NCBI GenBank assembly: GCA_944386545.1
Contig: CALXBK010000001.1
Coordinates: forward strand, 62,001-126,000
DNA: 64,000 nucleotides
Origin: an uncultured Ruminiclostridium sp.
GTDB taxonomy: Bacteria; Bacillota; Clostridia; Oscillospirales; Ruminococcaceae
Direction: 5' to 3'
Shown here: positions 1 to 64,000 of the stretch, in pieces
How the letters are laid out: every line of letters begins with the position of its first letter
Position numbering within the stretch: the stretch's first letter is position 1
Made by a program: the position numbers and the translations under genes
The notes under the pieces: model-generated
Database searches by the model: none
Told to the model about the DNA's origin: nothing
Seen by the model: only the letters and a program-made list of their open reading frames with translations

Positions 1-1
1 T

Positions 2-904
2 ATAAACAGCATAGGCGGTAAGCTCTTCGCAAGCTTCGGCATTACCTTCATGAAGGACAGCGGAAACGGCTACTCATACACGCTCAACGCAAGCAAAGCG
101 GCTACAAAGGCTTACGCTACCACCAACAACTGGGATTTGGCGTTCGGTATACCTCACCAGGTAAGACTTGTTACAAGGACAACGCTCTCTCCTTTCTACT
201 GGGAGGATCTTTTCAGAAAGATTGACGAGTCCTTTACAGCTGAAAATCTTAAGACAATTTCGCTCAGCGACGCTACAACGCTTCTTTACAGCGATTTCAG
301 CCGCGGCGACTATACAAGACACGACGCAATGACGGAGCTTGTTAACGGTTATAAGAGACTTAAGGCATCGGGCTTCACGCTTCTTGCAGACGGTGCAAAC
401 GCTTATGCGCTTCCGTATGTTGACTATGTGACCAACGTGCCCGTATCTTCAAGCAACTTCGACCTGTTTGACTACGACGTTCCGTTCTATGAAATCGTGC
501 TTCACGGTTATGTACCTTATACAACGAAGGCCGTAAACGCAAGCGCAAATGCGAGCGATACAATTATCCTCGCACTTTCAACCGCAACTCCCATTCACTA
601 TGATATGATGTATGCGGATCCTAACGACTTTACAGACAGCGATTACGATACGCTGTTCTACTCAAACTACAAGGGCTGGCTTGAGCCTTCGGCGGCTGTT
701 TACAAGCTGTACAAGGAACACCTTTCCGAGTTCTCCAGCCTTGAAATTGTAGGTCACGAGAGAATTTCAGCTGACATACAGGAAACCGAGTTCGAGGGCG
801 GAAAGACCATCCGTGTAGATACGAGAAACATGACGCTTATCGTCAACGGCAAGGAAATCGACCTTGCACAATATGGATTGAAGGGAGATGCAGCGGATGA
901 ATAA
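2..904 (+). CDS. DUF5696-like exported protein, 5' truncated
   Basis: The reading frame is open from the window edge and ends at TAA 902-904, so about 300 C-terminal residues of a larger protein are visible. An in-frame ATG at 50 is internal, because the coding frame continues upstream of it with the same codon use. The sequence is rich in aromatic and acidic residues, has no membrane segment, and ends in a short beta-rich tail with a VNGKEI motif. Proteins of this kind (DUF5696) are commonly encoded directly upstream of paired sugar ABC permeases in Clostridia and Paenibacillaceae, which matches the next two genes. An extracellular, carbohydrate-related role is inferred from that context only. 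The family name is from recall, and a glycosidase-like fold is an alternative. Confidence 0.55.
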   Translation: MNSIGGKLFASFGITFMKDSGNGYSYTLNASKAATKAYATTNNWDLAFGIPHQVRLVTRTTLSPFYWEDLFRKIDESFTAENLKTISLSDATTLLYSDFSRGDYTRHDAMTELVNGYKRLKASGFTLLADGANAYALPYVDYVTNVPVSSSNFDLFDYDVPFYEIVLHGYVPYTTKAVNASANASDTIILALSTATPIHYDMMYADPNDFTDSDYDTLFYSNYKGWLEPSAAVYKLYKEHLSEFSSLEIVGHERISADIQETEFEGGKTIRVDTRNMTLIVNGKEIDLAQYGLKGDAADE

Positions 905-2180
905 TTCAAATTTCAACCCCAACGATGAAATTGAAGAGATCAAGAAAGCTGACGCTGACACAGCCCCGGTAAACGATCCGAAAATTTCCGAAAACGAAGC
1001 AGAAGCTCCTGCAACGGCAGAAGCTCCCGCTGAGACACAAGCAGAAATTTCTGCTGAAGCTGAGGCAGAGGCAGAGACTTCCGCTGAGGCAGAAACAGAG
1101 GAAAATGACGAAGCAGAAGCTCCCGCAGAGCAGGCGGCTCCCGTCAGAAAATCCGCACACATGACTGCGGCAGCAGCGGCACTCAACGCCGAGGGCGAGG
1201 AGGTTGACATCCGCCGCAGACAACCGAGAGCAGAAAAGACGATAAAGAAAGCGCGTATCTCCTACGAAAAGAAAAAGGGGCTTTACGGCTACGGCTTTAT
1301 CGCAATATGGATTGTCGGTGTAATCTATATGTTCCTTATTCCGATAATTCAGTCGGCTTATTATTCGCTCTCCGAAACAAAGCTTGTTACCACAAAGGAG
1401 CAGGCGGCTGAGCTGGGAATGAGCTCGGTAGGTATCTACACCGAATGGAACAACTTCGGAAACTACCAGGAAGCCCTGTTCAGAAACCAGGATTACCTCC
1501 CCAACCTCACGCAGTCGTTGGGCGAAATGGTGCCTCAGGTAATCGTAGTAATGATATTCTCGCTGTTTATCGCACTTCTGCTCAACCAGAAGTTCAGAGG
1601 AAGAACACTCGCAAGAGCTATCTTCTTCCTGCCGGTACTCGTTGCGACGGGCCCCGTGCTTGCGGTAATCAGAGGTGATATTTCAACCAACGGTATTTCG
1701 AGCGGTGAGCAGTTCAGCGCACTGTTCCAGACCGACCTTGTAGACGAGCTGCTGTCCTTCCTCGGTATTTACAACCTGAACGAACAGCTCACCGAAACGA
1801 TACAGACAATCACCAGTGACATCTTCAACCTGCTGTGGAGTGCGGGTATTCAGATTTTGATATTCCTTGCGGCGTTACAGCAGATACCCACCTCGGCAAA
1901 AGAGGCGGCGTCAATGGAGGGTGCTACCGGCTGGGAATTCTTCTGGAAGATAACCTTCCCGATGATAAGCCCGATGATACTGGCGAACCTGATATACACG
2001 GTAATAGATACCTTTATCGACTCAGAAAACCCTGTCATGGGCCTTGTGCTTGACCAGTCCAAAAACCTAAGGTACGGTCTGAGTGCGGCGATGGCGTGGA
2101 TATACTTCCTCATTGTAGCAGTCGCCCTCGGTATCATAGTCGCCATTGTATCAAAGTTTGTATTCTATGAGAATGATTAA
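897..2180 (+). CDS. Sugar ABC transporter permease, MalF/UgpA type
   Basis: This is an inner-membrane permease subunit of a carbohydrate ABC importer. I prefer the ATG at 897 over the one at 888, because GGGAG at about 882-886 is spaced correctly only for 897. The gene overlaps the end of the upstream gene by 8 bases. About 90 N-terminal residues are Ala/Glu/Pro-rich and acidic, which is unusual for the family. Six membrane segments follow. The ATPase-contact EAA loop appears as EAASMEGATGWEFFWKITFP, followed by the last two membrane helices. It forms a heterodimer with the next gene. No ATPase or binding protein is present in the window, so a shared MsmX-type ATPase elsewhere is likely. The substrate cannot be read from the sequence. 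Confidence 0.9.
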   Translation: MNNSNFNPNDEIEEIKKADADTAPVNDPKISENEAEAPATAEAPAETQAEISAEAEAEAETSAEAETEENDEAEAPAEQAAPVRKSAHMTAAAAALNAEGEEVDIRRRQPRAEKTIKKARISYEKKKGLYGYGFIAIWIVGVIYMFLIPIIQSAYYSLSETKLVTTKEQAAELGMSSVGIYTEWNNFGNYQEALFRNQDYLPNLTQSLGEMVPQVIVVMIFSLFIALLLNQKFRGRTLARAIFFLPVLVATGPVLAVIRGDISTNGISSGEQFSALFQTDLVDELLSFLGIYNLNEQLTETIQTITSDIFNLLWSAGIQILIFLAALQQIPTSAKEAASMEGATGWEFFWKITFPMISPMILANLIYTVIDTFIDSENPVMGLVLDQSKNLRYGLSAAMAWIYFLIVAVALGIIVAIVSKFVFYEND

Positions 2181-2192
2181 GGAGGTGTAGTT

Positions 2193-3440
2193 GTGAGCGA
2201 AAAAGAATTAAATGCGTTGACTCCCGAGCAGGAGAATAACGAAACAGCCGCAGCCGCACCTGCCGAGGATACATCGGCGCAGGCAGTAGGCGAGGCAATT
2301 GCGGAGATTAACTCCGATGCGCAGATTGACGCTGAGCCTGCGGCGGCAGAAGCACCGGCTGTAAAGCCCATTGTTACTGCAAAGTCAAAAAGACAGCTCA
2401 AAAAGGAAGAAAAGCAAAGAGCTAAGGAATTAAAGGCTGTATATCACGTAAGCAACTGGCAGATAATCAAAAATTACCGCCATTACAGCGACAGTGAGAA
2501 AAAGCACTACAAGTACATTTTCAGAAGAAGAATTACCGATAAGGTATGGCCTGTATTCCGTTTCCTTATACTGTTCGGACTGGCATTCGTAATCATGTAC
2601 CCCATGCTTTATATGCTGTCAACGGCTATAAGACCGCAGGAGGAGATGAGCGATCCGTCCGTAATGTGGATACCGAAGCAGGTTATCTTCTCCAACTTCG
2701 TTGACGTATGGATTGCTATGGACTTCCCGAGGGTAATGCTACAGACAATCCTGATCAACGTGCTGTGCTCGCTTATCCAGGTTGTTACCTGCGGCGTTAC
2801 GGGCTACGGCTTTGCAAGATTTAAGTTCAAGGGCAAGGGCCTGATGTTCATGATAGTTATTCTTCAGATCATCGTGCCTGTACAGGTTATCCTTATTCCT
2901 CTTTACATGCAGTTCAGATTTTTCGATGTGTTCGGACTGATTACGCTTATCAACGGCGAGCCGCTGAACCTCGTAAGTACACCTACTGCGCTGTATTTGC
3001 AGGCATTCTTCTGCAACGGTATCAGAGCAGGCGTATTTATACTGCTGTTCAGACAGTTCTTCAGAGGACTGCCCAAGGAGCTTGAGGATGCCGCTTACCT
3101 TGACGGCTGCGGTCCTTTCATGACCTTTATAAGAGTTATGGTGCCCAACGCAAAGACCTCTTATCTTACCGTATTCATCTTCTCTATCGTATGGTACTGG
3201 AACGACTCCTATGTAACGGGAATGTTCTTCAACGATCCTTACACGATAGCGATGGAAATCGACCGATTGGCAACCACGATGATGGTTTACTTCACGGGCG
3301 AGCAGAACGGTATGGCGTCTGACTACCTTGTATGGATTGAAGCGGGATGTCTTATGTCGTTGCTGCCGATACTCATCATGTACATCATACTGCAAAAGCA
3401 GTTTGTAGAAGGCGTAGAGAGATCCGGTCTTGTAAGCTAA
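2193..3440 (+). CDS. Carbohydrate ABC transporter permease, MalG/UgpE type
   Basis: This is the second permease half of the importer. It starts at GTG 2193 behind an excellent GGAGGTG (2181-2187), 12 bases after the first permease. About 110 cytoplasmic residues precede the first membrane helix, including an acidic Ala/Glu/Pro-rich stretch (about residues 10-57) and a Lys-rich stretch, again much longer than usual. Six membrane segments follow, with the EAA-type loop ELEDAAYLDGCGPF. The C-terminus (VEGVERSGLVS) is typical of MalG-type permeases. A perfect intrinsic terminator at 3453-3484 closes the operon. Confidence 0.92.
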   Translation: MSEKELNALTPEQENNETAAAAPAEDTSAQAVGEAIAEINSDAQIDAEPAAAEAPAVKPIVTAKSKRQLKKEEKQRAKELKAVYHVSNWQIIKNYRHYSDSEKKHYKYIFRRRITDKVWPVFRFLILFGLAFVIMYPMLYMLSTAIRPQEEMSDPSVMWIPKQVIFSNFVDVWIAMDFPRVMLQTILINVLCSLIQVVTCGVTGYGFARFKFKGKGLMFMIVILQIIVPVQVILIPLYMQFRFFDVFGLITLINGEPLNLVSTPTALYLQAFFCNGIRAGVFILLFRQFFRGLPKELEDAAYLDGCGPFMTFIRVMVPNAKTSYLTVFIFSIVWYWNDSYVTGMFFNDPYTIAMEIDRLATTMMVYFTGEQNGMASDYLVWIEAGCLMSLLPILIMYIILQKQFVEGVERSGLVS

Positions 3441-3452
3441 AACTAAATCCGA

Positions 3453-3484
3453 AAACCGCCGAAGAAATTCGGCGGTTTTATATT
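3453..3484 (+). terminator. Intrinsic terminator of the sugar ABC operon
   Basis: A perfect 11-bp stem (AAACCGCCGAA/TTCGGCGGTTT) closes a GAAA tetraloop and is followed by a T-rich tract. It lies 12 bases after the permease stop codon. Confidence 0.9.
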
Positions 3485-3519
3485 ATCGGAAAAACCTAAC
3501 ATTCATAGAATTGAATTTA

Positions 3520-3548
3520 TTGACAAAAGAGAAATTTTATGCTATAAT
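3520..3548 (+). promoter_or_regulatory. Sigma-A promoter for the YccA-like gene
   Basis: TTGACA (3520-3525), a 17-base spacer and TATAAT (3543-3548) give consensus in both hexamers. The start codon at 3628 implies a leader of about 70 bases. Confidence 0.9.
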
Positions 3549-3627
3549 GCTTCTTAAGCAAGGCGGCAAACCGCTTTGATATTTTAAGAAAGTCTGATGT
3601 CGCCGCACGGCGAGGAAAGGAGCAAGC

Positions 3628-4458
3628 ATGGCAAGAACATCCAACACGACTCAGTCAAACAGTTCTGTTCGTTGCAACCCTGTTTTGAGGGGACTGTATA
3701 AAATCAATGAAACTGCTGTTGACGGAGAGCGTGCCACATACGGCGGTGTTTCGCAAAAAACGATGTATTTTCTCATAACAACGGTTGCGGGAATGATTGT
3801 GTACTATCTGCTTGCACTGATTTATTTTGATACCCTGACACATTTTACGGGACAGCTTGAAGGTCTGGTTTACGATATAACCACACCCGAAATAGTTATA
3901 GGCATAGGTGCCGGTATAGGCGCAATAGTATTCGCTCTAATTTGCTCGATAGGAAAACGTGGCATTCCGATTTTCGGAACGTTGTACACTCTTTGTGAAG
4001 GATACCTGCTTGCCTGGCTGATAAGCGATTTCCTTGTAGGCTATGAGTATCTTGCGCTTGAAGCACTCGTTATAACCGGGCTCATTGTTGCGTCCATGCT
4101 CTTTCTCTATACAAAGAGAATTGTAAAGGTTACAAACAGATTTAAGACAATTCTTTTCTCTGCGATTATCTCCCTTGTGCTAATATCTATTGTCGGCTTT
4201 GTTTTAGCTTTGATACCCGCAACAAGCGGGCTGGTATCGGCTTTCGCTGCAAATCCGATTATATCAATCGGTTTTTCGCTGATAGGAGTTGTTGTAGCTT
4301 CGCTTTTCCTTATGGTTGATTTCAACACGGTTGAGCAGGTGGTTGAAAAGAATCTGCCCAAGAAGTACGAATGGTACTGCGCCTTCGGAATTGCATTCAC
4401 CATTATATGGGTTTATGTAAAGGTGCTGGACTTGCTTCTGTCCATTAAAGAGAACTGA
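3628..4458 (+). CDS. Bax inhibitor-1/YccA-like membrane protein
   Basis: This 276-residue protein has a soluble N-terminus of about 45 residues followed by seven or eight hydrophobic segments. The first part (NPVLRGLYKI...) and the acidic, aromatic C-terminal region (FNTVEQVVEKNLPKKYEWYCAFG) match the bacterial Bax-inhibitor/YccA (DUF1112) group by recall. Members are integral membrane proteins linked to ion leak or membrane stress, and the exact role in bacteria is unsettled. The gene is monocistronic, with its own consensus promoter and a GGAAAGGAG ribosome binding site. Nothing in the context ties it to the flagellar operon downstream. Confidence 0.75.
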   Translation: MARTSNTTQSNSSVRCNPVLRGLYKINETAVDGERATYGGVSQKTMYFLITTVAGMIVYYLLALIYFDTLTHFTGQLEGLVYDITTPEIVIGIGAGIGAIVFALICSIGKRGIPIFGTLYTLCEGYLLAWLISDFLVGYEYLALEALVITGLIVASMLFLYTKRIVKVTNRFKTILFSAIISLVLISIVGFVLALIPATSGLVSAFAANPIISIGFSLIGVVVASLFLMVDFNTVEQVVEKNLPKKYEWYCAFGIAFTIIWVYVKVLDLLLSIKEN

Positions 4459-4513
4459 TAACAGAATATAACTTAGGCAAGATGTCCCCCGCCTCTAAGG
4501 CGGCGGGTTCCAT

Positions 4514-4555
4514 ATTCAGTTTCAGTTGGGGTTCAATCCGCAACTGAAACTGAAT
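4514..4555. repeat. Perfect 15-bp inverted repeat
   Basis: The arms at 4514-4528 and 4541-4555 are perfectly complementary around a 12-base loop. There is no T tract after it, so it is not a classical terminator. It could be a MITE remnant or an RNA hairpin in the 3' tail of the upstream transcript. Confidence 0.85.
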
Positions 4556-4583
4556 CGCAGCTTCGCTGCGGCTTGCCACGTTG

Positions 4584-4609
4584 AATGACGGGGCAAGCCC
4601 CTTATTGAA
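4584..4609. repeat. Dispersed 26-bp palindromic repeat, copy 1
   Basis: The unit is AATGAC, then the core GGGGCAAGCCCC, then TTATTGAA. It is identical at 4608-4633, 28008-28033 and 49581-49606. The core can form a GGGG/CCCC stem. Confidence 0.9.
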
Positions 4610-4633
4610 TGACGGGGCAAGCCCCTTATTGAA
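4608..4633. repeat. Dispersed 26-bp palindromic repeat, copy 2
   Basis: This copy is identical to copy 1 and shares its last two bases, so the two form a head-to-tail tandem. Confidence 0.9.
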
Positions 4634-4640
4634 ACCGTAC

Positions 4641-4676
4641 CGCCGCAGGTGACGCACTCGCCTGCGGCGTCTTTTT
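4641..4676 (+). terminator. Intrinsic terminator upstream of the flagellar operon
   Basis: A perfect 9-bp CGCCGCAGG/CCTGCGGCG stem with an 11-base loop is followed by TCTTTTT. It insulates the flagellar operon from upstream transcription. Confidence 0.85.
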
Positions 4677-4750
4677 GACTAAAAATACATGTGTTTTTTG
4701 TCGATTATGTGAAATTATGCTCCGAAACGCCGAAAAAACCCTTTAATAAT

Positions 4751-4777
4751 TAAACTTTAAAGAAAAACTGCCGATAA
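4751..4777 (+). promoter_or_regulatory. Sigma-28 (FliA/SigD) promoter for the late flagellar operon
   Basis: TAAA (4751-4754), a 15-base spacer and GCCGATAA (4770-4777) match the sigma-28 consensus (TAAA-N15-GCCGATAA) exactly. It lies 50 bases upstream of the flgM start, and no comparable sigma-A promoter is visible. It places the anti-sigma gene under the sigma factor it inhibits. Confidence 0.88.
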
Positions 4778-4827
4778 AATATATGTGAAAGAATTTATAC
4801 TTTTCTACGGAAGGGAGCTGACAAATA

Positions 4828-5097
4828 ATGGAGATAAAGAACATAAGCGGTATATTAAATGTGTACAGCAAGGCAAAAGCAAGCAGCGGAAAGGCAGTAA
4901 CCGCTCCCACAGAAAAAAAGACAGATAAGATTGAATTTGATTTTGCCCGTTCGGTGAACGCCGCAAAGGCTGATTTATCCGCTTCGATAAACGAATCGGC
5001 GGACGCAAAACAGATTGACCGGCTCAGAAGGGCTGTTGAGGACGGCAGCTACTATGTGAGCGCCGACGATGTCGCACAGGCAATACTGACGTTCTGA
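4828..5097 (+). CDS. flgM: Anti-sigma-28 factor FlgM
   Basis: This 89-residue protein has the FlgM pattern: a low-complexity N-terminus and a conserved amphipathic C-terminal half (about residues 57-89, with IDRLRRAVEDGSY and DDVAQAIL) that binds sigma-28. In the family it holds the sigma factor inactive in the cytoplasm until the hook-basal body is finished and FlgM is exported. It is the first gene of the operon and sits directly behind the sigma-28 promoter. The ribosome binding site is AAGGGAG. Confidence 0.9.
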   Translation: MEIKNISGILNVYSKAKASSGKAVTAPTEKKTDKIEFDFARSVNAAKADLSASINESADAKQIDRLRRAVEDGSYYVSADDVAQAILTF

Positions 5098-5110
5098 AGG
5101 AGCAATACCG

Positions 5111-5590
5111 ATGACAATTGAAACAGCGGATAAGCTGATACAGTTTATGGAAAAATACAACCGTGCGTACCGTAACACGGTATCGTTTCTGACGCAGAAG
5201 CTTGCAAAGGTTATGGCGGACGATCTTGTATGGCTGCTTGATTCGGTAGAAACCGAACAGGCGCTCGTGATGAAGATACGCTCGGAGGAAAATGCAAGGC
5301 TCGCGCTGTTTGCCGAGCTTGAAATTGCCGATAAGAAGGCAGACGAGCTTTACAATGAAGCGCCCGGCGAGCGCAGGCAGAAGATAGCCGCCCTCACAGA
5401 CGAGCTTACGGGATATATAGCTGATATAAAACGGCTTAATTCCGACGTTGTGGAGACGGTAGAGCGCAAGATAGCGGTACAGGAGGAGCTTATGCACAAA
5501 AGCGGTATGGCTCCCACCGAAACCTACAACGGTTACGGCGATGTAATAAAGAAAAGCAGTATCAACAAGGGCTTTTTGGGAAATGTTTAG
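5111..5590 (+). CDS. flgN: FlgN-family flagellar export chaperone
   Basis: This 159-residue, mostly helical and charged protein has the size and heptad character of FlgN, the cytoplasmic chaperone of the hook-filament junction proteins FlgK and FlgL. It lies 13 bases after flgM and immediately before flgK and flgL, which is the usual order flgM-flgN-flgK-flgL. The assignment rests on length, predicted coiled coil and gene order more than on sequence motifs. Confidence 0.85.
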   Translation: MTIETADKLIQFMEKYNRAYRNTVSFLTQKLAKVMADDLVWLLDSVETEQALVMKIRSEENARLALFAELEIADKKADELYNEAPGERRQKIAALTDELTGYIADIKRLNSDVVETVERKIAVQEELMHKSGMAPTETYNGYGDVIKKSSINKGFLGNV

Positions 5591-5611
5591 TCCAATCAAT
5601 TCGGAGGAATA

Positions 5612-7171
5612 ATGAGAGCTACATTTTTAGGCGTTGAGGTGCAGAAAAGATCGGTACAGATGGCGCAAAAGGCGCTGGACGTAACGGGCAACAACCTTTC
5701 CAACAGAGAAACAATAGGATATACAAGACAGCGTCTTGACGTATATTCCAGCTACATGAACATGAGCGGCTCGTATGTGAGCAAAAGCGCAAGGCTCGGA
5801 CTTTCAAGCCAGGGCGTATTTGCAAGCGGAGTCGGTCAGACAAGGGACGATTACCTTGACAAGAGATACAGGGATACAAGCTGTTATGTGGGCGAGTACA
5901 ACCAGCAGGCTTCTATCATGAAGGAGATGGAAACCGCCCTCACCAACTTCTCGGATACCTATGACAAGGTAGGTATGGCATATCAGTTCGACCAGTTCAA
6001 ATCGGCGCTCAGAAAATACGCCGAGGACAGCCCGGACAGAGAAGAGCTTGCAAGCGTGGTAAGAAACCAGGCATACAATATCTGCAAGCTGTTCCAGCAG
6101 CAGCACACCGACCTTGTAAATCTTGAGGAGCAGACGTTGTACGACCTGCACTCAAGCCTTGAAGACGTCAACAGAATTGTTGAGGAAATCACCGAATACA
6201 ACAAGCAGATTGTAAACGAGTACGCAATCACCGGCGCAGACCTTATTTACAACGGTCTTTCGGTAACGGGCGGCTACGGTCCCAACGAGATGATAGACGC
6301 AAGAAATCTGCTCCTTGACGAGCTGAGCGAATACGGCAACATTTATGTAAGCGACAATTACGACGGCTCGGTAACGGTTACAATGGGCGGGCTTACCCTG
6401 ATAGACGGCAAGAAGAACAACCTTTTCGTTGTAGGAAAGGATTTTGAAACCTTCAAGGCAAAGTATGAGGAAAACGGTGCGGCAGCGCTCAAGCTCTCAA
6501 CCGGCGAGGATATGGAGCTGTCAAGCGGTGCGCTCAAGGCGTATATCGACATGATAAACGGCAACGGTCCGTACGCAAGCGGCAAGCAGAATACCTCCTA
6601 CGGCATAAGATACTATCAGTCGGCGATTGACACCTTTGCCGCAGAATTTGCGGGACTGATGAATGAGCTTAACGGCTCACTCAATGCCGAGGACAGAGAG
6701 ATGTTCACAAGCTCGGACGGAAAAGCAATTACAGCCTCTACGATAAGAATTTCTCAGGCGTGGCTTGAGGACGCTACTATGATAGCCAAGATACAAAATC
6801 CCGACACGGGAGAGTATGACTATCCCGTAAATCTTGACGGCAACGCCGTAAACAAGCTGCTTTTGGGACTTGATACTCCCATACAGATAGGAAGCGGAGA
6901 TTACGAGGGCAGCTGCTACGATTACATACTCTTTATAAATAACCGTCTGGCACAGAATATAGAGTTTGCCGAAAAGCAGTGCGATATGTACCTTGAAACG
7001 GCAACCTCGTTGCTTGACAGCAGAGATTCGATAATGGGCGTATCCGAAACCGAGGAGGGCGTGAATATGCTCAACTACTCCAAGTGGTTCAACGCTTCAT
7101 CAAGAATGCTTACAACGCTTGACGAGGCGCTTGATACCATCATAAGCAAGATGGGACTTGTAGGAAGATAA
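5612..7171 (+). CDS. flgK: Flagellar hook-associated protein 1 FlgK
   Basis: This 519-residue protein starts with the rod-type N-terminus (residues 1-45, with ALDVTGNNLSN) shared by axial flagellar proteins, and ends with the matching C-terminal helix (residues 490-519, SSRMLTTLDEALDTII). The two ends pack together in the hook-filament junction, and the middle is the variable exposed domain. The protein is exported by the flagellar type III system. It lies 21 bases after flgN, with GGAGGA ahead of the ATG. The length is normal for the family. Confidence 0.96.
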   Translation: MRATFLGVEVQKRSVQMAQKALDVTGNNLSNRETIGYTRQRLDVYSSYMNMSGSYVSKSARLGLSSQGVFASGVGQTRDDYLDKRYRDTSCYVGEYNQQASIMKEMETALTNFSDTYDKVGMAYQFDQFKSALRKYAEDSPDREELASVVRNQAYNICKLFQQQHTDLVNLEEQTLYDLHSSLEDVNRIVEEITEYNKQIVNEYAITGADLIYNGLSVTGGYGPNEMIDARNLLLDELSEYGNIYVSDNYDGSVTVTMGGLTLIDGKKNNLFVVGKDFETFKAKYEENGAAALKLSTGEDMELSSGALKAYIDMINGNGPYASGKQNTSYGIRYYQSAIDTFAAEFAGLMNELNGSLNAEDREMFTSSDGKAITASTIRISQAWLEDATMIAKIQNPDTGEYDYPVNLDGNAVNKLLLGLDTPIQIGSGDYEGSCYDYILFINNRLAQNIEFAEKQCDMYLETATSLLDSRDSIMGVSETEEGVNMLNYSKWFNASSRMLTTLDEALDTIISKMGLVGR

Positions 7172-7191
7172 TTTGAAAGGATGAAGCGCGG

Positions 7192-8190
7192 ATGAGAATA
7201 ACTCAGAGCATGACCAACAGACGCTATACGTCACAGCTTAATGCGGCTCTTGAAAGAAAGAATGAGTCCGAAAGAAAGATAAACTCCACAAAGCGCTACA
7301 ACAGAGCGAGCGAGGATCCGATAAGCGCAGCTAAGGCGCTGAGAGTAAGAAAGGCGCTGTCCGACAACGCAGATTATGTAAACAACCTCGAAACCGCAGA
7401 ACAGATTTACAATGCGGCGGACAATGCGCTGATGGATATAAGCGACATTCTTGATACCATTGTTGAGAAGGTGACGTATGCGGCGAACGGCACGCAGCAC
7501 GACATCGACGAGGAGATACTTGCGCAAAATGTTGAAACCTATGCTGACGAGCTTGTAAGGACCTTCAACATCGACATCGCTCAGAGAAGAGTATTCGGCG
7601 GCGTATACAACGGCGAAACGGTATTCAAGATAGAAACAAACGCAGTAGGCGACAAGATAGTAACCTACAACGGCGTTGACGTAAGCTCGCTCCAGGAGGC
7701 AACGGAATTTCCCTATTCCGAGGTGAGCTTCACCGACATAGGAATAGGAATGGTTATAGATCCCGCAACAGGCAGGGTAGATCCTCAGTCGGCGCTCCCC
7801 GTAACCTTTAACGGTGCGGAAATAACAGGCTGCGGCACAGACGAGCAGGGCGACTCAAAGAATATTATTCAGCTTACGCTCTCTGCGGCAAAGGCAGTAA
7901 GAGACGGCGACAAGATACTTGCCATGGATTATGTTGACAAGATAAGAGAGGCTCAGACAAGAGTTGCCGTTGCACACGCAGATATAGGTAACAAGCAGCA
8001 GTACATAGAGTATAACAAGAATCGTCTTACCACCGACAGAGAAACGCTGCTTGAGCAGCAGAACAACCTTGAGGGTACGGATATGGGTGCGGAAACCGCA
8101 ACCTGGAAAACTCTCACTGCGATATATAACGTATCATTGCAGATGGCTACATCAGTCATTCCGATGAGTATATTTGAGTTTATCTCATAA
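7192..8190 (+). CDS. flgL: Flagellar hook-associated protein 3 FlgL
   Basis: This 332-residue protein starts MRITQSMTNRRY and has the flagellin-like N-terminal helix with the conserved RASEDP segment (about residues 39-44). A matching C-terminal helix follows. It forms the second ring of the hook-filament junction, distal to FlgK. It lies 20 bases after flgK in the same operon. Confidence 0.96.
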   Translation: MRITQSMTNRRYTSQLNAALERKNESERKINSTKRYNRASEDPISAAKALRVRKALSDNADYVNNLETAEQIYNAADNALMDISDILDTIVEKVTYAANGTQHDIDEEILAQNVETYADELVRTFNIDIAQRRVFGGVYNGETVFKIETNAVGDKIVTYNGVDVSSLQEATEFPYSEVSFTDIGIGMVIDPATGRVDPQSALPVTFNGAEITGCGTDEQGDSKNIIQLTLSAAKAVRDGDKILAMDYVDKIREAQTRVAVAHADIGNKQQYIEYNKNRLTTDRETLLEQQNNLEGTDMGAETATWKTLTAIYNVSLQMATSVIPMSIFEFIS

Positions 8191-8214
8191 GCTTGAAAAA
8201 GGGGAGGTAGAACG

Positions 8215-8853
8215 ATGAATCCTAATTTGCTCAAGATTACAAGCATACCGATTAGCATCGAGGTAAATGTTACAAACGCCCAGCTGAAGGTACCCGACGG
8301 GAAAGAGCCTTTGAAAATGGATATAGACCGCACACCGGGCGGATATACCATGAAAAGCCGTCCCGCAAGGATAAACATCGACACCTATGCCGCCCGTTCC
8401 AGCATGGGCTACGGTGAGTACAACGCTACCGATTTCAACAAGAAGCAGGCAGAGCGCGGCTTTAAGATTTCCTACGAGGGTGTTGCGAGAATTGTAAGCG
8501 AGGGCGATCAGCTCGCAAGAGGCGTATCTCCCTCGGAGATAGCTTCTCAGAATATGCGTGCGGGAGCGTCGATAGAAACCATATCGGAGTTTATTCCCAA
8601 GGGCGGGGCGGATATTTCCTTTGATAAGGGAACGCTCACCTTAAATTACACGCCGACCGACATCAACATTGACTGGGAGAATGTAAACTCCTCCGTAGTC
8701 GAGTTTGTGCCGGGAAGCATTGAGTTTATAATCAAGGAAAGACCGAGAGTAGAAATAGAATATGTGGGAGATCCCATTTATGTTCCGCCGAGTGCGAAGC
8801 CCGGCTATGAGCCGCCCCCGCATATTCAGAAAATACTTGATGCAAAGGGCTGA
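8215..8853 (+). CDS. DUF6470 family protein (YviE-like)
   Basis: This 212-residue protein has no signal peptide or membrane segment and has a beta-rich C-terminal half. Its place between flgL and fliW is that of Bacillus subtilis yviE, and its start (LKITSIPISIEVNV...), with repeated MD and R-P segments, fits DUF6470 by recall. The function is unknown. Conserved synteny suggests a cytoplasmic accessory role in filament or junction assembly. It has its own GGGGAGG ribosome binding site. Confidence 0.75.
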   Translation: MNPNLLKITSIPISIEVNVTNAQLKVPDGKEPLKMDIDRTPGGYTMKSRPARINIDTYAARSSMGYGEYNATDFNKKQAERGFKISYEGVARIVSEGDQLARGVSPSEIASQNMRAGASIETISEFIPKGGADISFDKGTLTLNYTPTDINIDWENVNSSVVEFVPGSIEFIIKERPRVEIEYVGDPIYVPPSAKPGYEPPPHIQKILDAKG

Positions 8854-8905
8854 CAGACGCAGCTTAGCATTGGCCTGAGGCAAGGAAAGGAACGGTATTT
8901 TACCA

Positions 8906-9343
8906 ATGGAAATAATGAGCAGAGATTTCGGAAAGGTAAGCGTTGAAAGCGAGAACATTTTTACCTTTCCCTCCGGAATATTCGGCTTTGAGGAGTATAA
9001 GGAGTTTGCCCTGTTAAGTCCCTTGGGCGAGGGCGTGTATCCGATGTGGCTTCAGTCCACCGAGAGCGTAACGCCCTGCTTTATCGTGTTCGATCCTCAG
9101 CTTATAGACGGCGGATACGAGGTGAGCCTCAACAGCTCCGAAAAAAAACTGCTTAAAATAGACGATAATTCAAAGGTAAGGTGCTTATCCCTTGCGGTAG
9201 TCCCCGAGGATTACAAAAAGACCACCGTAAACATGAAAAGTCCTATTGTGATAAATGAGGACGAGAGAATTGCCGCACAGGTTATCCTGCCTCAGAATTA
9301 CGATATAAGGCTTCCGATATATGTCGAAAGAGGTGACGGGTAA
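8906..9343 (+). CDS. fliW: Flagellar assembly factor FliW
   Basis: This 145-residue protein carries the FliW hallmark [17 protein letters not shown] near residues 17-33. FliW binds flagellin and, when free, binds and inactivates CsrA, so flagellin translation is matched to export. The stop overlaps the csrA start (TAATG at 9341-9345), which suggests translational coupling. An alternative in-frame ATG at 8918 is possible. The chosen start keeps the full N-terminus. Confidence 0.96.
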
Positions 9344-9600
9344 TGCTTGTAGTAACTCGTAAGACCGATGAAAGCCTGACAATATCGGATAATATAGAAA
9401 TAACCGTCCTTGAAATTTCAAAGGACAGAGTAAAGATAGGAATATCTGCTCCCAAGGATATAAAGATTATCCGAAGCGAGCTGAGAGATACGCAGAACAT
9501 CAACCGTGAGTCCTCGCAGGCGTTGTCCAAGACGGCAATGGAGGCTCTGCTAAAGCTGAAAAAAGACGAAAGGATTGATTGCAATGGCAAGCACGAATAA
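9343..9600 (+). CDS. csrA: Carbon storage/translational regulator CsrA
   Basis: This 85-residue protein starts [14 protein letters not shown] and contains [19 protein letters not shown], the core of the CsrA beta-sheet dimer. It has the VHR-like segment in the variant form IIRSEL. CsrA binds GGA motifs in mRNA leaders (classically that of flagellin) and represses translation, with FliW as antagonist. It overlaps fliW by one base and fliD by 17 bases. The C-terminal helix is somewhat longer than in enteric CsrA, as is common in Firmicutes. Confidence 0.97.
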
Positions 9601-12184
9601 TGTTATACGCTTCAGCGGCATGAACTCCGGACTTGATACGGAAGCGCTTGTTGAAGCGATGACCGCAAGCACAAAGCTCAAGATAACAAAGCAGGAAAGA
9701 AAGTCCATTACCTTGAAGTGGAAGCAGGAGGCTTACCGGGATATTATCACTAAGCTCACCGATTTTCAGAACAAGTATCTGGACATACTCAATTCCAAGA
9801 CGAATTTAAAAAGCAAAGCGACCTTTGACAAGTACAGCGCAACCGTTTCCACCATGATAAACGGCGTGCTTACCGAGGGCTCTCCTGCGGGAGTCAGCGT
9901 TAAGTCAAATGCAAACGCAGTGCCCGGCACATACGATGTAAAGGTGCTTCAGACTGCAACACAAGCTACATATCAGGGCAGTGCGATGGACGCAAGCGCA
10001 CTTGATTTAGGACTGTATACCGACGCGTCGCAGACCTATTCTTTCAGCATAAAGGTAGGGGATAAGTCCGATGTCATCACCTTTAACGGCGGCAGTGCAG
10101 ACGCTGTCCGCAGTCAGATAAACGATCAGCTGAAGGATACCTTCGGCGAATCCAACACAGCAGGACAGGGACTTGTCTATATAAATGAAGCAGGCAAGCT
10201 GGTATCTACCGACCGCAGCGCTATGTCCGTAAGCGGCGTATCGAATATGTACGGCGACTTTACGTTCAACATGAGCAACGCCGAGGCGGGAACAAATAAA
10301 TTTACCGTAACGGTAGGCGGCGAGAATTACGCCCTCTCCTTTGAAAGCTATTCGGCAGAATATTTTAATCAGACCGATGAAACAACGCTCGGAGCGCAGG
10401 CAAGAGAGAAATACTCCGACCTTTACTTCGACATAAAGGCAGAAGAAGCCTATAACGAGGCAAAGGCAAACGGCACTCTTGATTCCGACGCTTTAAAACA
10501 GCAGGCTTATGAGGCGGCAAAGCAGGCGGATTACGACAATGCATACGAAACCGCGCTCACCAATGCAAAGACTGCTTATGAAAATCAGCTCCAGACGGAT
10601 TATGACAAGGGTATCGAGGACGGCACAATCGCTCCCGGAACAAGCTTTGAGGACTGGAAGGCTACCCAGCCGCAGTTTGACGAAACCGCTTTCAAGGCTG
10701 AGTTTGACGCTGATTATGCCGCTGATTTTGACGAGGCGGCGTTTGAAGAGAGCTTTAATAACAGCTATGACGAGCTTGAAGCCTATAAGGCTACCCTGAA
10801 CAGGGACGATTATGCCCTTTCTAACGAGGATTTGGCGGTGTTTGCCAATAAGTACGAGCTTGAAAAGGCGGTAGATTCCGTAAAGCTGTCCGACGGCACG
10901 AAGCTGAGCATTGACGAAAACGGCGTGCTTACCGCAGAGAACGGAGATAAGCTTGTAGTTGCGGCTGATCCCGCAAGTGCGAATACCTTCGGCGCGTCCG
11001 TTGCAAAGACCTCCACCGCGCAGGTTACAACCGCTACCACGCTCCGTGAGCTTGGCGTTGAGGACAGCGCTACCTTTACGATAAACGGAACAAGGTTCAC
11101 CTTTACCTCCGACTATACAATCAGCAGGATGATGAGCGAAATAAACGCAAGCACGGCGGCTGCTGCAAATATGCGCTTCAGTACGCTTACGAACAGCTTT
11201 TCGCTTAGCTCCGCAGGCTACGGCACGGCGGCTTCCATTGAGTTCTCTGCGGATGCGGGGAGCGAGGGCGCAGAGCTTCTTGACACGCTCGGACTTACCT
11301 CCGGCACATTCACAAGCGGCAAGAACCTCCAGCTTGAGGTGAACGGACACTATGTTGAAACCTCCTCTAATTCCTTTACCGCAGACGGTACTACAATGAC
11401 CTTTACCCCGGCTGCTCAGGGTGCAGAGTTCTCCTATGAAGTAAAGAAGGATAACACCGACGCGATTGAAGCAATCAAGTCCTTTGTTGAGGATTACAAC
11501 AAGATTGTAGAGGAAGTATACAAAGAGCTTGACATGAAGCCCGACTCCGATTATTATGCGCTTACGGACGATGACATAGAGGATATGGATTTGTCCGAAA
11601 AACAGCAGGAAAAGTGGGAGGAAAAGGCAAAACAGGGACTTCTCTACAATGACAGCGCAGTAAGCAGCGTTATGCAGAAGATGCGCTCCGTGCTTTATTC
11701 CACCGTAAAAACGGCGGACGGCGAAACCTTTAGCCTGTTCAGCATGGGCATCACGACCAGCGACGACTGGGGCGACCACGGTAAGCTGGAGATTGACGAG
11801 GACGCACTTGAAAAGGCGTTTGAACAGCACTCCTCGCAGATAGCGGAGCTGTTTGCAGGCACAACGATAGATGATGAGGGCAACACCGTAAAGACCGGTA
11901 TCATGCACCAGCTTGACGAGGTGCTGACGGGTGCGGTAAAGACCACCGGAGCAAGAGAGGACAAGGGAACCCTCGTACAGATTGCAGGTACAAGTTCGGG
12001 TACATCGGCTACGGATAACTCCATCTTTGACCAGCTCAAGAGCATATCAAACCTTATATCCTCTCTTGAAGAAAGATATGAGCAGCAGCAGGACAGATAC
12101 TGGAGCAGGTTTGCAAATCTTGAAACGATGATGGGCGATCTCAACAGCCAGACGAGCTACATTCAGCAGCTTTTACAGTTCTAA
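9584..12184 (+). CDS. fliD: Flagellar filament cap protein FliD, with large insertion
   Basis: This protein of about 866 residues caps the filament and folds flagellin subunits. The ATG at 9584, preceded by AAAGGA, is preferred over TTG 9575. The N-terminal domain ([17 protein letters not shown]) and C-terminal D0 region ([19 protein letters not shown]...) are typical. Roughly residues 270-430 are an atypical segment rich in Tyr, Ala, Asp and Glu, with quasi-repeats such as [25 protein letters not shown] and [10 protein letters not shown], and a strong helical tendency. The protein is much longer than the 450-500 residues of simple FliD proteins. Large, variable cap domains occur in other Clostridia. 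Confidence 0.95.
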
Positions 12185-12199
12185 CCGAGAGGTAATAAC

Positions 12200-12610
12200 A
12201 TGACTAACGCATTTTCGGCATACAAAAAGCAGTCGGTAACAACTCTCACTCCGGGTGATGTTGTGGTAAGACTGTATCAGGAAGCGGAAAGACAGCTCAA
12301 CAGAGCGTCCTACTATATACCGCTTAAGGACTACGCACAGGTGAACAAGGCGCTGACAAAGGCGCAGGATGTTGTAAACGCTTTGCGTGCGTCGCTTGAT
12401 ATGAGCATACCGATTTCAAAAAATCTCGACTCGCTTTATGAGTATTTCAACCGTGAGATTATTGCGGCAAACCTTAAAAAGGACAAGGAAAAGGTTGACG
12501 CATTGCTTCCCATGATAGCCGAGCTCAGAGAGGCGTTTGCAGAAATTAATACAATGAGCCGTGAGCAGATGATTGAGCAGGAAAAGGCGGCGCTTGCGGC
12601 GGCAGAGTAA
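12200..12610 (+). CDS. fliS: Flagellar export chaperone FliS
   Basis: This 136-residue helical protein starts with NAFSAYKKQSV and continues with LTPGDVVVRLYQEAERQLNRA, the conserved FliS N-terminal half (family pattern ...YQ...V.TASP..L...LY). It binds the C-terminus of flagellin and prevents early polymerisation. It lies 16 bases after fliD, the standard order. No flagellin gene lies in the window. Confidence 0.94.
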   Translation: MTNAFSAYKKQSVTTLTPGDVVVRLYQEAERQLNRASYYIPLKDYAQVNKALTKAQDVVNALRASLDMSIPISKNLDSLYEYFNREIIAANLKKDKEKVDALLPMIAELREAFAEINTMSREQMIEQEKAALAAAE

Positions 12611-12627
12611 GAAAAGGAGCCTCACAG

Positions 12628-13107
12628 ATGAAAAAGGCAGATGCACAGGCATTGCTCCGGCTCATGGATGAGCTGACAGAGCTGATGTCGCAGTACAACA
12701 GCCACACCGACAGTATGATGACCTCCGACTTAAGCGTGATACAGCAGACCTTGCTCACAAGAAATGAGCTTATGGAGCAGATGAAGCGGGTGAAGCAGGA
12801 AATACTGGAGCTTGCCAATTCTCAGCAGGCTTCCGAGCGAGAGCTTATAAAGGCGATACTCAATAACAGGGAGATAGCGCAGGAGCTTCCCTATGAGCTA
12901 AGACAGCTCCAGGCAAAAATGCGCCGTCTGCACGACATCAAGACCGAGGTTGAGCAGAAGGATAAAAAGGTGACTGCTATTGTCTGTCAGAGCTACGAGG
13001 ACGTCAAAACCGAGCTTGAGGCGCTTAAGGTCGATAAGAAGAAAATCGACTATTACAGCAGTGTAAAGCTTGTCGGTAAGGGAAGGCAGTTCAACACAAA
13101 TTCGTAA
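12628..13107 (+). CDS. Coiled-coil flagellar protein, possibly FliT
   Basis: This 159-residue protein is almost entirely charged and predicted to be helical, with Leu and Met heptads, and has no signal or membrane segment. I do not recognise it by motif. As the last gene of the operon, 18 bases after fliS, it is placed where FliT (the FliD chaperone) or a second FlgN-like chaperone is normally found. The ribosome binding site is AAAAGGAG. A strong terminator follows at 13155-13200. Confidence 0.6.
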   Translation: MKKADAQALLRLMDELTELMSQYNSHTDSMMTSDLSVIQQTLLTRNELMEQMKRVKQEILELANSQQASERELIKAILNNREIAQELPYELRQLQAKMRRLHDIKTEVEQKDKKVTAIVCQSYEDVKTELEALKVDKKKIDYYSSVKLVGKGRQFNTNS

Positions 13108-13154
13108 ATCCTGATTGTAAATCATGGAATAGGCTGTCGAAGTGCAGCAAAGAG

Positions 13155-13200
13155 CAATAAACCGAGCAGACAACGACCGACTGCTCGGTTTATTGATTTT
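13155..13200 (+). terminator. Intrinsic terminator of the flagellar operon
   Basis: A perfect 15-bp stem (arms 13155-13169 and 13181-13195, CAATAAACCGAGCAG/CTGCTCGGTTTATTG) with an 11-base loop is followed by ATTTT. Confidence 0.92.
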
Positions 13201-13249
13201 AAGGCAGATTTTTGTAAACTAAAAAATTTTAAAAAGTAATAAATTATTG

Positions 13250-13278
13250 TTGCATTTTAAACTAAAAAATGATATACT
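13250..13278 (+). promoter_or_regulatory. Sigma-A promoter for the phosphohexomutase gene
   Basis: TTGCAT (13250-13255), a 17-base spacer and TATACT (13273-13278) lie in AT-rich DNA 47 bases before the start at 13325. This supports the 13325 start over the TTG at 13247, which would lie upstream of the transcript. Confidence 0.85.
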
Positions 13279-13324
13279 GAAAAAGAACGCAAGGTGCGAA
13301 AAATACACGAAAGGACAACCAGCT

Positions 13325-15043
13325 ATGGAAAAGACAACTACACTTTATGAGCAGTGGCTTGAAAAAGCAGTATGCGATCCCGATTTAAAGGCGGAGCTTG
13401 AAGCGGTAAGCGGCAAGCAGGAGGAGATTTCCGACCGTTTTTACCGTGACCTTGAATTTGGCACGGGGGGACTTAGAGGCGTAATCGGCGCAGGAACAAA
13501 CAGAATGAACGTATACACGGTAGGCAAGGCTACACAGGGACTTGCAAACTACCTTAAAAAAAGCGGCAAAAGCAATTTAAGCGTTGCCGTTGCTTATGAC
13601 AGCAGAATAAAGTCCGACGTATTCGCAAAGCATGCGGCGTCGATATTTGCGGCAAACGGAATTACGGCAAACATCTACACGGAGCTTATGCCCACTCCCA
13701 TGCTCTCCTTTGCGGTAAGAGCGCTCGGCTGTGACGCAGGTATCATCGTTACCGCAAGCCATAACCCCGCAAAGTACAACGGCTACAAGGTATACGGCTC
13801 TGACGGCTGTCAGGTAACGCTTGAAGCGGCAGAGGCTATACTCAGCGAGATTGACAAGCTCGACATATTCGCAGACGTAAAGACCTCCGACTTTGAGCAG
13901 GCTGTAAAGGACGGCAACATCAAGTACATTCCCGACTCCGTAATTGATGACTATATCGCAAATGTAAAACAGCAGTCCATCAACCCTGAGCTTTGTGCAA
14001 AAAGCGGACTTAAGGTTGTATACACTCCTCTCAACGGCGCAGGCAACAAGCCCGTAAGAAGAATTTTAAAGGAAATCGGCATTACCGATGTTACTGTTGT
14101 CAAGGAGCAGGAGCTTCCCGACGGAAACTTCACCACCTGCCCCTACCCCAATCCCGAAATCAAAGAGGCTCTGCACCTCGGTCTTGAGCTTTGCAAGAGC
14201 GTAAAGCCCGACCTTCTGCTCGCAACCGATCCTGACAGCGACAGAGTGGGTATCGCAGTTCCCGACGGCGACGATTATGTGCTGTTTACGGGCAACGAGG
14301 TAGGCGCAATGCTCCTTGAATATATCTGTAAGCAGAGAATTGAAAAGGGCACAATGCCCAAGAACCCCGTAGCGGTAAAGACAATAGTTACCACCGAGAT
14401 AGTAAAGGCAATTGCAAGGAAGTACGGCGTTGAGCTCAGAGAAGTGCTTACAGGCTTCAAGTTCATCGGCGAGCAGATAGGCTTCCTTGAGGAAAAGGGA
14501 GAGCAGGACAGATATATTTTCGGCTTTGAGGAGAGCTACGGCTATCTCGCAGGCTCTTATGTAAGAGATAAGGACGCCGTTGTAGCTTCCATGCTTATCT
14601 GTGAAATGGCGGCATTCTACCGTTCGCAGGGCATTACTCTCGTTAAGGCAAGAGAGGCTATGTATAAGGAGTACGGCTTCTACTGCAACAAGCTCGAAAC
14701 CTTCCAGTTCGAGGGTGAAAGCGGCATGAAGAAGATGGAAGCTATCATGGATAAGCTGAGAAACGAAGCTCCCGCAGAAATTGCAGGCGTTAAGGTAATA
14801 GCAAAGGCTGACTATGAGCTGAGCGTAAAGACCGACCTTGTTTCGGGTACTACCGAGGAAATCACACTTCCTAAGTCAAATGTAATCATCCTTTACCTTG
14901 AAGGCAACGCAAGCGTTGTTGTAAGACCTTCCGGTACAGAGCCGAAGATTAAGTTCTACTACACCACCGTCGGCGCAGATATGGACGAAGCGGCGGCAAA
15001 GCAGGCAGAGCTTTCGGCAGAATTTACAAAAATTACAGGCTGA
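13325..15043 (+). CDS. pgcA: Phosphoglucomutase/phosphomannomutase
   Basis: This 572-residue alpha-D-phosphohexomutase interconverts glucose-1-phosphate and glucose-6-phosphate (and possibly mannose phosphates). ATG 13325 has a GAAAGGA ribosome binding site and follows the promoter. Visible motifs are FGTGGLRG near the N-terminus, the phosphoserine loop GIIVTASHNPAKYNGYKVY, the Mg-binding DPDSDRVGIAV, the sugar-binding GFEESYGY and the C-terminal phosphate loop RPSGTEPKIKFY. The closest named group is the Bacillus PgcA/YhxB type. It is apparently monocistronic. Confidence 0.95.
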   Translation: MEKTTTLYEQWLEKAVCDPDLKAELEAVSGKQEEISDRFYRDLEFGTGGLRGVIGAGTNRMNVYTVGKATQGLANYLKKSGKSNLSVAVAYDSRIKSDVFAKHAASIFAANGITANIYTELMPTPMLSFAVRALGCDAGIIVTASHNPAKYNGYKVYGSDGCQVTLEAAEAILSEIDKLDIFADVKTSDFEQAVKDGNIKYIPDSVIDDYIANVKQQSINPELCAKSGLKVVYTPLNGAGNKPVRRILKEIGITDVTVVKEQELPDGNFTTCPYPNPEIKEALHLGLELCKSVKPDLLLATDPDSDRVGIAVPDGDDYVLFTGNEVGAMLLEYICKQRIEKGTMPKNPVAVKTIVTTEIVKAIARKYGVELREVLTGFKFIGEQIGFLEEKGEQDRYIFGFEESYGYLAGSYVRDKDAVVASMLICEMAAFYRSQGITLVKAREAMYKEYGFYCNKLETFQFEGESGMKKMEAIMDKLRNEAPAEIAGVKVIAKADYELSVKTDLVSGTTEEITLPKSNVIILYLEGNASVVVRPSGTEPKIKFYYTTVGADMDEAAAKQAELSAEFTKITG

Positions 15044-15097
15044 TAAGGCTTGTTGTTACGCTATTAGCACAACAATTAAAAACCTTTAAAAAAACGC

Positions 15098-15126
15098 TTG
15101 CATTATCTTTATAATTGTGATATAAT
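15098..15126 (+). promoter_or_regulatory. Sigma-A promoter for rpmE
   Basis: TTGCAT (15098-15103), a 17-base spacer and a perfect TATAAT (15121-15126) lie about 305 bases upstream of the rpmE start, so the transcript carries a long leader. Confidence 0.88.
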
Positions 15127-15431
15127 GTTTACCTGAGCCTGATTATGTCCTGATTTGGGCGTAACGGCGGGGTGTGCGGTAGTTTTACCGTTCGCATAAT
15201 TATGAAATCATAGCGAAAGCTGTAATTTAAACGGGCGGCGTGTTTTGTCAAAAAGGCGGTCAGTGGCTGTGAAAACAGTCGGCGGTGCTGTCGCAAGGTC
15301 GGTCGGCGGCTGTGAAAACGGTCGTCGGTGCTGTCGGAAAGGCGGCAGGGCTGTTGCAAAGGCGGCAAGGCTGTCGGAAATAGCGGCAAACGCTGTCGGA
15401 GGATTTACAATTACGGTCAGGAGGTGACAGC
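15127..15431 (+). promoter_or_regulatory. Long structured leader of rpmE
   Basis: About 300 transcribed but apparently untranslated bases separate the promoter from rpmE. The first half has a possible GCGGT...ACCGT hairpin near 15175-15195. The second half is a G-rich array of degenerate repeats of about 43 bases (15255-15402). Ribosomal protein L31 mRNAs often carry autoregulatory leaders in Firmicutes. That this is one is an inference, since I cannot match it to a defined leader structure. Confidence 0.5.
15255..15402. repeat. Degenerate 41-43-bp tandem repeats in the rpmE leader
   Basis: GGCTGTGAAAAC occurs at 15265 and 15308 (period 43). More diverged units beginning GGCTGTTGCAAAGGC and GGCTGTCGGAAA follow from 15348 to 15402. 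The strand is strikingly purine/G-rich. Open frames across it are an effect of composition and have no ribosome binding site. Confidence 0.75.
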
Positions 15432-15635
15432 ATGAAAGAGGGTATCCATCCCAACTACCAGGCAACCACTATCAAGTGTGCTTGCGGCGAGGTTATCGAA
15501 ACAAAGTCAACTAAGCAGGATATAAAGGTAGAAATCTGCTCAAAGTGCCATCCTTTCTTTACAGGTAAGCAGAAGCTGGTTGATACAGGCGGACGAGTTG
15601 ACAAGTTCAAGAAGAAGTACAATCTCGGCAAGTAA
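15432..15635 (+). CDS. rpmE: 50S ribosomal protein L31
   Basis: This 67-residue zinc-binding (C+) type L31 starts [21 protein letters not shown], with Cys at 16 and 18 and a second Cys pair in [14 protein letters not shown]. It ends with the conserved [10 protein letters not shown] tail. It sits in the central protuberance of the large subunit and bridges to the small subunit. The ribosome binding site is AGGAGG. A terminator follows at 15663-15697. Confidence 0.98.
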
Positions 15636-15662
15636 TTTTACAACCGCACAAAAAGTTAAAAC

Positions 15663-15697
15663 AACCGTCGCAGTATTAATTGCGGCGGTTTTGTTTA
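15663..15697 (+). terminator. Intrinsic terminator after rpmE
   Basis: The stem AACCGTCGCA/TGCGGCGGTT (one G-U wobble) with an 8-base loop is followed by TTGTTTATTT. Confidence 0.85.
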
Positions 15698-15777
15698 TTT
15701 AATGTTAATAATAAGCGCATATAATATTTTACACGGTTTCAGTATGTTTGAAAATCTGTCGAAACGGAGGTCGGTAT

Positions 15778-16452
15778 ATGTTTGTTATAATGGTAGCCGA
15801 GGACGATCCCAACACAAGAAAGCTGATGTGCACCGTTCTTTCCCAGAACGGGTATGAGCCTGTTCCCGCAACGGACGGAGAGGATGCGCTCGAAATAATG
15901 GACAGACAGCACGTTGACCTTATACTGCTTGATGTGATGATGCCGAAAATGGACGGCTATGAGTTTGTTAAAACACTGCGTGAGGGCGGCTGTAACATAC
16001 CCGTGCTTATGGTTACGGCAAGGGAAACCTCTGCGGATAAGATCGCGGGCTTTAAGGCGGGTACGGACGACTATATGGTAAAGCCCGTCGATGAAGAGGA
16101 AATGCTGCTGAGAATTTCCGCCCTGTTAAGACGAAGCCGCATAGCAAACGAGCATAAGCTAACCGCGGGGGATACCGTGCTTGACTATGACGCGCTTACG
16201 GTGACCTGCGGAAATGAAGCCTATGAGCTGCCCAACAAGGAATTTATGCTGCTGTTCAAGCTGCTGTCCTATCAGAATAAGATTTTCACAAGGCGACAGC
16301 TTATGGACGAGCTTTGGGATATGGAGTCGGAAACCGACGAAAGAACGATAGACGTGCATATAAACAGATTAAGAGAGCGTTTCAGGGATAATAAGGATTT
16401 TGAGATAGTCACCGTGAGAGGACTTGGCTATAAGGCGGTAATTAAAAAGTAA
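15778..16452 (+). CDS. Two-component response regulator, OmpR family
   Basis: This 224-residue protein has an N-terminal receiver domain, with acidic pocket EDD (8-10), phosphoacceptor D52 in LLDVMMPKMDG and Lys in VKPVDEEE (about 102). A C-terminal winged-helix DNA-binding domain follows (NKEFMLLFKLLSYQ...TVRGLGYKAV). The ATG at 15778 follows GGAGG (15766-15770), so an upstream TTG is rejected. It pairs with the histidine kinase at 16832, from which it is separated by 380 bases of tandem repeats. The fused ABC exporter downstream is the likely target. Confidence 0.95.
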   Translation: MFVIMVAEDDPNTRKLMCTVLSQNGYEPVPATDGEDALEIMDRQHVDLILLDVMMPKMDGYEFVKTLREGGCNIPVLMVTARETSADKIAGFKAGTDDYMVKPVDEEEMLLRISALLRRSRIANEHKLTAGDTVLDYDALTVTCGNEAYELPNKEFMLLFKLLSYQNKIFTRRQLMDELWDMESETDERTIDVHINRLRERFRDNKDFEIVTVRGLGYKAVIKK

Positions 16453-16466
16453 GCCTGTGCGAATAT

Positions 16467-16830
16467 GAAATGTCAGCGGCGACTTTGCCGTTATTAATAT
16501 GCGAATAACGTTCAGCGGCGTATGCCGCCGAGGGCGCTGCCAAACTATCAGTAAAAAGAAACGATGCTGCGCCCGAGAAATGTCAGCGGCGACTTGCCGT
16601 TATTAATATGCGAATAACGTTCAGCGGCGTATGCCGCCGAGGGCGCTGCCAAACTATCAGTAAAAAGAAACGATGCTGCGCCCGAGAAATGTCAGCGGCG
16701 ACTTGCCGTTATTAATATGCGAATAACGTTCAGCGGCGTATGCCGCCGAGGGCGCTGCCAAACAATCAGTAAAAACAAACGATGTTGCGCCCGAGAAATG
16801 TCAGCGGCGACCCGCCGCCGAAGGGGTAGG
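16467..16830. repeat. 109-bp tandem repeats between response regulator and kinase
   Basis: The unit start GAAATGTCAGCGGCGAC recurs at 16467, 16577, 16686 and 16795. This gives three full units (period 110, 109, 109, the first with one extra T) and a truncated fourth that runs into the kinase ribosome binding site. The units are nearly identical; the third differs at a few positions. Each unit contains two hairpins, CGTTATT/AATAACG and CGGC/GCCG, so the RNA would be highly structured. The period is not a multiple of three and I see no gene in this interval. Confidence 0.95.
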
Positions 16831-16831
16831 A

Positions 16832-17968
16832 ATGCAGAGAAAAATGAACGGTGAAGAACAAAAACGCTATCGCTCGATAAACGCCTATGTTGTGGCATTT
16901 GTATTTATCATAATGATTTCGGCGGGCGGAATATGCGTCATAATTTTGAATATACTCAACGCTGTCGGATTCGTGGGCTACATGAGAGTACCGCCTATGA
17001 TTTTGCCGGTGATAATGCTGTGTGCCTGTATCATAATCGGAAGCGTGCTTTCCGCAATGCTGTCGGGCATACTCTTAAAGCCGCTTAAGGAGCTTAAAGA
17101 CGGACTTGAACGGGTTGCGGGCGGCGATTTTTCCGTAAGGCTTGAAAAGAGCGAAAACTTTGAAATCGCAAAGATACAGGAGAGCTTTAACATAATGGCG
17201 GGGGAGCTGAGCAACACCGAGCTGTTCAGAAACGACTTTATCAACGACTTCTCCCACGAGTTCAAAACCCCGATGGTTTCTGTGCTCGGCTTTGCGAAGC
17301 AGCTTAAAAAGGGTGGGCTTACGAAAGAGCAGGAGCATGAATACATCGACATCATCATATCCGAATCTCAGCGGCTGATAAATATGTCAACCAATATTCT
17401 TATGCTCAACAAGCTTGAAAATCAGCAGATAATAACCGATAAGCAGGATTTTTCGCTGGACGAGGAGCTGAGAAGGTGCATACTTCTGCTTGAGCCGCAC
17501 TGGAGCGCAAAACAGCTTGAAGTAGAGCCTGAGCTTGACAGGATAACCTATTTCGGCAACAGCGAGATGCTACAGCAGGTATGGCTGAATGTCATATCAA
17601 ATGCGATAAAATACACCGAGGCGGGCGGCAAAATAGAAGTGCGCCTTGATATAAACCCCAAAAACGCCAACGAGGTGCGTATTGCCGTATGCGATAACGG
17701 TATCGGCATGGACAATACAACGGCACAGAGAATTTTTGAAAAATTCTATCAGGGTGACAGCTCAAGAGCAACAGGCGGCAACGGGCTGGGCTTATCCCTT
17801 GCAAAGCGCATAGTGGAGCTTTGCGGCGGCAGAATAACCGTAAAAAGCGAGCTTGGCAAGGGCACGGACTTTTATATCTTCCTTCCTGTTGAAGCAAAGG
17901 AGAAAAAAGAGGAAAAGAAGAAAAGGTCTGCAAATTCCGTTAATACTGCGGGACTAAAGGGCAATTAG
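16832..17968 (+). CDS. Sensor histidine kinase
   Basis: This 378-residue membrane kinase has two membrane helices (about 17-43 and 55-83) separated by a very short external loop, so it probably senses within the membrane or through a partner. A HAMP linker (about 80-130) follows, then a HisKA domain with phosphorylated H142 in SHEFKTP and an HATPase_c domain with NVISNAIKY, DNGIGM and GLGLSLAKRI. The Lys/Glu-rich tail is unstructured. The short-loop design and the ABC exporter downstream resemble antibiotic-peptide sensing systems, but this is inference. Confidence 0.94.
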   Translation: MQRKMNGEEQKRYRSINAYVVAFVFIIMISAGGICVIILNILNAVGFVGYMRVPPMILPVIMLCACIIIGSVLSAMLSGILLKPLKELKDGLERVAGGDFSVRLEKSENFEIAKIQESFNIMAGELSNTELFRNDFINDFSHEFKTPMVSVLGFAKQLKKGGLTKEQEHEYIDIIISESQRLINMSTNILMLNKLENQQIITDKQDFSLDEELRRCILLLEPHWSAKQLEVEPELDRITYFGNSEMLQQVWLNVISNAIKYTEAGGKIEVRLDINPKNANEVRIAVCDNGIGMDNTTAQRIFEKFYQGDSSRATGGNGLGLSLAKRIVELCGGRITVKSELGKGTDFYIFLPVEAKEKKEEKKKRSANSVNTAGLKGN

Positions 17969-18008
17969 CCCCTCCTGTATTTCAAATAAATAAAAAGGAG
18001 AAAAAACC

Positions 18009-20666
18009 ATGCTTCAGTTAAAAGGCATAACTAAGGACTATGAGCTTGGCAACAGCAAGGTAGAGGCGCTCAGAGGGGTTTCCCTTGATTTCAGAGAAAG
18101 CGAATTTGTTGCTGTTTTAGGTCCTTCGGGCTGCGGCAAGACGACCTTGCTCAACATTATAGGCGGTCTTGACAGCTATACAAAAGGTGACCTCATTATC
18201 GGAGGAAAATCCACAAAGGATTACAAAAGCTCGGACTGGGACACTTACAGAAACCACTCTATCGGCTTTGTATTCCAGAGCTACAATCTTATCCCGCACC
18301 AGACGGTACTCTCAAACGTCGAGCTTGCGCTGACGCTTTCGGGCGTTTCAAAGGCGGAGCGCAGAAAGCGTGCAAAGGAAGCGCTTAAAAAGGTGGGACT
18401 GGGCGACCAGATGAACAAAAAGCCCAATCAGATGTCGGGCGGTCAGATGCAGAGAGTAGCAATTGCAAGAGCGCTGGTAAACAATCCCGATATACTGCTT
18501 GCCGACGAGCCGACGGGCGCACTTGACAGCGAAACCAGCGTGCAGATTATGAATTTGCTGAGGGATATTTCCAAAGACAAGCTGATAATCATGGTAACGC
18601 ACAACCCCGACCTTGCCGAAGAATATTCCAACCGTATCATAAGACTGCTTGACGGCAAGGTGGTTGACGATACCAACCCCTACGACAGAAATGTTGTCGA
18701 GCCTATCGAAAAGAAAAAACAGCCGAAGCAGAAAAAGCCCTCGATGTCATATCTGACGGCCTTGTCGCTCAGTCTTAATAACCTCATGACAAAAAAAGCG
18801 CGTACCATTATGACATCGTTTGCGGGAAGCATAGGTATCATCGGCATTGCGCTCATTCTTGCAATTTCTCACGGCGCACAGCTTTACATCAACTCCGTTG
18901 AGGAAAACACCCTCGCAAGCTACCCCATAACCATAAACAGCAACAGCCTGGATATGACCTCAATGATGTCGAGTATGATGCAGGCGAACAAGGGAGAAGT
19001 AAAAGAGGACGGCAAGATACACTCCAACAACATAATGAGCAATATGGTAAATACCATGCTCACACAGATGAGAACAAATGACCTGAAGGCTTTCCGTGAA
19101 TATATTTTAGGCGAAGGCTCGAAGATAACCGAATACACAAGCGACATAAAGTATTCCTATTCAACGCCGTTGAATGTTTTCAGACTTGACGAAAACGGCG
19201 ATACCGTGCAGGTAAACCCCGCACAGCTTATGAACGAGCTGGGAATGTCAAACTCCGTGACAGGCTCACAGCTCATGAGCAGCATTATGACCAATTACGA
19301 TGTGTGGACAGAGCTTATAAATAATGACGAGCTTCTCTCAAACCAGTACGAGGTGGTTACGGGAAGAATGCCGCAGGAGTACAACGAAGTCGTTATCATG
19401 GTAAGCAAGAACAATCAGATTTCCGACTATGCGCTGTATTGTCTGGGACTTATGGACAGCGACGAACTTATCGAGGCGGTGCAGAACGCACTTGCAGGCA
19501 AGCAGCAGGAAATTGATTTTGAAGCCGAGGAGCAGAGCTATACCCTTGATGAGCTTATGGCGCTTGAATTTAAGCTTCTTACCAACAGCGACTTTTATGC
19601 CGAGGAAAACGGCGTATGGGTGGATAAGAGCGAGGACGACATCTACATGGCTCAGAAGGTGAGAGACGCCGAAACCATTAAGGTGGTAGGCGTTGTGCGC
19701 CCGACCGATAACGCTCTTTTGCAAAGCGAGGCAAATCTGCCTGTTGTGGGATATACCCATGCGCTGACCGAATACCTTGTTGAAAAGAACGGCAACGGCG
19801 AGGTCGTAAAGGCACAGCAGGATAACCCCGACATTGATATTTTCACAGGCCTTGAATTTCCCAAGGAGGGAGAAGAAAAGGCCGAGATTACCATGGAAAT
19901 GATACAGCAGTACATCATGACGCTTTCTCCCGAGGAGCAGGCAGCCGCACAGGAAAAGATAGCCCAGGCACAGCAGATGGGCATGACCGAACAGCAGATA
20001 CTTGAAGCTTTTGCAAAGCAGATGGGAATGTTGCAGACGGAAGCAACCTATGACTCCAACATGGAGAAGTTAGGCGTGGCGTCGGTAGATCAGCCCAGCA
20101 TGATAAGCATATACCCCAAGGATTTTGACTCCAAGGAAAAGATAGAGGAAATAATAAACGAGTACAACGACAAGGTAGCGGCTGACGGCAACGAGGCTCT
20201 CAAAATCCGCTACACCGATATTGTCGGACTTATGATGAGCTCCGTTTCGGATATTATCGACACGATAAGCGTTATACTCATCGCCTTTGTAGCAATCTCA
20301 CTCGTGGTATCCTCTATAATGATAGGAATTATCACCTACATCTCCGTGCTTGAAAGAACAAAGGAGATAGGCATACTGCGTGCCATGGGTGCGTCCAAGC
20401 GGGATATTTCAAGAGTGTTCAACGCCGAAACTCTTATTGTGGGTTTTACCGCGGGTGCGATGGGAATTATAGTGACACTGCTGCTGCTTATTCCCGCAAA
20501 CGCAATCGTACAAAACCTCACGGGCATAGCAGGTCTTTGCGTACTGCCGTGGGAGGGCGGAGTTGCTCTTGTTGTAATAAGCATGCTCCTTACCCTTATC
20601 GCAGGCTTTATCCCCTCTAAGATGGCGGCAAAGAAGGACCCCGTTGCGGCTTTGCGCTCAGAATAA
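18009..20666 (+). CDS. MacB-like ABC transporter, fused ATPase and FtsX-type permease
   Basis: This 885-residue protein joins an N-terminal ABC ATPase to a permease. The ATPase has Walker A GPSGCGKT (38-45), a Q-loop FQSYNLI, the signature MSGGQMQRVAIARAL and Walker B ILLADEPTGALD. The permease has one membrane helix near 265-290, a large extracytoplasmic domain of about 450 residues containing Gln/Glu-rich helices, and three C-terminal helices with the FtsX motif (ERTKEIGILRAMGASKRDI). Such proteins act as mechanotransmitters or exporters of peptides and lipids rather than importers. It lies 40 bases after the kinase gene and is probably co-transcribed with the two-component system. The substrate is unknown. 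Confidence 0.93.
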   Translation: MLQLKGITKDYELGNSKVEALRGVSLDFRESEFVAVLGPSGCGKTTLLNIIGGLDSYTKGDLIIGGKSTKDYKSSDWDTYRNHSIGFVFQSYNLIPHQTVLSNVELALTLSGVSKAERRKRAKEALKKVGLGDQMNKKPNQMSGGQMQRVAIARALVNNPDILLADEPTGALDSETSVQIMNLLRDISKDKLIIMVTHNPDLAEEYSNRIIRLLDGKVVDDTNPYDRNVVEPIEKKKQPKQKKPSMSYLTALSLSLNNLMTKKARTIMTSFAGSIGIIGIALILAISHGAQLYINSVEENTLASYPITINSNSLDMTSMMSSMMQANKGEVKEDGKIHSNNIMSNMVNTMLTQMRTNDLKAFREYILGEGSKITEYTSDIKYSYSTPLNVFRLDENGDTVQVNPAQLMNELGMSNSVTGSQLMSSIMTNYDVWTELINNDELLSNQYEVVTGRMPQEYNEVVIMVSKNNQISDYALYCLGLMDSDELIEAVQNALAGKQQEIDFEAEEQSYTLDELMALEFKLLTNSDFYAEENGVWVDKSEDDIYMAQKVRDAETIKVVGVVRPTDNALLQSEANLPVVGYTHALTEYLVEKNGNGEVVKAQQDNPDIDIFTGLEFPKEGEEKAEITMEMIQQYIMTLSPEEQAAAQEKIAQAQQMGMTEQQILEAFAKQMGMLQTEATYDSNMEKLGVASVDQPSMISIYPKDFDSKEKIEEIINEYNDKVAADGNEALKIRYTDIVGLMMSSVSDIIDTISVILIAFVAISLVVSSIMIGIITYISVLERTKEIGILRAMGASKRDISRVFNAETLIVGFTAGAMGIIVTLLLLIPANAIVQNLTGIAGLCVLPWEGGVALVVISMLLTLIAGFIPSKMAAKKDPVAALRSE

Positions 20667-20697
20667 ATACGCTTCCTTAGTTTTAATAAAACAGCTT

Positions 20698-20723
20698 GCC
20701 GCCGTACCTTTCGGTACGGCGGC
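20698..20723. repeat. Hairpin, copy 1 (possible terminator)
   Basis: A perfect 11-bp stem, GCCGCCGTACC/GGTACGGCGGC, has a TTTC loop. The following T tract is weak, so terminator function is uncertain. The same 26 bases recur at 22264-22289 on the other side of the AT-rich lipoprotein/regulator pair. Confidence 0.85.
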
Positions 20724-20868
20724 TCAGTTTATCTAAAACCTTTTTAAGCTTTTATAGTTGCAACTTCACATTTAAAGCATATTGAGAAAATGCTGTTAAA
20801 GCCTCTTATTATTCAGTGAGCAGTCTAAAAGCATAATATCTGTTCTGGTATAACAACATATTATAGAT

Positions 20869-21789
20869 TTATTTGTATAATTGTGCATTAACAATACCTA
20901 TCTGCATATAATAATCTCCCATGTCTCCTTCATTTCCGCATTTTATTGTTAGTTTTTTTACACCTGATACATCTATATTAAAATCAATTTTTGAAGTTGT
21001 TTTAGTAAAACCGGTTTGTGAAAATTGTAAAACATCATCTACATAAATATTTACAAAATAGGACCAATCGGGATTTGTATCCTCGGCGGCGACAATTGAA
21101 CCTACAAATTTTAAAAATTTACCATTCAGATTATGTATTGAGCGTGGTTCACTTGTTTTGCCGTTACCGCTGTTGTATAAATCATGGTAATAATGAACTC
21201 CATCATAACTGTTTCCAAAAGAATCTTTGAAGCTTCCGGCTTTGTATTCATAGTATTTTGAATCAATCACATATACGGTTTCAAGTCCTACCGGCAAAGA
21301 TTCGGGATCTATCATTCCGCAACGTGAACATTTATTATCAACATAATCATGTCCTAATGCACTTCCCGATGTTTCTCCGCAACGGGTGCAAATTTTCGGC
21401 GATGTACAGGTAGCGTCGGAATAATTGTGACCAACCTCAGAGCCGTTTATTTCACCGCAACGAACGCAAATTTGAGGACTTGTGCAGGTTGCATCAGAAA
21501 AATAATGTCCCAATGCAACTCCTGCGGTAGCGCCGCAAGAACATGTTTTGGGTGAAGTACAGGTAGCCTCAGAATAAACATGGATATGCTTCGGAGTTGA
21601 TTGAGCGGTACTTGACTGCGTTGCAGAATCAACTGTTGAAGCTTCAGCATTGTTAGAGCTATCCTCAGAGGAGCTCTGTGTTTGATTTCCTGCTGATGTA
21701 CTTGGTACATCGGTATTACTGCTGGCGCAAGCAGATAAGCTAAGCAACATACCCGCTGAAATAATAAAGACAGTGACTTTTTTAAACAT
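20869..21789 (-). CDS. Lipoprotein with Cys-pair repeats and NPCBM-like domain
   Basis: This 306-residue protein has a lipobox LSAC, with C21 as the predicted lipidated residue. A Ser/Thr/Gln-rich linker (22-67) leads to three or four tandem units (about 69-158) of the form GHxYSDATCTSPxxCxxCG, each carrying a Cys motif like a zinc knuckle. A C-terminal beta domain (about 161-306, YVIDSKYYEYKAGSFKDSFG...) resembles the carbohydrate-binding NPCBM/NEW2 domain. It is anchored outside the cell and may bind glycans; this is inferred. Base composition is clearly more AT-rich than its neighbours, suggesting transfer. It is divergent from the HTH gene at 21895. Confidence 0.8.
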   Translation of the reverse strand: MFKKVTVFIISAGMLLSLSACASSNTDVPSTSAGNQTQSSSEDSSNNAEASTVDSATQSSTAQSTPKHIHVYSEATCTSPKTCSCGATAGVALGHYFSDATCTSPQICVRCGEINGSEVGHNYSDATCTSPKICTRCGETSGSALGHDYVDNKCSRCGMIDPESLPVGLETVYVIDSKYYEYKAGSFKDSFGNSYDGVHYYHDLYNSGNGKTSEPRSIHNLNGKFLKFVGSIVAAEDTNPDWSYFVNIYVDDVLQFSQTGFTKTTSKIDFNIDVSGVKKLTIKCGNEGDMGDYYMQIGIVNAQLYK

Positions 21790-21802
21790 TTTAAATTCCT
21801 CC

Positions 21803-21881
21803 TTTTTGACATTCTGTGAATGTTATGTCTGTTTAAATTATAGATATAATTTCTTTATTGACAAGTACTAAATGTCAAAAA
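21803..21881. promoter_or_regulatory. Shared operator-like repeats in the divergent promoter
   Basis: TTGACA/TGTCAA half sites occur at 21806-21811, 21858-21863 and 21873-21878. The last two form a TTGACA-N9-TGTCAA palindrome. The outer copies lie symmetrically next to the ribosome binding sites of the two divergent genes. This is the expected layout for autoregulation by the HTH protein at 21895. Confidence 0.5.
21837..21864 (-). promoter_or_regulatory. Sigma-A promoter for the lipoprotein gene
   Basis: On the minus strand, TTGTCA (complement of 21859-21864), a 16-base spacer and TATAAT (complement of 21837-21842) lie about 48 bases before the lipoprotein start. The -35 overlaps an operator-like half site. 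Confidence 0.7.
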
Positions 21882-21894
21882 GAAGGAGAATTTT

Positions 21895-22146
21895 ATGTTT
21901 ATAAACAAAAGCAGTAATGGATTAAATAATGTTTGTGGTGAAAATATCTCTAAATTCCGCAAAAATCTGAAAATTTCTCAAAGAGAACTTGCCGATAAAA
22001 TGCAATTAGTAGGAATAGATATTGATAAAAATGCTATTCAACGAATAGAATGCGGTAAACGATTTGTTACTGATATAGAAATTATTGCATTCTCAAAAGT
22101 GTTTAATAAAAATTACGACGAGTTATTAAACTGCCCAAATAAGTAA
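21895..22146 (+). CDS. XRE-family HTH transcriptional regulator
   Basis: This 83-residue protein is essentially one helix-turn-helix domain (about residues 14-76), with the pattern ISKFRKNLKISQRELADKM...IQRIECGKRFVTD. The ribosome binding site is GAAGGAG. It is small, AT-rich and divergent from the lipoprotein gene, so it is a likely local repressor acting on the shared TTGACA/TGTCAA sites. A toxin-antitoxin antitoxin was considered, but no toxin-like partner gene lies next to it. Confidence 0.85.
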   Translation: MFINKSSNGLNNVCGENISKFRKNLKISQRELADKMQLVGIDIDKNAIQRIECGKRFVTDIEIIAFSKVFNKNYDELLNCPNK

Positions 22147-22263
22147 ATCAATTCGAGCATAAGCGAACATTTGCTTCAATTCAAAGCTAAGTGAAAGCAG
22201 AGCTTTATCACCGCACCGCCCTGTTTACGGGTGTATTAAAAACAGATAGCCTAAAAGCTTTTT

Positions 22264-22289
22264 GCCGCCGTACCTTTCGGTACGGCGGC
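22264..22289. repeat. Hairpin, copy 2 (identical to 20698-20723)
   Basis: This is the same 11-bp stem and TTTC loop as copy 1, in the same orientation. It lacks a T tract on either side. It lies between the ends of the convergent HTH and M23 genes. Confidence 0.85.
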
Positions 22290-22328
22290 TGATATATTTG
22301 TGTGAAAACAGCGTTTAGCGGCGGTACA

Positions 22329-23015
22329 TTATGAATTAATAAACTCGGTCGGATTTATCCACTTATCGCTTGACTTAACTCCGAAGTGAAGATGCGGCTC
22401 AAGCTTTGATTCGCAGTCAAATTCGCCTGTCTTGCCGATAACCGTACCCGCTTCAACCTCAGTACCCTGTTTTACCTCCAGCGCTTTGTCAAGCCCGAAA
22501 TAATGCGTGGTATATCCGTCACCGTGGTCGATTACAACGCAAACGCCCCAAAGAGCGTCGTCCTTTATCTGCGAAACCGTACCCGGCGCCGCCGCCTTTA
22601 CGGCAGTTCCGAGGGGTGCGGCAATGTCGATACCGTCATGGGTTTTCCATACGCCGAGCGTTTCGCTCTTTACAAGCTCACCGTTTGAGTATTCCCATAT
22701 AATTTCTCCCTCAACCGGCATTATGCGCTTTGCGGTATTGCTCACAAAGTTATTTGCCTCGGCGTCGGATTGCTCCTCGCTTGACTCCTCCTTTTCAATG
22801 CCGCTCTGATTTTTGTCAACCGCCGCCGCGGAGCTTTCCGTTTCGCTCTGAGAAGAAGTGGGAGCACTGCTCTCCTGAGAGGTTATCTGCTTTATTGAGC
22901 TGTCGTAGGCAATGTATGACGCAATTGCGACTGCCGTAATACTAAGGCACAGCGCGCCTGCAAAGCCCTTGCCCTTGAGAAATTTTCTGATTTTTGCAAA
23001 TTTTATCTTTTCCAT
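22329..23015 (-). CDS. Membrane-anchored M23 peptidase-like protein, SpoIIQ-like
   Basis: From the ATG at 23015, which has a GAAAGGAC ribosome binding site, the protein is 228 residues long. An in-frame ATG at 23207 would add 64 unlikely residues and run into the comM start region. It has one N-terminal membrane helix (about 17-37), a Ser/Glu-rich linker and an M23 domain with WKTHDGIDIAAPLG, ...VVIDHGDGYTTHYF and EPHLHFGV. His and Asp metal ligands appear present. The layout resembles SpoIIQ, the forespore protein that pairs with SpoIIIAH across the septum. A general cell-wall endopeptidase is the alternative. Confidence 0.75.
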   Translation of the reverse strand: MEKIKFAKIRKFLKGKGFAGALCLSITAVAIASYIAYDSSIKQITSQESSAPTSSQSETESSAAAVDKNQSGIEKEESSEEQSDAEANNFVSNTAKRIMPVEGEIIWEYSNGELVKSETLGVWKTHDGIDIAAPLGTAVKAAAPGTVSQIKDDALWGVCVVIDHGDGYTTHYFGLDKALEVKQGTEVEAGTVIGKTGEFDCESKLEPHLHFGVKSSDKWINPTEFINS

Positions 23016-23131
23016 TGTATAGTCCTTTCGCATAAAAATAATTCTTGCAACTCTATTTTTAACAGTAAAGGCTTTTATATACATACGTTGTGAAATTCTG
23101 ACGTCAAAGGAAGATAAAGCAAAAATTTGTG

Positions 23132-23160
23132 TTGAAAAGTGTCGGGAAATGCTGTATAAT
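23132..23160 (+). promoter_or_regulatory. Sigma-A promoter for comM
   Basis: TTGAAA (23132-23137), a 17-base spacer and TATAAT (23155-23160) lie 36 bases before the comM start codon. Confidence 0.85.
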
Positions 23161-23196
23161 TTAGTAAGACAGTAATGCGGCAAGGGGGAATATAAA

Positions 23197-24720
23197 ATGT
23201 TCGGCAAGGTTTATGCGGTGGGGCTGTTCGGAATGAACGCCTTTTTGGTAACTGCGGAAATCATCACATCAAGAGGTCAGCCCGCCTTTGACATAGTGGG
23301 ACTGGGCGACCTTGCGGTGCAGGAGAGCAAAATGCGTATACGCGGCGCATTGTCGGGAATGAACATCAATATTTCGGGACAGCGTATAACGGTAAATCTT
23401 GCGCCTGCCGATGTCAAAAAAAGCGGCTCGATGTACGACCTTGCCATAATTGCGGCTATTCTTTCGGTAAATGGGATTATCCCCGAAAATCTTTCCGACT
23501 GCGCCTTTCTCGGAGAGGTGTCGCTCGGCGGCTCGCTCGTGTTTACAAACGGCGCAATCGGCATGGCGATTGAAGCGAAAAAGAGAGGTATAAAAAAGCT
23601 GTTTCTCCCCGCACAAAACGCACGAGAAGCGTCTGTTGTGGACGGGCTTGAGGTGTACGGCGTTGACAATATAGCGTCGCTGGTACGGCATTTCACGGGC
23701 AAAAAGCCAATTGCACCCGCTGACGCTTACAAGCCGCCCGAATCGGTATTTGAAACAGAGGATTTTGAGGATATAAAGGGACAGCACTTTGCAAGAAAGG
23801 CGCTTGAAGTGGCGGCGGCAGGCTTTCATAACGTCCTGCTTATAGGTCCTCCCGGTACGGGCAAAAGCATGATGGCAAAACGCCTGCCCTCGATACTCCC
23901 GCCGATGAGCTTTGACGAGAGCATAGAAACGACAAGCATACACTCAATCGCAGGACAGCTTGACAGCGAAAAGCCGATTGTCGCCGTAAGGCCGTTCAGA
24001 AGCGTTTCACATACCGCCTCTGCGGTAGGGCTTATAGGAGGAGGAAGCGTGCCGAAGCCCGGCGAAATTTCCCTTGCGCATAACGGCGTGCTGTTTTTGG
24101 ACGAGCTTCCCGAATTTGACCGCCGCACGCTTGAAGCTTTGCGCCAGCCGCTTGAGGACGGGGTAATAACCATATCGAGAGCGCAGGGCTCTGTTACGTA
24201 CCTGTGTGACATAATGCTTGTAGCGGCAATGAATCCCTGTCCCTGCGGAAATTTCGGCAACCCTAAGGCAAAATGCACCTGCACTCAGAGAATGATACAA
24301 AATTATCTCGGCAAGATAAGCCGCCCTGTCTTAGACAGGATAGACATACAGGCAGAAGTGCCCCAGCTTGCCTACAACGAGCTTAGCAATATGCAAAAGG
24401 GCGAGCCGAGCAGCGCCATACTTGAGCGAATACAGCGTGCAAGAGAAGTACAGAAAAAACGCTTTGAGGGTACTGATATACGCTCAAATTCCCGCATTAC
24501 GCCCGGATATTTAAGAGAAATGTGCCCGCTGACAGCAGAAGCAGAGGATATGCTTGCAGAGTCCTTTGACAGACTCGGACTTTCCGCAAGAGCCTATGAC
24601 AGAATATTAAAGGTTGCCCGCACCTGTGCAGACCTATCGGCAAGCGAGGTAATACGCAAGGCGGATATTGCCTCTGCGATAAGCTTCAGAAGCCTTGACC
24701 GCAAATACTGGGGCGGATAA
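23197..24720 (+). CDS. comM: YifB/ComM family Mg-chelatase-like AAA+ ATPase
   Basis: This 507-residue protein has a Lon-protease-like N-terminal domain (1-165) with the KSGSMYDLAIIAAIL segment. An AAA+ core follows, with Walker A IGPPGTGKSMMAKRLP (about 215-230), Walker B GVLFLDELPEF and a Cys cluster CPCGNFGNPKAKCTC. The C-terminal Mg-chelatase-like helical domain ends near 505. ComM is a hexameric helicase that promotes branch migration during natural transformation; the role outside naturally competent Proteobacteria is less clear. The ribosome binding site is AAGGGGGAA. Confidence 0.93.
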   Translation: MFGKVYAVGLFGMNAFLVTAEIITSRGQPAFDIVGLGDLAVQESKMRIRGALSGMNINISGQRITVNLAPADVKKSGSMYDLAIIAAILSVNGIIPENLSDCAFLGEVSLGGSLVFTNGAIGMAIEAKKRGIKKLFLPAQNAREASVVDGLEVYGVDNIASLVRHFTGKKPIAPADAYKPPESVFETEDFEDIKGQHFARKALEVAAAGFHNVLLIGPPGTGKSMMAKRLPSILPPMSFDESIETTSIHSIAGQLDSEKPIVAVRPFRSVSHTASAVGLIGGGSVPKPGEISLAHNGVLFLDELPEFDRRTLEALRQPLEDGVITISRAQGSVTYLCDIMLVAAMNPCPCGNFGNPKAKCTCTQRMIQNYLGKISRPVLDRIDIQAEVPQLAYNELSNMQKGEPSSAILERIQRAREVQKKRFEGTDIRSNSRITPGYLREMCPLTAEAEDMLAESFDRLGLSARAYDRILKVARTCADLSASEVIRKADIASAISFRSLDRKYWGG

Positions 24721-24726
24721 TATGAA

Positions 24727-24768
24727 AATCCCCGACGGTAGAGTATATCGTCGGGGATTATTGTTTGT
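24727..24768. terminator. Bidirectional terminator between comM and gltX
   Basis: A perfect 11-bp stem (24727-24737/24749-24759, AATCCCCGACG/CGTCGGGGATT) is flanked by T-rich DNA on the plus strand and a short T run on the minus strand. It serves the convergent comM and gltX transcripts. Confidence 0.88.
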
Positions 24769-24769
24769 T

Positions 24770-26425
24770 TTACTTTGCCGCCTTGGAAAGCCGTTTAACT
24801 GTTTCTTCCTTGCCCAAAAGCTGTATAATGGAATACAAATCGGGGGAATTTTTTCTGCCGGTTATTGCGGCTCTGAGTATCGCACAGGCGTCCGCTACCG
24901 AGCCCTTAAAGCCGTCGGGAGAAGCCTTATACGCCTTGATGTCGGGACAGAAGCCGAGAGGCTCTGCGATAGTCTTGACATCGGCAAACCACTGCGAGCT
25001 GTCGCAGTCATGGTTGTATGCGGCAATGTAGGCGTTCAAAAATTCACGTCTGTCGCTGTCGCTTATCCTTTCGTCAAACTCGTATTCGGTTATCTCGTCG
25101 TTTGAGTAGAGATACGGGAACATCGCGCTTAAGTCGCTCCACTTTGCAATGTCCTTGCGCACCTTTTTGCCGTTGTACTTCCACAGGCTTATGCTCTCCG
25201 CAAACTTTTCGGGAGAGGCGGTAATAAAGGCGCTGAGCTTTTCGTCATGCACACTTGCCCAGAGGGTAATTTCCTTTGCAAGGCGCTCCTCGCTCATCTT
25301 TGCTATAACGTCCTTGCTTACGCTTGCGAGCTTGTCCATATCGAACAGCGCACCGCTGACGGGCATTTTTTCGAGCTTAAATTTATATTCAGACATATCG
25401 GCGTCGGGGTTTTTCATGCGCCAGTCCTCATAACCGGAGTTTGCTATCGTCATAAGATATTCAAGCACCGACTCGGCAGGAAAGCCCGCGTTTGCGTAGA
25501 AGGATACGCTTGCCTCGGGGTCCTTTCTCTTGCTGAGCTTGCGCTTTCTGTTTTCGCCGCCGTCAAGCTTCATAATAGGAGCTATATGAGCGTAGAGGGG
25601 CATTTTAAAGCCGCTTACCTTGAATAACTGCTCGTGAATGGGGTAGGAGCTTATCCACTCGTCGCCCCTTATTACATGAGTAGTACCCATCAGAAAATCG
25701 TCCACGGCGTGCGCGTAGTGATAGGTGGGTATGCCGTCGGATTTGAGCAGTACCACGTCGGTGATGTTTTCGGGCATTTCTATCTTACCGCGGATAATGT
25801 CACGGCAGATTATCTTGTTTTCTGCGCTTCCGTCGGATTTAAGACGCAGGACAAATTCCCTGCCCGCTTTTATGTTCTGCTCAATCTGCTCAATTGTCAG
25901 ACTGCGGCACTTCGCATATTCGCCGTAATAGCCTATATCCGCTTTTTCAGCTTCCTGCTTTGCTCTTATTTCGTCAAGCTCCTCTGCCGAGCAAAAGCAG
26001 GGATATGCAAGTCCCTGTCTTACAAGCTCCTTTGCAAAGGTCTGATATATCCCGCGGCGGAGGCTTTGTCTGTACGGACCGTAATTTCCCTTTTCAGCTT
26101 CACCGTCCGCCGCCGCCCCCTCGTCAAAGATAACGCCGTATTTTGCAAGCGAGGTTATTATCTCATCTGCGCCGTGCTCGACCTCACGCTTTTTATCGGT
26201 GTCCTCAAGCCTTAAGTAGAAAACGCCGCCCGACTGCTTTGCGGTGAGCATTGATACAAGCGCCGCATACAGTCCTCCTATGTGCATAAAGCCTGTGGGG
26301 CTGGGAGCAAATCTCGTCACCGCCGCCTTTTCAGGCAGAGTGCGGGGCGGATATTTTGCAAAAATTTCATCGGGCGTGGTTTTGACGTCGCCGAAAAGCA
26401 GCTCGGCTAAAAAGTTGTTGTCCAT
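24770..26425 (-). CDS. gltX: Glutamyl-tRNA synthetase
   Basis: This 551-residue class I aminoacyl-tRNA synthetase charges tRNA with glutamate. ATG 26425 is preferred over 26470, since GGAACGGAAC lies just upstream of it and MDNNFLAELLFG is the natural N-terminus. Motifs are RFAPSPTGFMHIGG (HIGH at 48-51), LRLEDTD, and KLSKR (about 296-300), which is the KMSKS motif. The C-terminal anticodon-binding region is of bacterial type but diverged. It follows the ECF S component by 48 bases and may share its transcript. Confidence 0.93.
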   Translation of the reverse strand: MDNNFLAELLFGDVKTTPDEIFAKYPPRTLPEKAAVTRFAPSPTGFMHIGGLYAALVSMLTAKQSGGVFYLRLEDTDKKREVEHGADEIITSLAKYGVIFDEGAAADGEAEKGNYGPYRQSLRRGIYQTFAKELVRQGLAYPCFCSAEELDEIRAKQEAEKADIGYYGEYAKCRSLTIEQIEQNIKAGREFVLRLKSDGSAENKIICRDIIRGKIEMPENITDVVLLKSDGIPTYHYAHAVDDFLMGTTHVIRGDEWISSYPIHEQLFKVSGFKMPLYAHIAPIMKLDGGENRKRKLSKRKDPEASVSFYANAGFPAESVLEYLMTIANSGYEDWRMKNPDADMSEYKFKLEKMPVSGALFDMDKLASVSKDVIAKMSEERLAKEITLWASVHDEKLSAFITASPEKFAESISLWKYNGKKVRKDIAKWSDLSAMFPYLYSNDEITEYEFDERISDSDRREFLNAYIAAYNHDCDSSQWFADVKTIAEPLGFCPDIKAYKASPDGFKGSVADACAILRAAITGRKNSPDLYSIIQLLGKEETVKRLSKAAK

Positions 26426-26473
26426 GTCTGACTGTTCCGTTCCTTTGTATGAATTTGCGGCAAACCGCATTTT

Positions 26474-27127
26474 TTACATTTTGTTTATAAATTTTACGAC
26501 CGCCTTAGCAATAGCAGAGCCTGTAATAAAGCATACAAGCGCTTCGACAACGCCGTTGACACCTACAAGTACGACGCAAAGCGCAAAGAAATTCTCGGTA
26601 GGCATCTGCCATTCCTGCATTGCTGAAATAAAAGCGGGATCTCCGAAAAAGAATATTCCCAGCGAGCCCATAAAGAGCAGAGTATTGAGCAATGCGCCCG
26701 AAAGTCCCGCAATACCGAAGGATATAAGCTTTGTGCGGTCAATTTTTTTAAGTCCGCTAAAAATAAGACCGGTAAGAAAGCCCGCCAGTATTCTCGGGAC
26801 AATGCACATAAAGGCTGTAGCCCACGGATTTATTCCGAAAAGCAGAACGCCGAACACGCTTTTGCCGAAGCATTCGTAAAAGCTGAGCAGCCCGAACACG
26901 CCGCCGAGTATTCCGCCCGCAGCAGGCCCGAGCGAGATCGCTCCGATTATAACGGGGATCATCATAATGGTCATTTCGACCGGTCCGATTTTAATCATAC
27001 CTATTCCCGTAAATTCGAAAATAAGCAGGATTGCTGTCAGTACTCCGAGCTGTGCAAGCATTAGTGTCCTGCCCCTTTTGGTACTTAACATACTTGTGTT
27101 TTGATTTGTTGTGTTTGCTGTTGACAT
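26474..27127 (-). CDS. ECF transporter S component, probable pantothenate transporter
   Basis: This 217-residue membrane protein has six hydrophobic segments after a polar N-terminus. It resembles vitamin S components (LAQLGVLTAILLIFEFTGIGMIKIGPVEMTIMMIPVIIGA..., GPAAGGILGGVFGL). S components bind the vitamin and use a shared EcfAA'T energy module, which is not in the window. It lies 82 bases downstream of coaX, the pantothenate kinase, so pantothenate is the best-supported substrate (PanT-like). That is inferred from context rather than from substrate-binding residues. Confidence 0.8.
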   Translation of the reverse strand: MSTANTTNQNTSMLSTKRGRTLMLAQLGVLTAILLIFEFTGIGMIKIGPVEMTIMMIPVIIGAISLGPAAGGILGGVFGLLSFYECFGKSVFGVLLFGINPWATAFMCIVPRILAGFLTGLIFSGLKKIDRTKLISFGIAGLSGALLNTLLFMGSLGIFFFGDPAFISAMQEWQMPTENFFALCVVLVGVNGVVEALVCFITGSAIAKAVVKFINKM

Positions 27128-27209
27128 TTTTATTCTCCTTTGCTGAAGCCTCCCGTCACGGAGTGCCTCGCAGGGTTTTATATTTTACACATCGTTTTTA
27201 CAAAAAGAG

Positions 27210-27980
27210 TTACTTTTTTCTGTTCTTTTTATAGATGATGTGCAGACCCTCTAAAACTAAATCGGGATTTACGGTAAGCTCCCTTTTGCAGTGGGGAGCG
27301 ATAAGCTCCGCATAGCCTCCCGTTGCGACTATGTCGGTTTTCTGTCCGATCGTCTGCTCGAAGCGTTCAATCATACCGTCTATAATGCAGGCTGTGCCGA
27401 CTATTACGCCGGAACGCATACTGTCGGGGCTGTTTGTGCCTATTACCCTTTCGACAGGCTCTGCGCCGACAAGCGGAAGCGAGGCGGTTTTACCCGACAG
27501 CGCCTCAAAGGAAAGCCTCGGACCGGGGGCAATTGCGCCGCCCAGAAGCGAGCCGTCCTTGTCGAGAACGAATATTTTAAGGCAGGTGCCTACATCGGCA
27601 AAAATGCAGGGAAGCGGGTACATATTCTTTGCCGCAACCGCCGCACACGCAAGATCGCTTCCCAAAATGGAAGGATCGTCAATCTTTATATTAAGTCCCG
27701 TCTTTATACCGGGGCAGACTATGACAGGATCAACCTTGCACAGCTTCTGTACGCCGTTTTTAAGCTGCTGTGTGACAGGGGGAACAACGGACGAGATTAT
27801 ACAGCCCGTCACATCCTTGCTGTCAAAGCCGTAAAGAGAAAGAATATCCTTCAGCTTTATTGCGTACTGATCCTCCATACGGGAAACCTTGGTGTCAAGG
27901 CGTGAGATGAATTTAAGCTCATCGTCCTCAAAGCCTCCGAAAACTATATTGGTATTTCCTACATCAATCGCAAGAATCAA
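27210..27980 (-). CDS. coaX: Type III pantothenate kinase
   Basis: This 256-residue ASKHA-fold kinase phosphorylates pantothenate in the first step of coenzyme A synthesis. It starts at TTG 27980, with AAAGGA 9-10 bases upstream, giving MILAIDVGNTNIVFGG, the phosphate-1 motif. Other motifs are CPGIKTGLNIKIDDPSILGSDLA, ADVGTCLKIFVLD (the catalytic Asp region) and GGAIAPG. It normally requires K+ and is insensitive to CoA feedback. It is the likely first gene of a coaX-ECF S-gltX transcript. Confidence 0.95.
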   Translation of the reverse strand: MILAIDVGNTNIVFGGFEDDELKFISRLDTKVSRMEDQYAIKLKDILSLYGFDSKDVTGCIISSVVPPVTQQLKNGVQKLCKVDPVIVCPGIKTGLNIKIDDPSILGSDLACAAVAAKNMYPLPCIFADVGTCLKIFVLDKDGSLLGGAIAPGPRLSFEALSGKTASLPLVGAEPVERVIGTNSPDSMRSGVIVGTACIIDGMIERFEQTIGQKTDIVATGGYAELIAPHCKRELTVNPDLVLEGLHIIYKKNRKK

Positions 27981-28007
27981 TTGCGTCAGTCCTTTCGGGA
28001 ATGTTAT

Positions 28008-28033
28008 AATGACGGGGCAAGCCCCTTATTGAA
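28008..28033. repeat. Dispersed 26-bp palindromic repeat, copy 3
   Basis: This copy is identical to the copies at 4584, 4608 and 49581. It lies between the end of yfhO and the start of coaX, so it would be in the leader of coaX or the tail of yfhO. Confidence 0.9.
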
Positions 28034-28062
28034 TATCGTCTTGATTAGCGTCCGCCGCAAGG

Positions 28063-30921
28063 TCAGCTTTCAGCGCCGTTATCCTTATCGTCCGGAATGT
28101 CGGCGAAGCAGTCCTTGTCATCGGCGTTTTCCGCTGCACCGTCGGAATTATCCGTATCATCGGCGTTATCCTCTGTGAGGGCGTTGGTATCTGCGGCAAG
28201 CTTTACGGGTTTTTTAAGTCTGAGATATACAAAAATCATGCCGACAAAGAGAATTATGCCCACAGCGGTGAGAATAAATCCGAGACTAAGTCCCGCAGTA
28301 AAGAATTTTAACTCAACCTTGTGATAACCCTGTGATAAGGGAATTGCAATAAGTGTACCCTGCTTTTCGGTAATCGGGTTGCCGTTTTCGTCCTCGCCCG
28401 TTTCAAGCTCTATGTTAAAGGCGGTTTCGTAATTTACCTGCTCGCCGTCAACATATACGCTCCAGCCCTTTTCGGCAGGGATAGTGGTGAACAGCACGTC
28501 GCTCTCGCCCGCAGTTACTTCAAAGGTAATATCGGTGGAGCTGTTTTTGGTGACAACGGTATCGCGGTTCTTTTCAGCAAGAAGCGCAACGGCATTTTGC
28601 TCTGCCGTTTCGTCAAATACTGCAAACTGAGGCTGTTTGTAATATAAATCGCTCTTTTTAAGGTCAAGTCTGAGTTCTATCTCATCGCCCTCGCTAAATT
28701 CTCCCAGCAGCTTTATATTGTGGTTGTCGCTTTCAAAGCAAACGCCCTTATAGCTGTCGTTTACATAGTAGTATACCTCTCTCTGATAGTCGGTGGGCAG
28801 ATACATATACACCTTTCCGCTTTTGGGTACGGTGAGGTTATACGTTACCGAGGCGTCGCCGGTTGCGTTTGTAAAGCCGATATGGCCGCCCTCAAAATTG
28901 CCCTTGGTGCAGTTTTTGGCGACAGGCTCGCCGTCAGGCTCAAACAGGGTGAAATATTCGCCGTAGTCGCCGCTCATTGCGGAAAGCACGCTGTTCTGAT
29001 TTTCAAAGGGCTTGTATCTGACAAGCTCAAGCGACATTATATTTGAGCTTGTAAGATAGCCTATCGGAAGTGCGTCGGCATTAAGCTCGGCGGTTATATC
29101 GTCCGCAGAATAAATGTTTGACGTATTGTTATCAGGACAGCTTAAAACATACCTTACGCCGAAAATATCGCAGGTGAGGGGAGTATTTCCCGAAAAGCGG
29201 CTGTAATGGCCGTTTGAGGTAAAGCCGAAGTAGCCCAGCATATCAATCGCCTTTTGATTGAGCGTACTGCTGGAATGGGAAAGCCCGTACATATTCACCG
29301 CCATCGGATCGTTTACCGAACGGAAGAAATTCTTCTCAATGCGGTAAAAGCCGTCGTCGTTCTCCTTTATCTGCTCTACCTTTTCCCTTAGCGGAAGTAT
29401 TACGTCAAGATAGCTCTCTCTTGTTGAGAAAACTATATCCTTGTGCATTTTTTCAAGGGTGTTGGTTGCGTTGAAGCAAAGCTCCGCACATATCGCCGAC
29501 GCCAGTATGACGGCAGCTGTCTTAGTGAGCCTTTTGGTATTTGCAAATCGCTTTAAGGCATATACGCAGATACCTGCCGCCGCAATAAAGAATATCGCAG
29601 GAAGCGCAACGGTTATTCCGTCAAAGACCTCTCTGCCGCCGTCATCAAGGGCGGTTATCACGGTATCCTGCGCTTCAATATAAATTATCAGCAGAATATA
29701 TGCCGTTGTGATAATGCCGAGATATTTCCTCTTTATTCCGTCAAGCTTTTCAAAGGCATACGCCGCCATAGCGACAATAAGGAAGGAGATTATAAAGGAA
29801 TAGCGGTAGGGAAGCCAGTTCGGCATCTGTCCGCCGTGCCACAGCATATCCACGGGACGCACGTACATTGATACGGCAAGCGTCCCTAAAAGCACGCCGC
29901 TGCCCAGCTTTCTCTTAAAAGGAATATCGGCGCAGCAGAAATACACGGCGGCAAGAATAAGGGCTATCGAGCCGCAGTATATGAAGGGCATACCCTCCAT
30001 GCGTACCGTGTCATAAGTGTTAGGGAAAAGCTTGGTAAATATATCGGCTATTTCAAAATTATTCTTGAGTGAATAATCGGGATTTGTAAAGGTAAATTTT
30101 CCGTTTTGGAGCGAATTATAAACAGGCAGCAGCATAAATGCGCTCATAAGAGCAGAGGCAATGCCGCTGATTGCAAACAGCGAGCCCTTGCCCGCAAAGC
30201 GCAGCGCTATGGTCCTCGCCTTTGCTTCTTTGTATTCGCAAAGGGAAAAAAAGCGGCAAAGAAAGTAAAGCACCGCAAAAATCGCTATCATAAAGCCGAT
30301 GTAGAAGTTTGCAACAAAGCAGTATACAAGCGAGCCTGCAAGCAGTCTGAAACGGTTTTCCCGTATCAGCGAATCTATACCGAAGCAAACAAACGGCAGG
30401 GCAATAACGCAGTCCAGCCACATGGGGTCCATTGTCTGCACCACCATGTAGGCGCACATTGCGTAAAGCGGTGCAAATATTGCCGAAACCGTCTTTGACA
30501 GCTTCATGGATCTATGCGCAAAAAGCGAGAAGGTAACGCCGCACGCTCCGAATTTTGCAAGTATCATGCAAAGCAGTCCCTCGGTTATCATTGAGCGTGG
30601 GAACAGCCACACAATGATATTGAACGGGCTTGCAAGGTAATAGCCTATTATCCCAAAAAATTCTCCCGAAAGGTTGCGGCTCCAGCTGTACATAAGGCTT
30701 TCGCCGTTTCTTATCACATCGTGAATGTAGTCGAAGTAAAAGACATACTGGGCGTTTAAGTCAAGAGCGAGCACCGATCGTTCGTCTCCCATCGGATAAA
30801 CCCCGAAAACGGCATAGCACGCCGCCATAAGCAGTACGGGAATAAGAAACGCCGCAAAAATATATCCGTTTTTATAGCAGGTATGCCGTAAAGAAAGCAA
30901 TTTTTGTTTAACTGCGCTCAT
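28063..30921 (-). CDS. YfhO-family multi-membrane glycosyltransferase
   Basis: This 952-residue protein has about 12 N-terminal membrane helices, a large external beta-rich domain (about 480-880), a late membrane helix near 890-910 and an acidic Asp/Ala-rich tail. The opening (GDERSVLALDLNAQYVFYFDYIHDVIRNGE) is typical of YfhO. In Bacillus and Listeria, YfhO-type GT-C enzymes use an undecaprenyl-linked sugar made by a CsbB-type enzyme to glycosylate lipoteichoic acid outside the membrane. The partner GT2 gene lies directly upstream with a 4-base ATGA overlap, which supports that role here. Confidence 0.88.
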   Translation of the reverse strand: MSAVKQKLLSLRHTCYKNGYIFAAFLIPVLLMAACYAVFGVYPMGDERSVLALDLNAQYVFYFDYIHDVIRNGESLMYSWSRNLSGEFFGIIGYYLASPFNIIVWLFPRSMITEGLLCMILAKFGACGVTFSLFAHRSMKLSKTVSAIFAPLYAMCAYMVVQTMDPMWLDCVIALPFVCFGIDSLIRENRFRLLAGSLVYCFVANFYIGFMIAIFAVLYFLCRFFSLCEYKEAKARTIALRFAGKGSLFAISGIASALMSAFMLLPVYNSLQNGKFTFTNPDYSLKNNFEIADIFTKLFPNTYDTVRMEGMPFIYCGSIALILAAVYFCCADIPFKRKLGSGVLLGTLAVSMYVRPVDMLWHGGQMPNWLPYRYSFIISFLIVAMAAYAFEKLDGIKRKYLGIITTAYILLIIYIEAQDTVITALDDGGREVFDGITVALPAIFFIAAAGICVYALKRFANTKRLTKTAAVILASAICAELCFNATNTLEKMHKDIVFSTRESYLDVILPLREKVEQIKENDDGFYRIEKNFFRSVNDPMAVNMYGLSHSSSTLNQKAIDMLGYFGFTSNGHYSRFSGNTPLTCDIFGVRYVLSCPDNNTSNIYSADDITAELNADALPIGYLTSSNIMSLELVRYKPFENQNSVLSAMSGDYGEYFTLFEPDGEPVAKNCTKGNFEGGHIGFTNATGDASVTYNLTVPKSGKVYMYLPTDYQREVYYYVNDSYKGVCFESDNHNIKLLGEFSEGDEIELRLDLKKSDLYYKQPQFAVFDETAEQNAVALLAEKNRDTVVTKNSSTDITFEVTAGESDVLFTTIPAEKGWSVYVDGEQVNYETAFNIELETGEDENGNPITEKQGTLIAIPLSQGYHKVELKFFTAGLSLGFILTAVGIILFVGMIFVYLRLKKPVKLAADTNALTEDNADDTDNSDGAAENADDKDCFADIPDDKDNGAES

Positions 30922-31853
30922 TTATCTCCTTTTTTGTCCTTTTGCGCTCCCGCTTCATCGGCTATGATGTATCGGGGACGCTGTTTTATTTCCTCGTAAA
31001 TTTTGCTCAGATAGTAGCCTATTATTCCTATTCCGAGCATTAAAATACTTCCTATTGTAAGCAAAAGCAGTATGACGGTTGAAAATCCGTCCGCCGCAGT
31101 ACCCATGCAGAAGTTGACGATAGTCTGCACGCCGAGTATAACAGCAAAAATAAAAAACAGTATTCCCGATACGGTGATAATCTGCATCGGGAGATTTGTA
31201 AAGCTGGTTATTGAGCTTAAAGCATAGCGAAACAGCTTTCTGAACGACCACTTTGTCTTGCCTGCGTTTCTCGGCGCAACGTCAAAGGTTATGCGCTCCG
31301 TCCTAAAGCCCACCCAGCTTGAAAGCGCCCTGAAGAAGGTCAGCCTTTCGGGCAGGTCGTTGAGAGCGTCTACAACCTTTCTGTCCATCAGCTTGTAGTC
31401 GCTTGCGCCGTCAAGATTTATATTGGAGCTGTTTTTCATAATGCGGTAGAAGCTCTTTGCAAAGAGCTTGTACATAAAGCCCTCCTTGCCTCTTGAAGCC
31501 TTTACCGCCTCCACCACCTGCGCGCCGTTTTGCCAGGCGGCGTACATTTTTGCAAGAAGCTCGGGCGGGTGCTGTAAATCGCAGTCCATCACCGCAACGC
31601 AGTCGCCCCGTGCCGCTTTAAGTCCCGCAAAAATTGCGCTCTCCTTGCCGAAATTTCTCGAAAAGCGCAATCCTCTTATGTTACTGTTTGTCTGTGCGAA
31701 AGAGGAAATAATCCCCCAGGTGCCGTCCCTTGAGCCGTCGTCTACAAAGATAAGCTCATAGTCACAGCAAAAGCTCAGAATTTCTCCGAGCCTTTCTGCG
31801 GCGGCGGGGATATTCTCCTGCTCGTTATACGCAGGTATTACAACCGAAAGCAT
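30918..31853 (-). CDS. GT2 family glycosyltransferase, CsbB/GtrB type
   Basis: This 311-residue enzyme has the GT2 fold with VIPAYNEQENIP, VDDGSRDGTW, MDCDLQHPPELL and a C-terminal pair of membrane helices (about 230-255 and 265-290). Such enzymes transfer a sugar from UDP-sugar to undecaprenyl phosphate on the inner membrane face. It overlaps yfhO by 4 bases (translational coupling) and follows yjbQ by 16 bases. It is expected to supply lipid-linked GlcNAc or glucose to YfhO. Which sugar cannot be read from the sequence. Confidence 0.92.
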   Translation of the reverse strand: MLSVVIPAYNEQENIPAAAERLGEILSFCCDYELIFVDDGSRDGTWGIISSFAQTNSNIRGLRFSRNFGKESAIFAGLKAARGDCVAVMDCDLQHPPELLAKMYAAWQNGAQVVEAVKASRGKEGFMYKLFAKSFYRIMKNSSNINLDGASDYKLMDRKVVDALNDLPERLTFFRALSSWVGFRTERITFDVAPRNAGKTKWSFRKLFRYALSSITSFTNLPMQIITVSGILFFIFAVILGVQTIVNFCMGTAADGFSTVILLLLTIGSILMLGIGIIGYYLSKIYEEIKQRPRYIIADEAGAQKDKKGDK

Positions 31854-31869
31854 TATTTATCCTTAAAAA

Positions 31870-32256
31870 TTATTCTCCTATTATGTTTATCTCAACGTTC
31901 TTTTCGCGGTTGCCGTCAAAGTCCATGTAAATGATGAACTGTGAAAGTCCCAGCGACAGCTCGCCGTCATAGATAGGGCAGATTACGCTTCTGCCTGCAA
32001 GCTGATGGCATAAAGCGGGGCGCAGAGCCTCTGCCGCAAGAGTTGTGAGCTTTTCATAGAATTTGAGATATTCGCCGAGCGTATCGGCGTCGTTTGTCGC
32101 AGTGAATACCGAAGCGGTTGTGTGCATGGTTGACACCGTGCAAAATCCCGTCTTGATGTTGGCGCGGCGTATGCATTCCATTACATCGTCGGTAAGGTCC
32201 ATGTAACCCGACTTTTCGGGTATTGTAATGGTAAAATTCTGCTTTACACTTTTCAT
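31870..32256 (-). CDS. YjbQ family protein (UPF0047)
   Basis: This 128-residue protein of the YjbQ/UPF0047 family has the motif STMHTTASVFTATNDAD and the C-terminal region GRSVICPIYDGELSLGLSQFIIYMDFDG. Members form trimers with a metal-like His pocket, and some have weak thiamine-phosphate synthase activity. The physiological function is not established. The ribosome binding site is AAGGGAGGAA. It is the first gene of a probable yjbQ-GT2-yfhO operon. Confidence 0.9.
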   Translation of the reverse strand: MKSVKQNFTITIPEKSGYMDLTDDVMECIRRANIKTGFCTVSTMHTTASVFTATNDADTLGEYLKFYEKLTTLAAEALRPALCHQLAGRSVICPIYDGELSLGLSQFIIYMDFDGNREKNVEINIIGE

Positions 32257-32357
32257 TGACTGTTCCTCCCTTAATAGCCTGTGACAGCTTGTGTTGTTAT
32301 GCCGTATATTTTAGCATCCCGTGATGCAAAGAAACATATCTTAAAGTCTTGACTGTA

Positions 32358-33131
32358 TCAGTCGGGCTTGTTTATCCTTACCCTTCCCGAGGGACTTGTT
32401 ATTATAAAGCTGTTTTCCTGTGAGGTATCCGCACTTGCCGAAGCCGCAACGCCGTTTACATAACAGCGGCTTCCGGATGAAACCACGGCATTGACAGGAC
32501 AGGAAAAGCTGAAATTTATCTCTCCCGACGAATTTTTCAGCTTGCCTGAAGAAAAGGCGGTTATTCCTATTTCGGAGCTTCCCGTGTCGTTTTCCATTGT
32601 GAAAATACCGCCGCAGGAGAGCTTTTTTATCTCAACGCCGCCGCTTTTGCATTTTATCCCCACCGCATGAGCGTCAAGCTCGCCGCAGGTTATCCTTGCC
32701 GCCGCAGTATAAAGATTTACGCTTTTATAATGCGTTTTGGGCAGAGCAATTTCTATTTTCCGTGAAAAGGCTTCAAGCGAAAAAAGCGGTATGACAAAAT
32801 CGGGTATCTGCTCTATTATCAGTCTGCCGTTTTGCTCGGTTATGCTTATCTCGGTATCCGAAACATAGGAAATGTGAATATTTTCGTCCTCGGATTCGGA
32901 TATGTAAACCGGCACGTCGGTAGTTTCAACCGTTATGTATTCCGTAAAGGGAAAGCTCTGCGCGCCCGTTTTTATGCCGCTTGTATGCTCATGTTGAAGA
33001 AATGCAAGGCTCGCCGCCGCACCGAGCAGGAACACAACGCCCAAAATAATGCACAGCCGCATTACTATCTGAAGTCGGGTAAGCTTTTGGGTTTTGATAT
33101 GCCTGAATTTTATCAGCTTTGACAGCTTCAT
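32358..33131 (-). CDS. DUF4097-like membrane-anchored beta-repeat protein
   Basis: This 257-residue protein has one N-terminal membrane helix (about 26-48) and an external domain of short repeated beta strands with periodic Ser-Gly and Cys-Gly turns (for example CGELDAHAVGIKCKSGGVEIKKLSCGG), as in DUF4097 putative adhesins. It overlaps the upstream small membrane protein by 4 bases. The function is unknown. In other Firmicutes DUF4097 genes accompany small membrane or DUF1700 genes and envelope stress regulators. Confidence 0.75.
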   Translation of the reverse strand: MKLSKLIKFRHIKTQKLTRLQIVMRLCIILGVVFLLGAAASLAFLQHEHTSGIKTGAQSFPFTEYITVETTDVPVYISESEDENIHISYVSDTEISITEQNGRLIIEQIPDFVIPLFSLEAFSRKIEIALPKTHYKSVNLYTAAARITCGELDAHAVGIKCKSGGVEIKKLSCGGIFTMENDTGSSEIGITAFSSGKLKNSSGEINFSFSCPVNAVVSSGSRCYVNGVAASASADTSQENSFIITSPSGRVRINKPD

Positions 33132-33460
33132 TTTTCGTCACGCCTTGAAAAAAGCCGGTATACAAATCCCGCCGATAAAGGACAGAGCTTTACAGCGCAC
33201 AGCAATATAAGTCCCACTCCGAGCAAAAGGCATCCGGCTCCGAAAAGCGTCATTGTAAGCGCAGAGAAATCCGAGACAAAAATTCTCTCTATACCGATAA
33301 GTCTTACCGCCCCCGCAGGAAGCGCAGTCATGCCCGAGGCAATAAGCGCAACTGCCGCCGTCATAACGGCGACAAGCCCTGCAAGCACCAACAGCGATAA
33401 AAGAACTCGCAGAAGGGTGAGAGGGAGCTGTATAAGTTTTTTTGGAAATTTCGTTGACAT
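33128..33460 (-). CDS. Small membrane protein upstream of DUF4097 gene
   Basis: From ATG 33460, which has an AGGAGTGG ribosome binding site, the protein is 110 residues. An earlier in-frame ATG at 33499 lies on the transcription start predicted from the promoter at 33505-33533 and is rejected. It has two strong hydrophobic segments (about 14-42 and 72-95) and a Lys/Arg-rich C-terminus. I do not recognise the family. The 4-base overlap with the DUF4097 gene indicates they work together. Confidence 0.75.
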   Translation of the reverse strand: MSTKFPKKLIQLPLTLLRVLLSLLVLAGLVAVMTAAVALIASGMTALPAGAVRLIGIERIFVSDFSALTMTLFGAGCLLLGVGLILLCAVKLCPLSAGFVYRLFSRRDEK

Positions 33461-33504
33461 ATCCACTCCTATTGCGGCAACGGTGATTTGAATATACACA
33501 AATA

Positions 33505-33533
33505 ATTATATCACATCGCTTTTGATATGTCAA
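33505..33533 (-). promoter_or_regulatory. Sigma-A promoter for the DUF4097 pair
   Basis: On the minus strand, TTGACA (complement of 33528-33533), a 17-base spacer and TATAAT (complement of 33505-33510) form a perfect consensus. It lies in the 47-base gap after the DegV gene. Confidence 0.9.
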
Positions 33534-33547
33534 ATTTCCCTTGAATT

Positions 33548-34417
33548 TTATCTTCTTGCCTCGCCCCTGATAACTATGCCGATTACATAAGGGCCTGTGT
33601 TGCTTGCAACAGCTGCGCCTGCGGTGCTTATCATTGCGGGCGCTCTGCCTGTCTTTGCGGTGTACTGCCTTATAAATTCGTCCTCCTGCTCGGGCATACA
33701 GGTACGAAGCACCTGCCAGGGCGTTTCGGGGATTGCACGGGAGGAAATATATTCAACCGCATCGCTTATCGCGTTTTTCTCGCCCCTTGATTTCTTTACA
33801 ACCGCACTTTCTCCGTCAATAAGGGAGATAAGGGGTTTAAGTCCCATAAGCTCGCCCAGGAACGCCGCCGCCGCACTTATTCTGCCCGACTTTTTCATGT
33901 GGCGCAGACCGAAGCCTATGAGATAAATCTCGCAGTTGTTGAACATATCGTTGAGATATGCGATTACCATGTCTATATCCTGTCCCGCTTCAAGCTTCTT
34001 TGCCGCTTCGACAAGGGGGTAGCCGTAGCCGACGGAGTAGCAATGGCTGTCGAGAATTTCTATCCTCATCTTTGCCGCTTCCGGATGCTTCGCAAGGAAG
34101 GTTTCCTTTGCAAGCACCGCATTTTCATACGTCTTTGAGCCGGTTGAATTTATCAGCACGAAGATAAGCGCATCATAGCCCTCCTCGTAATACTTCATGA
34201 ACTTTTCCTCAAAGCGGATTGTCGTAATCTGAGAGGTTTTGGGGATATACTCCGATTTGTCTATCATCTCAAGAAATTCCTGCGGAGTAAAGTCAACTCT
34301 TTCTCTGAGGCTTTTATCGCCGAGAGTGATGTCGAACGGCATAACGTCTATGCCGTATCTTAGTTCCTCTGCCGCGGGCAGGTCGCTTGCGCTGTCGGTA
34401 ATTAGCTTGATTTTCAT
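33548..34417 (-). CDS. DegV family fatty-acid-binding protein
   Basis: This 289-residue two-domain protein has LITDSASDLPAA at the start, IPKTSQITTIRFEEKF and the conserved YLIGFGLRHMKKSGRISAAAAFLG segment. Family members (FakB/DegV) bind a fatty acid and present it to the kinase FakA, which feeds exogenous fatty acids into phospholipid synthesis. No FakA kinase is in the window. It lies 51 bases after trmL on the same strand. Confidence 0.93.
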   Translation of the reverse strand: MKIKLITDSASDLPAAEELRYGIDVMPFDITLGDKSLRERVDFTPQEFLEMIDKSEYIPKTSQITTIRFEEKFMKYYEEGYDALIFVLINSTGSKTYENAVLAKETFLAKHPEAAKMRIEILDSHCYSVGYGYPLVEAAKKLEAGQDIDMVIAYLNDMFNNCEIYLIGFGLRHMKKSGRISAAAAFLGELMGLKPLISLIDGESAVVKKSRGEKNAISDAVEYISSRAIPETPWQVLRTCMPEQEDEFIRQYTAKTGRAPAMISTAGAAVASNTGPYVIGIVIRGEARR

Positions 34418-34468
34418 TTAATTTTTCCTTTCGTCACTTTGATAATTTAAAAACTATTGCTGATGAAA

Positions 34469-34975
34469 TTATTCTGCGTTGCTCCAGTCGTATTTTGTAA
34501 GCGAGCCGAAATTCTGAAGCTCGGGGAAGTCCCATTGCCTCAGCGTTTCGTACACGCCGATTGCAACGCTGTTTGAGAGGTTCAGGCTGCGCATTTCGTT
34601 TATCATCGGTATTCTGACGCAGCGGCTCTTGTTTTTAAACAGCAGGTCCTCGGGCAGTCCCTTATCCTCTCTGCCGAATACCAAAAACACCCGGTCGGGG
34701 TATTTTACGTCGGAATATTTGTTCTGCCCCTTGGTGGTGAAGTAGTAAAACTCGCCGCCGGTGTTCCTTTCAAAAAATTCCTCGGTGTTCTTATAATAGG
34801 ATATATCAAGATAGTGCCAGTAGTCAAGCCCTGCGTGCTTTAATTTTCTGTCGTCGATTTTAAAGCCCATCGGCTCAACCAAATGAAGCCTTGCCCCCGT
34901 TACCGCACAGGTACGGGCAATGTTGCCGGTATTTTGCGGTATTTGAGGCTCGATAAGTACAATGTTAAGCTGCAT
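34469..34975 (-). CDS. trmL: tRNA (cytidine(34)-2'-O)-methyltransferase
   Basis: This 168-residue minimal SPOUT methyltransferase has IEPQIPQNTGNIARTC, HLVEPMGF, VFLVFGREDKGLP and IPMINEMRSLNLSNSVAIGVYE, all standard motifs of the knotted fold. It methylates the wobble ribose of tRNA-Leu isoacceptors. The length is typical of TrmL. It follows the transglutaminase gene by 13 bases. Confidence 0.95.
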   Translation of the reverse strand: MQLNIVLIEPQIPQNTGNIARTCAVTGARLHLVEPMGFKIDDRKLKHAGLDYWHYLDISYYKNTEEFFERNTGGEFYYFTTKGQNKYSDVKYPDRVFLVFGREDKGLPEDLLFKNKSRCVRIPMINEMRSLNLSNSVAIGVYETLRQWDFPELQNFGSLTKYDWSNAE

Positions 34976-34988
34976 ATATTCTCCTGTT

Positions 34989-36149
34989 TCAGCCTGTCGC
35001 CGTTATCAGCGTAATGCCGTTTGCGCTGAGCGCCTTTTTACAAACGGTAAGGGAAGAAATTTTGCGGAAAAGCTGCTGTGACTGAGTATCGTCAAGGCTG
35101 TCGCCGGTGTAGATAAGCACCCTGCCTTTTTCTCCGATAATATCAGCCGCCTGCTGTGCCGCTTGCTCCGACACATTTTCTGCGGTCATATCGGCAATAT
35201 CGTCTGCAAGAGTGTTTTTTGCCGCAGGAATAAGCGGGGACTGCTTTGAATCAAAGGTGAAAAAGCTGTAGGCGGTATCCCATGACATGCCATAGTAAAA
35301 CACGCCGTAATCTCTTGTGGGCTGACAGGAATCCGCCGTTGCGTCAAAGTAATAGTATTCTCCGTCTATAAAGGCGAAGTTTAAGGCGTGGTTGCCGTTT
35401 CTGTTTACTCCGTTTACCGAGGCGGTTTCTATGCCGCACAGGTTGAACAGCAGGGTAACCGTATCCGAATATCCGTCGCAGACAGCCACGCCGTCAAGCA
35501 GGGCGTCCGCAATGGGAACATTGTCGGCAGAGTAACTGCCCGTGACATAATCAATGTTTCTTACAACATATTCGTACAGGTACAGCGACTTTTCAATTTC
35601 GGTATCACATTCCGCAGGGAGAGAAGCGACAAGCTCCTTTGCCTTATCGTATGCCTCCTGCCGCCGCTTTGCGTATTCCTTGCCGAGAGTTTTAAGCTCA
35701 AGGCTGAGCATAACTGCGCCGTTTTTGTTGCACGGCTCTAAGGTAAGGCGTCCGTCAACGGTGTAGTTGTGGGCGATAAACGGGCTGTCACAGCTGAGCG
35801 CCGCCATGATTTCCGACATATGCACAGCGCTGTCTATCCTCTTTTCGGGAATAAGTATATAGCTGTAACCGTTGTCGGCGGCATAGGCGACAGCGTTGTA
35901 AACCGCCTTGTCGCTGTCGGAAAGTGTGGAGAAGTAATAATCCGAAACTGCGTCGGAATACTTATGCCTGTAAGAAATAAGCTCGTCGGGCGTAAGCTCT
36001 GCTTGGGTATTTGAAGCGCTGTCAGCCGCAAAATAAAAGTATTCCGCTGAAAGCCCCAGCGCAGGGAGCAGAAAGTAAATTGCGCTTATTATTACTGCGG
36101 GTATGATTATCACCGCCGCCGTTATGCCGATTATTTTCCCTGCCCTCAT
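34989..36149 (-). CDS. Transglutaminase-like domain protein, membrane-anchored
   Basis: This 386-residue protein has an N-terminal membrane helix (about 8-32) and a transglutaminase/cysteine-protease-like domain. The Cys-His-Asp triad is visible: VAVCDGYSDTVTLLF, GNHALNF and YYYFDATAD. The domain faces outside and probably acts on peptides or cell-wall proteins. The substrate cannot be inferred. It lies between the amidohydrolase and trmL genes in a tight minus-strand run. Confidence 0.85.
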   Translation of the reverse strand: MRAGKIIGITAAVIIIPAVIISAIYFLLPALGLSAEYFYFAADSASNTQAELTPDELISYRHKYSDAVSDYYFSTLSDSDKAVYNAVAYAADNGYSYILIPEKRIDSAVHMSEIMAALSCDSPFIAHNYTVDGRLTLEPCNKNGAVMLSLELKTLGKEYAKRRQEAYDKAKELVASLPAECDTEIEKSLYLYEYVVRNIDYVTGSYSADNVPIADALLDGVAVCDGYSDTVTLLFNLCGIETASVNGVNRNGNHALNFAFIDGEYYYFDATADSCQPTRDYGVFYYGMSWDTAYSFFTFDSKQSPLIPAAKNTLADDIADMTAENVSEQAAQQAADIIGEKGRVLIYTGDSLDDTQSQQLFRKISSLTVCKKALSANGITLITATG

Positions 36150-36173
36150 AGCGTTACCTCTTCTCCCATACGC

Positions 36174-37355
36174 CTACTTTGTCATACCGAATATTTTTCC
36201 GTCTATTATTACCGTGTCGGGCTGTGAGGTTGCCGCAAGCGGATCGCAGGAGAATATCAGAATATCTGCGTCCTTGCCCGCTTCAATACTGCCCGTGCGG
36301 TCTGATATTCCGCCGATTTGAGCAGGGTAAATTGTTATCGCCCTCAGAGCCTCGTAATACGGAAGTCCGCCCTTTACGGCAAGCGCCGCCGAGAGGGGAA
36401 GATACTGCTCGGGCACAACGGGGTGGTCTGTGCAGATACAAAAACGGACGCCCGCCTTATAAAGCTGTGCCGCCGCATTTATCGTGTGATTGCGAAGCTC
36501 GGGCTTACTGCGGTCGCACAGCACGGGGCCTATTATCGCCCTTGCGTTTTCCTCTTTCAGCTCGTCTGCTATAAGGTGTCCCTCGGTTGCGTGTATCAGT
36601 ACATAATAAAGGTTAAATTCATCTGCTATTCGTATCGCGGTGAAAATATCGTCCGCCCTGTGGCAATGGAAATGTGCGGGAAGCTCCCTTTTTAAAAGCG
36701 GCAGAAGCGCCTCGCACTTTGCGTCGTATTCCGGAAGCTCGCTCTCCTCGTCTGTGCCGAGGGAGCTTTCATACTCCGTCATATCGTCAAGGTAACGCTT
36801 TGCCTTGTACAGCTGTTCCCTTATAATCGCCGCCGTCGCCATACGGGTAACGGGCGCGCTGTCCTTGTCTTTGTACACGCCTTTGGGATTTTCGCCCAGC
36901 GCAAATTTTATCGCGGCGGGGGATTTTATTATCAGTTTGTCTATACGCTTTGAGCCTGCGGTTTTCATCGCAAGAAAGCCGCCGCCTATGGGGTTTGCGC
37001 TTCCCATGCCGCAGATGACGGAGGTAACGCCCGCCCTTGCCGCCTCGTCAAAACAGCGGTCGCAGGGATTTATCATGTCGATTGCCCTTAAATGCGGGGT
37101 AGCAGGGTCGGTATCCTCGTTGCCGTCGTCGCCCTCAAACGCAAGTCCGTCCTCCCACACGCCTATGTGGGTATGCGCGTCGATAAAGCCGGGCAGACAG
37201 AGCCTGCCGTCGGCGTTTATGTCACTGTCTGTTATCTGAGCGTCAAGCTCGCTCATATCCCCGACCTTTGTAATCTTTCCGTTTTCTATGGCTATAAAGC
37301 CGTTTTTGTAATTCTTATCCGCCATTGTCAGAATGTCGGCGTTGTAAATCAGCAT
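36174..37355 (-). CDS. Amidohydrolase family protein
   Basis: This 393-residue metal-dependent hydrolase resembles the imidazolonepropionase/dihydroorotase-like group. Motifs are the HxH site GFIDAHTHIGVWEDG, the later His ligands in PAHFHCHRADD and VLIHATEGH, and the Asp in CICTDHPVVPEQYL. It is cytoplasmic, with no signal peptide. The substrate is unknown. The neighbours (shikimate and envelope genes) give no clear hint. Confidence 0.88.
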   Translation of the reverse strand: MLIYNADILTMADKNYKNGFIAIENGKITKVGDMSELDAQITDSDINADGRLCLPGFIDAHTHIGVWEDGLAFEGDDGNEDTDPATPHLRAIDMINPCDRCFDEAARAGVTSVICGMGSANPIGGGFLAMKTAGSKRIDKLIIKSPAAIKFALGENPKGVYKDKDSAPVTRMATAAIIREQLYKAKRYLDDMTEYESSLGTDEESELPEYDAKCEALLPLLKRELPAHFHCHRADDIFTAIRIADEFNLYYVLIHATEGHLIADELKEENARAIIGPVLCDRSKPELRNHTINAAAQLYKAGVRFCICTDHPVVPEQYLPLSAALAVKGGLPYYEALRAITIYPAQIGGISDRTGSIEAGKDADILIFSCDPLAATSQPDTVIIDGKIFGMTK

Positions 37356-37372
37356 GGCTGTTCCTTCCGTTT

Positions 37373-37906
37373 TCAGTTGTTGAGTATCTTCTTTTTCTTT
37401 TCCTTTTGCTCTGCCTGTTCGATAAGAGAGAGTATCGTATCGGCTATCTGCCTGTCGCTGCCGTTTGCCGCAACCTCAAAGGTGCTGTTTTTGCGGTAAA
37501 TCGGAAAGCGCATATCATACAGCCGGTTTAATTGCTCCTTTGTGCTGCTTACGGCGAGAGGACGGTTTTTGTCGCCCTTTATGCGCTCGTAGCAGATTTC
37601 AAAATCGGTGTTCAGAAATACGACATAGCCGTTCTCACGGGCAAATTCGGCGGTCTTATCCCGAAGCAGCGCACCGCCGCCCGTAGCTATAACCGTTCTG
37701 CCCCTGAAGCGTTTAATATACTCCGCTTCAAGCTCTCTGAAATGAGGCTCGCCGTATTTTTCAAATATTTCGGGTATCTTCATGCCCTGCTGCTGAACGA
37801 TGTATCTGTCAAGGTCGATGAATACCGCACAGCTTTTGACTGCCAGCACTCTGCCGATATGACTTTTTCCGCAGCCCATAAAGCCGCAAAGATATATAGG
37901 TTTCAT
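37373..37906 (-). CDS. aroK: Shikimate kinase
   Basis: This 177-residue P-loop kinase has the Walker A motif GFMGCGKS (8-15), DLDRYI with the shikimate-binding Asp, FRELE and the ATGGGALLR loop. It phosphorylates shikimate in chorismate synthesis. Its ATG overlaps the aroE stop (TGATG), so the two are translationally coupled. The Lys/Glu-rich tail is slightly longer than usual. Confidence 0.95.
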   Translation of the reverse strand: MKPIYLCGFMGCGKSHIGRVLAVKSCAVFIDLDRYIVQQQGMKIPEIFEKYGEPHFRELEAEYIKRFRGRTVIATGGGALLRDKTAEFARENGYVVFLNTDFEICYERIKGDKNRPLAVSSTKEQLNRLYDMRFPIYRKNSTFEVAANGSDRQIADTILSLIEQAEQKEKKKKILNN

Positions 37907-38751
37907 CAGACAAGCTCCGACATTTCATTTACTATTGCGGCTATCTGTTCGTTTGTGTATTCAAAGCCGCTCCAGATAGTCTGCGCCTGTGCCGCCTGCC
38001 ATACAAGCATGGACATACCGCCGCTTATTTTCTCAGTACCCTTTTTTTCAAAAAGCTCCATCAGCTTTGTTTTGCCGGGATTGTAAATTGCATCAAACAA
38101 AGCGTCGGCGGTTATACTTTCCGCCGCAGGGTTATCCAAGGGGCAGTTATCGGTATTGGGGTACATTCCGACGGGCGTGGAATTTACAACAAGCGTAAAG
38201 TCGCCCCTTGCGTCCTTTAAAAGGCAAAGGCTGACCTTGTCAAGGCCGTAGGTCCTTTTAAGCTCGCCGCAGAATTTTTCCGTGTCGGCAAGATCCGCTT
38301 CTCTGACGGCAACGGTAAGCACAGCCCCGTGCATAAGGGCCTCTATCGCCATCATTCTGCCCACGCCCCCGCAGCCCAGCAGGAGAGTTTTTTCAAAGGA
38401 CGCGCCCATCGCCTCTATCGTTTTGAGAAAGCCCAGGCAGTCGGTATTGTAGCCGACAGCGTTGCCGTTCTTTACGTCAATGCAGTTTACGCTTGAATAG
38501 CGCTTTGCGGACAGGTCAAGGCTGTCGCAGAAATCAAGTATGCTTAATTTATGAGGAATTGTGATATTAAAGCCGCTGAGGGATTTTAACAGGGGATAAT
38601 TTTCCGTCAGCCTTTCGGGGGGGATTTCGTATATCGAATATTCTGCGTTTTCGTTTCTTATTTCAAAAAGTCTTTTGTGAATTTGCGGCGACAGGGTATG
38701 TCCGAGAGGATAACCGAGTATGCCGTATTTCAGCGTTTTGACGTTGGACAT
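37906..38751 (-). CDS. aroE: Shikimate dehydrogenase
   Basis: The start ATG 38751 gives 281 residues (GAAAGGAAC upstream). An in-frame ATG at 38811 would overlap the PAP2 gene. The motifs are GYPLGHTLSPQIHKRL, ITIPHK with catalytic Lys68, the partner Asp in YNTDCLGF, and the NADP-binding GCGGVGR. It reduces 3-dehydroshikimate to shikimate. It forms an aroE-aroK pair within a longer minus-strand operon starting at fabD. Confidence 0.95.
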   Translation of the reverse strand: MSNVKTLKYGILGYPLGHTLSPQIHKRLFEIRNENAEYSIYEIPPERLTENYPLLKSLSGFNITIPHKLSILDFCDSLDLSAKRYSSVNCIDVKNGNAVGYNTDCLGFLKTIEAMGASFEKTLLLGCGGVGRMMAIEALMHGAVLTVAVREADLADTEKFCGELKRTYGLDKVSLCLLKDARGDFTLVVNSTPVGMYPNTDNCPLDNPAAESITADALFDAIYNPGKTKLMELFEKKGTEKISGGMSMLVWQAAQAQTIWSGFEYTNEQIAAIVNEMSELV

Positions 38752-38752
38752 T

Positions 38753-39340
38753 CTAAAAAGTTCCTTTCTTTTGTTGAGGGTTGTCGGAGTTATTTTTTCC
38801 GAACCTTTCATAAACGTATTTTACCGCCATTATTGCAGCAAAGGCGCACGCCGCGCCGAGCAGTCCCCCGCAGATGACGTCCGAGGGGTAATGCACGTAC
38901 AGATACATTCTCGAAAATGCGATAAGCGAGGCATAGGCGTAAACGGGGAATGACAGCTTTGGGATAAAATAAGCCAGCACCGTTGCCGCCGCAAAGGACG
39001 AGCAGGTATGTCCCGACGGCATGGAATAGCCCGACGGGGGCGGGATGATAAGCTGTATTGCCTCATTTACCTGAAACGGGCGGGGACGGGCTATGATATT
39101 TTTAAGCAGCAGCTCTCCCGTCACAGCTCCGAGTATCACTGCGACGATTACCGCAATGCCCGCCTTTCGTGTTTTCGGAAAGCACAGGCAGATAAGCGCC
39201 GCCGCAAGCCAGATTGCTCCCCATTCGCCCGTGCCGGTGACAATAATCATCACAATGTCGCCGAACACGCTTTGAAGGGTGTTTCTGATAAAATCAAGTA
39301 CGGATAAGTCAAGAGCCGTAAGGCTTGCAAAAAAATCCAT
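38753..39340 (-). CDS. PAP2-superfamily membrane phosphatase
   Basis: This 195-residue protein has five or six hydrophobic segments and the three phosphatase motifs: KNIIARPRP, PSGHTCSS and SRMYLYVHYPSD. Candidates for its substrate are undecaprenyl pyrophosphate (lipid carrier recycling) or phosphatidate. The stop of fabD overlaps its start (TGATG), and it lies next to aroE, so the operon mixes lipid and shikimate functions. Confidence 0.92.
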   Translation of the reverse strand: MDFFASLTALDLSVLDFIRNTLQSVFGDIVMIIVTGTGEWGAIWLAAALICLCFPKTRKAGIAVIVAVILGAVTGELLLKNIIARPRPFQVNEAIQLIIPPPSGYSMPSGHTCSSFAAATVLAYFIPKLSFPVYAYASLIAFSRMYLYVHYPSDVICGGLLGAACAFAAIMAVKYVYERFGKNNSDNPQQKKGTF

Positions 39341-40278
39341 CAGATATTCTCCGCTTTTTCAAGGGTTTCAAGGTTTTCGATATTTATTGCCGTAACGTCA
39401 TCGAGGGTTTTCTTTACAAGCCCCGTAAGCACCTTGCCCGGGCCGAGCTCGATGTAGGTGTCATAGCCTGCCGCACTGAGCGCCGCAAGCTCCGAGGTGA
39501 ATTTTACGGGTGAGCAGATATGCTTTGCAAGGTATGAGGGCATATCCGAGAAATCCGTCAGCTTTTCGCCGTATACGTTGCAGTAGAAATCCTTTTCGGG
39601 TGCGTTGAAAGGAATATCCTTTGCCTTTTGTAAAAATACCTCTGCCGCGCCGTTCATCAGCTTTGAGTGGAATGCCGCAGAAACCGCAAGCGGAACAATT
39701 CTCTTTGCGCCCTTTGCCGCAAGCGCTTCTTTTGCCTTTGCAATGCCGTCTGTCGTGCCTGCAATAACAGTCTGCACGGGAGAATTGTAGTTTACGGGCG
39801 TGACATAATCCCCGCCGTCCTCTATCTCCTTGCATACTGCCGCCACATCGTCCGCTTTAAGTCCGAGGACCGCCGCCATGCCGCCGGGATTTGCCGACGC
39901 CGCCTTGTCCATAGCCTCGCTTCTGTATTTGATTGCTTTGAAGGCGTTTTCGTAGGTGAGCATACCGCAAGCCGCCATAGCCGCATATTCGCCCAGCGAA
40001 TGACCTGCGACCGCATTTGCGGAAATACCTTTGAGCTTTGCCGCTTCAAGCGCCATGAGGGACATTGTGAGTATTGCGGGCTGTGAAACGGTAGTACGGG
40101 AAAGCTCGCCTTCTTCTGCTTCAAACATCATTTTTGCAATGTCAAAGCCGAGGATTTCACTGCCAAGCTCGGCAACGCTCTTACATTCGGCAAATGCGTC
40201 GTAAAGCTCCTTGCCCATGCCCTTGTACTGAGAGCCTTGTCCGGAAAATAAAAATACTGTTTTTGCTGTGTTTGTCAT
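39340..40278 (-). CDS. fabD: Malonyl-CoA:ACP transacylase FabD
   Basis: From ATG 40278 (AAGGAG ribosome binding site) the protein is 312 residues. An in-frame ATG at 40329 adds an unlikely leader. The motifs are FLFSGQGSQYKGMG, the nucleophile S94 in GHSLGEYAAM, and AAFHSKLM with the catalytic His. It transfers malonate from CoA to AcpP. It is divergent from the fabH-accA operon across a 335-base intergenic region, instead of sitting inside it as in many Firmicutes. Confidence 0.95.
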   Translation of the reverse strand: MTNTAKTVFLFSGQGSQYKGMGKELYDAFAECKSVAELGSEILGFDIAKMMFEAEEGELSRTTVSQPAILTMSLMALEAAKLKGISANAVAGHSLGEYAAMAACGMLTYENAFKAIKYRSEAMDKAASANPGGMAAVLGLKADDVAAVCKEIEDGGDYVTPVNYNSPVQTVIAGTTDGIAKAKEALAAKGAKRIVPLAVSAAFHSKLMNGAAEVFLQKAKDIPFNAPEKDFYCNVYGEKLTDFSDMPSYLAKHICSPVKFTSELAALSAAGYDTYIELGPGKVLTGLVKKTLDDVTAINIENLETLEKAENI

Positions 40279-40613
40279 AAATAGCTTCTCCTTACTGTCA
40301 TATATTGCCGCATATTGCAGAAAATACAATTAAAAAAACAACATTTTACGGCGTTCTGTTCACAAAAAAGCAAATAACTGTTGACAAAACCATGCCGAAT
40401 AGAGTAAAATGAAGTGTACGGCATTTTTTACGGTTTAAATTAAATTAAAATAATTCGGATAGAATAGAGTACAGCTGTCGGTGTCTTTAAAACACCGCCG
40501 TGCCAACCGCATGAAAATATTATACAACAAACCGGAAATAAAATCAACACATAAATTACCTTTAAAATACAATCGGTTCAGCGATGTCAAAACGCTGTGA
40601 AAGGAAAAGGATT
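40279..40613. other. Divergent fabD/fabH intergenic region
   Basis: These 335 bases between divergent genes hold the fabH promoter (40381-40410), an AT-rich block (about 40433-40460) and a CGGTGT/ACACCG hairpin (40479-40497) in the fabH leader. I find no convincing FapR or FabT operator and no clear fabD promoter. Confidence 0.6.
40381..40410 (+). promoter_or_regulatory. Sigma-A promoter for the fatty acid synthesis operon
   Basis: TTGACA (40381-40386), an 18-base spacer and TAAAAT (40405-40410) lie about 200 bases upstream of fabH, leaving a long leader. Confidence 0.75.
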
Positions 40614-41612
40614 ATGGACGGCATTACAATACTCGGTACGGGCGAATATGTACCCGATACGACAGCGACCAACGAAATGTTCGCAAAGTTTATCGACACC
40701 TCCGATGAGTGGATTACCACCCGCACGGGAATAAAGGAGCGCAAAATAAGCAGCTCTACTCCCAACTTCATGATGGGCGCACAGGCGGGCAGACAGGCTG
40801 TTGAAAATGCGGGACTTACCCCCAAGGACATTGACTGCATTATTGTTTCCACTTGCACTCCCGATTTCTTCTACCCCAACACCGCCTGTCTTATTCAGAA
40901 TGTTCTGGGCGCACAGCCCTGTGCGTGCATTGATGTAAATACCGCCTGCACGGGCTTTATAACTGCGCTTGACCTTGCAAGAAGCTATCTTGCGATGAAT
41001 GTGTACAAAACTATTCTCGTAATGGCGAGCGAACGTCTGACAAATCAGATTGATTATGAGGACAGAGGAAGCTGTATACTGTTCGGCGACGGCGCAGGCG
41101 CAGTAGTTGTACAGAAAGGTGAAAACAAGCTGTATTACAGCCATTCCGGCGCAGAGGGCGATATGCTTGAAAGCCTTTACTGCAAGGTTTATTATGACAA
41201 AAACAACCCTTTCCATAAGGAGGACGACTTCCTCAAGGACAAGATAGACACGCCGCAGAAGGAGCGTTACCTTCAGATGGACGGCAGGGCGGTATACAAA
41301 TTTGCCGTTGACGCAATGGCGGGAGCCGTTGCAAAAATATGTGCCGATTCCGGCTTTTCGCTGGACGATATAGACCTTGTAGTACCTCATCAGGCAAACC
41401 TGAGAATAATTCAGGCGGCGATAAAAAAGATGAATGTTGACGAAAGCAAGGTTTACACCAACCTTGAAACGCACGGAAACACCTCAAGCTCCTGCATACC
41501 CATGTGCCTTGCAGAGCTTGACAAGGCGGGCAGACTGAAAAGAGGCATGAGAATTTGTCTTGTCGGCTTCGGCGGAGGTCTTACCTACGGAGCGACGATT
41601 TTTGAGTATTAA
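40614..41612 (+). CDS. fabH: 3-oxoacyl-ACP synthase III FabH
   Basis: This 332-residue enzyme starts at ATG 40614 (GAAAGGAAAAGG ribosome binding site; ATG 40584 rejected). The catalytic triad is visible: C112 in NTACTGF, His in VPHQANLRI and Asn in ETHGNTSSS. It condenses acetyl-CoA or a branched acyl-CoA with malonyl-ACP to start chains. It is the first gene of the fab-acc operon. Confidence 0.96.
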   Translation: MDGITILGTGEYVPDTTATNEMFAKFIDTSDEWITTRTGIKERKISSSTPNFMMGAQAGRQAVENAGLTPKDIDCIIVSTCTPDFFYPNTACLIQNVLGAQPCACIDVNTACTGFITALDLARSYLAMNVYKTILVMASERLTNQIDYEDRGSCILFGDGAGAVVVQKGENKLYYSHSGAEGDMLESLYCKVYYDKNNPFHKEDDFLKDKIDTPQKERYLQMDGRAVYKFAVDAMAGAVAKICADSGFSLDDIDLVVPHQANLRIIQAAIKKMNVDESKVYTNLETHGNTSSSCIPMCLAELDKAGRLKRGMRICLVGFGGGLTYGATIFEY

Positions 41613-41637
41613 TCTTATATAAAGGAAAGGAAAGAAT

Positions 41638-42564
41638 ATGGAAACCGAAATCACAAAGCTTTTGGGTATCAAGTATCCGATTTTTCAGGGAGGAATGGCG
41701 TGGATAGCCGAAAGCACGCTTGCCGCCGCAGTTTCCGATGCGGGCGGTGTGGGAATTATAGCAGGCGGCTCAGCTCCCATAGATTATCTCAGAGAGCAGA
41801 TAAGAAGGGCAAAGTCCCTTACGGACAAGCCCTTTGGTGTGAACATAATGCTTATGAGCCCCAACGCCGAGGACCTTGCACAGCTCGTCATTGACGAAAA
41901 TGTGCCGGTTATCACAACGGGCGCGGGCAACCCCGGCAAATTCATGGAGGCGTGGAACAACGCAGGCATTAAGGTTATTCCCGTAGTACCCAGCGTAGCG
42001 CTTGCAAAAAGAATGGAAAGAAGCGGCGCAGCGGCGGTTATCGCAGAGGGTACTGAGTCGGGCGGCCATATCGGTGAAAACACCACCATGTGTCTTGTGC
42101 CTCAGGTAGTGGACGCGGTTTCAATCCCCGTAATCGCTGCGGGCGGAATTGCAGACGGCAGAGGAATAGCGGCAAGCTTTATGCTCGGCGCGCAGGGCGT
42201 ACAGGTAGGCACGAGATTTTTGGCGGCCGAGGAATGTCAAATTCACCCGACATACAAGCAGCTCGTAATTGACGCAAAGGATACCGACAGCATAGTAACG
42301 GGCAGAACGACAGGCCACCCGTGCAGAAACGTAAAGACAAAGTTTTCAAAGAAGCTTGCAAGCGGCGAGATGAACGGTACAATCACCCCCGATGAGTTTG
42401 AGCAGATTACTCTCGGCTCACTGCGCAAGGCGGTGCAGGACGGCAACCTTGAGGAGGGCTCCTTCCTTTGCGGCGCAATTGCCGGAATGGTAAACAAGAT
42501 TGAGCCTGCAAAGGATATGATTGAGGAAATGTTCGCACAGGCTGAAAAGCTGCTGAACAGATAA
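41638..42564 (+). CDS. fabK: Enoyl-ACP reductase II FabK
   Basis: This 308-residue FMN-dependent enzyme has the nitronate-monooxygenase-like TIM barrel with YPIFQGGMAWIAESTLAAAVSDAGG, EGTESGGHIGE and ALIKE-type FMN loops (AAGGIADGRG, GAQGVQVGTRF). It catalyses the last reduction of each elongation cycle. A FabK enzyme, instead of FabI, usually means triclosan tolerance. It lies 25 bases after fabH. Confidence 0.95.
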   Translation: METEITKLLGIKYPIFQGGMAWIAESTLAAAVSDAGGVGIIAGGSAPIDYLREQIRRAKSLTDKPFGVNIMLMSPNAEDLAQLVIDENVPVITTGAGNPGKFMEAWNNAGIKVIPVVPSVALAKRMERSGAAAVIAEGTESGGHIGENTTMCLVPQVVDAVSIPVIAAGGIADGRGIAASFMLGAQGVQVGTRFLAAEECQIHPTYKQLVIDAKDTDSIVTGRTTGHPCRNVKTKFSKKLASGEMNGTITPDEFEQITLGSLRKAVQDGNLEEGSFLCGAIAGMVNKIEPAKDMIEEMFAQAEKLLNR

Positions 42565-42594
42565 AAGGGCAAAGGCACAAGGAGGAAACAATAA

Positions 42595-43329
42595 ATGGCA
42601 ACAGCGATAATAACCGGCTCCGCAAGGGGCATCGGAGCGGCAATAGCGTTAAGACTGGCAAGCGACGGCTATGACATAGCGCTCAACGACATTGCCGAGT
42701 CCTGTTTTGAAAATAACGACATCGAAGAAAAGATAAAGGCGCAGGGCGTACAGTGCCGCAGATACATAGCGGACGTATCAAAGCATGACGCGTGCGAGGC
42801 TCTCGTAAAGAGCGTAAAGGCAGATTTCGGAAGCATTGACGTGCTGGTAAACAACGCAGGTATCACACGTGACGGTCTGCTTGCAAGAATGAGCGAGGAA
42901 AACTATGACCTCGTTGTTGCGGTAAACCAGAAGAGCGTATTCAATATGACAAAGTTTGCAGGCTCTGTGATGATGAAGCAGAGAAGCGGCAAGATAATCA
43001 ACCTTGCAAGCGTTGCGGGACTGTACGGCAACCCCGGACAGATGAACTATTCCGCAACCAAGGCGGCAATTATCGGAATGACCAAGACCACCGCAAAGGA
43101 GCTGGGCTCAAGAGGAATTACCTGCAATGCGGTAGCACCCGGATTTATAAACACCGCTATGACCGATGCGCTCCCCGCAGAGCTTAAAGAGGCTATGATT
43201 AAGCAGATAGCAATGAGAAGATGCGGCGAGGTGGAAGAAATCGCAGGCGTGGTTTCCTTCCTCGCTTCCAAGGACGCAAGCTATGTTACGGGACAGGTAA
43301 TAGAGATAAGCGGCGGACTTTCAATGTAA
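42595..43329 (+). CDS. fabG: 3-oxoacyl-ACP reductase FabG
   Basis: This 244-residue short-chain dehydrogenase has GSARGIGAAIALRLA (NADP-binding), NNAG, and the catalytic S139, Y152 and K156 in NLASVAG and YSATKAA. It reduces 3-oxoacyl-ACP. It lies 30 bases after fabK, with AGGAGG ahead of the start. Confidence 0.96.
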   Translation: MATAIITGSARGIGAAIALRLASDGYDIALNDIAESCFENNDIEEKIKAQGVQCRRYIADVSKHDACEALVKSVKADFGSIDVLVNNAGITRDGLLARMSEENYDLVVAVNQKSVFNMTKFAGSVMMKQRSGKIINLASVAGLYGNPGQMNYSATKAAIIGMTKTTAKELGSRGITCNAVAPGFINTAMTDALPAELKEAMIKQIAMRRCGEVEEIAGVVSFLASKDASYVTGQVIEISGGLSM

Positions 43330-43352
43330 TTTTACCGAAAGGAATTTGACGA

Positions 43353-44585
43353 ATGAACAGAGTAGTAATTACAGGTGTCGGCGTTACAAGTCCCATAGGA
43401 AATACCGCAGAAGAATTCTGGGCAAGCCTTGACCAGGGCAGACACGGCTTTACGCTTGAAGAATGGTTCCCCGGACAGAGCGAGGAGAAGTATGTAAAGG
43501 CGTCCGTTAAGAATTTTTCGGCAGAGGACCTTTTTGACAAGAAGGAGCTTCGCCGTACCGATATTCTTACCCAGTATGCGGTATATGCGGCTGACAGGGC
43601 AATGAAGGACTGCGGCACGGATTTCAAGGACCTTGATCCTTACGACTGTGCGGTTATAATCGGCTCGGGTATCGGCGGCATGGAAACGACGCAGGAGGAA
43701 ATGCTGACATACCACAACAAGGGCAACAAGAGGGTTTCGGTATTTACTATCCCCAAGATGATAGGAAATATGGCGGCAGGCACCGTTGCAATACGCACCG
43801 GCTTCAAGGGCGTGAACTACTGCACCGTTTCCGCTTGCGCAAGCGGTACGCACGCAATAGGAGAAGCGTTCCGTGCGATAAAGCACGGCTATGCAAGGGC
43901 GGCAATCGCGGGCGGCACGGAAAAATGCTCCATCGGCTTTGCTTATGCGGGCTTTAACAATATGCACGCTATCACAAAATCCACCGACGTTGACAGAGCG
44001 AGCATACCCTTTGACGCTGAAAGAAGCGGCTTTGTGCTCGGCGACGGCTGCGGCATACTCGTGCTTGAAGAATACGAACACGCAAAGGCAAGAGGCGCAA
44101 GGATATATGCAGAGATAACAGGCTACGGCGCAACCTGCGACGCTTATCACGAAACCAGCCCCGATCCCGAGGGCAGGGGCGGCGCAAAGGCAATGGAGCT
44201 TGCGGTAAAGGAGTCGGGAAGAGAATTTACAAGCTTCAACTATATCAACGCTCACGGCACTTCTACTCCCATAAACGATAAGACAGAAACCAATGCGATA
44301 AAGTTAGTGTTCGGCGGCCATGCGAAAAACATCGCGGTAAACTCCACCAAGTCCATGACGGGCCACCTTTTAGGTGCGGCAGGCGGCGTTGAGGCGGTTG
44401 CGTGCGCGTTGCAGATAAAGAACCAAACGATACACCGTACCTTAGGCTATAAGACGCCCGATCCCGAATGTGATCTTGACTATGTAACAGAGGGTTCAAG
44501 AAAGCTGGAGATTACGGGTGCGCTCAGCAACTCGCTGGGCTTTGGCGGTCACAACGCCTGCATAGCGTTCGCCCCCGTTGAATAA
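43353..44585 (+). CDS. fabF: 3-oxoacyl-ACP synthase II FabF
   Basis: This 410-residue elongating ketosynthase has catalytic C162 in VSACASGTHAIG, the first His in NAHGTSTPINDKTE and the second in SMTGHLLGAAG. It is the sole elongation condensing enzyme in the operon. The ribosome binding site is GAAAGGAA. Confidence 0.97.
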   Translation: MNRVVITGVGVTSPIGNTAEEFWASLDQGRHGFTLEEWFPGQSEEKYVKASVKNFSAEDLFDKKELRRTDILTQYAVYAADRAMKDCGTDFKDLDPYDCAVIIGSGIGGMETTQEEMLTYHNKGNKRVSVFTIPKMIGNMAAGTVAIRTGFKGVNYCTVSACASGTHAIGEAFRAIKHGYARAAIAGGTEKCSIGFAYAGFNNMHAITKSTDVDRASIPFDAERSGFVLGDGCGILVLEEYEHAKARGARIYAEITGYGATCDAYHETSPDPEGRGGAKAMELAVKESGREFTSFNYINAHGTSTPINDKTETNAIKLVFGGHAKNIAVNSTKSMTGHLLGAAGGVEAVACALQIKNQTIHRTLGYKTPDPECDLDYVTEGSRKLEITGALSNSLGFGGHNACIAFAPVE

Positions 44586-44617
44586 GCTACACCGAAACGA
44601 AAAGAAAGGGTAATAAA

Positions 44618-45088
44618 ATGCAGTATGAAGCAAAGGAGCTTGCAGGCTCCGTAAAGGAATTTATACAGATAATGAAGGACAGCGGTCTTTCCTATATGCA
44701 CATAAAAAATGACAAGTTTGAGCTTAAGCTGGGAGAAATAGCTCCTCAGCCCATGCCCATGCCCCCTATGCCCGTACCTCAGATGATGCCCGCAATGCCC
44801 GTACAGGGCGCAGCTCCCGCTGAAGCGGCGGCAGCTCCTGCTCCTGCTGTAAGCGGCAAGAGCATAAAGAGCCCCATTGTCGGCACATTCTATTCTGCTC
44901 CCGCACCCGGCAAGCCCCCCTTTGTAAAGGTAGGGGACAAGGTAAATTCGGGGGACGTCGTGTGCATTGTCGAAAGCATGAAGGTCATGAACGAGATTGA
45001 AGCGGATATATCCGGTACGGTAGCGCAGATTGCCGTAAAGGACGGAGAAGCCGTTGAATACGGTCAGGCACTCATTATTATAGAATAA
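44618..45088 (+). CDS. accB: Acetyl-CoA carboxylase biotin carboxyl carrier protein
   Basis: This 156-residue protein has an N-terminal helical region, a Pro/Met/Ala-rich linker (about 42-78) and a biotinyl domain. The biotinylated Lys is K122 in ESMKVMNEIEA; the common form is EAMKLMNEI, so this is a conservative variant. It carries carboxybiotin between AccC and AccDA. Confidence 0.96.
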   Translation: MQYEAKELAGSVKEFIQIMKDSGLSYMHIKNDKFELKLGEIAPQPMPMPPMPVPQMMPAMPVQGAAPAEAAAAPAPAVSGKSIKSPIVGTFYSAPAPGKPPFVKVGDKVNSGDVVCIVESMKVMNEIEADISGTVAQIAVKDGEAVEYGQALIIIE

Positions 45089-45103
45089 TACGGAGGAACT
45101 GAG

Positions 45104-45532
45104 ATGGCTCTTATGAACAAGGAGCAGATTATGGAGATAATCCCTCACAGGGACCCCTTTCTGCTGATAGACACCATAGAGGAAATGGAGCCCGGCGTAA
45201 GGGTTGTGGCTACCAAATACATGAAAGAGGACGAGTTCTGGTTTAAGGGACATTTTCCGCAGTATCCCGTCGTACCCGGCGTGCTTATGCTTGAAATGCT
45301 GGCGCAGGCGGGCGCAGTTGCAATGCTCGCGCTCCCCGAAAACAAGGGCAAAATAGGCTTTTTCGGCGGCGTTAAGGAAGCAAAATTCCGCAGACAGGTA
45401 GTGCCCGGCGATTTACTTAGGCTTGAGGTTGAAATAATCAAGGTTAAAGGTCCTGTCGGCGTGGGCAAGGCGGTTGCCACCGTAAACGGCGAAAAGGCGG
45501 TTTCTGCTGAAATCAGCTTTGCGATAAAATAA
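45104..45532 (+). CDS. fabZ: 3-hydroxyacyl-ACP dehydratase FabZ
   Basis: This 142-residue hotdog-fold dehydratase has HRDPFLLIDTI and the catalytic pair H50 and E64 in GHFPQYPVVPGVLMLEMLAQ. It dehydrates 3-hydroxyacyl-ACP. The placement between accB and accC is the standard Firmicute order. Confidence 0.97.
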   Translation: MALMNKEQIMEIIPHRDPFLLIDTIEEMEPGVRVVATKYMKEDEFWFKGHFPQYPVVPGVLMLEMLAQAGAVAMLALPENKGKIGFFGGVKEAKFRRQVVPGDLLRLEVEIIKVKGPVGVGKAVATVNGEKAVSAEISFAIK

Positions 45533-45550
45533 CGGAAGGCGAAAGGTATT

Positions 45551-46894
45551 ATGTTCAATAAAATTCTGATAGCCAACCGTGGAGAAATCGCAATAAGAAT
45601 AATCAGAGCGTGCAGGGAGCTTGGCATAAAGACCGTTGCGGTTTATTCCGAGGCGGACAAAGCGGCGCTTCACGCACAGATTGCGGACGAGGCGGTATGC
45701 ATAGGTCCGGCCCCCTCAAAGGACAGCTATCTCAATTCAAAGGCCCTGCTTGCGGCGTGTGAAATTACCGGCGCACAGGCTATACACCCGGGCTTTGGCT
45801 TCCTGTCCGAAAACAGCCACTTTGTAAGGCTGTGCGACAAGTGCGGCATAAAGTTTATAGGTCCGTCTGCCGACGCTATGGACGCAATGGGCGACAAGGC
45901 GAATGCCAAAAAGACCATGATTGAAAACGACGTTCCCGTAGTCCCGGGCTCTGACGGCGTGGTTGAAAGCTATGAGCAGGCAAAGAAAATCGCAGAAAAG
46001 ATAGGCTATCCCATTATGGTAAAGGCTTCTGCGGGCGGCGGCGGGAGAGGTATACGCCTTGTTGAAACGCCCGACGCACTCGAAGAAGCTATGGCGGCGG
46101 CAAAGCAGGAGGCAGAACAGTTCTTTGCCAACGGCGATATTTATATAGAAAAGTTTATCGTAAATCCCCGCCATGTGGAAATTCAGCTCCTTGCAGACGA
46201 GCAGGGCAATGCGATTTACCTCGGTGAGAGAGATTGCTCGCTCCAGAGAAGAAATCAGAAGGTGCTTGAGGAAAGCCCCAGCCCCGTTATGACTGACGAT
46301 TTGCGCCGCCGTATGGGCGAAGCCGCAGTAAGGGCGGCAAAGGCTTGCGGCTATGCCAACGCAGGTACGGTCGAGTTTCTTGTTGATAAGGACCTTAACT
46401 TCTACTTCATGGAGATGAATGCGAGAATACAGGTCGAGCATCCCGTAACGGAAATGGTAACGGGCATAGATCTTGTAAAGGCGCAGATAAACATAGCGCA
46501 GGGACTGCCCCTGCAATATACGCAGGACGACGTAAAGCTTTCCGGCCATGTTATAGAGTGCAGAATAAATGCGGAGGATCCCAAAAACAATTTCCGCCCC
46601 TGCCCCGGAAAGATAAAGTCGATACATATGCCCGGCGGCTTCGGCGTGAGAATAGACACGGCGGTTTACCAGGGCTATGAGATACCGCCCTATTACGACA
46701 GCATGATTGCAAAGGTGATTGTAAGAGGTGCGGACAGGAAAGAGGCAATCCAGAAGATGAAGGTTGCGCTTTCGGAATTTTTGGTTGAGGGAATTACCAC
46801 CAATATTGATTTTCAGCTCGGGCTTTTGCGTGACGAGGACGTCGAAAGCGGAAACTTTGACATAGGCTTCCTTGCCCGCAAGGGACTGGTTTGA
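45551..46894 (+). CDS. accC: Acetyl-CoA carboxylase biotin carboxylase
   Basis: This 447-residue ATP-grasp enzyme has the N-terminal motif NRGEIAIRIIRACRELG, the Gly-rich lid ASAGGGGRGIRLV, ERDCSLQRRNQKV and MNARIQVEHPVTEM, followed by the C-terminal carboxylase domain (HVIECRINAEDP). It carboxylates biotin on AccB. The length is normal. Confidence 0.97.
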   Translation: MFNKILIANRGEIAIRIIRACRELGIKTVAVYSEADKAALHAQIADEAVCIGPAPSKDSYLNSKALLAACEITGAQAIHPGFGFLSENSHFVRLCDKCGIKFIGPSADAMDAMGDKANAKKTMIENDVPVVPGSDGVVESYEQAKKIAEKIGYPIMVKASAGGGGRGIRLVETPDALEEAMAAAKQEAEQFFANGDIYIEKFIVNPRHVEIQLLADEQGNAIYLGERDCSLQRRNQKVLEESPSPVMTDDLRRRMGEAAVRAAKACGYANAGTVEFLVDKDLNFYFMEMNARIQVEHPVTEMVTGIDLVKAQINIAQGLPLQYTQDDVKLSGHVIECRINAEDPKNNFRPCPGKIKSIHMPGGFGVRIDTAVYQGYEIPPYYDSMIAKVIVRGADRKEAIQKMKVALSEFLVEGITTNIDFQLGLLRDEDVESGNFDIGFLARKGLV

Positions 46895-46927
46895 TTTATC
46901 AGCATACACAAAAAGGCGGTGTGAAAA

Positions 46928-47815
46928 TTGTTAGAGGATTTGTTTAAAACGGTCAGAGACCGTTTTAACGAAGGAAACGGCGAACCCGAGAAAAAACAGG
47001 CTCCCGAAATACCCAAGGACCTGCTGTTTAAATGCCCCCGCTGTCAGAGCGTCATTTACATGGACGAATTTGAAAAGCGCAAAAAGACCTGTCCCACCTG
47101 CAACTATCATGCAAGGCTTACCGCAAAGGAACGCCTTGAAATAACTGCGGACAAGGACAGCTTCAAGCCCCTTGACGAGAATATGACCTCGGTAAACCCC
47201 ATAAGCTTTCCCGAATACGAAAAGAAGGTAAAGGCGCTTTCCGATTTAACGGGACTGAAGGACGCAGTTATTACCGGCGTATGCACGATAAGAGGCTACC
47301 GCGCGGTGGTAGGAATAATGGATTCGCGCTTTATGATGGCGAGCATGGGAAGCGTTGTGGGCGAGAAGATAGCCCGTGCGTTTGAGTACGCAACGGAGAA
47401 CAAGCTCCCTGTGATACTGTTCACAGCGTCGGGCGGCGCAAGAATGCAGGAGGGTATAATCTCCCTTATGCAGATGGCTAAAACCGCAGGTGCGGTAAAA
47501 CGTCACAGCGACGCAGGCGGTCTTTATATAACGGTGCTTACCGATCCCACCACGGGAGGAGTTACGGCTTCATTTGCAAGCCTGGGCGATATTATCCTTG
47601 CAGAGCCTAAGGTGCTTATCGGCTTTGCGGGCAGGAGAGTAATACAGGACACTATAAAGCAAAAGCTCCCCGACGATTTCCAGACGGCTGAATTTTTGCT
47701 TGCAAGCGGCTTTGTTGATGCAATTGCAGACAGACGCTCCATGAGAAAAACTCTCTCCAATATACTCAGGCTTCACAACTTTAAGAAAATCGGCGCAGAA
47801 TGGCAGCACGGTTAA
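46928..47815 (+). CDS. accD: Acetyl-CoA carboxylase carboxyltransferase subunit beta
   Basis: This 295-residue subunit has an N-terminal zinc ribbon with C36, C39, C55 and C58 and a crotonase-like domain with SGGARMQEGI and DPTTGGVTASFA. I take TTG 46928 as the start, with AGGCGG 8-10 bases upstream; no in-frame ATG precedes the zinc ribbon. A TTG start may tune the dosage relative to AccA. Confidence 0.94.
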   Translation: MLEDLFKTVRDRFNEGNGEPEKKQAPEIPKDLLFKCPRCQSVIYMDEFEKRKKTCPTCNYHARLTAKERLEITADKDSFKPLDENMTSVNPISFPEYEKKVKALSDLTGLKDAVITGVCTIRGYRAVVGIMDSRFMMASMGSVVGEKIARAFEYATENKLPVILFTASGGARMQEGIISLMQMAKTAGAVKRHSDAGGLYITVLTDPTTGGVTASFASLGDIILAEPKVLIGFAGRRVIQDTIKQKLPDDFQTAEFLLASGFVDAIADRRSMRKTLSNILRLHNFKKIGAEWQHG

Positions 47816-47835
47816 AAGGAAAGGACTGAAAGCAA

Positions 47836-48639
47836 ATGTCAAAGCTGTCGGCAACCCAGCGGCTTGAAATTATAAGACAGAAAAACCGTCCCACGGTAAA
47901 TGACTATATACCCGCAATCTTCAACCACTTCACCGAATTTCACGGCGACAGGCATTTCGGCGACGACGGCGCAATAATGGCGGGAATAGCAACGCTCAAC
48001 AGCACCCCCGTTACGGTAATAGCGCAGGTCAAGGGAAGAAACCTGGACGAAAATAAGAAGTCCAACTTCTCAATGCCTCACCCCGAGGGGTACAGAAAGG
48101 CGCTCCGGCTTGCATACCAGGCGGAAAAATTCCACCGTCCCGTAATCTGCTTTGTTGACACTCCCGGAGCATTCTGCGGAGTAGAGGCGGAAAAGAGAGG
48201 ACAGGGAGAGGCTATCGCAAAGAATATTGCCGAATTTATGACGCTTAAAACCCCCGTTATCTCCGTGGTTCTCGGAGAAGGCGGAAGCGGCGGCGCGCTT
48301 GCGCTCGCTGTATGCGACGAGCTTGCAATGCTCGAAAACGCTCTTTACTCCGTAATTTCTCCCAGAGGCTTTGCTTCGATTTTATGGAAGGATCCCTCAA
48401 GGGAAAAGGAAGCGGCAGAGCTTATGAAAATAACCGCCGAGGACCTTATGCAGTTCGGCGTGTGCGACAAAATAATACCCGAACCCGTCGGCGGAGCGCA
48501 TCTGGACGCCGCGCAGACCGCAGACAACATTTCTGAATATCTCATCAATGCGGTGGAACGGCTGTCGGCTGTGGATATACCCACATTGCTTGACAACCGC
48601 TATAAGAAGTTCAGAAAAATCGGAATGTTCAACGAATAA
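47836..48639 (+). CDS. accA: Acetyl-CoA carboxylase carboxyltransferase subunit alpha
   Basis: This 267-residue crotonase-fold partner of AccD has the motifs FHGDRHFGDDGAIMAGIA, MPHPEGYRKALRLA, FVDTPGAFCGVEAEKRGQGEAIA and GEGGSGGALALAVCDE. It is the last gene of the fab-acc operon. It is shorter at the N-terminus than the E. coli form, as is usual in Firmicutes. Confidence 0.96.
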   Translation: MSKLSATQRLEIIRQKNRPTVNDYIPAIFNHFTEFHGDRHFGDDGAIMAGIATLNSTPVTVIAQVKGRNLDENKKSNFSMPHPEGYRKALRLAYQAEKFHRPVICFVDTPGAFCGVEAEKRGQGEAIAKNIAEFMTLKTPVISVVLGEGGSGGALALAVCDELAMLENALYSVISPRGFASILWKDPSREKEAAELMKITAEDLMQFGVCDKIIPEPVGGAHLDAAQTADNISEYLINAVERLSAVDIPTLLDNRYKKFRKIGMFNE

Positions 48640-48715
48640 TTACGCATTGTGCAAAGTGATGAAATTGAAATAGTTTTTTTGGTTAAATTTATATTGGTTT
48701 TATCTCAAATCGCAC

Positions 48716-48744
48716 TTGATTATTTTATCTTTTTGCTTTATAAT
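48716..48744 (+). promoter_or_regulatory. Sigma-A promoter for acpP
   Basis: TTGATT (48716-48721), a 17-base spacer and TATAAT (48739-48744) lie 43 bases before acpP. This separates acpP expression from the fab-acc operon. Confidence 0.85.
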
Positions 48745-48787
48745 AGTAACAAAGATTTTCTTTTAACAAATATGGAGGAGATTCTAA

Positions 48788-49018
48788 ATGATATTTGAAA
48801 AGGTAAAAAAGTTAATCGTAGACCAGCTTGACGTTGATGAAGATAAGGTAACAGCAGACGCAAGCATTACCGATGACCTCGGTGCAGATTCTCTTGACGT
48901 GGTTGACCTCGTTATGAGCTTTGAAGAAGAGTTCGATATTGAGATCCCCGATGATCAGGTTGAAAAGATCAAGACCGTCGGCGACATCGTTAAGTTCATC
49001 GAAGAAAAGGTTGACTGA
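48788..49018 (+). CDS. acpP: Acyl carrier protein
   Basis: This 76-residue acidic helical protein has the phosphopantetheine attachment S35 in [12 protein letters not shown]. It carries all acyl intermediates for the Fab enzymes upstream. It has its own promoter, a GGAGGA ribosome binding site and a terminator (49038-49075). Confidence 0.98.
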
Positions 49019-49037
49019 TTAAAATAGCAAGATTTCC

Positions 49038-49075
49038 AGCCGTATTTGCACAAGCGGATACGGCTTATCTTTTTC
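49038..49075 (+). terminator. Intrinsic terminator after acpP
   Basis: The stem AGCCGTAT/ATACGGCT (49038-49045/49058-49065) with a 12-base loop is followed by TATCTTTTTC. Transcription of the next gene, 20-30 bases on, may depend on read-through. Confidence 0.8.
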
Positions 49076-49096
49076 TTTTTGTCGGGGGGAGATTAC

Positions 49097-49582
49097 ATGA
49101 ACAGTGTATGCTTTACGGGACACAGACATATAAAAAGCAGCGATATGCTTCAGCTCAAATCAGTGCTTGACAGCACGGTGACCTCGCTTGTAAAAAGGGG
49201 AGCTACCGAGTTCTACTGCGGCGGCGCTTTAGGCTGGGACACAATGTGTGCCAATATGGTGCTATATCTCAGGAAGAGAAAGGGCTTTGACATACATCTT
49301 CATCTTGTGCTTCCCTGCTCAAACGAGGAGCAGACCGCCAAGTGGAGCGACAGCGACAAAAAGATGTTTTACGATATACTCAAAAACGCAGACAGCGTTG
49401 AATATACCGCAAAAAGCTACACTCCCACCTGCATGAAGCAGCGCAACGCAAGGCTTGTAGAGCTTGCCGACTGCTGTGTGTGCTACTATGACGAGAATAA
49501 TTCCCGTTCAGGCACGGGGCAGACGGTCAGAATAGCGCAGAGCAAGGGAATAGAGGTTATTAATTTGACTGAGCTTATATAA
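49097..49582 (+). CDS. SLOG-family protein (DUF1273-like)
   Basis: From ATG 49097 (GGGGGGAGA ribosome binding site) the protein is 161 residues. The start VCFTGHRHI and the segments FYCGGALGWDTMCANMVL and YDENNSRSGTGQT match the YpsA-like SLOG/Rossmann group, which is thought to bind nucleotide-like ligands. The function is unknown. No tight operon partner is present. A copy of the 26-bp repeat starts at its stop codon. Confidence 0.85.
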   Translation: MNSVCFTGHRHIKSSDMLQLKSVLDSTVTSLVKRGATEFYCGGALGWDTMCANMVLYLRKRKGFDIHLHLVLPCSNEEQTAKWSDSDKKMFYDILKNADSVEYTAKSYTPTCMKQRNARLVELADCCVCYYDENNSRSGTGQTVRIAQSKGIEVINLTELI

Positions 49583-49606
49583 TGACGGGGCAAGCCCCTT
49601 ATTGAA
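49581..49606. repeat. Dispersed 26-bp palindromic repeat, copy 4
   Basis: This copy is identical to the others. Its first base pairs form part of the TAA stop of the SLOG gene, so the element has inserted at, or supplies, the gene end. Confidence 0.9.
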
Positions 49607-49618
49607 CATATCAGAATA

Positions 49619-49649
49619 AAAGCCGTCGGGAGATGTTCCCGACGGCTTT
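49619..49649. terminator. Bidirectional terminator, SLOG and thioesterase genes
   Basis: The perfect 13-bp stem AAAGCCGTCGGGA/TCCCGACGGCTTT (49619-49631/49637-49649) has a 5-base loop. It lies between the convergent genes, with T runs in both directions. Confidence 0.88.
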
Positions 49650-49652
49650 GTT

Positions 49653-50051
49653 CTATGCCTTGCGTACCTTAAATCCGTTTATGGTAACATCCGCTACCAT
49701 AGTTCCTATATCGTCATAGACGCTCACCTTGTAATAGCAGGTGCTTCTGCCGTCTTTTACGCAATGAGCCTCGGCGATGAGCTTTTTTCCCCTTAAGGGG
49801 GAGAGAAAGGTGATGTTCGTGGAAAGCGATACTGCGCTTACCTCCTTATGATTGCAGGCAACCGCAAAGGCAAAATCCGCAAGCGTGAAGGTTGCGCCGC
49901 CCATAAGCGCACCCATGGCGTTGCGATGGCGGGCGGTAAGCTCCATGCTGACCTTTGCGTAGTTGTCGCCTATTTCGTCGATAACCGCGCCGTTTTCCGT
50001 TGCAAAGCGGTCGTTTGCGAAAAATTCCCTGACCTGTTCAATGTTATCCAA
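49653..50051 (-). CDS. PaaI-family hotdog thioesterase
   Basis: This 132-residue hotdog-fold protein has the motif NAMGALMGGATFTLADFAFAVACN, with the catalytic-region Asp in LADF. Such enzymes hydrolyse aryl- or acyl-CoA thioesters in the cytoplasm. It is the last gene in a minus-strand run after the aldo/keto reductase (15-base gap). The substrate is unknown. Confidence 0.9.
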   Translation of the reverse strand: MDNIEQVREFFANDRFATENGAVIDEIGDNYAKVSMELTARHRNAMGALMGGATFTLADFAFAVACNHKEVSAVSLSTNITFLSPLRGKKLIAEAHCVKDGRSTCYYKVSVYDDIGTMVADVTINGFKVRKA

Positions 50052-50066
50052 AAAAGCGCCTCTTTC

Positions 50067-51077
50067 TTACTGCTGAGCTGTGTCCTCGGCAAGTATTTTT
50101 TCTATTTTTTCCTTTTCCTCCTTGGTAAAGTCCAGCCTGTACGCTGCGCAGACGTCGTCCTCTATCTGCGACGGACGGCTTGCGCCGATAAGCACGGTGG
50201 ATACTGCGGGATTTGAAAGCACCCATGAGAGTGCGAGCTGTGCCAGCGTCTGACCTCTTTCGGCGGCAACCGCATTAAGGTTGTTGAGCGTCATTATGCG
50301 GCGCTCCGTCAGGCTGTCCGCAATGTAGGTCGCACCCTTGCCTATTCTTGAATCCGAGGGGATACCCTTTAAATATCTGTCGGTGAGAACGCCCTGTGAC
50401 AGCGGCGAGAATACCGCAAGTCCGAAGCCGTCTTGAAGCGCGCACTGGTCGAGGCAGTCGTTTTCAATCCATCTGTTTATCATGGAGTAGGAGCATTGGT
50501 TTACTATAAAGGGAGTTTTAAGCTCCGTGAAAATTTTTGAGATTTGCTTTGTCTGCTCGCTGTTGTAGTTTGAAATTCCGACGTAGAGAGCCTTGCCGCT
50601 TTTTACTATTCCGTCAAGGGCGAGTGCGGTTTCTTCAAGTGCGGTATCGGGATCAAAAACATGATGATAGAATATATCCACATAGTCAAGCCCCATGCGT
50701 TTAAGGCTCTGGTCGAGAGAAGCAACTAGGTACTTTTTCGAGCCGTTTCTGTCGCCGTAAGGACCTTCCCACATCTCATAGCCCGCCTTGGTTGCGATAC
50801 AGAGCTGATCCCTGTACGCCCTCATGCCTCTGTCAAGGATTTTTTTAAGGTTCTCCTCTGCCGAGCCGTTGTAAGGGTGTCCGTAATTGTTTGCAAGATC
50901 AAAGTGCGTAATTCCGAGATCAAACGCTGTGCGTACCATGTTTTCCATGTTGACAAGATTGTCGGAATAGCTGAAATTCTGCCACATACCAAGCGAGATT
51001 GCGGGCAGACGAAGTCCGCTTTTGCCGCAGTGCCGGTAAGGCATTTTCTGATACCTTTCGGGGTTAGGCGTGTACAT
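50067..51077 (-). CDS. Aldo/keto reductase, YghZ-like
   Basis: This 336-residue TIM-barrel NADPH reductase has the catalytic Asp-Tyr-Lys-His set visible in FDLANNYGHPYNGSAEENL, CIATKAGYEMWEGPYGDRNGSKKYL and DIFYHHVFDP. The opening PNPERYQKMPYRHCGKSGLRLPAISLGMW and the GPYGDRNGSKKY segment fit the L-glyceraldehyde-3-phosphate reductase subgroup. Its role may be detoxification of aldehydes. It lies 15 bases after thiM. Confidence 0.92.
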   Translation of the reverse strand: MYTPNPERYQKMPYRHCGKSGLRLPAISLGMWQNFSYSDNLVNMENMVRTAFDLGITHFDLANNYGHPYNGSAEENLKKILDRGMRAYRDQLCIATKAGYEMWEGPYGDRNGSKKYLVASLDQSLKRMGLDYVDIFYHHVFDPDTALEETALALDGIVKSGKALYVGISNYNSEQTKQISKIFTELKTPFIVNQCSYSMINRWIENDCLDQCALQDGFGLAVFSPLSQGVLTDRYLKGIPSDSRIGKGATYIADSLTERRIMTLNNLNAVAAERGQTLAQLALSWVLSNPAVSTVLIGASRPSQIEDDVCAAYRLDFTKEEKEKIEKILAEDTAQQ

Positions 51078-51092
51078 AGATACTTCCTCCTT

Positions 51093-51911
51093 TTATGTGA
51101 TAAGTTTTATTTTAGCTTTCCTTGAAAGCTCGGTTCCGTTGATATTTGTCAGCGCGTCCATCATGCCGACATACAGCGAGCCTGTGCCGCGTGCGGTTTC
51201 TCCTGCGGCTTCTCCCGCAACTCCGATAAGCGACATTGCGGCACATACCGCCTCAAAGCTGTTGTTGCTGGCAGCGCACGCAGCCGCTGAAAGCGCAGAG
51301 GCAAGACAGCCCGTGCCGGTAATTTTTGACATCAGCGGTATGCCGTTTTCTATAAGCGCAACCCGTGAGCCGCAGGCGACAACGTCCGTTTTACCCGTTA
51401 CGGCAACGGTGCAGGAAAAGCGTTCGCTCGCCTGCTTTGCAAGTGAGATTGTGTCCTCAAGCGAATGTTCTTTGCTGTCCACGCCCTTTTCGAGCTTCAT
51501 AGTAACCGCAGACGCACCCAGGAGCGCCGCTATCTCCGAAGCGTTTGCACGGATTGCGGCAAAGTGATACTGCCTTAAAAGCTGTAAGCTGCTGCGCAGT
51601 CTGTTGTCGGTAGAGCCTGCGCCCACGGGATCAAGCACAACGGGCTTTCCCGCGTCTGCCGCACATTGCGCCGCTATCAGCATGGCTCTCATTCTGTCCT
51701 TGCTCGGTGTCCCCATGTTAAGAGAAAGAGCGTCTGCCTTGCTTGCTATATCCTGTGCGTCAAGCGGGCTGTCCGCCATTATGGGAGAAGCTCCTGCGGC
51801 AAGCAGGCCGTTTGCAACGGTGGACGCCGTAACATAGTTTGTTATGCAGTGAACGAGGGGATTTTTCTCCCTCAGACTATCAATTATTTTTGCCGTATCA
51901 AGAAAATCCAA
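51093..51911 (-). CDS. thiM: Hydroxyethylthiazole kinase
   Basis: This 272-residue ribokinase-fold enzyme has VHCITNYVTASTVANGLLAAGASPIMAD, VLDPVGAGST and ITGTGCLASA with the catalytic Cys region. It salvages the thiazole moiety of thiamine. No thiE or thiD partner is nearby. It follows the AEC transporter by 14 bases, which raises the possibility that this transporter handles a thiamine-related or organic acid substrate; that is only context. Confidence 0.95.
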   Translation of the reverse strand: MDFLDTAKIIDSLREKNPLVHCITNYVTASTVANGLLAAGASPIMADSPLDAQDIASKADALSLNMGTPSKDRMRAMLIAAQCAADAGKPVVLDPVGAGSTDNRLRSSLQLLRQYHFAAIRANASEIAALLGASAVTMKLEKGVDSKEHSLEDTISLAKQASERFSCTVAVTGKTDVVACGSRVALIENGIPLMSKITGTGCLASALSAAACAASNNSFEAVCAAMSLIGVAGEAAGETARGTGSLYVGMMDALTNINGTELSRKAKIKLIT

Positions 51912-51925
51912 AGCGTTAATCTCCT

Positions 51926-52858
51926 TTATGCGAATATTGCCGAAAGCGTGTTGTAGCAGGTAAGCATAAGCGGAAGGGTAACCATTGACAAAATGGTCGT
52001 TGCGGCAAATATCTCCGAGCTGTACTTTGCGTTGCGGTCATACATCAGCGCAAACATTGTGCATATCGCCGCGGCGGGGCAGGCGGCAGCAAGAATGTTT
52101 ACCCCCGCAATAAGCGTGTCGATTTTAAGCGCGAGGCAAATAGCCATAAGCACGCCCGGAAGCACGATAAGCTTTATAAGGCAGGTGTAGTAAATGCGCG
52201 GCTTTTTAATCATGTCCTTAAGGCTTACCGTTGCTATTGTAGAGCCGGCTATCATCATTGCAAGCGGAGTGTTGAGGTTGCTTAAATGAGTGGCGGTGCT
52301 GAGCAGTACGTCGGGCAATGCTATGTTGCAGACAAACAGCACCATGCCGAGCAGAGTTGCAAGTATGCACGGGGAAAGCAGAGCCTTTGCCGTTGATTTT
52401 AGGCCCGGCTTGCCGCTCTTCATCATCATTACGCCGTGAATCCATACGCATATATTGAATATCGTAACATAGGCAGTCAGACAGAACACGCCGTCAGAGC
52501 CGTAAACTCCGTCTATAAGCGGAATACCCATAAAGGCGCAGTTTGAGTAAATACAACTGAAACGTTCTATCAGCCTGCCCTCCTTATCCTTTGAGCGCAT
52601 AAGAAGCGGCACGAGTACAAACGCTGTAACGTAGCTTGCCGCCGCAAGCGCAAAGGAGAGAAGCAGACGGCTGAGAAGCTCGGTCTGAAACGGCTTCTGA
52701 TACGATACAAGAATAACCATCGGGGTTGCAAAATTAAGCACCAGCGTCGAGAGCTTTTTGGTAACGGTGTCATCAAGTATATTGAGCTTGCGGCACAAAA
52801 AGCCCGCCGAAGTAAGCAGAGTCATAATAATGACCTGCCATACAATTGCCATATCCAT
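51926..52858 (-). CDS. AEC family transporter
   Basis: This 310-residue membrane protein has about ten hydrophobic segments in two halves, with the auxin-efflux-carrier pattern (LDDTVTKKLSTLVLNFATPMVILVSY, MGIPLIDGVYG, LNTPLAMMIAGSTIA). Bacterial members export or import organic acids such as malate or malonate. It is the first gene of the run to the thioesterase and has a promoter at 52899-52927. Confidence 0.9.
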   Translation of the reverse strand: MDMAIVWQVIIMTLLTSAGFLCRKLNILDDTVTKKLSTLVLNFATPMVILVSYQKPFQTELLSRLLLSFALAAASYVTAFVLVPLLMRSKDKEGRLIERFSCIYSNCAFMGIPLIDGVYGSDGVFCLTAYVTIFNICVWIHGVMMMKSGKPGLKSTAKALLSPCILATLLGMVLFVCNIALPDVLLSTATHLSNLNTPLAMMIAGSTIATVSLKDMIKKPRIYYTCLIKLIVLPGVLMAICLALKIDTLIAGVNILAAACPAAAICTMFALMYDRNAKYSSEIFAATTILSMVTLPLMLTCYNTLSAIFA

Positions 52859-52898
52859 AAGATACCTCTTTTTTCTTTTGTTCTTTCTGTCTTAGTTA

Positions 52899-52927
52899 AT
52901 TATACTACTTTTTTCGTTTAAAATCAA
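52899..52927 (-). promoter_or_regulatory. Sigma-A promoter for the AEC-thiM-AKR-thioesterase run
   Basis: On the minus strand, TTGATT (complement of 52922-52927), a 17-base spacer and TATAAT (complement of 52899-52904) lie about 40 bases before the AEC start. Confidence 0.85.
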
Positions 52928-53048
52928 CGGAAATATAGATTAAATTAACATTTCTACATATTATTCCGAATAAAATTTTTTTCAAATAATTTCGCCTTTG
53001 TGTGTTATGCACAATAACGCTTAAATAAATTTGTGCAAAATACCGCCC

Positions 53049-53077
53049 TTGAAATGAAATCGTTTTCCTGTTATAAT
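53049..53077 (+). promoter_or_regulatory. Sigma-A promoter for the GH94 gene
   Basis: TTGAAA (53049-53054), a 17-base spacer and TATAAT (53072-53077) lie about 78 bases before the start at 53155. No catabolite-response element is obvious. Confidence 0.85.
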
Positions 53078-53154
53078 GAGATTGACGGGGAAACCCGTGA
53101 AGAAACAGACAAAAAAGCAATCGGCTTTTAAAGAATAACAAGGAGGACAATCCA

Positions 53155-55548
53155 ATGAACTACGGACATTTTGACCTTGAAAACAAGGAGTATGTCATCA
53201 CAAGACCTGATACGCCCTCGGCATGGGCAAACTATCTCGGCTCGCCCGAATACGGCGCAATTATTTCCAACAACGCAGGCGGTTACAGCTTCGTAAAATC
53301 CGGCGCAAACGGCCGTGTTATCCGTTACCGCTTCAACGCTGTGGCAAACGACCAGCCCGGCAGATATGTATATCTCAAGGACAACGAAAGCGGCGAATAC
53401 TGGTCCGCTTCCTGGGCGCCCGTGTGCAAGCCGCTTGATGAGTACAAGAGCGAGTGCCGTCACGGTACTGCCTACACCGTTATCACCTCCGAATACAAGT
53501 CTGTGAAAAGCGAGGTTACCTACTATGTTCCCAAGGATGCTACCTACGAGGTATGGGCGGCGAAGATAACCAACAACGATACAAAGCCCAGAAAGCTCTC
53601 CGTAACAGGCTACTGCGAATTTGTAAACGACAACAACTATGAGCAGGATCAGGTAAATCTCCAGTATACTCTGTTTATCACACGCACCTATTTTAAGGGC
53701 AGTTTCATTTTACAAAAGCAGAACGAGATTTTCAAGAACCCCAACAACGAGCGTTTCCTCGGTCTTGCAAGGGCAGACGTAAGCGCATACTGCGGCGACC
53801 GTGATTCCTTTGTGGGCGCATACAGAAGCTATGCAAACCCCAAGGGTATCGAGCAGGGACTGAAGGGCGACCTTAACTACAACACCAACTCCTGCGGCGC
53901 GCTCCAGAGCGACATTGAGCTTGCTCCCGGCGAAACAAGGGAATTTACCTACATTCTCGGTCAGAAGCCCGAAAACGTTGCCGCTGAAATCATTGCAAGA
54001 TACAATGAGGCGGGCGTTGTCGAAAAGGAAATCGCAGAGCTTAAGGAATACTGGCATTCAAAGCTGGACAACCTCCAGGTAAATACGCCCGACGCAGATT
54101 TCAACAACATGGTAAACGTATGGAACGCATACAACTGCTTTATCACCTTCATCTGGTCAAGGGCGGCGTCTTTCCAGTATTGCGGTCTGAGAAACGGCTT
54201 CGGCTACCGCGATACCGTACAGGATATACAGGGCATTATCCACCTTGCGCCCGAAATGGCAAAGCAGCAGATTATATTCATGCTCTCCGCACAGGTTACA
54301 AACGGCGCAGGTCTGCCGCTGGTTAAGTATACTCACAACGCAGGACATGAAAATCACCCCGACGAGAACGACGAGAACACCGCATACGCAAAGGAAACGG
54401 GACATCCCTCCTACCGTGCGGACGACGCGCTCTGGCTGTTCCCCACAATCTACAAGTACATCTCCGAAAGCGGCGACCATGCTTTCCTTGATGAGGAAAT
54501 CTACTATGCTAACGACGGCGAAAAGGGAACCGTATACGACCACTTGAAGAGAGCTATCAGTTTCTCGATGAACCACCTCGGCACACACGGTATGCCCGCA
54601 GGACTTCATGCCGACTGGAACGATTGCCTTCGCCTTGGCAAGAAGGGCGAATCCACCTTCGTTGCATTCCAGCTCGTTTACGCTATAAAGATTTTAAAGA
54701 CCTATGCGGTTGAAAAGAACGATACCGAGTATGCAAATTATCTCGATGAAATCAAGGCAAAGCTTGACGAGATTTTAAGCGCTTGCTGGAACGAGGACAG
54801 ATGGATAAGAGGCTACAAGGAGGACGGTACCGTTATCGGTCAGAGAACCGATCCTGAGGCTTCTATGTGGCTCAATCCCCAGTCTTGGTCCGTTATCTCC
54901 GGCTTTGCAACAAAGGAGCAGGCTGAAAAGGCTATGGACAGTGTTGAAAGAGAGCTTAATACTCCATACGGCGCAATGGTAATGTATCCTCCTTATGTAG
55001 AGCATGGCTTTGACGGCGCACTGATGCAGTGCTTTAACAAATGCACAAAGGAAAACGCAGGTATCTTCTCACAGCCTCAGGGCTGGCTCATACTCGCGGA
55101 GTCAAAGCTCGGCCACGGCAACCGTGCATATAGGTACTGGAAGGAAGCGGCTCCCGCAACCTACAACGACAATGCAGAGCACAGAGTGCTTGAGCCGTAC
55201 GTATACGGTCAGTTTGTAGAGGGCAAGGACAGCCCCTTCGCAGGCAGAGCGCATGTACACTGGCTGACAGGTACAGCTTCTACCGTTATGGTTGGTACTA
55301 CCGAGGGTATTCTCGGTCTTAACCCCGAAACAAAGGGTATCGTAATCAACCCCTCTATCCCCTCCGAGTGGAAGGAATACACCATGAAGAAAACCTTCAG
55401 AGGAAAGAAGCTCAATGTTACCGTAAAGAACCCCAACGGCAGTGAGCACGGCGTTAAGAGCGTAACCGTAAACGGCGAAAGGATTGACGGCATACTAATT
55501 CTCGACAGTATTTTAAAGGCTGAAAACGACATCGTAATCGAGCTTTAA
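53155..55548 (+). CDS. Cellobiose phosphorylase (GH94)
   Basis: This 797-residue cytoplasmic enzyme phosphorolyses cellobiose to glucose-1-phosphate and glucose, saving ATP during cellulose breakdown. The N-terminal beta domain opens with NYGHFDLENKEYVITRPDTP and ISNNAGGYSF. The (alpha/alpha)6 catalytic domain contains GFGYRDTVQDI and the DWND motif (487-490), which carries the general acid. The C-terminal beta domain has HVHWLTGTASTVMVGTTEGILGL. The length fits cellobiose phosphorylase, not the longer cellodextrin phosphorylase. The glucose-1-phosphate could be processed by the phosphohexomutase at 13325. Chitobiose or cellobionate phosphorylase are less likely alternatives. Confidence 0.92.
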   Translation: MNYGHFDLENKEYVITRPDTPSAWANYLGSPEYGAIISNNAGGYSFVKSGANGRVIRYRFNAVANDQPGRYVYLKDNESGEYWSASWAPVCKPLDEYKSECRHGTAYTVITSEYKSVKSEVTYYVPKDATYEVWAAKITNNDTKPRKLSVTGYCEFVNDNNYEQDQVNLQYTLFITRTYFKGSFILQKQNEIFKNPNNERFLGLARADVSAYCGDRDSFVGAYRSYANPKGIEQGLKGDLNYNTNSCGALQSDIELAPGETREFTYILGQKPENVAAEIIARYNEAGVVEKEIAELKEYWHSKLDNLQVNTPDADFNNMVNVWNAYNCFITFIWSRAASFQYCGLRNGFGYRDTVQDIQGIIHLAPEMAKQQIIFMLSAQVTNGAGLPLVKYTHNAGHENHPDENDENTAYAKETGHPSYRADDALWLFPTIYKYISESGDHAFLDEEIYYANDGEKGTVYDHLKRAISFSMNHLGTHGMPAGLHADWNDCLRLGKKGESTFVAFQLVYAIKILKTYAVEKNDTEYANYLDEIKAKLDEILSACWNEDRWIRGYKEDGTVIGQRTDPEASMWLNPQSWSVISGFATKEQAEKAMDSVERELNTPYGAMVMYPPYVEHGFDGALMQCFNKCTKENAGIFSQPQGWLILAESKLGHGNRAYRYWKEAAPATYNDNAEHRVLEPYVYGQFVEGKDSPFAGRAHVHWLTGTASTVMVGTTEGILGLNPETKGIVINPSIPSEWKEYTMKKTFRGKKLNVTVKNPNGSEHGVKSVTVNGERIDGILILDSILKAENDIVIEL

Positions 55549-55569
55549 TTAAACCCTTGTAAAACAAAA

Positions 55570-55606
55570 GTACCGCTGTGGGAAGCCACGGCGGTACATT
55601 TTTATT
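55570..55606. terminator. Terminator after the GH94 gene
   Basis: The stem GTACCGCTGTGG/CCACGGCGGTAC (one wobble) closes a GAAG loop and is followed by ATTTTTATT. It lies between the convergent GH94 and rmuC genes. Confidence 0.88.
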
Positions 55607-56879
55607 AAGCTTGTACACAGGGCGGGTTTTGCTCCGTAAGCTCGATTTTTGAGAGCTGTTTGTTAATTGCCCTTGTACGCACTCCGACCAGCTTGTCAAG
55701 GTCGCTGTCAACCTGCTGTATGTGCTTTTTCGTGTCTGAAAGCACGCCTTCAAAGCTCTCAAACTCACGGCGCACGCTTGCAAGTATCTGCCATACCTCG
55801 TCGGTGTGCTTTTGCACTTCAAGGGTACGGAAGCCCATGTAAAGAGCGTTGAGCAGAGCCGCCATCGTTGTTGGACCTGCAATGTTGACGTGGTACTCAC
55901 GCTGAAGCGCTTCTGAAAGTCCCTGCTTTACAACCTCAGCATACAGTCCCTCAAACGGCAGGAACATGATAGCAAAATTTGTAGTGTGCGGCGGGACTAT
56001 ATACTTGTCGTGAATATCCTTTGCACATTTTTTGATAACGGTGCAAAGCTCCTTTGCCGCCGCTGCCGCCCTGTCCTTGTCGCCGCTGTCATAGGCGTCC
56101 AAAAGTGCGGAATAAGTATCGCCGGGGAACTTTGAGTCAATTGGCAGATATACCGTGCCGTTTCCCGTACCGGGGAGCTTTACGGCAAATTCCACACGGT
56201 TTTTGCTGTCGGGGCAGACAGCCGTATCAATATCGTACTGTTCGGGGGAGAGTATTTCCTCCAAAATTGCGCCGAGCTGAGTTTCTCCGAGAATACCCCT
56301 TGTCTTGACGTTGGACAGCACCTTTTTAAGGTCTCCCACGCTTCCTGCGAGATTTCTCATTTCGCCCAGCCCCTCGTACACCTTGCCGAGCTGTTCGTTT
56401 ACCGTGCTGAACGAGCGCGTTATCTTCTCGTCAAGGGTAGTGCCGAGCTTTTCTCCGACAATACCGCGCATTTCGTCAAGTTGTTTTTTGGTATCGCCGT
56501 TTATGGCGTTTAAGCGGTCGGTCATTTCCGTTCTCATGGCGGTAAGCGAGTCGCTGTTTGACTTTTCCATATTGGAAAGTCTTTGCTCAAACTGCGAGAG
56601 CAGTCTTGCAGTACCCTCTGCGCTTTGCGTCTGCCCCTGCGTGAGATTGTCCGACAGGCGGGTAACCATGTTTACAAGCTCCGTTCTCAGCTGTGCTCCG
56701 CTTGAAGTTTGAAGCTCATGAAGCGTGCCAAGCCGAGTGTTCATCGAAATAATCTTTTCGGTAAGCTCCTTAGGCTCTGCCGTATTTTTTTCAGAGCCTT
56801 TATTCTTTGCAATAACAACAAGCAAGACAGCGGTCAGCACGAGCTGTACCGCCGCAAGCGCAATGCATATAATTTCCAT
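55605..56879 (-). CDS. rmuC: DNA recombination protein RmuC
   Basis: This 424-residue protein has an N-terminal membrane helix (about 3-24), a coiled coil (about 35-170) and the RmuC nuclease-like domain (about 180-390) with GILGETQLGAILEEILSPEQYD, PIDSKFPGDTYSALLDAY and NFAIMFLPFEGLYAEV. It suppresses inverted-repeat recombination in E. coli; the mechanism is unclear. The ribosome binding site is AAGGAGAA. Confidence 0.93.
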   Translation of the reverse strand: MEIICIALAAVQLVLTAVLLVVIAKNKGSEKNTAEPKELTEKIISMNTRLGTLHELQTSSGAQLRTELVNMVTRLSDNLTQGQTQSAEGTARLLSQFEQRLSNMEKSNSDSLTAMRTEMTDRLNAINGDTKKQLDEMRGIVGEKLGTTLDEKITRSFSTVNEQLGKVYEGLGEMRNLAGSVGDLKKVLSNVKTRGILGETQLGAILEEILSPEQYDIDTAVCPDSKNRVEFAVKLPGTGNGTVYLPIDSKFPGDTYSALLDAYDSGDKDRAAAAAKELCTVIKKCAKDIHDKYIVPPHTTNFAIMFLPFEGLYAEVVKQGLSEALQREYHVNIAGPTTMAALLNALYMGFRTLEVQKHTDEVWQILASVRREFESFEGVLSDTKKHIQQVDSDLDKLVGVRTRAINKQLSKIELTEQNPPCVQA

Positions 56880-56915
56880 TAATTTCTCCTTGCGGCGTTT
56901 AATTTGTCACCGTAA

Positions 56916-56944
56916 ATTGTAGCATACTTTTACCCTTTTGTCAA
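56916..56944 (-). promoter_or_regulatory. Sigma-A promoter for rmuC
   Basis: On the minus strand, TTGACA (complement of 56939-56944), a 17-base spacer and TACAAT (complement of 56916-56921) lie 36 bases upstream of the start codon. Confidence 0.85.
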
Positions 56945-57042
56945 AACAAACAAACCGTTATTTAAAAAATGCCGAAAAAGAGATGGGATATTGTTTAAAT
57001 TGATGAAAATATTATTTTTTCTTAATCATACGGTAAATTTCA

Positions 57043-57071
57043 TTGACAATGTGAAAATTCCTTGATATAAT
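57043..57071 (+). promoter_or_regulatory. Sigma-A promoter for the first DUF4190-like gene
   Basis: TTGACA (57043-57048), a 17-base spacer and TATAAT (57066-57071) are perfect consensus, implying strong expression. The leader is about 90 bases. Confidence 0.92.
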
Positions 57072-57168
57072 ATGGCGGTAAAGTGTTCTGGGACTGAGAT
57101 GTCTGCGCGGCGCTTTGCAATTCGGTATAATCCGAGTACATATTTTTTAAATTCAGGAGGATGAATTT

Positions 57169-57546
57169 ATGCAGGGAAATAACGGTTCAATAGCTTCTAT
57201 CATCGCACTTGTTTGCGGTATTCTCGGCTTTTTAGGCCTTTTATTAATGGGTATTCCGCTGTTTGCAATTCTGTTCTTCTTCATCTCCATCGTCGGAGTT
57301 ATTCTCGGCGGAGTGGGTATGAGCCAGTCCAAGGCGGCAACAGGTAATGTAAACGGTCTTGCAATTGCAGGTCTTGTTGTAAGCATTATCGGTGCTTTCT
57401 TCGGCCTTATCGGTGCTGCCTGCGGTGCTTGTGCATGTATCGGATGGAGCAGATTAGGTCTTTCCTGTGCATTCATGGGATGTCTCAGCCCCGAATATCA
57501 GGAAGTTGTAAACGTTGTTTCCGGTTTCGGCTCATTGTTTGCTTGA
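57169..57546 (+). CDS. DUF4190-like small membrane protein A
   Basis: This 125-residue protein has three close hydrophobic segments (about 8-24, 28-48 and 61-90), a GGVGMSQSKAATGNVNGLAIAGL hinge between the second and third, and a Cys-rich stretch GAACGACACIG. It is paralogous to the 106-residue protein at 58553, which shares the same hinge and Cys pattern. DUF4190 proteins are uncharacterised membrane proteins. It has the strongest promoter in this part of the window, a GGAGGA ribosome binding site and its own terminator. Confidence 0.78.
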   Translation: MQGNNGSIASIIALVCGILGFLGLLLMGIPLFAILFFFISIVGVILGGVGMSQSKAATGNVNGLAIAGLVVSIIGAFFGLIGAACGACACIGWSRLGLSCAFMGCLSPEYQEVVNVVSGFGSLFA

Positions 57547-57607
57547 TAAGTCTTACGGACCTGTGTGCTGTTGTATACACCTTTGTAAGCGGAAAAACAA
57601 GAAATTT

Positions 57608-57638
57608 AAAACCACCTTTTCGGGTGGTTTTATTTTTA
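57608..57638 (+). terminator. Intrinsic terminator after DUF4190-like gene A
   Basis: The perfect 9-bp stem AAAACCACC/GGTGGTTTT with a 6-base loop is followed by ATTTTTAAT. The lgt-like gene starts 23 bases later, so it may be expressed by read-through. Confidence 0.85.
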
Positions 57639-57660
57639 ATATATTTAAAAAGAGGATTTT

Positions 57661-58446
57661 ATGTTAGGCAGTTTTGAATTATTCGGAAAAGAGTACAGCT
57701 ATTATGCCGTTCTTGCTTTGATAGGCGCACTTTTAGCGGGTGCATTCAGCTTTATATTCGCAAAAAAGAGAGGACTTAACGAGGTTAAGATGGTTTTTCT
57801 CCTGCTCTTCAGCGTTATCGGAGTTTTTATCGGCGGACATCTTCTGTATGCCGTAACCAATATCGACAAGCTGGCGTATCTGCCCAAAGTACAGAATTTC
57901 ATGGAGTTTATTTATCTCATGGCGTTTGTATTCGGCGGTCAGGTGTTTTACGGAGGACTGCTCGGCGGCATCCTTGCGGGTGTGATTTACGCTAAAGTGA
58001 CAAAGCTTGATAATTTCAGCGGCTATGCGGATATTGCGGCTTGCGCCGTTCCGCTGTTTCATGTTTTCGGCAGAATAGGCTGTTTTTTAAGCGGGTGCTG
58101 CTACGGGGTTGAGTCGGATTTCGGCTTTACCTTCCACAATGCGGTAATTGAATCGGCAAACGGCGTAAACCGCTTTCCCGTACAGCTTTTTGAGGCAGGC
58201 TTCAATGTGTGCCTGTTTATCTTCCTGCTGTTCATGCTGGGTAAGGATAAATTCAAAAACAGGCTGTTTATGCTTTATATGTTCCTGTATGCAATAGTCA
58301 GGTTTATACTGGAATATTTCAGAGGGGACGAATACAGAGGCTTTTTGTTCGGGCTTTCCACCTCGCAGATTATTTCCGTTTTAATAGTGATTACCATCGG
58401 TCTGTATGCGATTATTTACAAAATTCGTAAAAAAGAGTCAAAATAA
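57661..58446 (+). CDS. Prolipoprotein diacylglyceryl transferase family protein
   Basis: This 261-residue membrane protein has seven hydrophobic segments and belongs to the Lgt family. The Lgt signature region reads GRIGCFLSGCCYG instead of the classical GRIGNFINGELYG, and the C-terminal part has RFILEYFRGDEYRGFLFGLSTSQIIS. Lgt adds diacylglycerol to the Cys of prolipoproteins. Because residues known as important in E. coli Lgt (the Asn after RIG and the Glu before YG) are Cys here, a different acceptor or donor is possible. It is flanked by two DUF4190-like paralogues. Confidence 0.85.
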   Translation: MLGSFELFGKEYSYYAVLALIGALLAGAFSFIFAKKRGLNEVKMVFLLLFSVIGVFIGGHLLYAVTNIDKLAYLPKVQNFMEFIYLMAFVFGGQVFYGGLLGGILAGVIYAKVTKLDNFSGYADIAACAVPLFHVFGRIGCFLSGCCYGVESDFGFTFHNAVIESANGVNRFPVQLFEAGFNVCLFIFLLFMLGKDKFKNRLFMLYMFLYAIVRFILEYFRGDEYRGFLFGLSTSQIISVLIVITIGLYAIIYKIRKKESK

Positions 58447-58475
58447 CCGATTTTCGCCACAATTCGTGCTTATTC

Positions 58476-58504
58476 TTGACAATTTGCCTCAATTGTGTTA
58501 ATAT
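58476..58504 (+). promoter_or_regulatory. Sigma-A promoter for the second DUF4190-like gene
   Basis: TTGACA (58476-58481), a 17-base spacer and TAATAT (58499-58504) lie 48 bases before the start. Confidence 0.8.
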
Positions 58505-58552
58505 CAAACGTAGCGGTTAAGTCCGTAAATGCTGTTTCGGAGGTAATTAATT

Positions 58553-58873
58553 ATGAATAACGGTCAGTCCTTTGGCGTTATCGCGCTTATATGCGGTTTA
58601 GCGGGAATTATCTGTTCCTTTATATTTATCGTACCGGCTCTGCCTTGGGTTGGCTTGCTGCTTTCCTTTGCGGCGGTTATCCTCGGCGGCATCGGCATGA
58701 GCAAGTCAAAGAATGCAACGGGCAAGGCGGACGGACTATGTATAACGGGGCTTGTTTTGGGTATTATCGGTGCGGTATTCTGCATTGTGGGTGCGGCGTG
58801 CGCTACCTGCGTGTGCGGAGCAACAGTATGTTTAAATGAATTTTCTGAATGGCTTTCGGATATATTATCATAA
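58553..58873 (+). CDS. DUF4190-like small membrane protein B
   Basis: This 106-residue protein has three hydrophobic segments and the hinge GGIGMSKSKNATGKADGLCI. A Cys-rich stretch (GAACATCVCGATVC) follows the third helix. It is a clear paralogue of the protein at 57169, sharing hinge, spacing and Cys placement. The function is unknown. It has its own promoter and a strong terminator. Confidence 0.78.
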   Translation: MNNGQSFGVIALICGLAGIICSFIFIVPALPWVGLLLSFAAVILGGIGMSKSKNATGKADGLCITGLVLGIIGAVFCIVGAACATCVCGATVCLNEFSEWLSDILS

Positions 58874-58884
58874 ATCTCTGCCGG

Positions 58885-58917
58885 AAAAGGGGTTGTCACA
58901 CTAAGACAACCCCTTTT
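58885..58917. terminator. Bidirectional terminator before the MATE gene
   Basis: The perfect 13-bp stem AAAAGGGGTTGTC/GACAACCCCTTTT with a 7-base loop is flanked by T-rich DNA and ends the convergent DUF4190 and MATE transcripts. Confidence 0.9.
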
Positions 58918-58919
58918 AT

Positions 58920-60257
58920 TTATATTTTGTTAAACGCATTTCCTTCTAAAAAGTACCATCGGTAGAAAAATATATCCAACGTAACGGACAGCACCCATCC
59001 GACAGGCCAGGAAAACCATATTCCGTTTGAGCCGAAAACGGGCGATAAGATAAAGGCGAAAGCTACTCTTAAAACAAGGTCAAGCCAAGTGGAAATCATA
59101 AACGGCTTCATTATTCCACAGCCTCTGAGTCCCCCGTCAATGCCGATTTTAAGGCAGATAAGCAGATAGAACGGTGCGACGGTAAGCAAAAAGGTGCGGC
59201 CTGTTTCTATAATCTGCGCGTCAGCCTCCGAGGAAAAGAGATTTACAAGCTCTCCGCCGAAGATGACAAACAAAAGCGCAAACGGCAGGGAAATCAGAAA
59301 GCAGATGATAAGCCCGTACTTAATACCCTTTTTCACTCTGTCATGCTGTCCTGCACCCATGTTCTGCGCTACAAAGCTTGACACGCTGTTCGACATGGTG
59401 GTAAAGCAGGTCAGCGCAAAGGTGTTGAGCTTGACTGCGGAAGCGTAGCCGCCCATTACCGACGAGCCGTAGCCGTTTATTATTCCTTGAATGAAAAGGT
59501 TGCCCACCGATACAAAGCTGCTTTGCAGAATTGAGGGAATGGATATGCGGCTTATTTGCTTGAGAGCGTCAATTGACATCAGCTGAGGCTTTCCGCTTTC
59601 GATTTTTTTAAGCCTTTTACTGAGTGTAACCAACGACAGCACAGAAGCCGCGCCTTGAGCTATAAAGGTAGCCCACGCAACGCCGTCAATGCCCATTGCA
59701 AAGGTCGTGACAAAGAGCAAATCCAGGATGATATTTGCAACGGACGAGCCTATAAGGAAAATAAGCGGTGTGCGTGAGTCGCCCAATGCCGTGAATATAC
59801 CGTTGCAGGCGTTGTACAAAAATAAAAAGGGCAGTCCGAGTATGTATATTTTAAGGTAAATATCGCTGTCCGTGAAAATATTGCCGGGAGTGCCTAAAAG
59901 CGTCAGCATAGGCTGTGACAATATTATGCCGACTGCGGTAAGGAGTGCCGAAACAGCCAAAAACGCCGTAATAGTGGTGTTTACCGCCGTTTTCATAAAG
60001 GTGTAATCCTTAGAGCCGAACAGCCTTGCCACAACCACCGAAGCGCCGACGCTTCCGCCCGTTGCCACTGCCAAAAAAATCATCGTTATGGGGTAGCTCG
60101 CTCCTATTGCGCTGATTGCAAGCGGACTTACAAAGTTTCCCGCTATCATGGTGTCGGCTATGTTGTAGAGCTGTTGACAGGCAACGCTTAGCAGCGTAGG
60201 CAGTGAAAACTTCAGCAGGGCGGAGAGTATTCCGCCCTTGGTCATATCCGAAACCAT
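58920..60257 (-). CDS. MATE family efflux transporter
   Basis: This 445-residue membrane protein has twelve hydrophobic segments in two six-helix halves with the MATE pattern (SLPTLLSVACQQLYNIADTMIAGNFVSPLAISAIGASYPI). It is a Na+ or H+ coupled exporter of drugs or metabolites of NorM/DinF type. It is the last gene of the minus-strand run from the GH36 gene and lies 50 bases after the ADP-ribosylglycohydrolase gene. The substrate is unknown. Confidence 0.93.
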   Translation of the reverse strand: MVSDMTKGGILSALLKFSLPTLLSVACQQLYNIADTMIAGNFVSPLAISAIGASYPITMIFLAVATGGSVGASVVVARLFGSKDYTFMKTAVNTTITAFLAVSALLTAVGIILSQPMLTLLGTPGNIFTDSDIYLKIYILGLPFLFLYNACNGIFTALGDSRTPLIFLIGSSVANIILDLLFVTTFAMGIDGVAWATFIAQGAASVLSLVTLSKRLKKIESGKPQLMSIDALKQISRISIPSILQSSFVSVGNLFIQGIINGYGSSVMGGYASAVKLNTFALTCFTTMSNSVSSFVAQNMGAGQHDRVKKGIKYGLIICFLISLPFALLFVIFGGELVNLFSSEADAQIIETGRTFLLTVAPFYLLICLKIGIDGGLRGCGIMKPFMISTWLDLVLRVAFAFILSPVFGSNGIWFSWPVGWVLSVTLDIFFYRWYFLEGNAFNKI

Positions 60258-60307
60258 TTTTATCCCTTCCTTGTTCTTTATATTCCTTTGTTCTTTTTAT
60301 GCTTCCT

Positions 60308-61375
60308 TTATTTCTTAGGTGCGTTTTTGGAGAGTGCGAGCGCATATTTCTTTACCGTATCCGCAAGCTGTAATCTCTTTGTGAATTTTTTCGGTATCTC
60401 ATAATAGCCGAGATATGCGCCCTTTAAAGCCCCCGCTATTGCCGCGCAGGCGTCGCTTATTCCGTCATGGTTTGCCGCAAGCTGAACTGCGCTGATATAA
60501 TCATAATGCACTGCGGCGCAGTATACGCCGATGGCAAGAGCAGAAACCGCATCCTCGCCCCTTCCGAGCGATGCAACATCTTCAAGCGGAGCGCTTTCTC
60601 CGTCGAGCAGGGAAAGTGCCTTTTCAAGCGCTTCACAGCAGTTTTCCGAGCCGCTGTATTCTCTTGCGAGCTTTATTGCGCCGATCGTCGCCTTTTCGAC
60701 GGTGTTTCCTCTGCATATATATGCGATAATTGCCGCAAGCGCGCCTGCCGCAAGATAGCCGTCGGGCGAGCCGTGCGTTATCGCCGCAAATTCACAGCCC
60801 ATTCGGAAGGCGGTCTGCGGATCGTTTGAAAAATACAGCCCCGCAGGTATTACCCTCGGTACGCAGTCAAACAGCTTGTTTTCGTTTATGGGGTGCAGTA
60901 TCGTGCCGCAGCTATCAAAGGATTTTATCTCTGACAGCGTTTGCAGAAGCTGTTTTGTGGGAGAACGCTTTTTGTTAAGCTCGGGGTTGTCGAGCAGCTC
61001 GCAGGGGTATTCTGTTCCCTCGCCGTTTATAAAGCCGTCAAACTGTTCTGAAGCAACTCCGCCCGTCTGGGTGAACAACCACTGCTGATAGGCATAGAAA
61101 ACATATCTTGAAAACTCCGACATCTCGTAAAGTGCGCCGTCATTGTCTGCCCACAGCAAGCCGTGTGCCGTGAACAGCATAAGCTGTGTTTCGTCCGAAA
61201 TAAAAGCGTACTTTTGTCCCTTTTCGAGCGCAGGCTTTAAAATGCCCTTTTTGCCGTAGGATTTTTTTATCTGCTCTGTTTTAAGAGTTTTTACGGGTGC
61301 GCCCAGAGCGTCGCCCGCCGCCGCACCGATAAGACAGCCCGCAAAGCGTTCCTTTCTGTATAGCTTGTTAGCCAT
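60308..61375 (-). CDS. ADP-ribosylglycohydrolase homologue with altered metal site
   Basis: This 355-residue helical protein has the ARH/DraG N-terminal motif GCLIGAAAGDALGAP and a C-terminal NHDGISDACAAIAGALKGAYLG. In canonical enzymes the N-terminal site reads (S/T)DDTQ; here it is SDETQ (60-64). The C-terminal GGDxDT-type metal site is changed to DGISDA (304-309), losing the first Asp. Such changes suggest weak or altered catalysis or a binding role. Active enzymes remove ADP-ribose from proteins or other substrates. Confidence 0.82.
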   Translation of the reverse strand: MANKLYRKERFAGCLIGAAAGDALGAPVKTLKTEQIKKSYGKKGILKPALEKGQKYAFISDETQLMLFTAHGLLWADNDGALYEMSEFSRYVFYAYQQWLFTQTGGVASEQFDGFINGEGTEYPCELLDNPELNKKRSPTKQLLQTLSEIKSFDSCGTILHPINENKLFDCVPRVIPAGLYFSNDPQTAFRMGCEFAAITHGSPDGYLAAGALAAIIAYICRGNTVEKATIGAIKLAREYSGSENCCEALEKALSLLDGESAPLEDVASLGRGEDAVSALAIGVYCAAVHYDYISAVQLAANHDGISDACAAIAGALKGAYLGYYEIPKKFTKRLQLADTVKKYALALSKNAPKK

Positions 61376-61393
61376 AGTCCCTCCGTCTTGTTC

Positions 61394-62509
61394 TTATTGT
61401 ATATGATTGTTTTTATAATCGTATATCATCAAATCCACAAACCGCCCGTAAGAGCGTGCGCCGTCGCTTTGTCCCTGACTTTTGAGATAGCTGTCGTTTA
61501 CTGTAGCGGCAACCTGTGCAACGGGCGTTTCGTAATTTTTCCAGTATTCGCTGTTTGCTCTCAGCTCTGCAACGACCTTTTCGTTTGCATAGGATAAAAG
61601 CTCACTGTATACCTCTGTCCCTGCCGCCGAGTACAGGGCGTCGGAGGCGTACATAAAGGCATATACATATCCGCAGTAGTTGAGAATATCGCTGTCTGCG
61701 CCTATACACGCAAGGTATGCGATGAAGCTTGCCTCGTCCTCTCTCATAAAGCCCTTGAGGTGCGACAGCTCGTGACACAGCGTGACAGGTTTTGTAAAGT
61801 CGGGAGCGTTGCAGTTGTAGTTTGCCTCTATCGTTATCGGCGAATACACGCCGAGTATTCTTGCGTGGGACATGATTTCGGAGCTTATCACCGCCTTAGG
61901 GGAGGGATAAAAGCCCGAAAGACTGCCGTATTTGCCGCCGAGCTTGCTCATGGCGTCCTTACAGCTATTGTGTATATCAACGCCGTCAAGGGATATTGTA
62001 AGCTGTTCGGTGACCTCGATTTTTTCGGCGCAGGCGTTGGCGTTTTTCAGCAGATAAACGCATAAATCCGCAAGCTCCTGCGCTGTGTATTTTTCTACAC
62101 TCAGTCCGCTGTCAACCGAAAACGGCGTCCTCTGATAATTTATTCCGCAAAAAAGCGTAAAGGCGAGGTACACGCTTGACGCTGAGCAAAGCAGTATCGC
62201 AGCCGCTCTCATAAGCAGGCGCGACCGCTTTATTTTAGGCTTTATAAGGCGGAATACAAGATATATTATTCCCGCCGCCGCAAAGAGTATGACGGCGTAT
62301 ATCAGAATTTCAAACAGCGAAAAGGGGAGCAGTCCCGAAAGACCGCCCACAACAAACACAAAAACGGGATAGATATTCTCGCTGTACCATTCGGCAAAGC
62401 CGGTGCTGCTTTTGGAGATTAAAGTGAGCGACACGGCTGCAAGCAGGGCAAAAAAGACATAGTATGCCCATATCGGTATCTTTGACAGAAATTGCGCCGC
62501 TTTTTTCAC
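61394..62509 (-). CDS. DUF3810 putative membrane metalloprotease
   Basis: This 371-residue protein has three N-terminal membrane segments (about 13-33, 46-88 and 101-123) and a large external domain with HELSH (246-250) followed by a Glu about ten residues later (MREDEASFIAYL). This is the metal-binding pattern of zinc proteases. DUF3810 proteins are uncharacterised. It lies 18 bases before the ADP-ribosylglycohydrolase gene on the same strand. Confidence 0.85.
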   Translation of the reverse strand: MKKAAQFLSKIPIWAYYVFFALLAAVSLTLISKSSTGFAEWYSENIYPVFVFVVGGLSGLLPFSLFEILIYAVILFAAAGIIYLVFRLIKPKIKRSRLLMRAAAILLCSASSVYLAFTLFCGINYQRTPFSVDSGLSVEKYTAQELADLCVYLLKNANACAEKIEVTEQLTISLDGVDIHNSCKDAMSKLGGKYGSLSGFYPSPKAVISSEIMSHARILGVYSPITIEANYNCNAPDFTKPVTLCHELSHLKGFMREDEASFIAYLACIGADSDILNYCGYVYAFMYASDALYSAAGTEVYSELLSYANEKVVAELRANSEYWKNYETPVAQVAATVNDSYLKSQGQSDGARSYGRFVDLMIYDYKNNHIQ

Positions 62510-62529
62510 AGTTATCGCTCCTTTAATGC

Positions 62530-63546
62530 TTATTCATCGCCGTTTTCTCCTGTCTGTTTTCTTTTTGCTCTGTACACACGGGCACATTTTCTTATATGGT
62601 TTTTCATGCCCTCTATAAGCTCAGGCGGATATACAATCTCCGCCTTGTCTGCAAATTGCAGCATCCACGCATAAAAGGTGGGGCTGATATTGACCTCTCT
62701 TGAAATGAAAAAGTGGTTTTCATCGGATCTGTGCATAGTAACGTTAGAACCGAATTTATCCATAACCACAGAGGTGAGCGAATTGTCGAACACTATCTTT
62801 GCCCGCACCGTTTCGCCCGAAAACATACCGAATACCTTTCGGCTGTAATCGGCTATGCAAAAATCCTCGCTCTCGATTATCGGTATATCCGTAATCTGTA
62901 TTTGTTCCATTCTGTCAACGCGGAAATTGCTTATTGAGCCGTACTTTTCATAGTAGCCTATGCAGTAGTAGTTTTCGTCCTCCCATGCAAGCGAGTAAGG
63001 GGACATCTCGTAATATTCGTCCGACTTATATTGCTTTTTCTTGTCTACTCCGTAATTGAAGTATTTAAAGCGTATGCGCCGCTTTTCGTTTATTGCGTCG
63101 TGTATTGTCTGGACATTGTAATATATCTTCTGGTTTTCGGTTTTTACCCTGTTTGCGACAACAACGCTTCTTATAAGCTCGCCCTGCTGATATTCGCTTG
63201 TCAGAGTGCCGAGCTTTTTAATAAGCTCAGAGGATTTTTTCTCGCTGATGAATTTCGAGCAGGCGACAGCGTCTGCAAGAAGCTGAAGCTCCGCCGGCTC
63301 AAAATCCCTCTGTCCGACATAATATTTTGTTACAGGTCCTACTCTTACGCTGATAACATCAAGACCGTAGGTGTCGCGCAGAAGCTCAATATCGGCATAG
63401 AAGGACTTTCTCTCTACCGATACGCCGAGCTGTTCAAGGCGGCTCATTATTTCCTTTGCGGAAAGCGGATGCCCCTCGTCCGACTGACGTCGAAGTATAT
63501 CCGCAAGCAGTAAGAGCTTGAGCTTTTGTCCGTTTGTTCTCGGCAT
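62530..63546 (-). CDS. WYL-domain transcriptional regulator
   Basis: This 338-residue protein has an N-terminal winged helix-turn-helix (about 1-65, HPLSAKEIMSRLEQLGVSVE) and a WYL domain (about 145-235, RIRFKYFNYGVDKKKQYKSDEYYEMSPYSLAWEDENYY). A Cys/Arg-rich tail follows. WYL regulators bind nucleic acid or nucleotide ligands and control many stress, DNA-damage and defence genes. It lies 21 bases after the GH36 gene, so regulation of that gene or of the operon is possible. Confidence 0.92.
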   Translation of the reverse strand: MPRTNGQKLKLLLLADILRRQSDEGHPLSAKEIMSRLEQLGVSVERKSFYADIELLRDTYGLDVISVRVGPVTKYYVGQRDFEPAELQLLADAVACSKFISEKKSSELIKKLGTLTSEYQQGELIRSVVVANRVKTENQKIYYNVQTIHDAINEKRRIRFKYFNYGVDKKKQYKSDEYYEMSPYSLAWEDENYYCIGYYEKYGSISNFRVDRMEQIQITDIPIIESEDFCIADYSRKVFGMFSGETVRAKIVFDNSLTSVVMDKFGSNVTMHRSDENHFFISREVNISPTFYAWMLQFADKAEIVYPPELIEGMKNHIRKCARVYRAKRKQTGENGDE

Positions 63547-63567
63547 GTTATCATCTCCCTGTCGGTT

Positions 63568-64000
63568 TTATTTAACCTTTGTAAAATAAGCGATATAGGA
63601 ACGGAAGTCGCCCCACAGCGAGGGAATATCAAATCCGCTGTTCATAAGCAGCTCTGCGCTGTATGTTCTGCCCGTCTGCTCACAGCAGTAGCGACAGCCC
63701 TCCTCAAGACCTTTGAGTCTTACTCTGTGCAGGAAAACGCTGGGCTCCTTAAGCACCTGAACATATTCGAGGAGCGCCTCGCTCTTGTCCTTTGAAACAA
63801 ATTCCCACGCGTCAAAACGGTCGGTTTCAAAGGGGTTGCCTATGCGGTAGTAATCTCCCGTTCTGATAAGGGGATTGTACTTGTTAAATTCTTCAATCTG
63901 CGCCCTGATTGCGTTCTTGTCGTCGTCGGATATGCGCGTTACGTCCAGCTCATAGCCGAATGTACCCGACATAGCCACATGGCCTCTTGTTTCAAAGGGG
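63568..64000 (-). CDS. Alpha-galactosidase (GH36), 3' end only
   Basis: About 144 C-terminal residues are visible, and the frame is open to the window edge, so the true start lies outside. The segment ETRGHVAMSGTFGYELD is characteristic of GH36 alpha-galactosidases, and the rest is the C-terminal beta domain. These enzymes release galactose from raffinose-type sugars and galactomannan. A GTG at 63978 is internal, not a start. The gene fits a plant-polysaccharide-degrading lifestyle along with the GH94 gene. Confidence 0.88.
   Translation of the reverse strand, partial: PFETRGHVAMSGTFGYELDVTRISDDDKNAIRAQIEEFNKYNPLIRTGDYYRIGNPFETDRFDAWEFVSKDKSEALLEYVQVLKEPSVFLHRVRLKGLEEGCRYCCEQTGRTYSAELLMNSGFDIPSLWGDFRSYIAYFTKVK

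Follow-up and report, generated by a model that had tools for sequence, protein, structure and literature searches.

Tandem hairpin repeats between the regulator and kinase genes of a Ruminiclostridium two-component operon: a probable local expansion of a dispersed intergenic repeat

Two to three 77-bp MIRU (mycobacterial interspersed repetitive units) are located between the two-component genes of the senX3-regX3 operon of M. tuberculosis; their number depends on the strain, and they are reported to have promoter activity (PMC4213456). The BOX elements of Streptococcus pneumoniae (boxA-boxBn-boxC) are dispersed, hairpin-forming intergenic repeats in which the number of tandem modules varies (PMC3049150). 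REP/BIME elements are short extragenic palindromes, many of them about 15 nt or less from a stop codon, with compensatory changes in their stems (PMC12306157, PMC2817692) and a GTAG/GTGG head (PMC2817692). These kinds of repeat, above all MIRU, are the nearest known to the array described here. It is located in a stretch of 64,000 nucleotides from an uncultured Ruminiclostridium sp., referred to as the window, and separates a response regulator gene from its kinase gene as follows.

15778..16452, + strand: response regulator of the OmpR/PhoB type (Pfam PF00072, Response_reg, and PF00486, Trans_reg_C), with an alternative open TTG start at 15748
16467..16576, + strand: repeat unit 1, 110 bp, with one extra T
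16577..16685, + strand: repeat unit 2, 109 bp
16686..16794, + strand: repeat unit 3, 109 bp, 96-97% identical to the other units, with several substitutions
16795..16818, + strand: partial unit 4, GAAATGTCAGCGGCGACCCGCCGC, containing a full palindromic hairpin Y, GCGGCG ACC CGCCGC, at 16804-16818
16821..16826, + strand: likely Shine-Dalgarno sequence of the kinase, AAGGGG, assigned from the sequence, just beyond the array
16832..17968, + strand: sensor histidine kinase (Pfam HAMP, HisKA and HATPase_c)
18009..20666, + strand: MacB-like ABC transporter, an ATPase fused to an FtsX-type permease (Pfam PF00005, ABC_tran, and PF02687, FtsX)

Tandem Repeats Finder reports positions 16467-16811 as a tandem repeat with a period of 109, 3.2 copies, 98% matches and a score of 660. 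The repeat search finds copies of 115 nt starting at 16485 (100% identity), 16594 (100%) and 16703 (96%), and the pairwise identity of the three units (110, 109 and 109 bp) is 96-99%. There are 14 bases between the regulator stop (16452) and the array, and 13 between the array and the kinase ATG (16832). An earlier note on this DNA had described three near-identical units of about 109 bp and a partial fourth between regulator and kinase, which both repeat programs and the Pfam assignments confirm. It was also right that the array ends at the ribosome binding site of the kinase (array to 16818, AAGGGG at 16821-16826) and that the unit length of 109 is no multiple of three. Very probably, one member of a family of short intergenic repeats, interspersed in genomes across the genus, was inserted at this site in the lineage and subsequently multiplied there.

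The exact 109-bp unit is present solely at the window locus in the 1.99 Mb draft genome. The search for it also gave two short partial matches elsewhere, which led to a dispersed repeat family. These two matches have more in common than expected, namely GTTCRGCGGCG-NAN-GCCGCCGAGGGCGC, followed by a variable loop and then TGCGCCCGAGA. A first covariance model (R1), built from these sequences, found two more tandem arrays on contig 5, one at 34355, 34470 and 34585 (period 115) and one at 71239 and 71379 (period 140). Its weak matches in the own genome turned out to be further family members; those in relatives were rejected as mostly chance, being located inside genes or in other hairpins. A second model (R2), consisting of stem X, the linker GAGAACAGTC and hairpin Y, was built from 11 members. 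It found 17 copies at 11 loci with E below 1e-6, a rough value, as are all E-values of R1 and R2. Three of these loci (C17:7817, C1:159161 and C5:71065) are outside the training set, and R2 also revealed a fourth array, of period 138, on contig 11. The family is dispersed, and tandem arrays stand at four of its 11 loci, with periods of 109, 115, 138 and 140 bp. The other family loci are near flagellar genes, tRNAs and a methyltransferase gene, and no signalling genes were found there. Since the exact unit occurs at one locus only, the case for descent of the window array from the dispersed repeats is built on the core, a family unit composed of stem X (about 5-6 bp around a loop of 30-40 nt), a GAAYWGTC-type linker and hairpin Y (AGCGGCGACNCGCCGC). 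The window holds three core copies.

16526..16603, + strand: core copy 1 (stem X, linker GAGAAATGTC, hairpin Y), R2 E 4.4e-15
16624..16637, + strand: small hairpin GCGGC-GTAT-GCCGC ahead of stem X in unit 2
16635..16712, + strand: core copy 2, R2 E 4.4e-15, with the X stem at 16641-16646 pairing with 16678-16683
16744..16821, + strand: core copy 3, ending with the full hairpin Y, R2 E 6.4e-17

The small GCGGC-GTAT-GCCGC hairpin is common to the window units and to the members at C1:12963 and C5:54891.

Two further repeats in the window were observed. Directly 5' of an apparent gene for ribosomal protein L31 (ATG near 15432), the leader at 15251-15398 contains imperfect GC-rich repeats (CGGTCGGCGGCTGTGAAAAC.., 20-43 nt), for which Rfam gives no match. 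At 4581-4633, TTGAATGACGGGGCAAGCCCCTTA is present in 2.2 copies and forms a small hairpin; a similar sequence, GATGGGGCAAGCCCCATATTGAAG, adjoins a contig 5 array (L078 near 2710), and the resemblance suggests another dispersed hairpin family.

The earlier note had ascribed two hairpins to each unit and proposed folding one unit. A single window unit folds barely better than shuffled sequence (z -1.4, with 20 of 200 shuffles as good), a slight excess, and the comparison between members therefore carries the claim for the stems. In stem X, 97% of cells are paired among 11 members, with GC and AU alternatives at two pairs and both sides changed. In hairpin Y, 87% of cells are paired in the same number of members, and one pair shows a CG/GC exchange. 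If the partner is slid by 1 to 3 columns, pairing falls from 92% to at most 56%. Across the genus, a perfect 5-bp stem X with 35-42 nt between its arms is found in 28 of 75 copies, against about 2 in shuffles, and occurs with six stem sequences. The sequences standing ahead of the linker in relatives include CCGCC/GGCGG, CCGACC/GGTCGG, CCGGCC/GGCCGG and CTCGCC/GGCGAG. The stems covary, and two hairpins per unit are plausible on this comparison, in spite of the slight folding excess of the lone unit.

Of the 71 genomes of the genus that were compared, one per species, 19 contain the hairpin Y signature GAANNGTCAGCGGCGACNCGCCGC (at most two mismatches), at a maximum of 15 copies per genome, and the reversed-pattern control gave 1 match. 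Hairpin Y of partial unit 4 matches this genus-wide signature exactly. In the family-level sample, one genome of another genus (G158) contains the signature in 22 copies. Tandem arrays recur in the relatives G039 (about 100 bp), G066 (100), G057 (112), G033 (100) and G014 (135). In G158 (L217-L243), the hairpin Y copies have a different upstream part (CCGCGACAGAAACG...TGCTGGATTTCCGACGC), and some are in tandem. G014 also contains modular strings of different hairpins (e.g. L158 and L211), each after GGCGGAATTT or GGTCGGAATTT, which suggests that hairpin modules with several stem sequences have one linker in common. Beyond these genomes, a search of about 85,000 named genomes for the exact X-stem pattern gave 34 matches; practically all came from unrelated organisms, and they were put down to chance. 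A BLASTN search of phage and plasmid sequences gave no match, and the hairpin Y pattern was absent from the viral contigs. A description of the family was not found in the literature searched, the coverage of which was partial.

The elements show a placement bias relative to genes. Many copies have the outer edge of hairpin Y no more than 60 nt from the end of a gene. In 29 of 34 such cases, that gene runs antisense to the element and turns its stop towards it, frequently at 0-10 nt from the edge (p 4e-5, kinship ignored). Some of the 34 cases are tandem copies or sites that are orthologous between related species; with the obvious ones collapsed by hand, the ratio is about 24 to 5, still unlike even odds. 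In the own genome, the Y end is at an antisense stop in nine of 11 loci, as assigned by eye. Genes were called by ORF length, and single placement assignments may be wrong. Two members, L078 2566-2643 and L083 3751-3839, reach into the 3' end of a gene, in one case for a methyltransferase and in the other for a radical-SAM protein, and provide its last codons and stop. The exceptions to the antisense-stop placement are the window array and an array between fliJ and fliK, both of which are in sense orientation between genes. The window array is thus among the minority oriented with the next gene and may have a selected role at this site.

The sites of these two arrays are empty in relatives. 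The gap between regulator and kinase is without the array in 11 congeners that have the gene pair, as the comparison with related genomes proposed in the earlier note has brought out, and the window array is therefore a lineage-specific insertion. Nine of the 11 gaps measure about 10-25 nt, and the other two (G030 and G035) are longer, about 70-100 nt, with unrelated sequence. The G035 gap (L030) contains an unrelated hairpin of its own (AAAGTCTGAAAACAAATTTTTCAGACTTT) and that of G030 (L029) is longer than usual; structured spacers at the regulator-kinase junction may have arisen more than once. The fliJ-fliK gap is likewise without the array in all six congeners with a readable gap. In the own genome, the array there (L077 3155-3215) stands directly ahead of a TTGACA promoter box conserved upstream of fliK in relatives, and its insertion may affect this promoter. 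Units are 93-100% identical inside arrays and 26-66% identical between arrays; the 80% within array 78 results from the register chosen, its second unit being cut short. Near-identity within arrays and divergence between them indicate local amplification. The earlier note had read near-identity as a sign of recent expansion, and both this contrast and the array-free congeners bear it out. Most simply read, each site would have received a single insertion, which then multiplied locally.

The direct Y repeats that flank the copies may allow local multiplication through slippage or unequal exchange, and some mechanism would have spread the family. No mobilising enzyme was identified among the Y1 transposases, the only ones checked. 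A MITE would have terminal inverted repeats matching a resident IS; the repeat search reported no inverted repeats within the 701-bp region, and the transposases checked were those of the Y1 family. In the regulator-kinase mRNA, the array would act mainly passively: where the gap is otherwise about 20 nt, there would be about 380 nt of structured untranslated RNA. Such a long spacer would uncouple the translation of the two genes, and a mild attenuation or stabilisation of the transcript could follow. Mild effects of this kind are reported for other interspersed repeats inside operons. The most defensible effect on the operon is the replaced gap, which would end any translational coupling. A chain of small overlapping ORFs in the array (MRITFSGVCRRG..., with TAATATG junctions) was considered as a means of such coupling, but it is missing from the other arrays and was therefore put aside as coincidence.

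A more far-reaching proposal holds that the repeat is an undescribed, non-autonomous, tandem-prone X-Y element which settles at antisense stops and, when sense-oriented in operons, forms a copy-number-variable spacer changing the expression ratio. The window array and the array ahead of fliK are the examples in sense orientation; the proposal as a whole is rather unlikely. The earlier note had suggested that the array may be a tunable switch. Its copy number would vary in the population and set the kinase-to-regulator ratio, by way of RNA stability, attenuation or translation, thereby tuning the ABC exporter. The position between regulator and kinase, the near-identity of the copies and the strong folding of the 388-nt spacer taken as a whole (z -2.05) agree with this. 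Precedents exist as well, since the tandem MIRU between senX3 and regX3 are strain-variable and carry promoter activity (PMC4213456), and the number of boxB modules varies and affects expression (PMC3049150). However, the scan of the window array detected no promoter-like site, a difference from MIRU, and no sense-strand terminator-like site. For the kinase Shine-Dalgarno sequence, the folding prediction gives a nearly constant probability of being unpaired, 0.59-0.74 over 0 to 4 units, so that no effect of copy number is predicted at the kinase start. According to the earlier note itself, many copies scattered through the genome without a link to signalling genes would speak against the switch. 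The exact unit proved to be confined to the operon, but the core is found at ten other loci without such a link, which largely answers the question against it. A dedicated switch for the kinase or exporter is improbable, remains unproven and is not favoured.

The resemblance to MIRU and BOX is one of arrangement. MIRU and the X-Y family both consist of dispersed repeats arranged directly in tandem, with units from tens of bp up to about 100 bp and one set inside a two-component operon, but the X-Y family is defined by covarying hairpins, often at antisense stops, and no sequence relation is claimed. BOX, like the X-Y family, is dispersed, intergenic and hairpin-forming with a tandem module. 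In BOX, however, the middle module alone is repeated between fixed boxA and boxC, whereas the X-Y array repeats the whole unit head to tail and ends in hairpin Y; host group and sequence also differ.

The covarying stems, together with the conserved linker and the constant loop length, could also point to a structured functional RNA family, selected as a cis element or small RNA and located in mRNA leaders and tails. Against this, Rfam gave no match to the element copies in the searched loci at either gathering or permissive thresholds. The gene contexts are mixed, the majority of copies have their neighbouring gene on the opposite strand, and the distribution is patchy (19 of 71 species). Such a family is therefore quite improbable.

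Strictly defined REP elements, mobilised by a REP-associated tyrosine transposase (RAYT), are a still poorer match. They share with the X-Y elements the short extragenic palindrome close to stop codons, the compensatory changes in it and a conserved 5' head, and Y1 transposases are present in some of the genomes. However, the head differs, a GAAYWGTC-type linker ahead of hairpin Y taking the place of GTAG/GTGG, and the long-loop stem X is additional. Among eight Y1 loci in genomes with the element (own genome, G014, G009, G025, G031, G039, G057 and G066), none has hairpin Y in the flanks examined and no flanked RAYT gene was found, and G158, of another genus, has its 22 copies without any Y1 transposase. 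Copies number tens or fewer, compared with over 100 for REP/BIME, and arrays are direct (head-to-tail) rather than alternating. The head and the Y1 transposase evidence mostly refute this origin in these genomes, and its probability is very low. A wrong number of tandem units is the least credible explanation: the genome is a 56-contig draft, and the exact copy number of a 345-bp array of near-identical copies could therefore be mis-assembled, but the units can be told apart by the additional T of unit 1 and the several substitutions of unit 3, the contig has a length of 166 kb, and similar arrays are found at independent loci and in other assemblies.

The insertion and local multiplication of a dispersed intergenic repeat, the preferred reading, adds an apparently undescribed, tandem-prone hairpin repeat family to a genus with poorly annotated intergenic regions. 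After senX3-regX3, it provides a second, independent instance of tandem intergenic repeats in a two-component operon. The X-Y arrays could be used as strain-typing markers. Placement next to stop codons and tandem growth recur in many species, which makes the spread and multiplication of these repeats testable by comparison.
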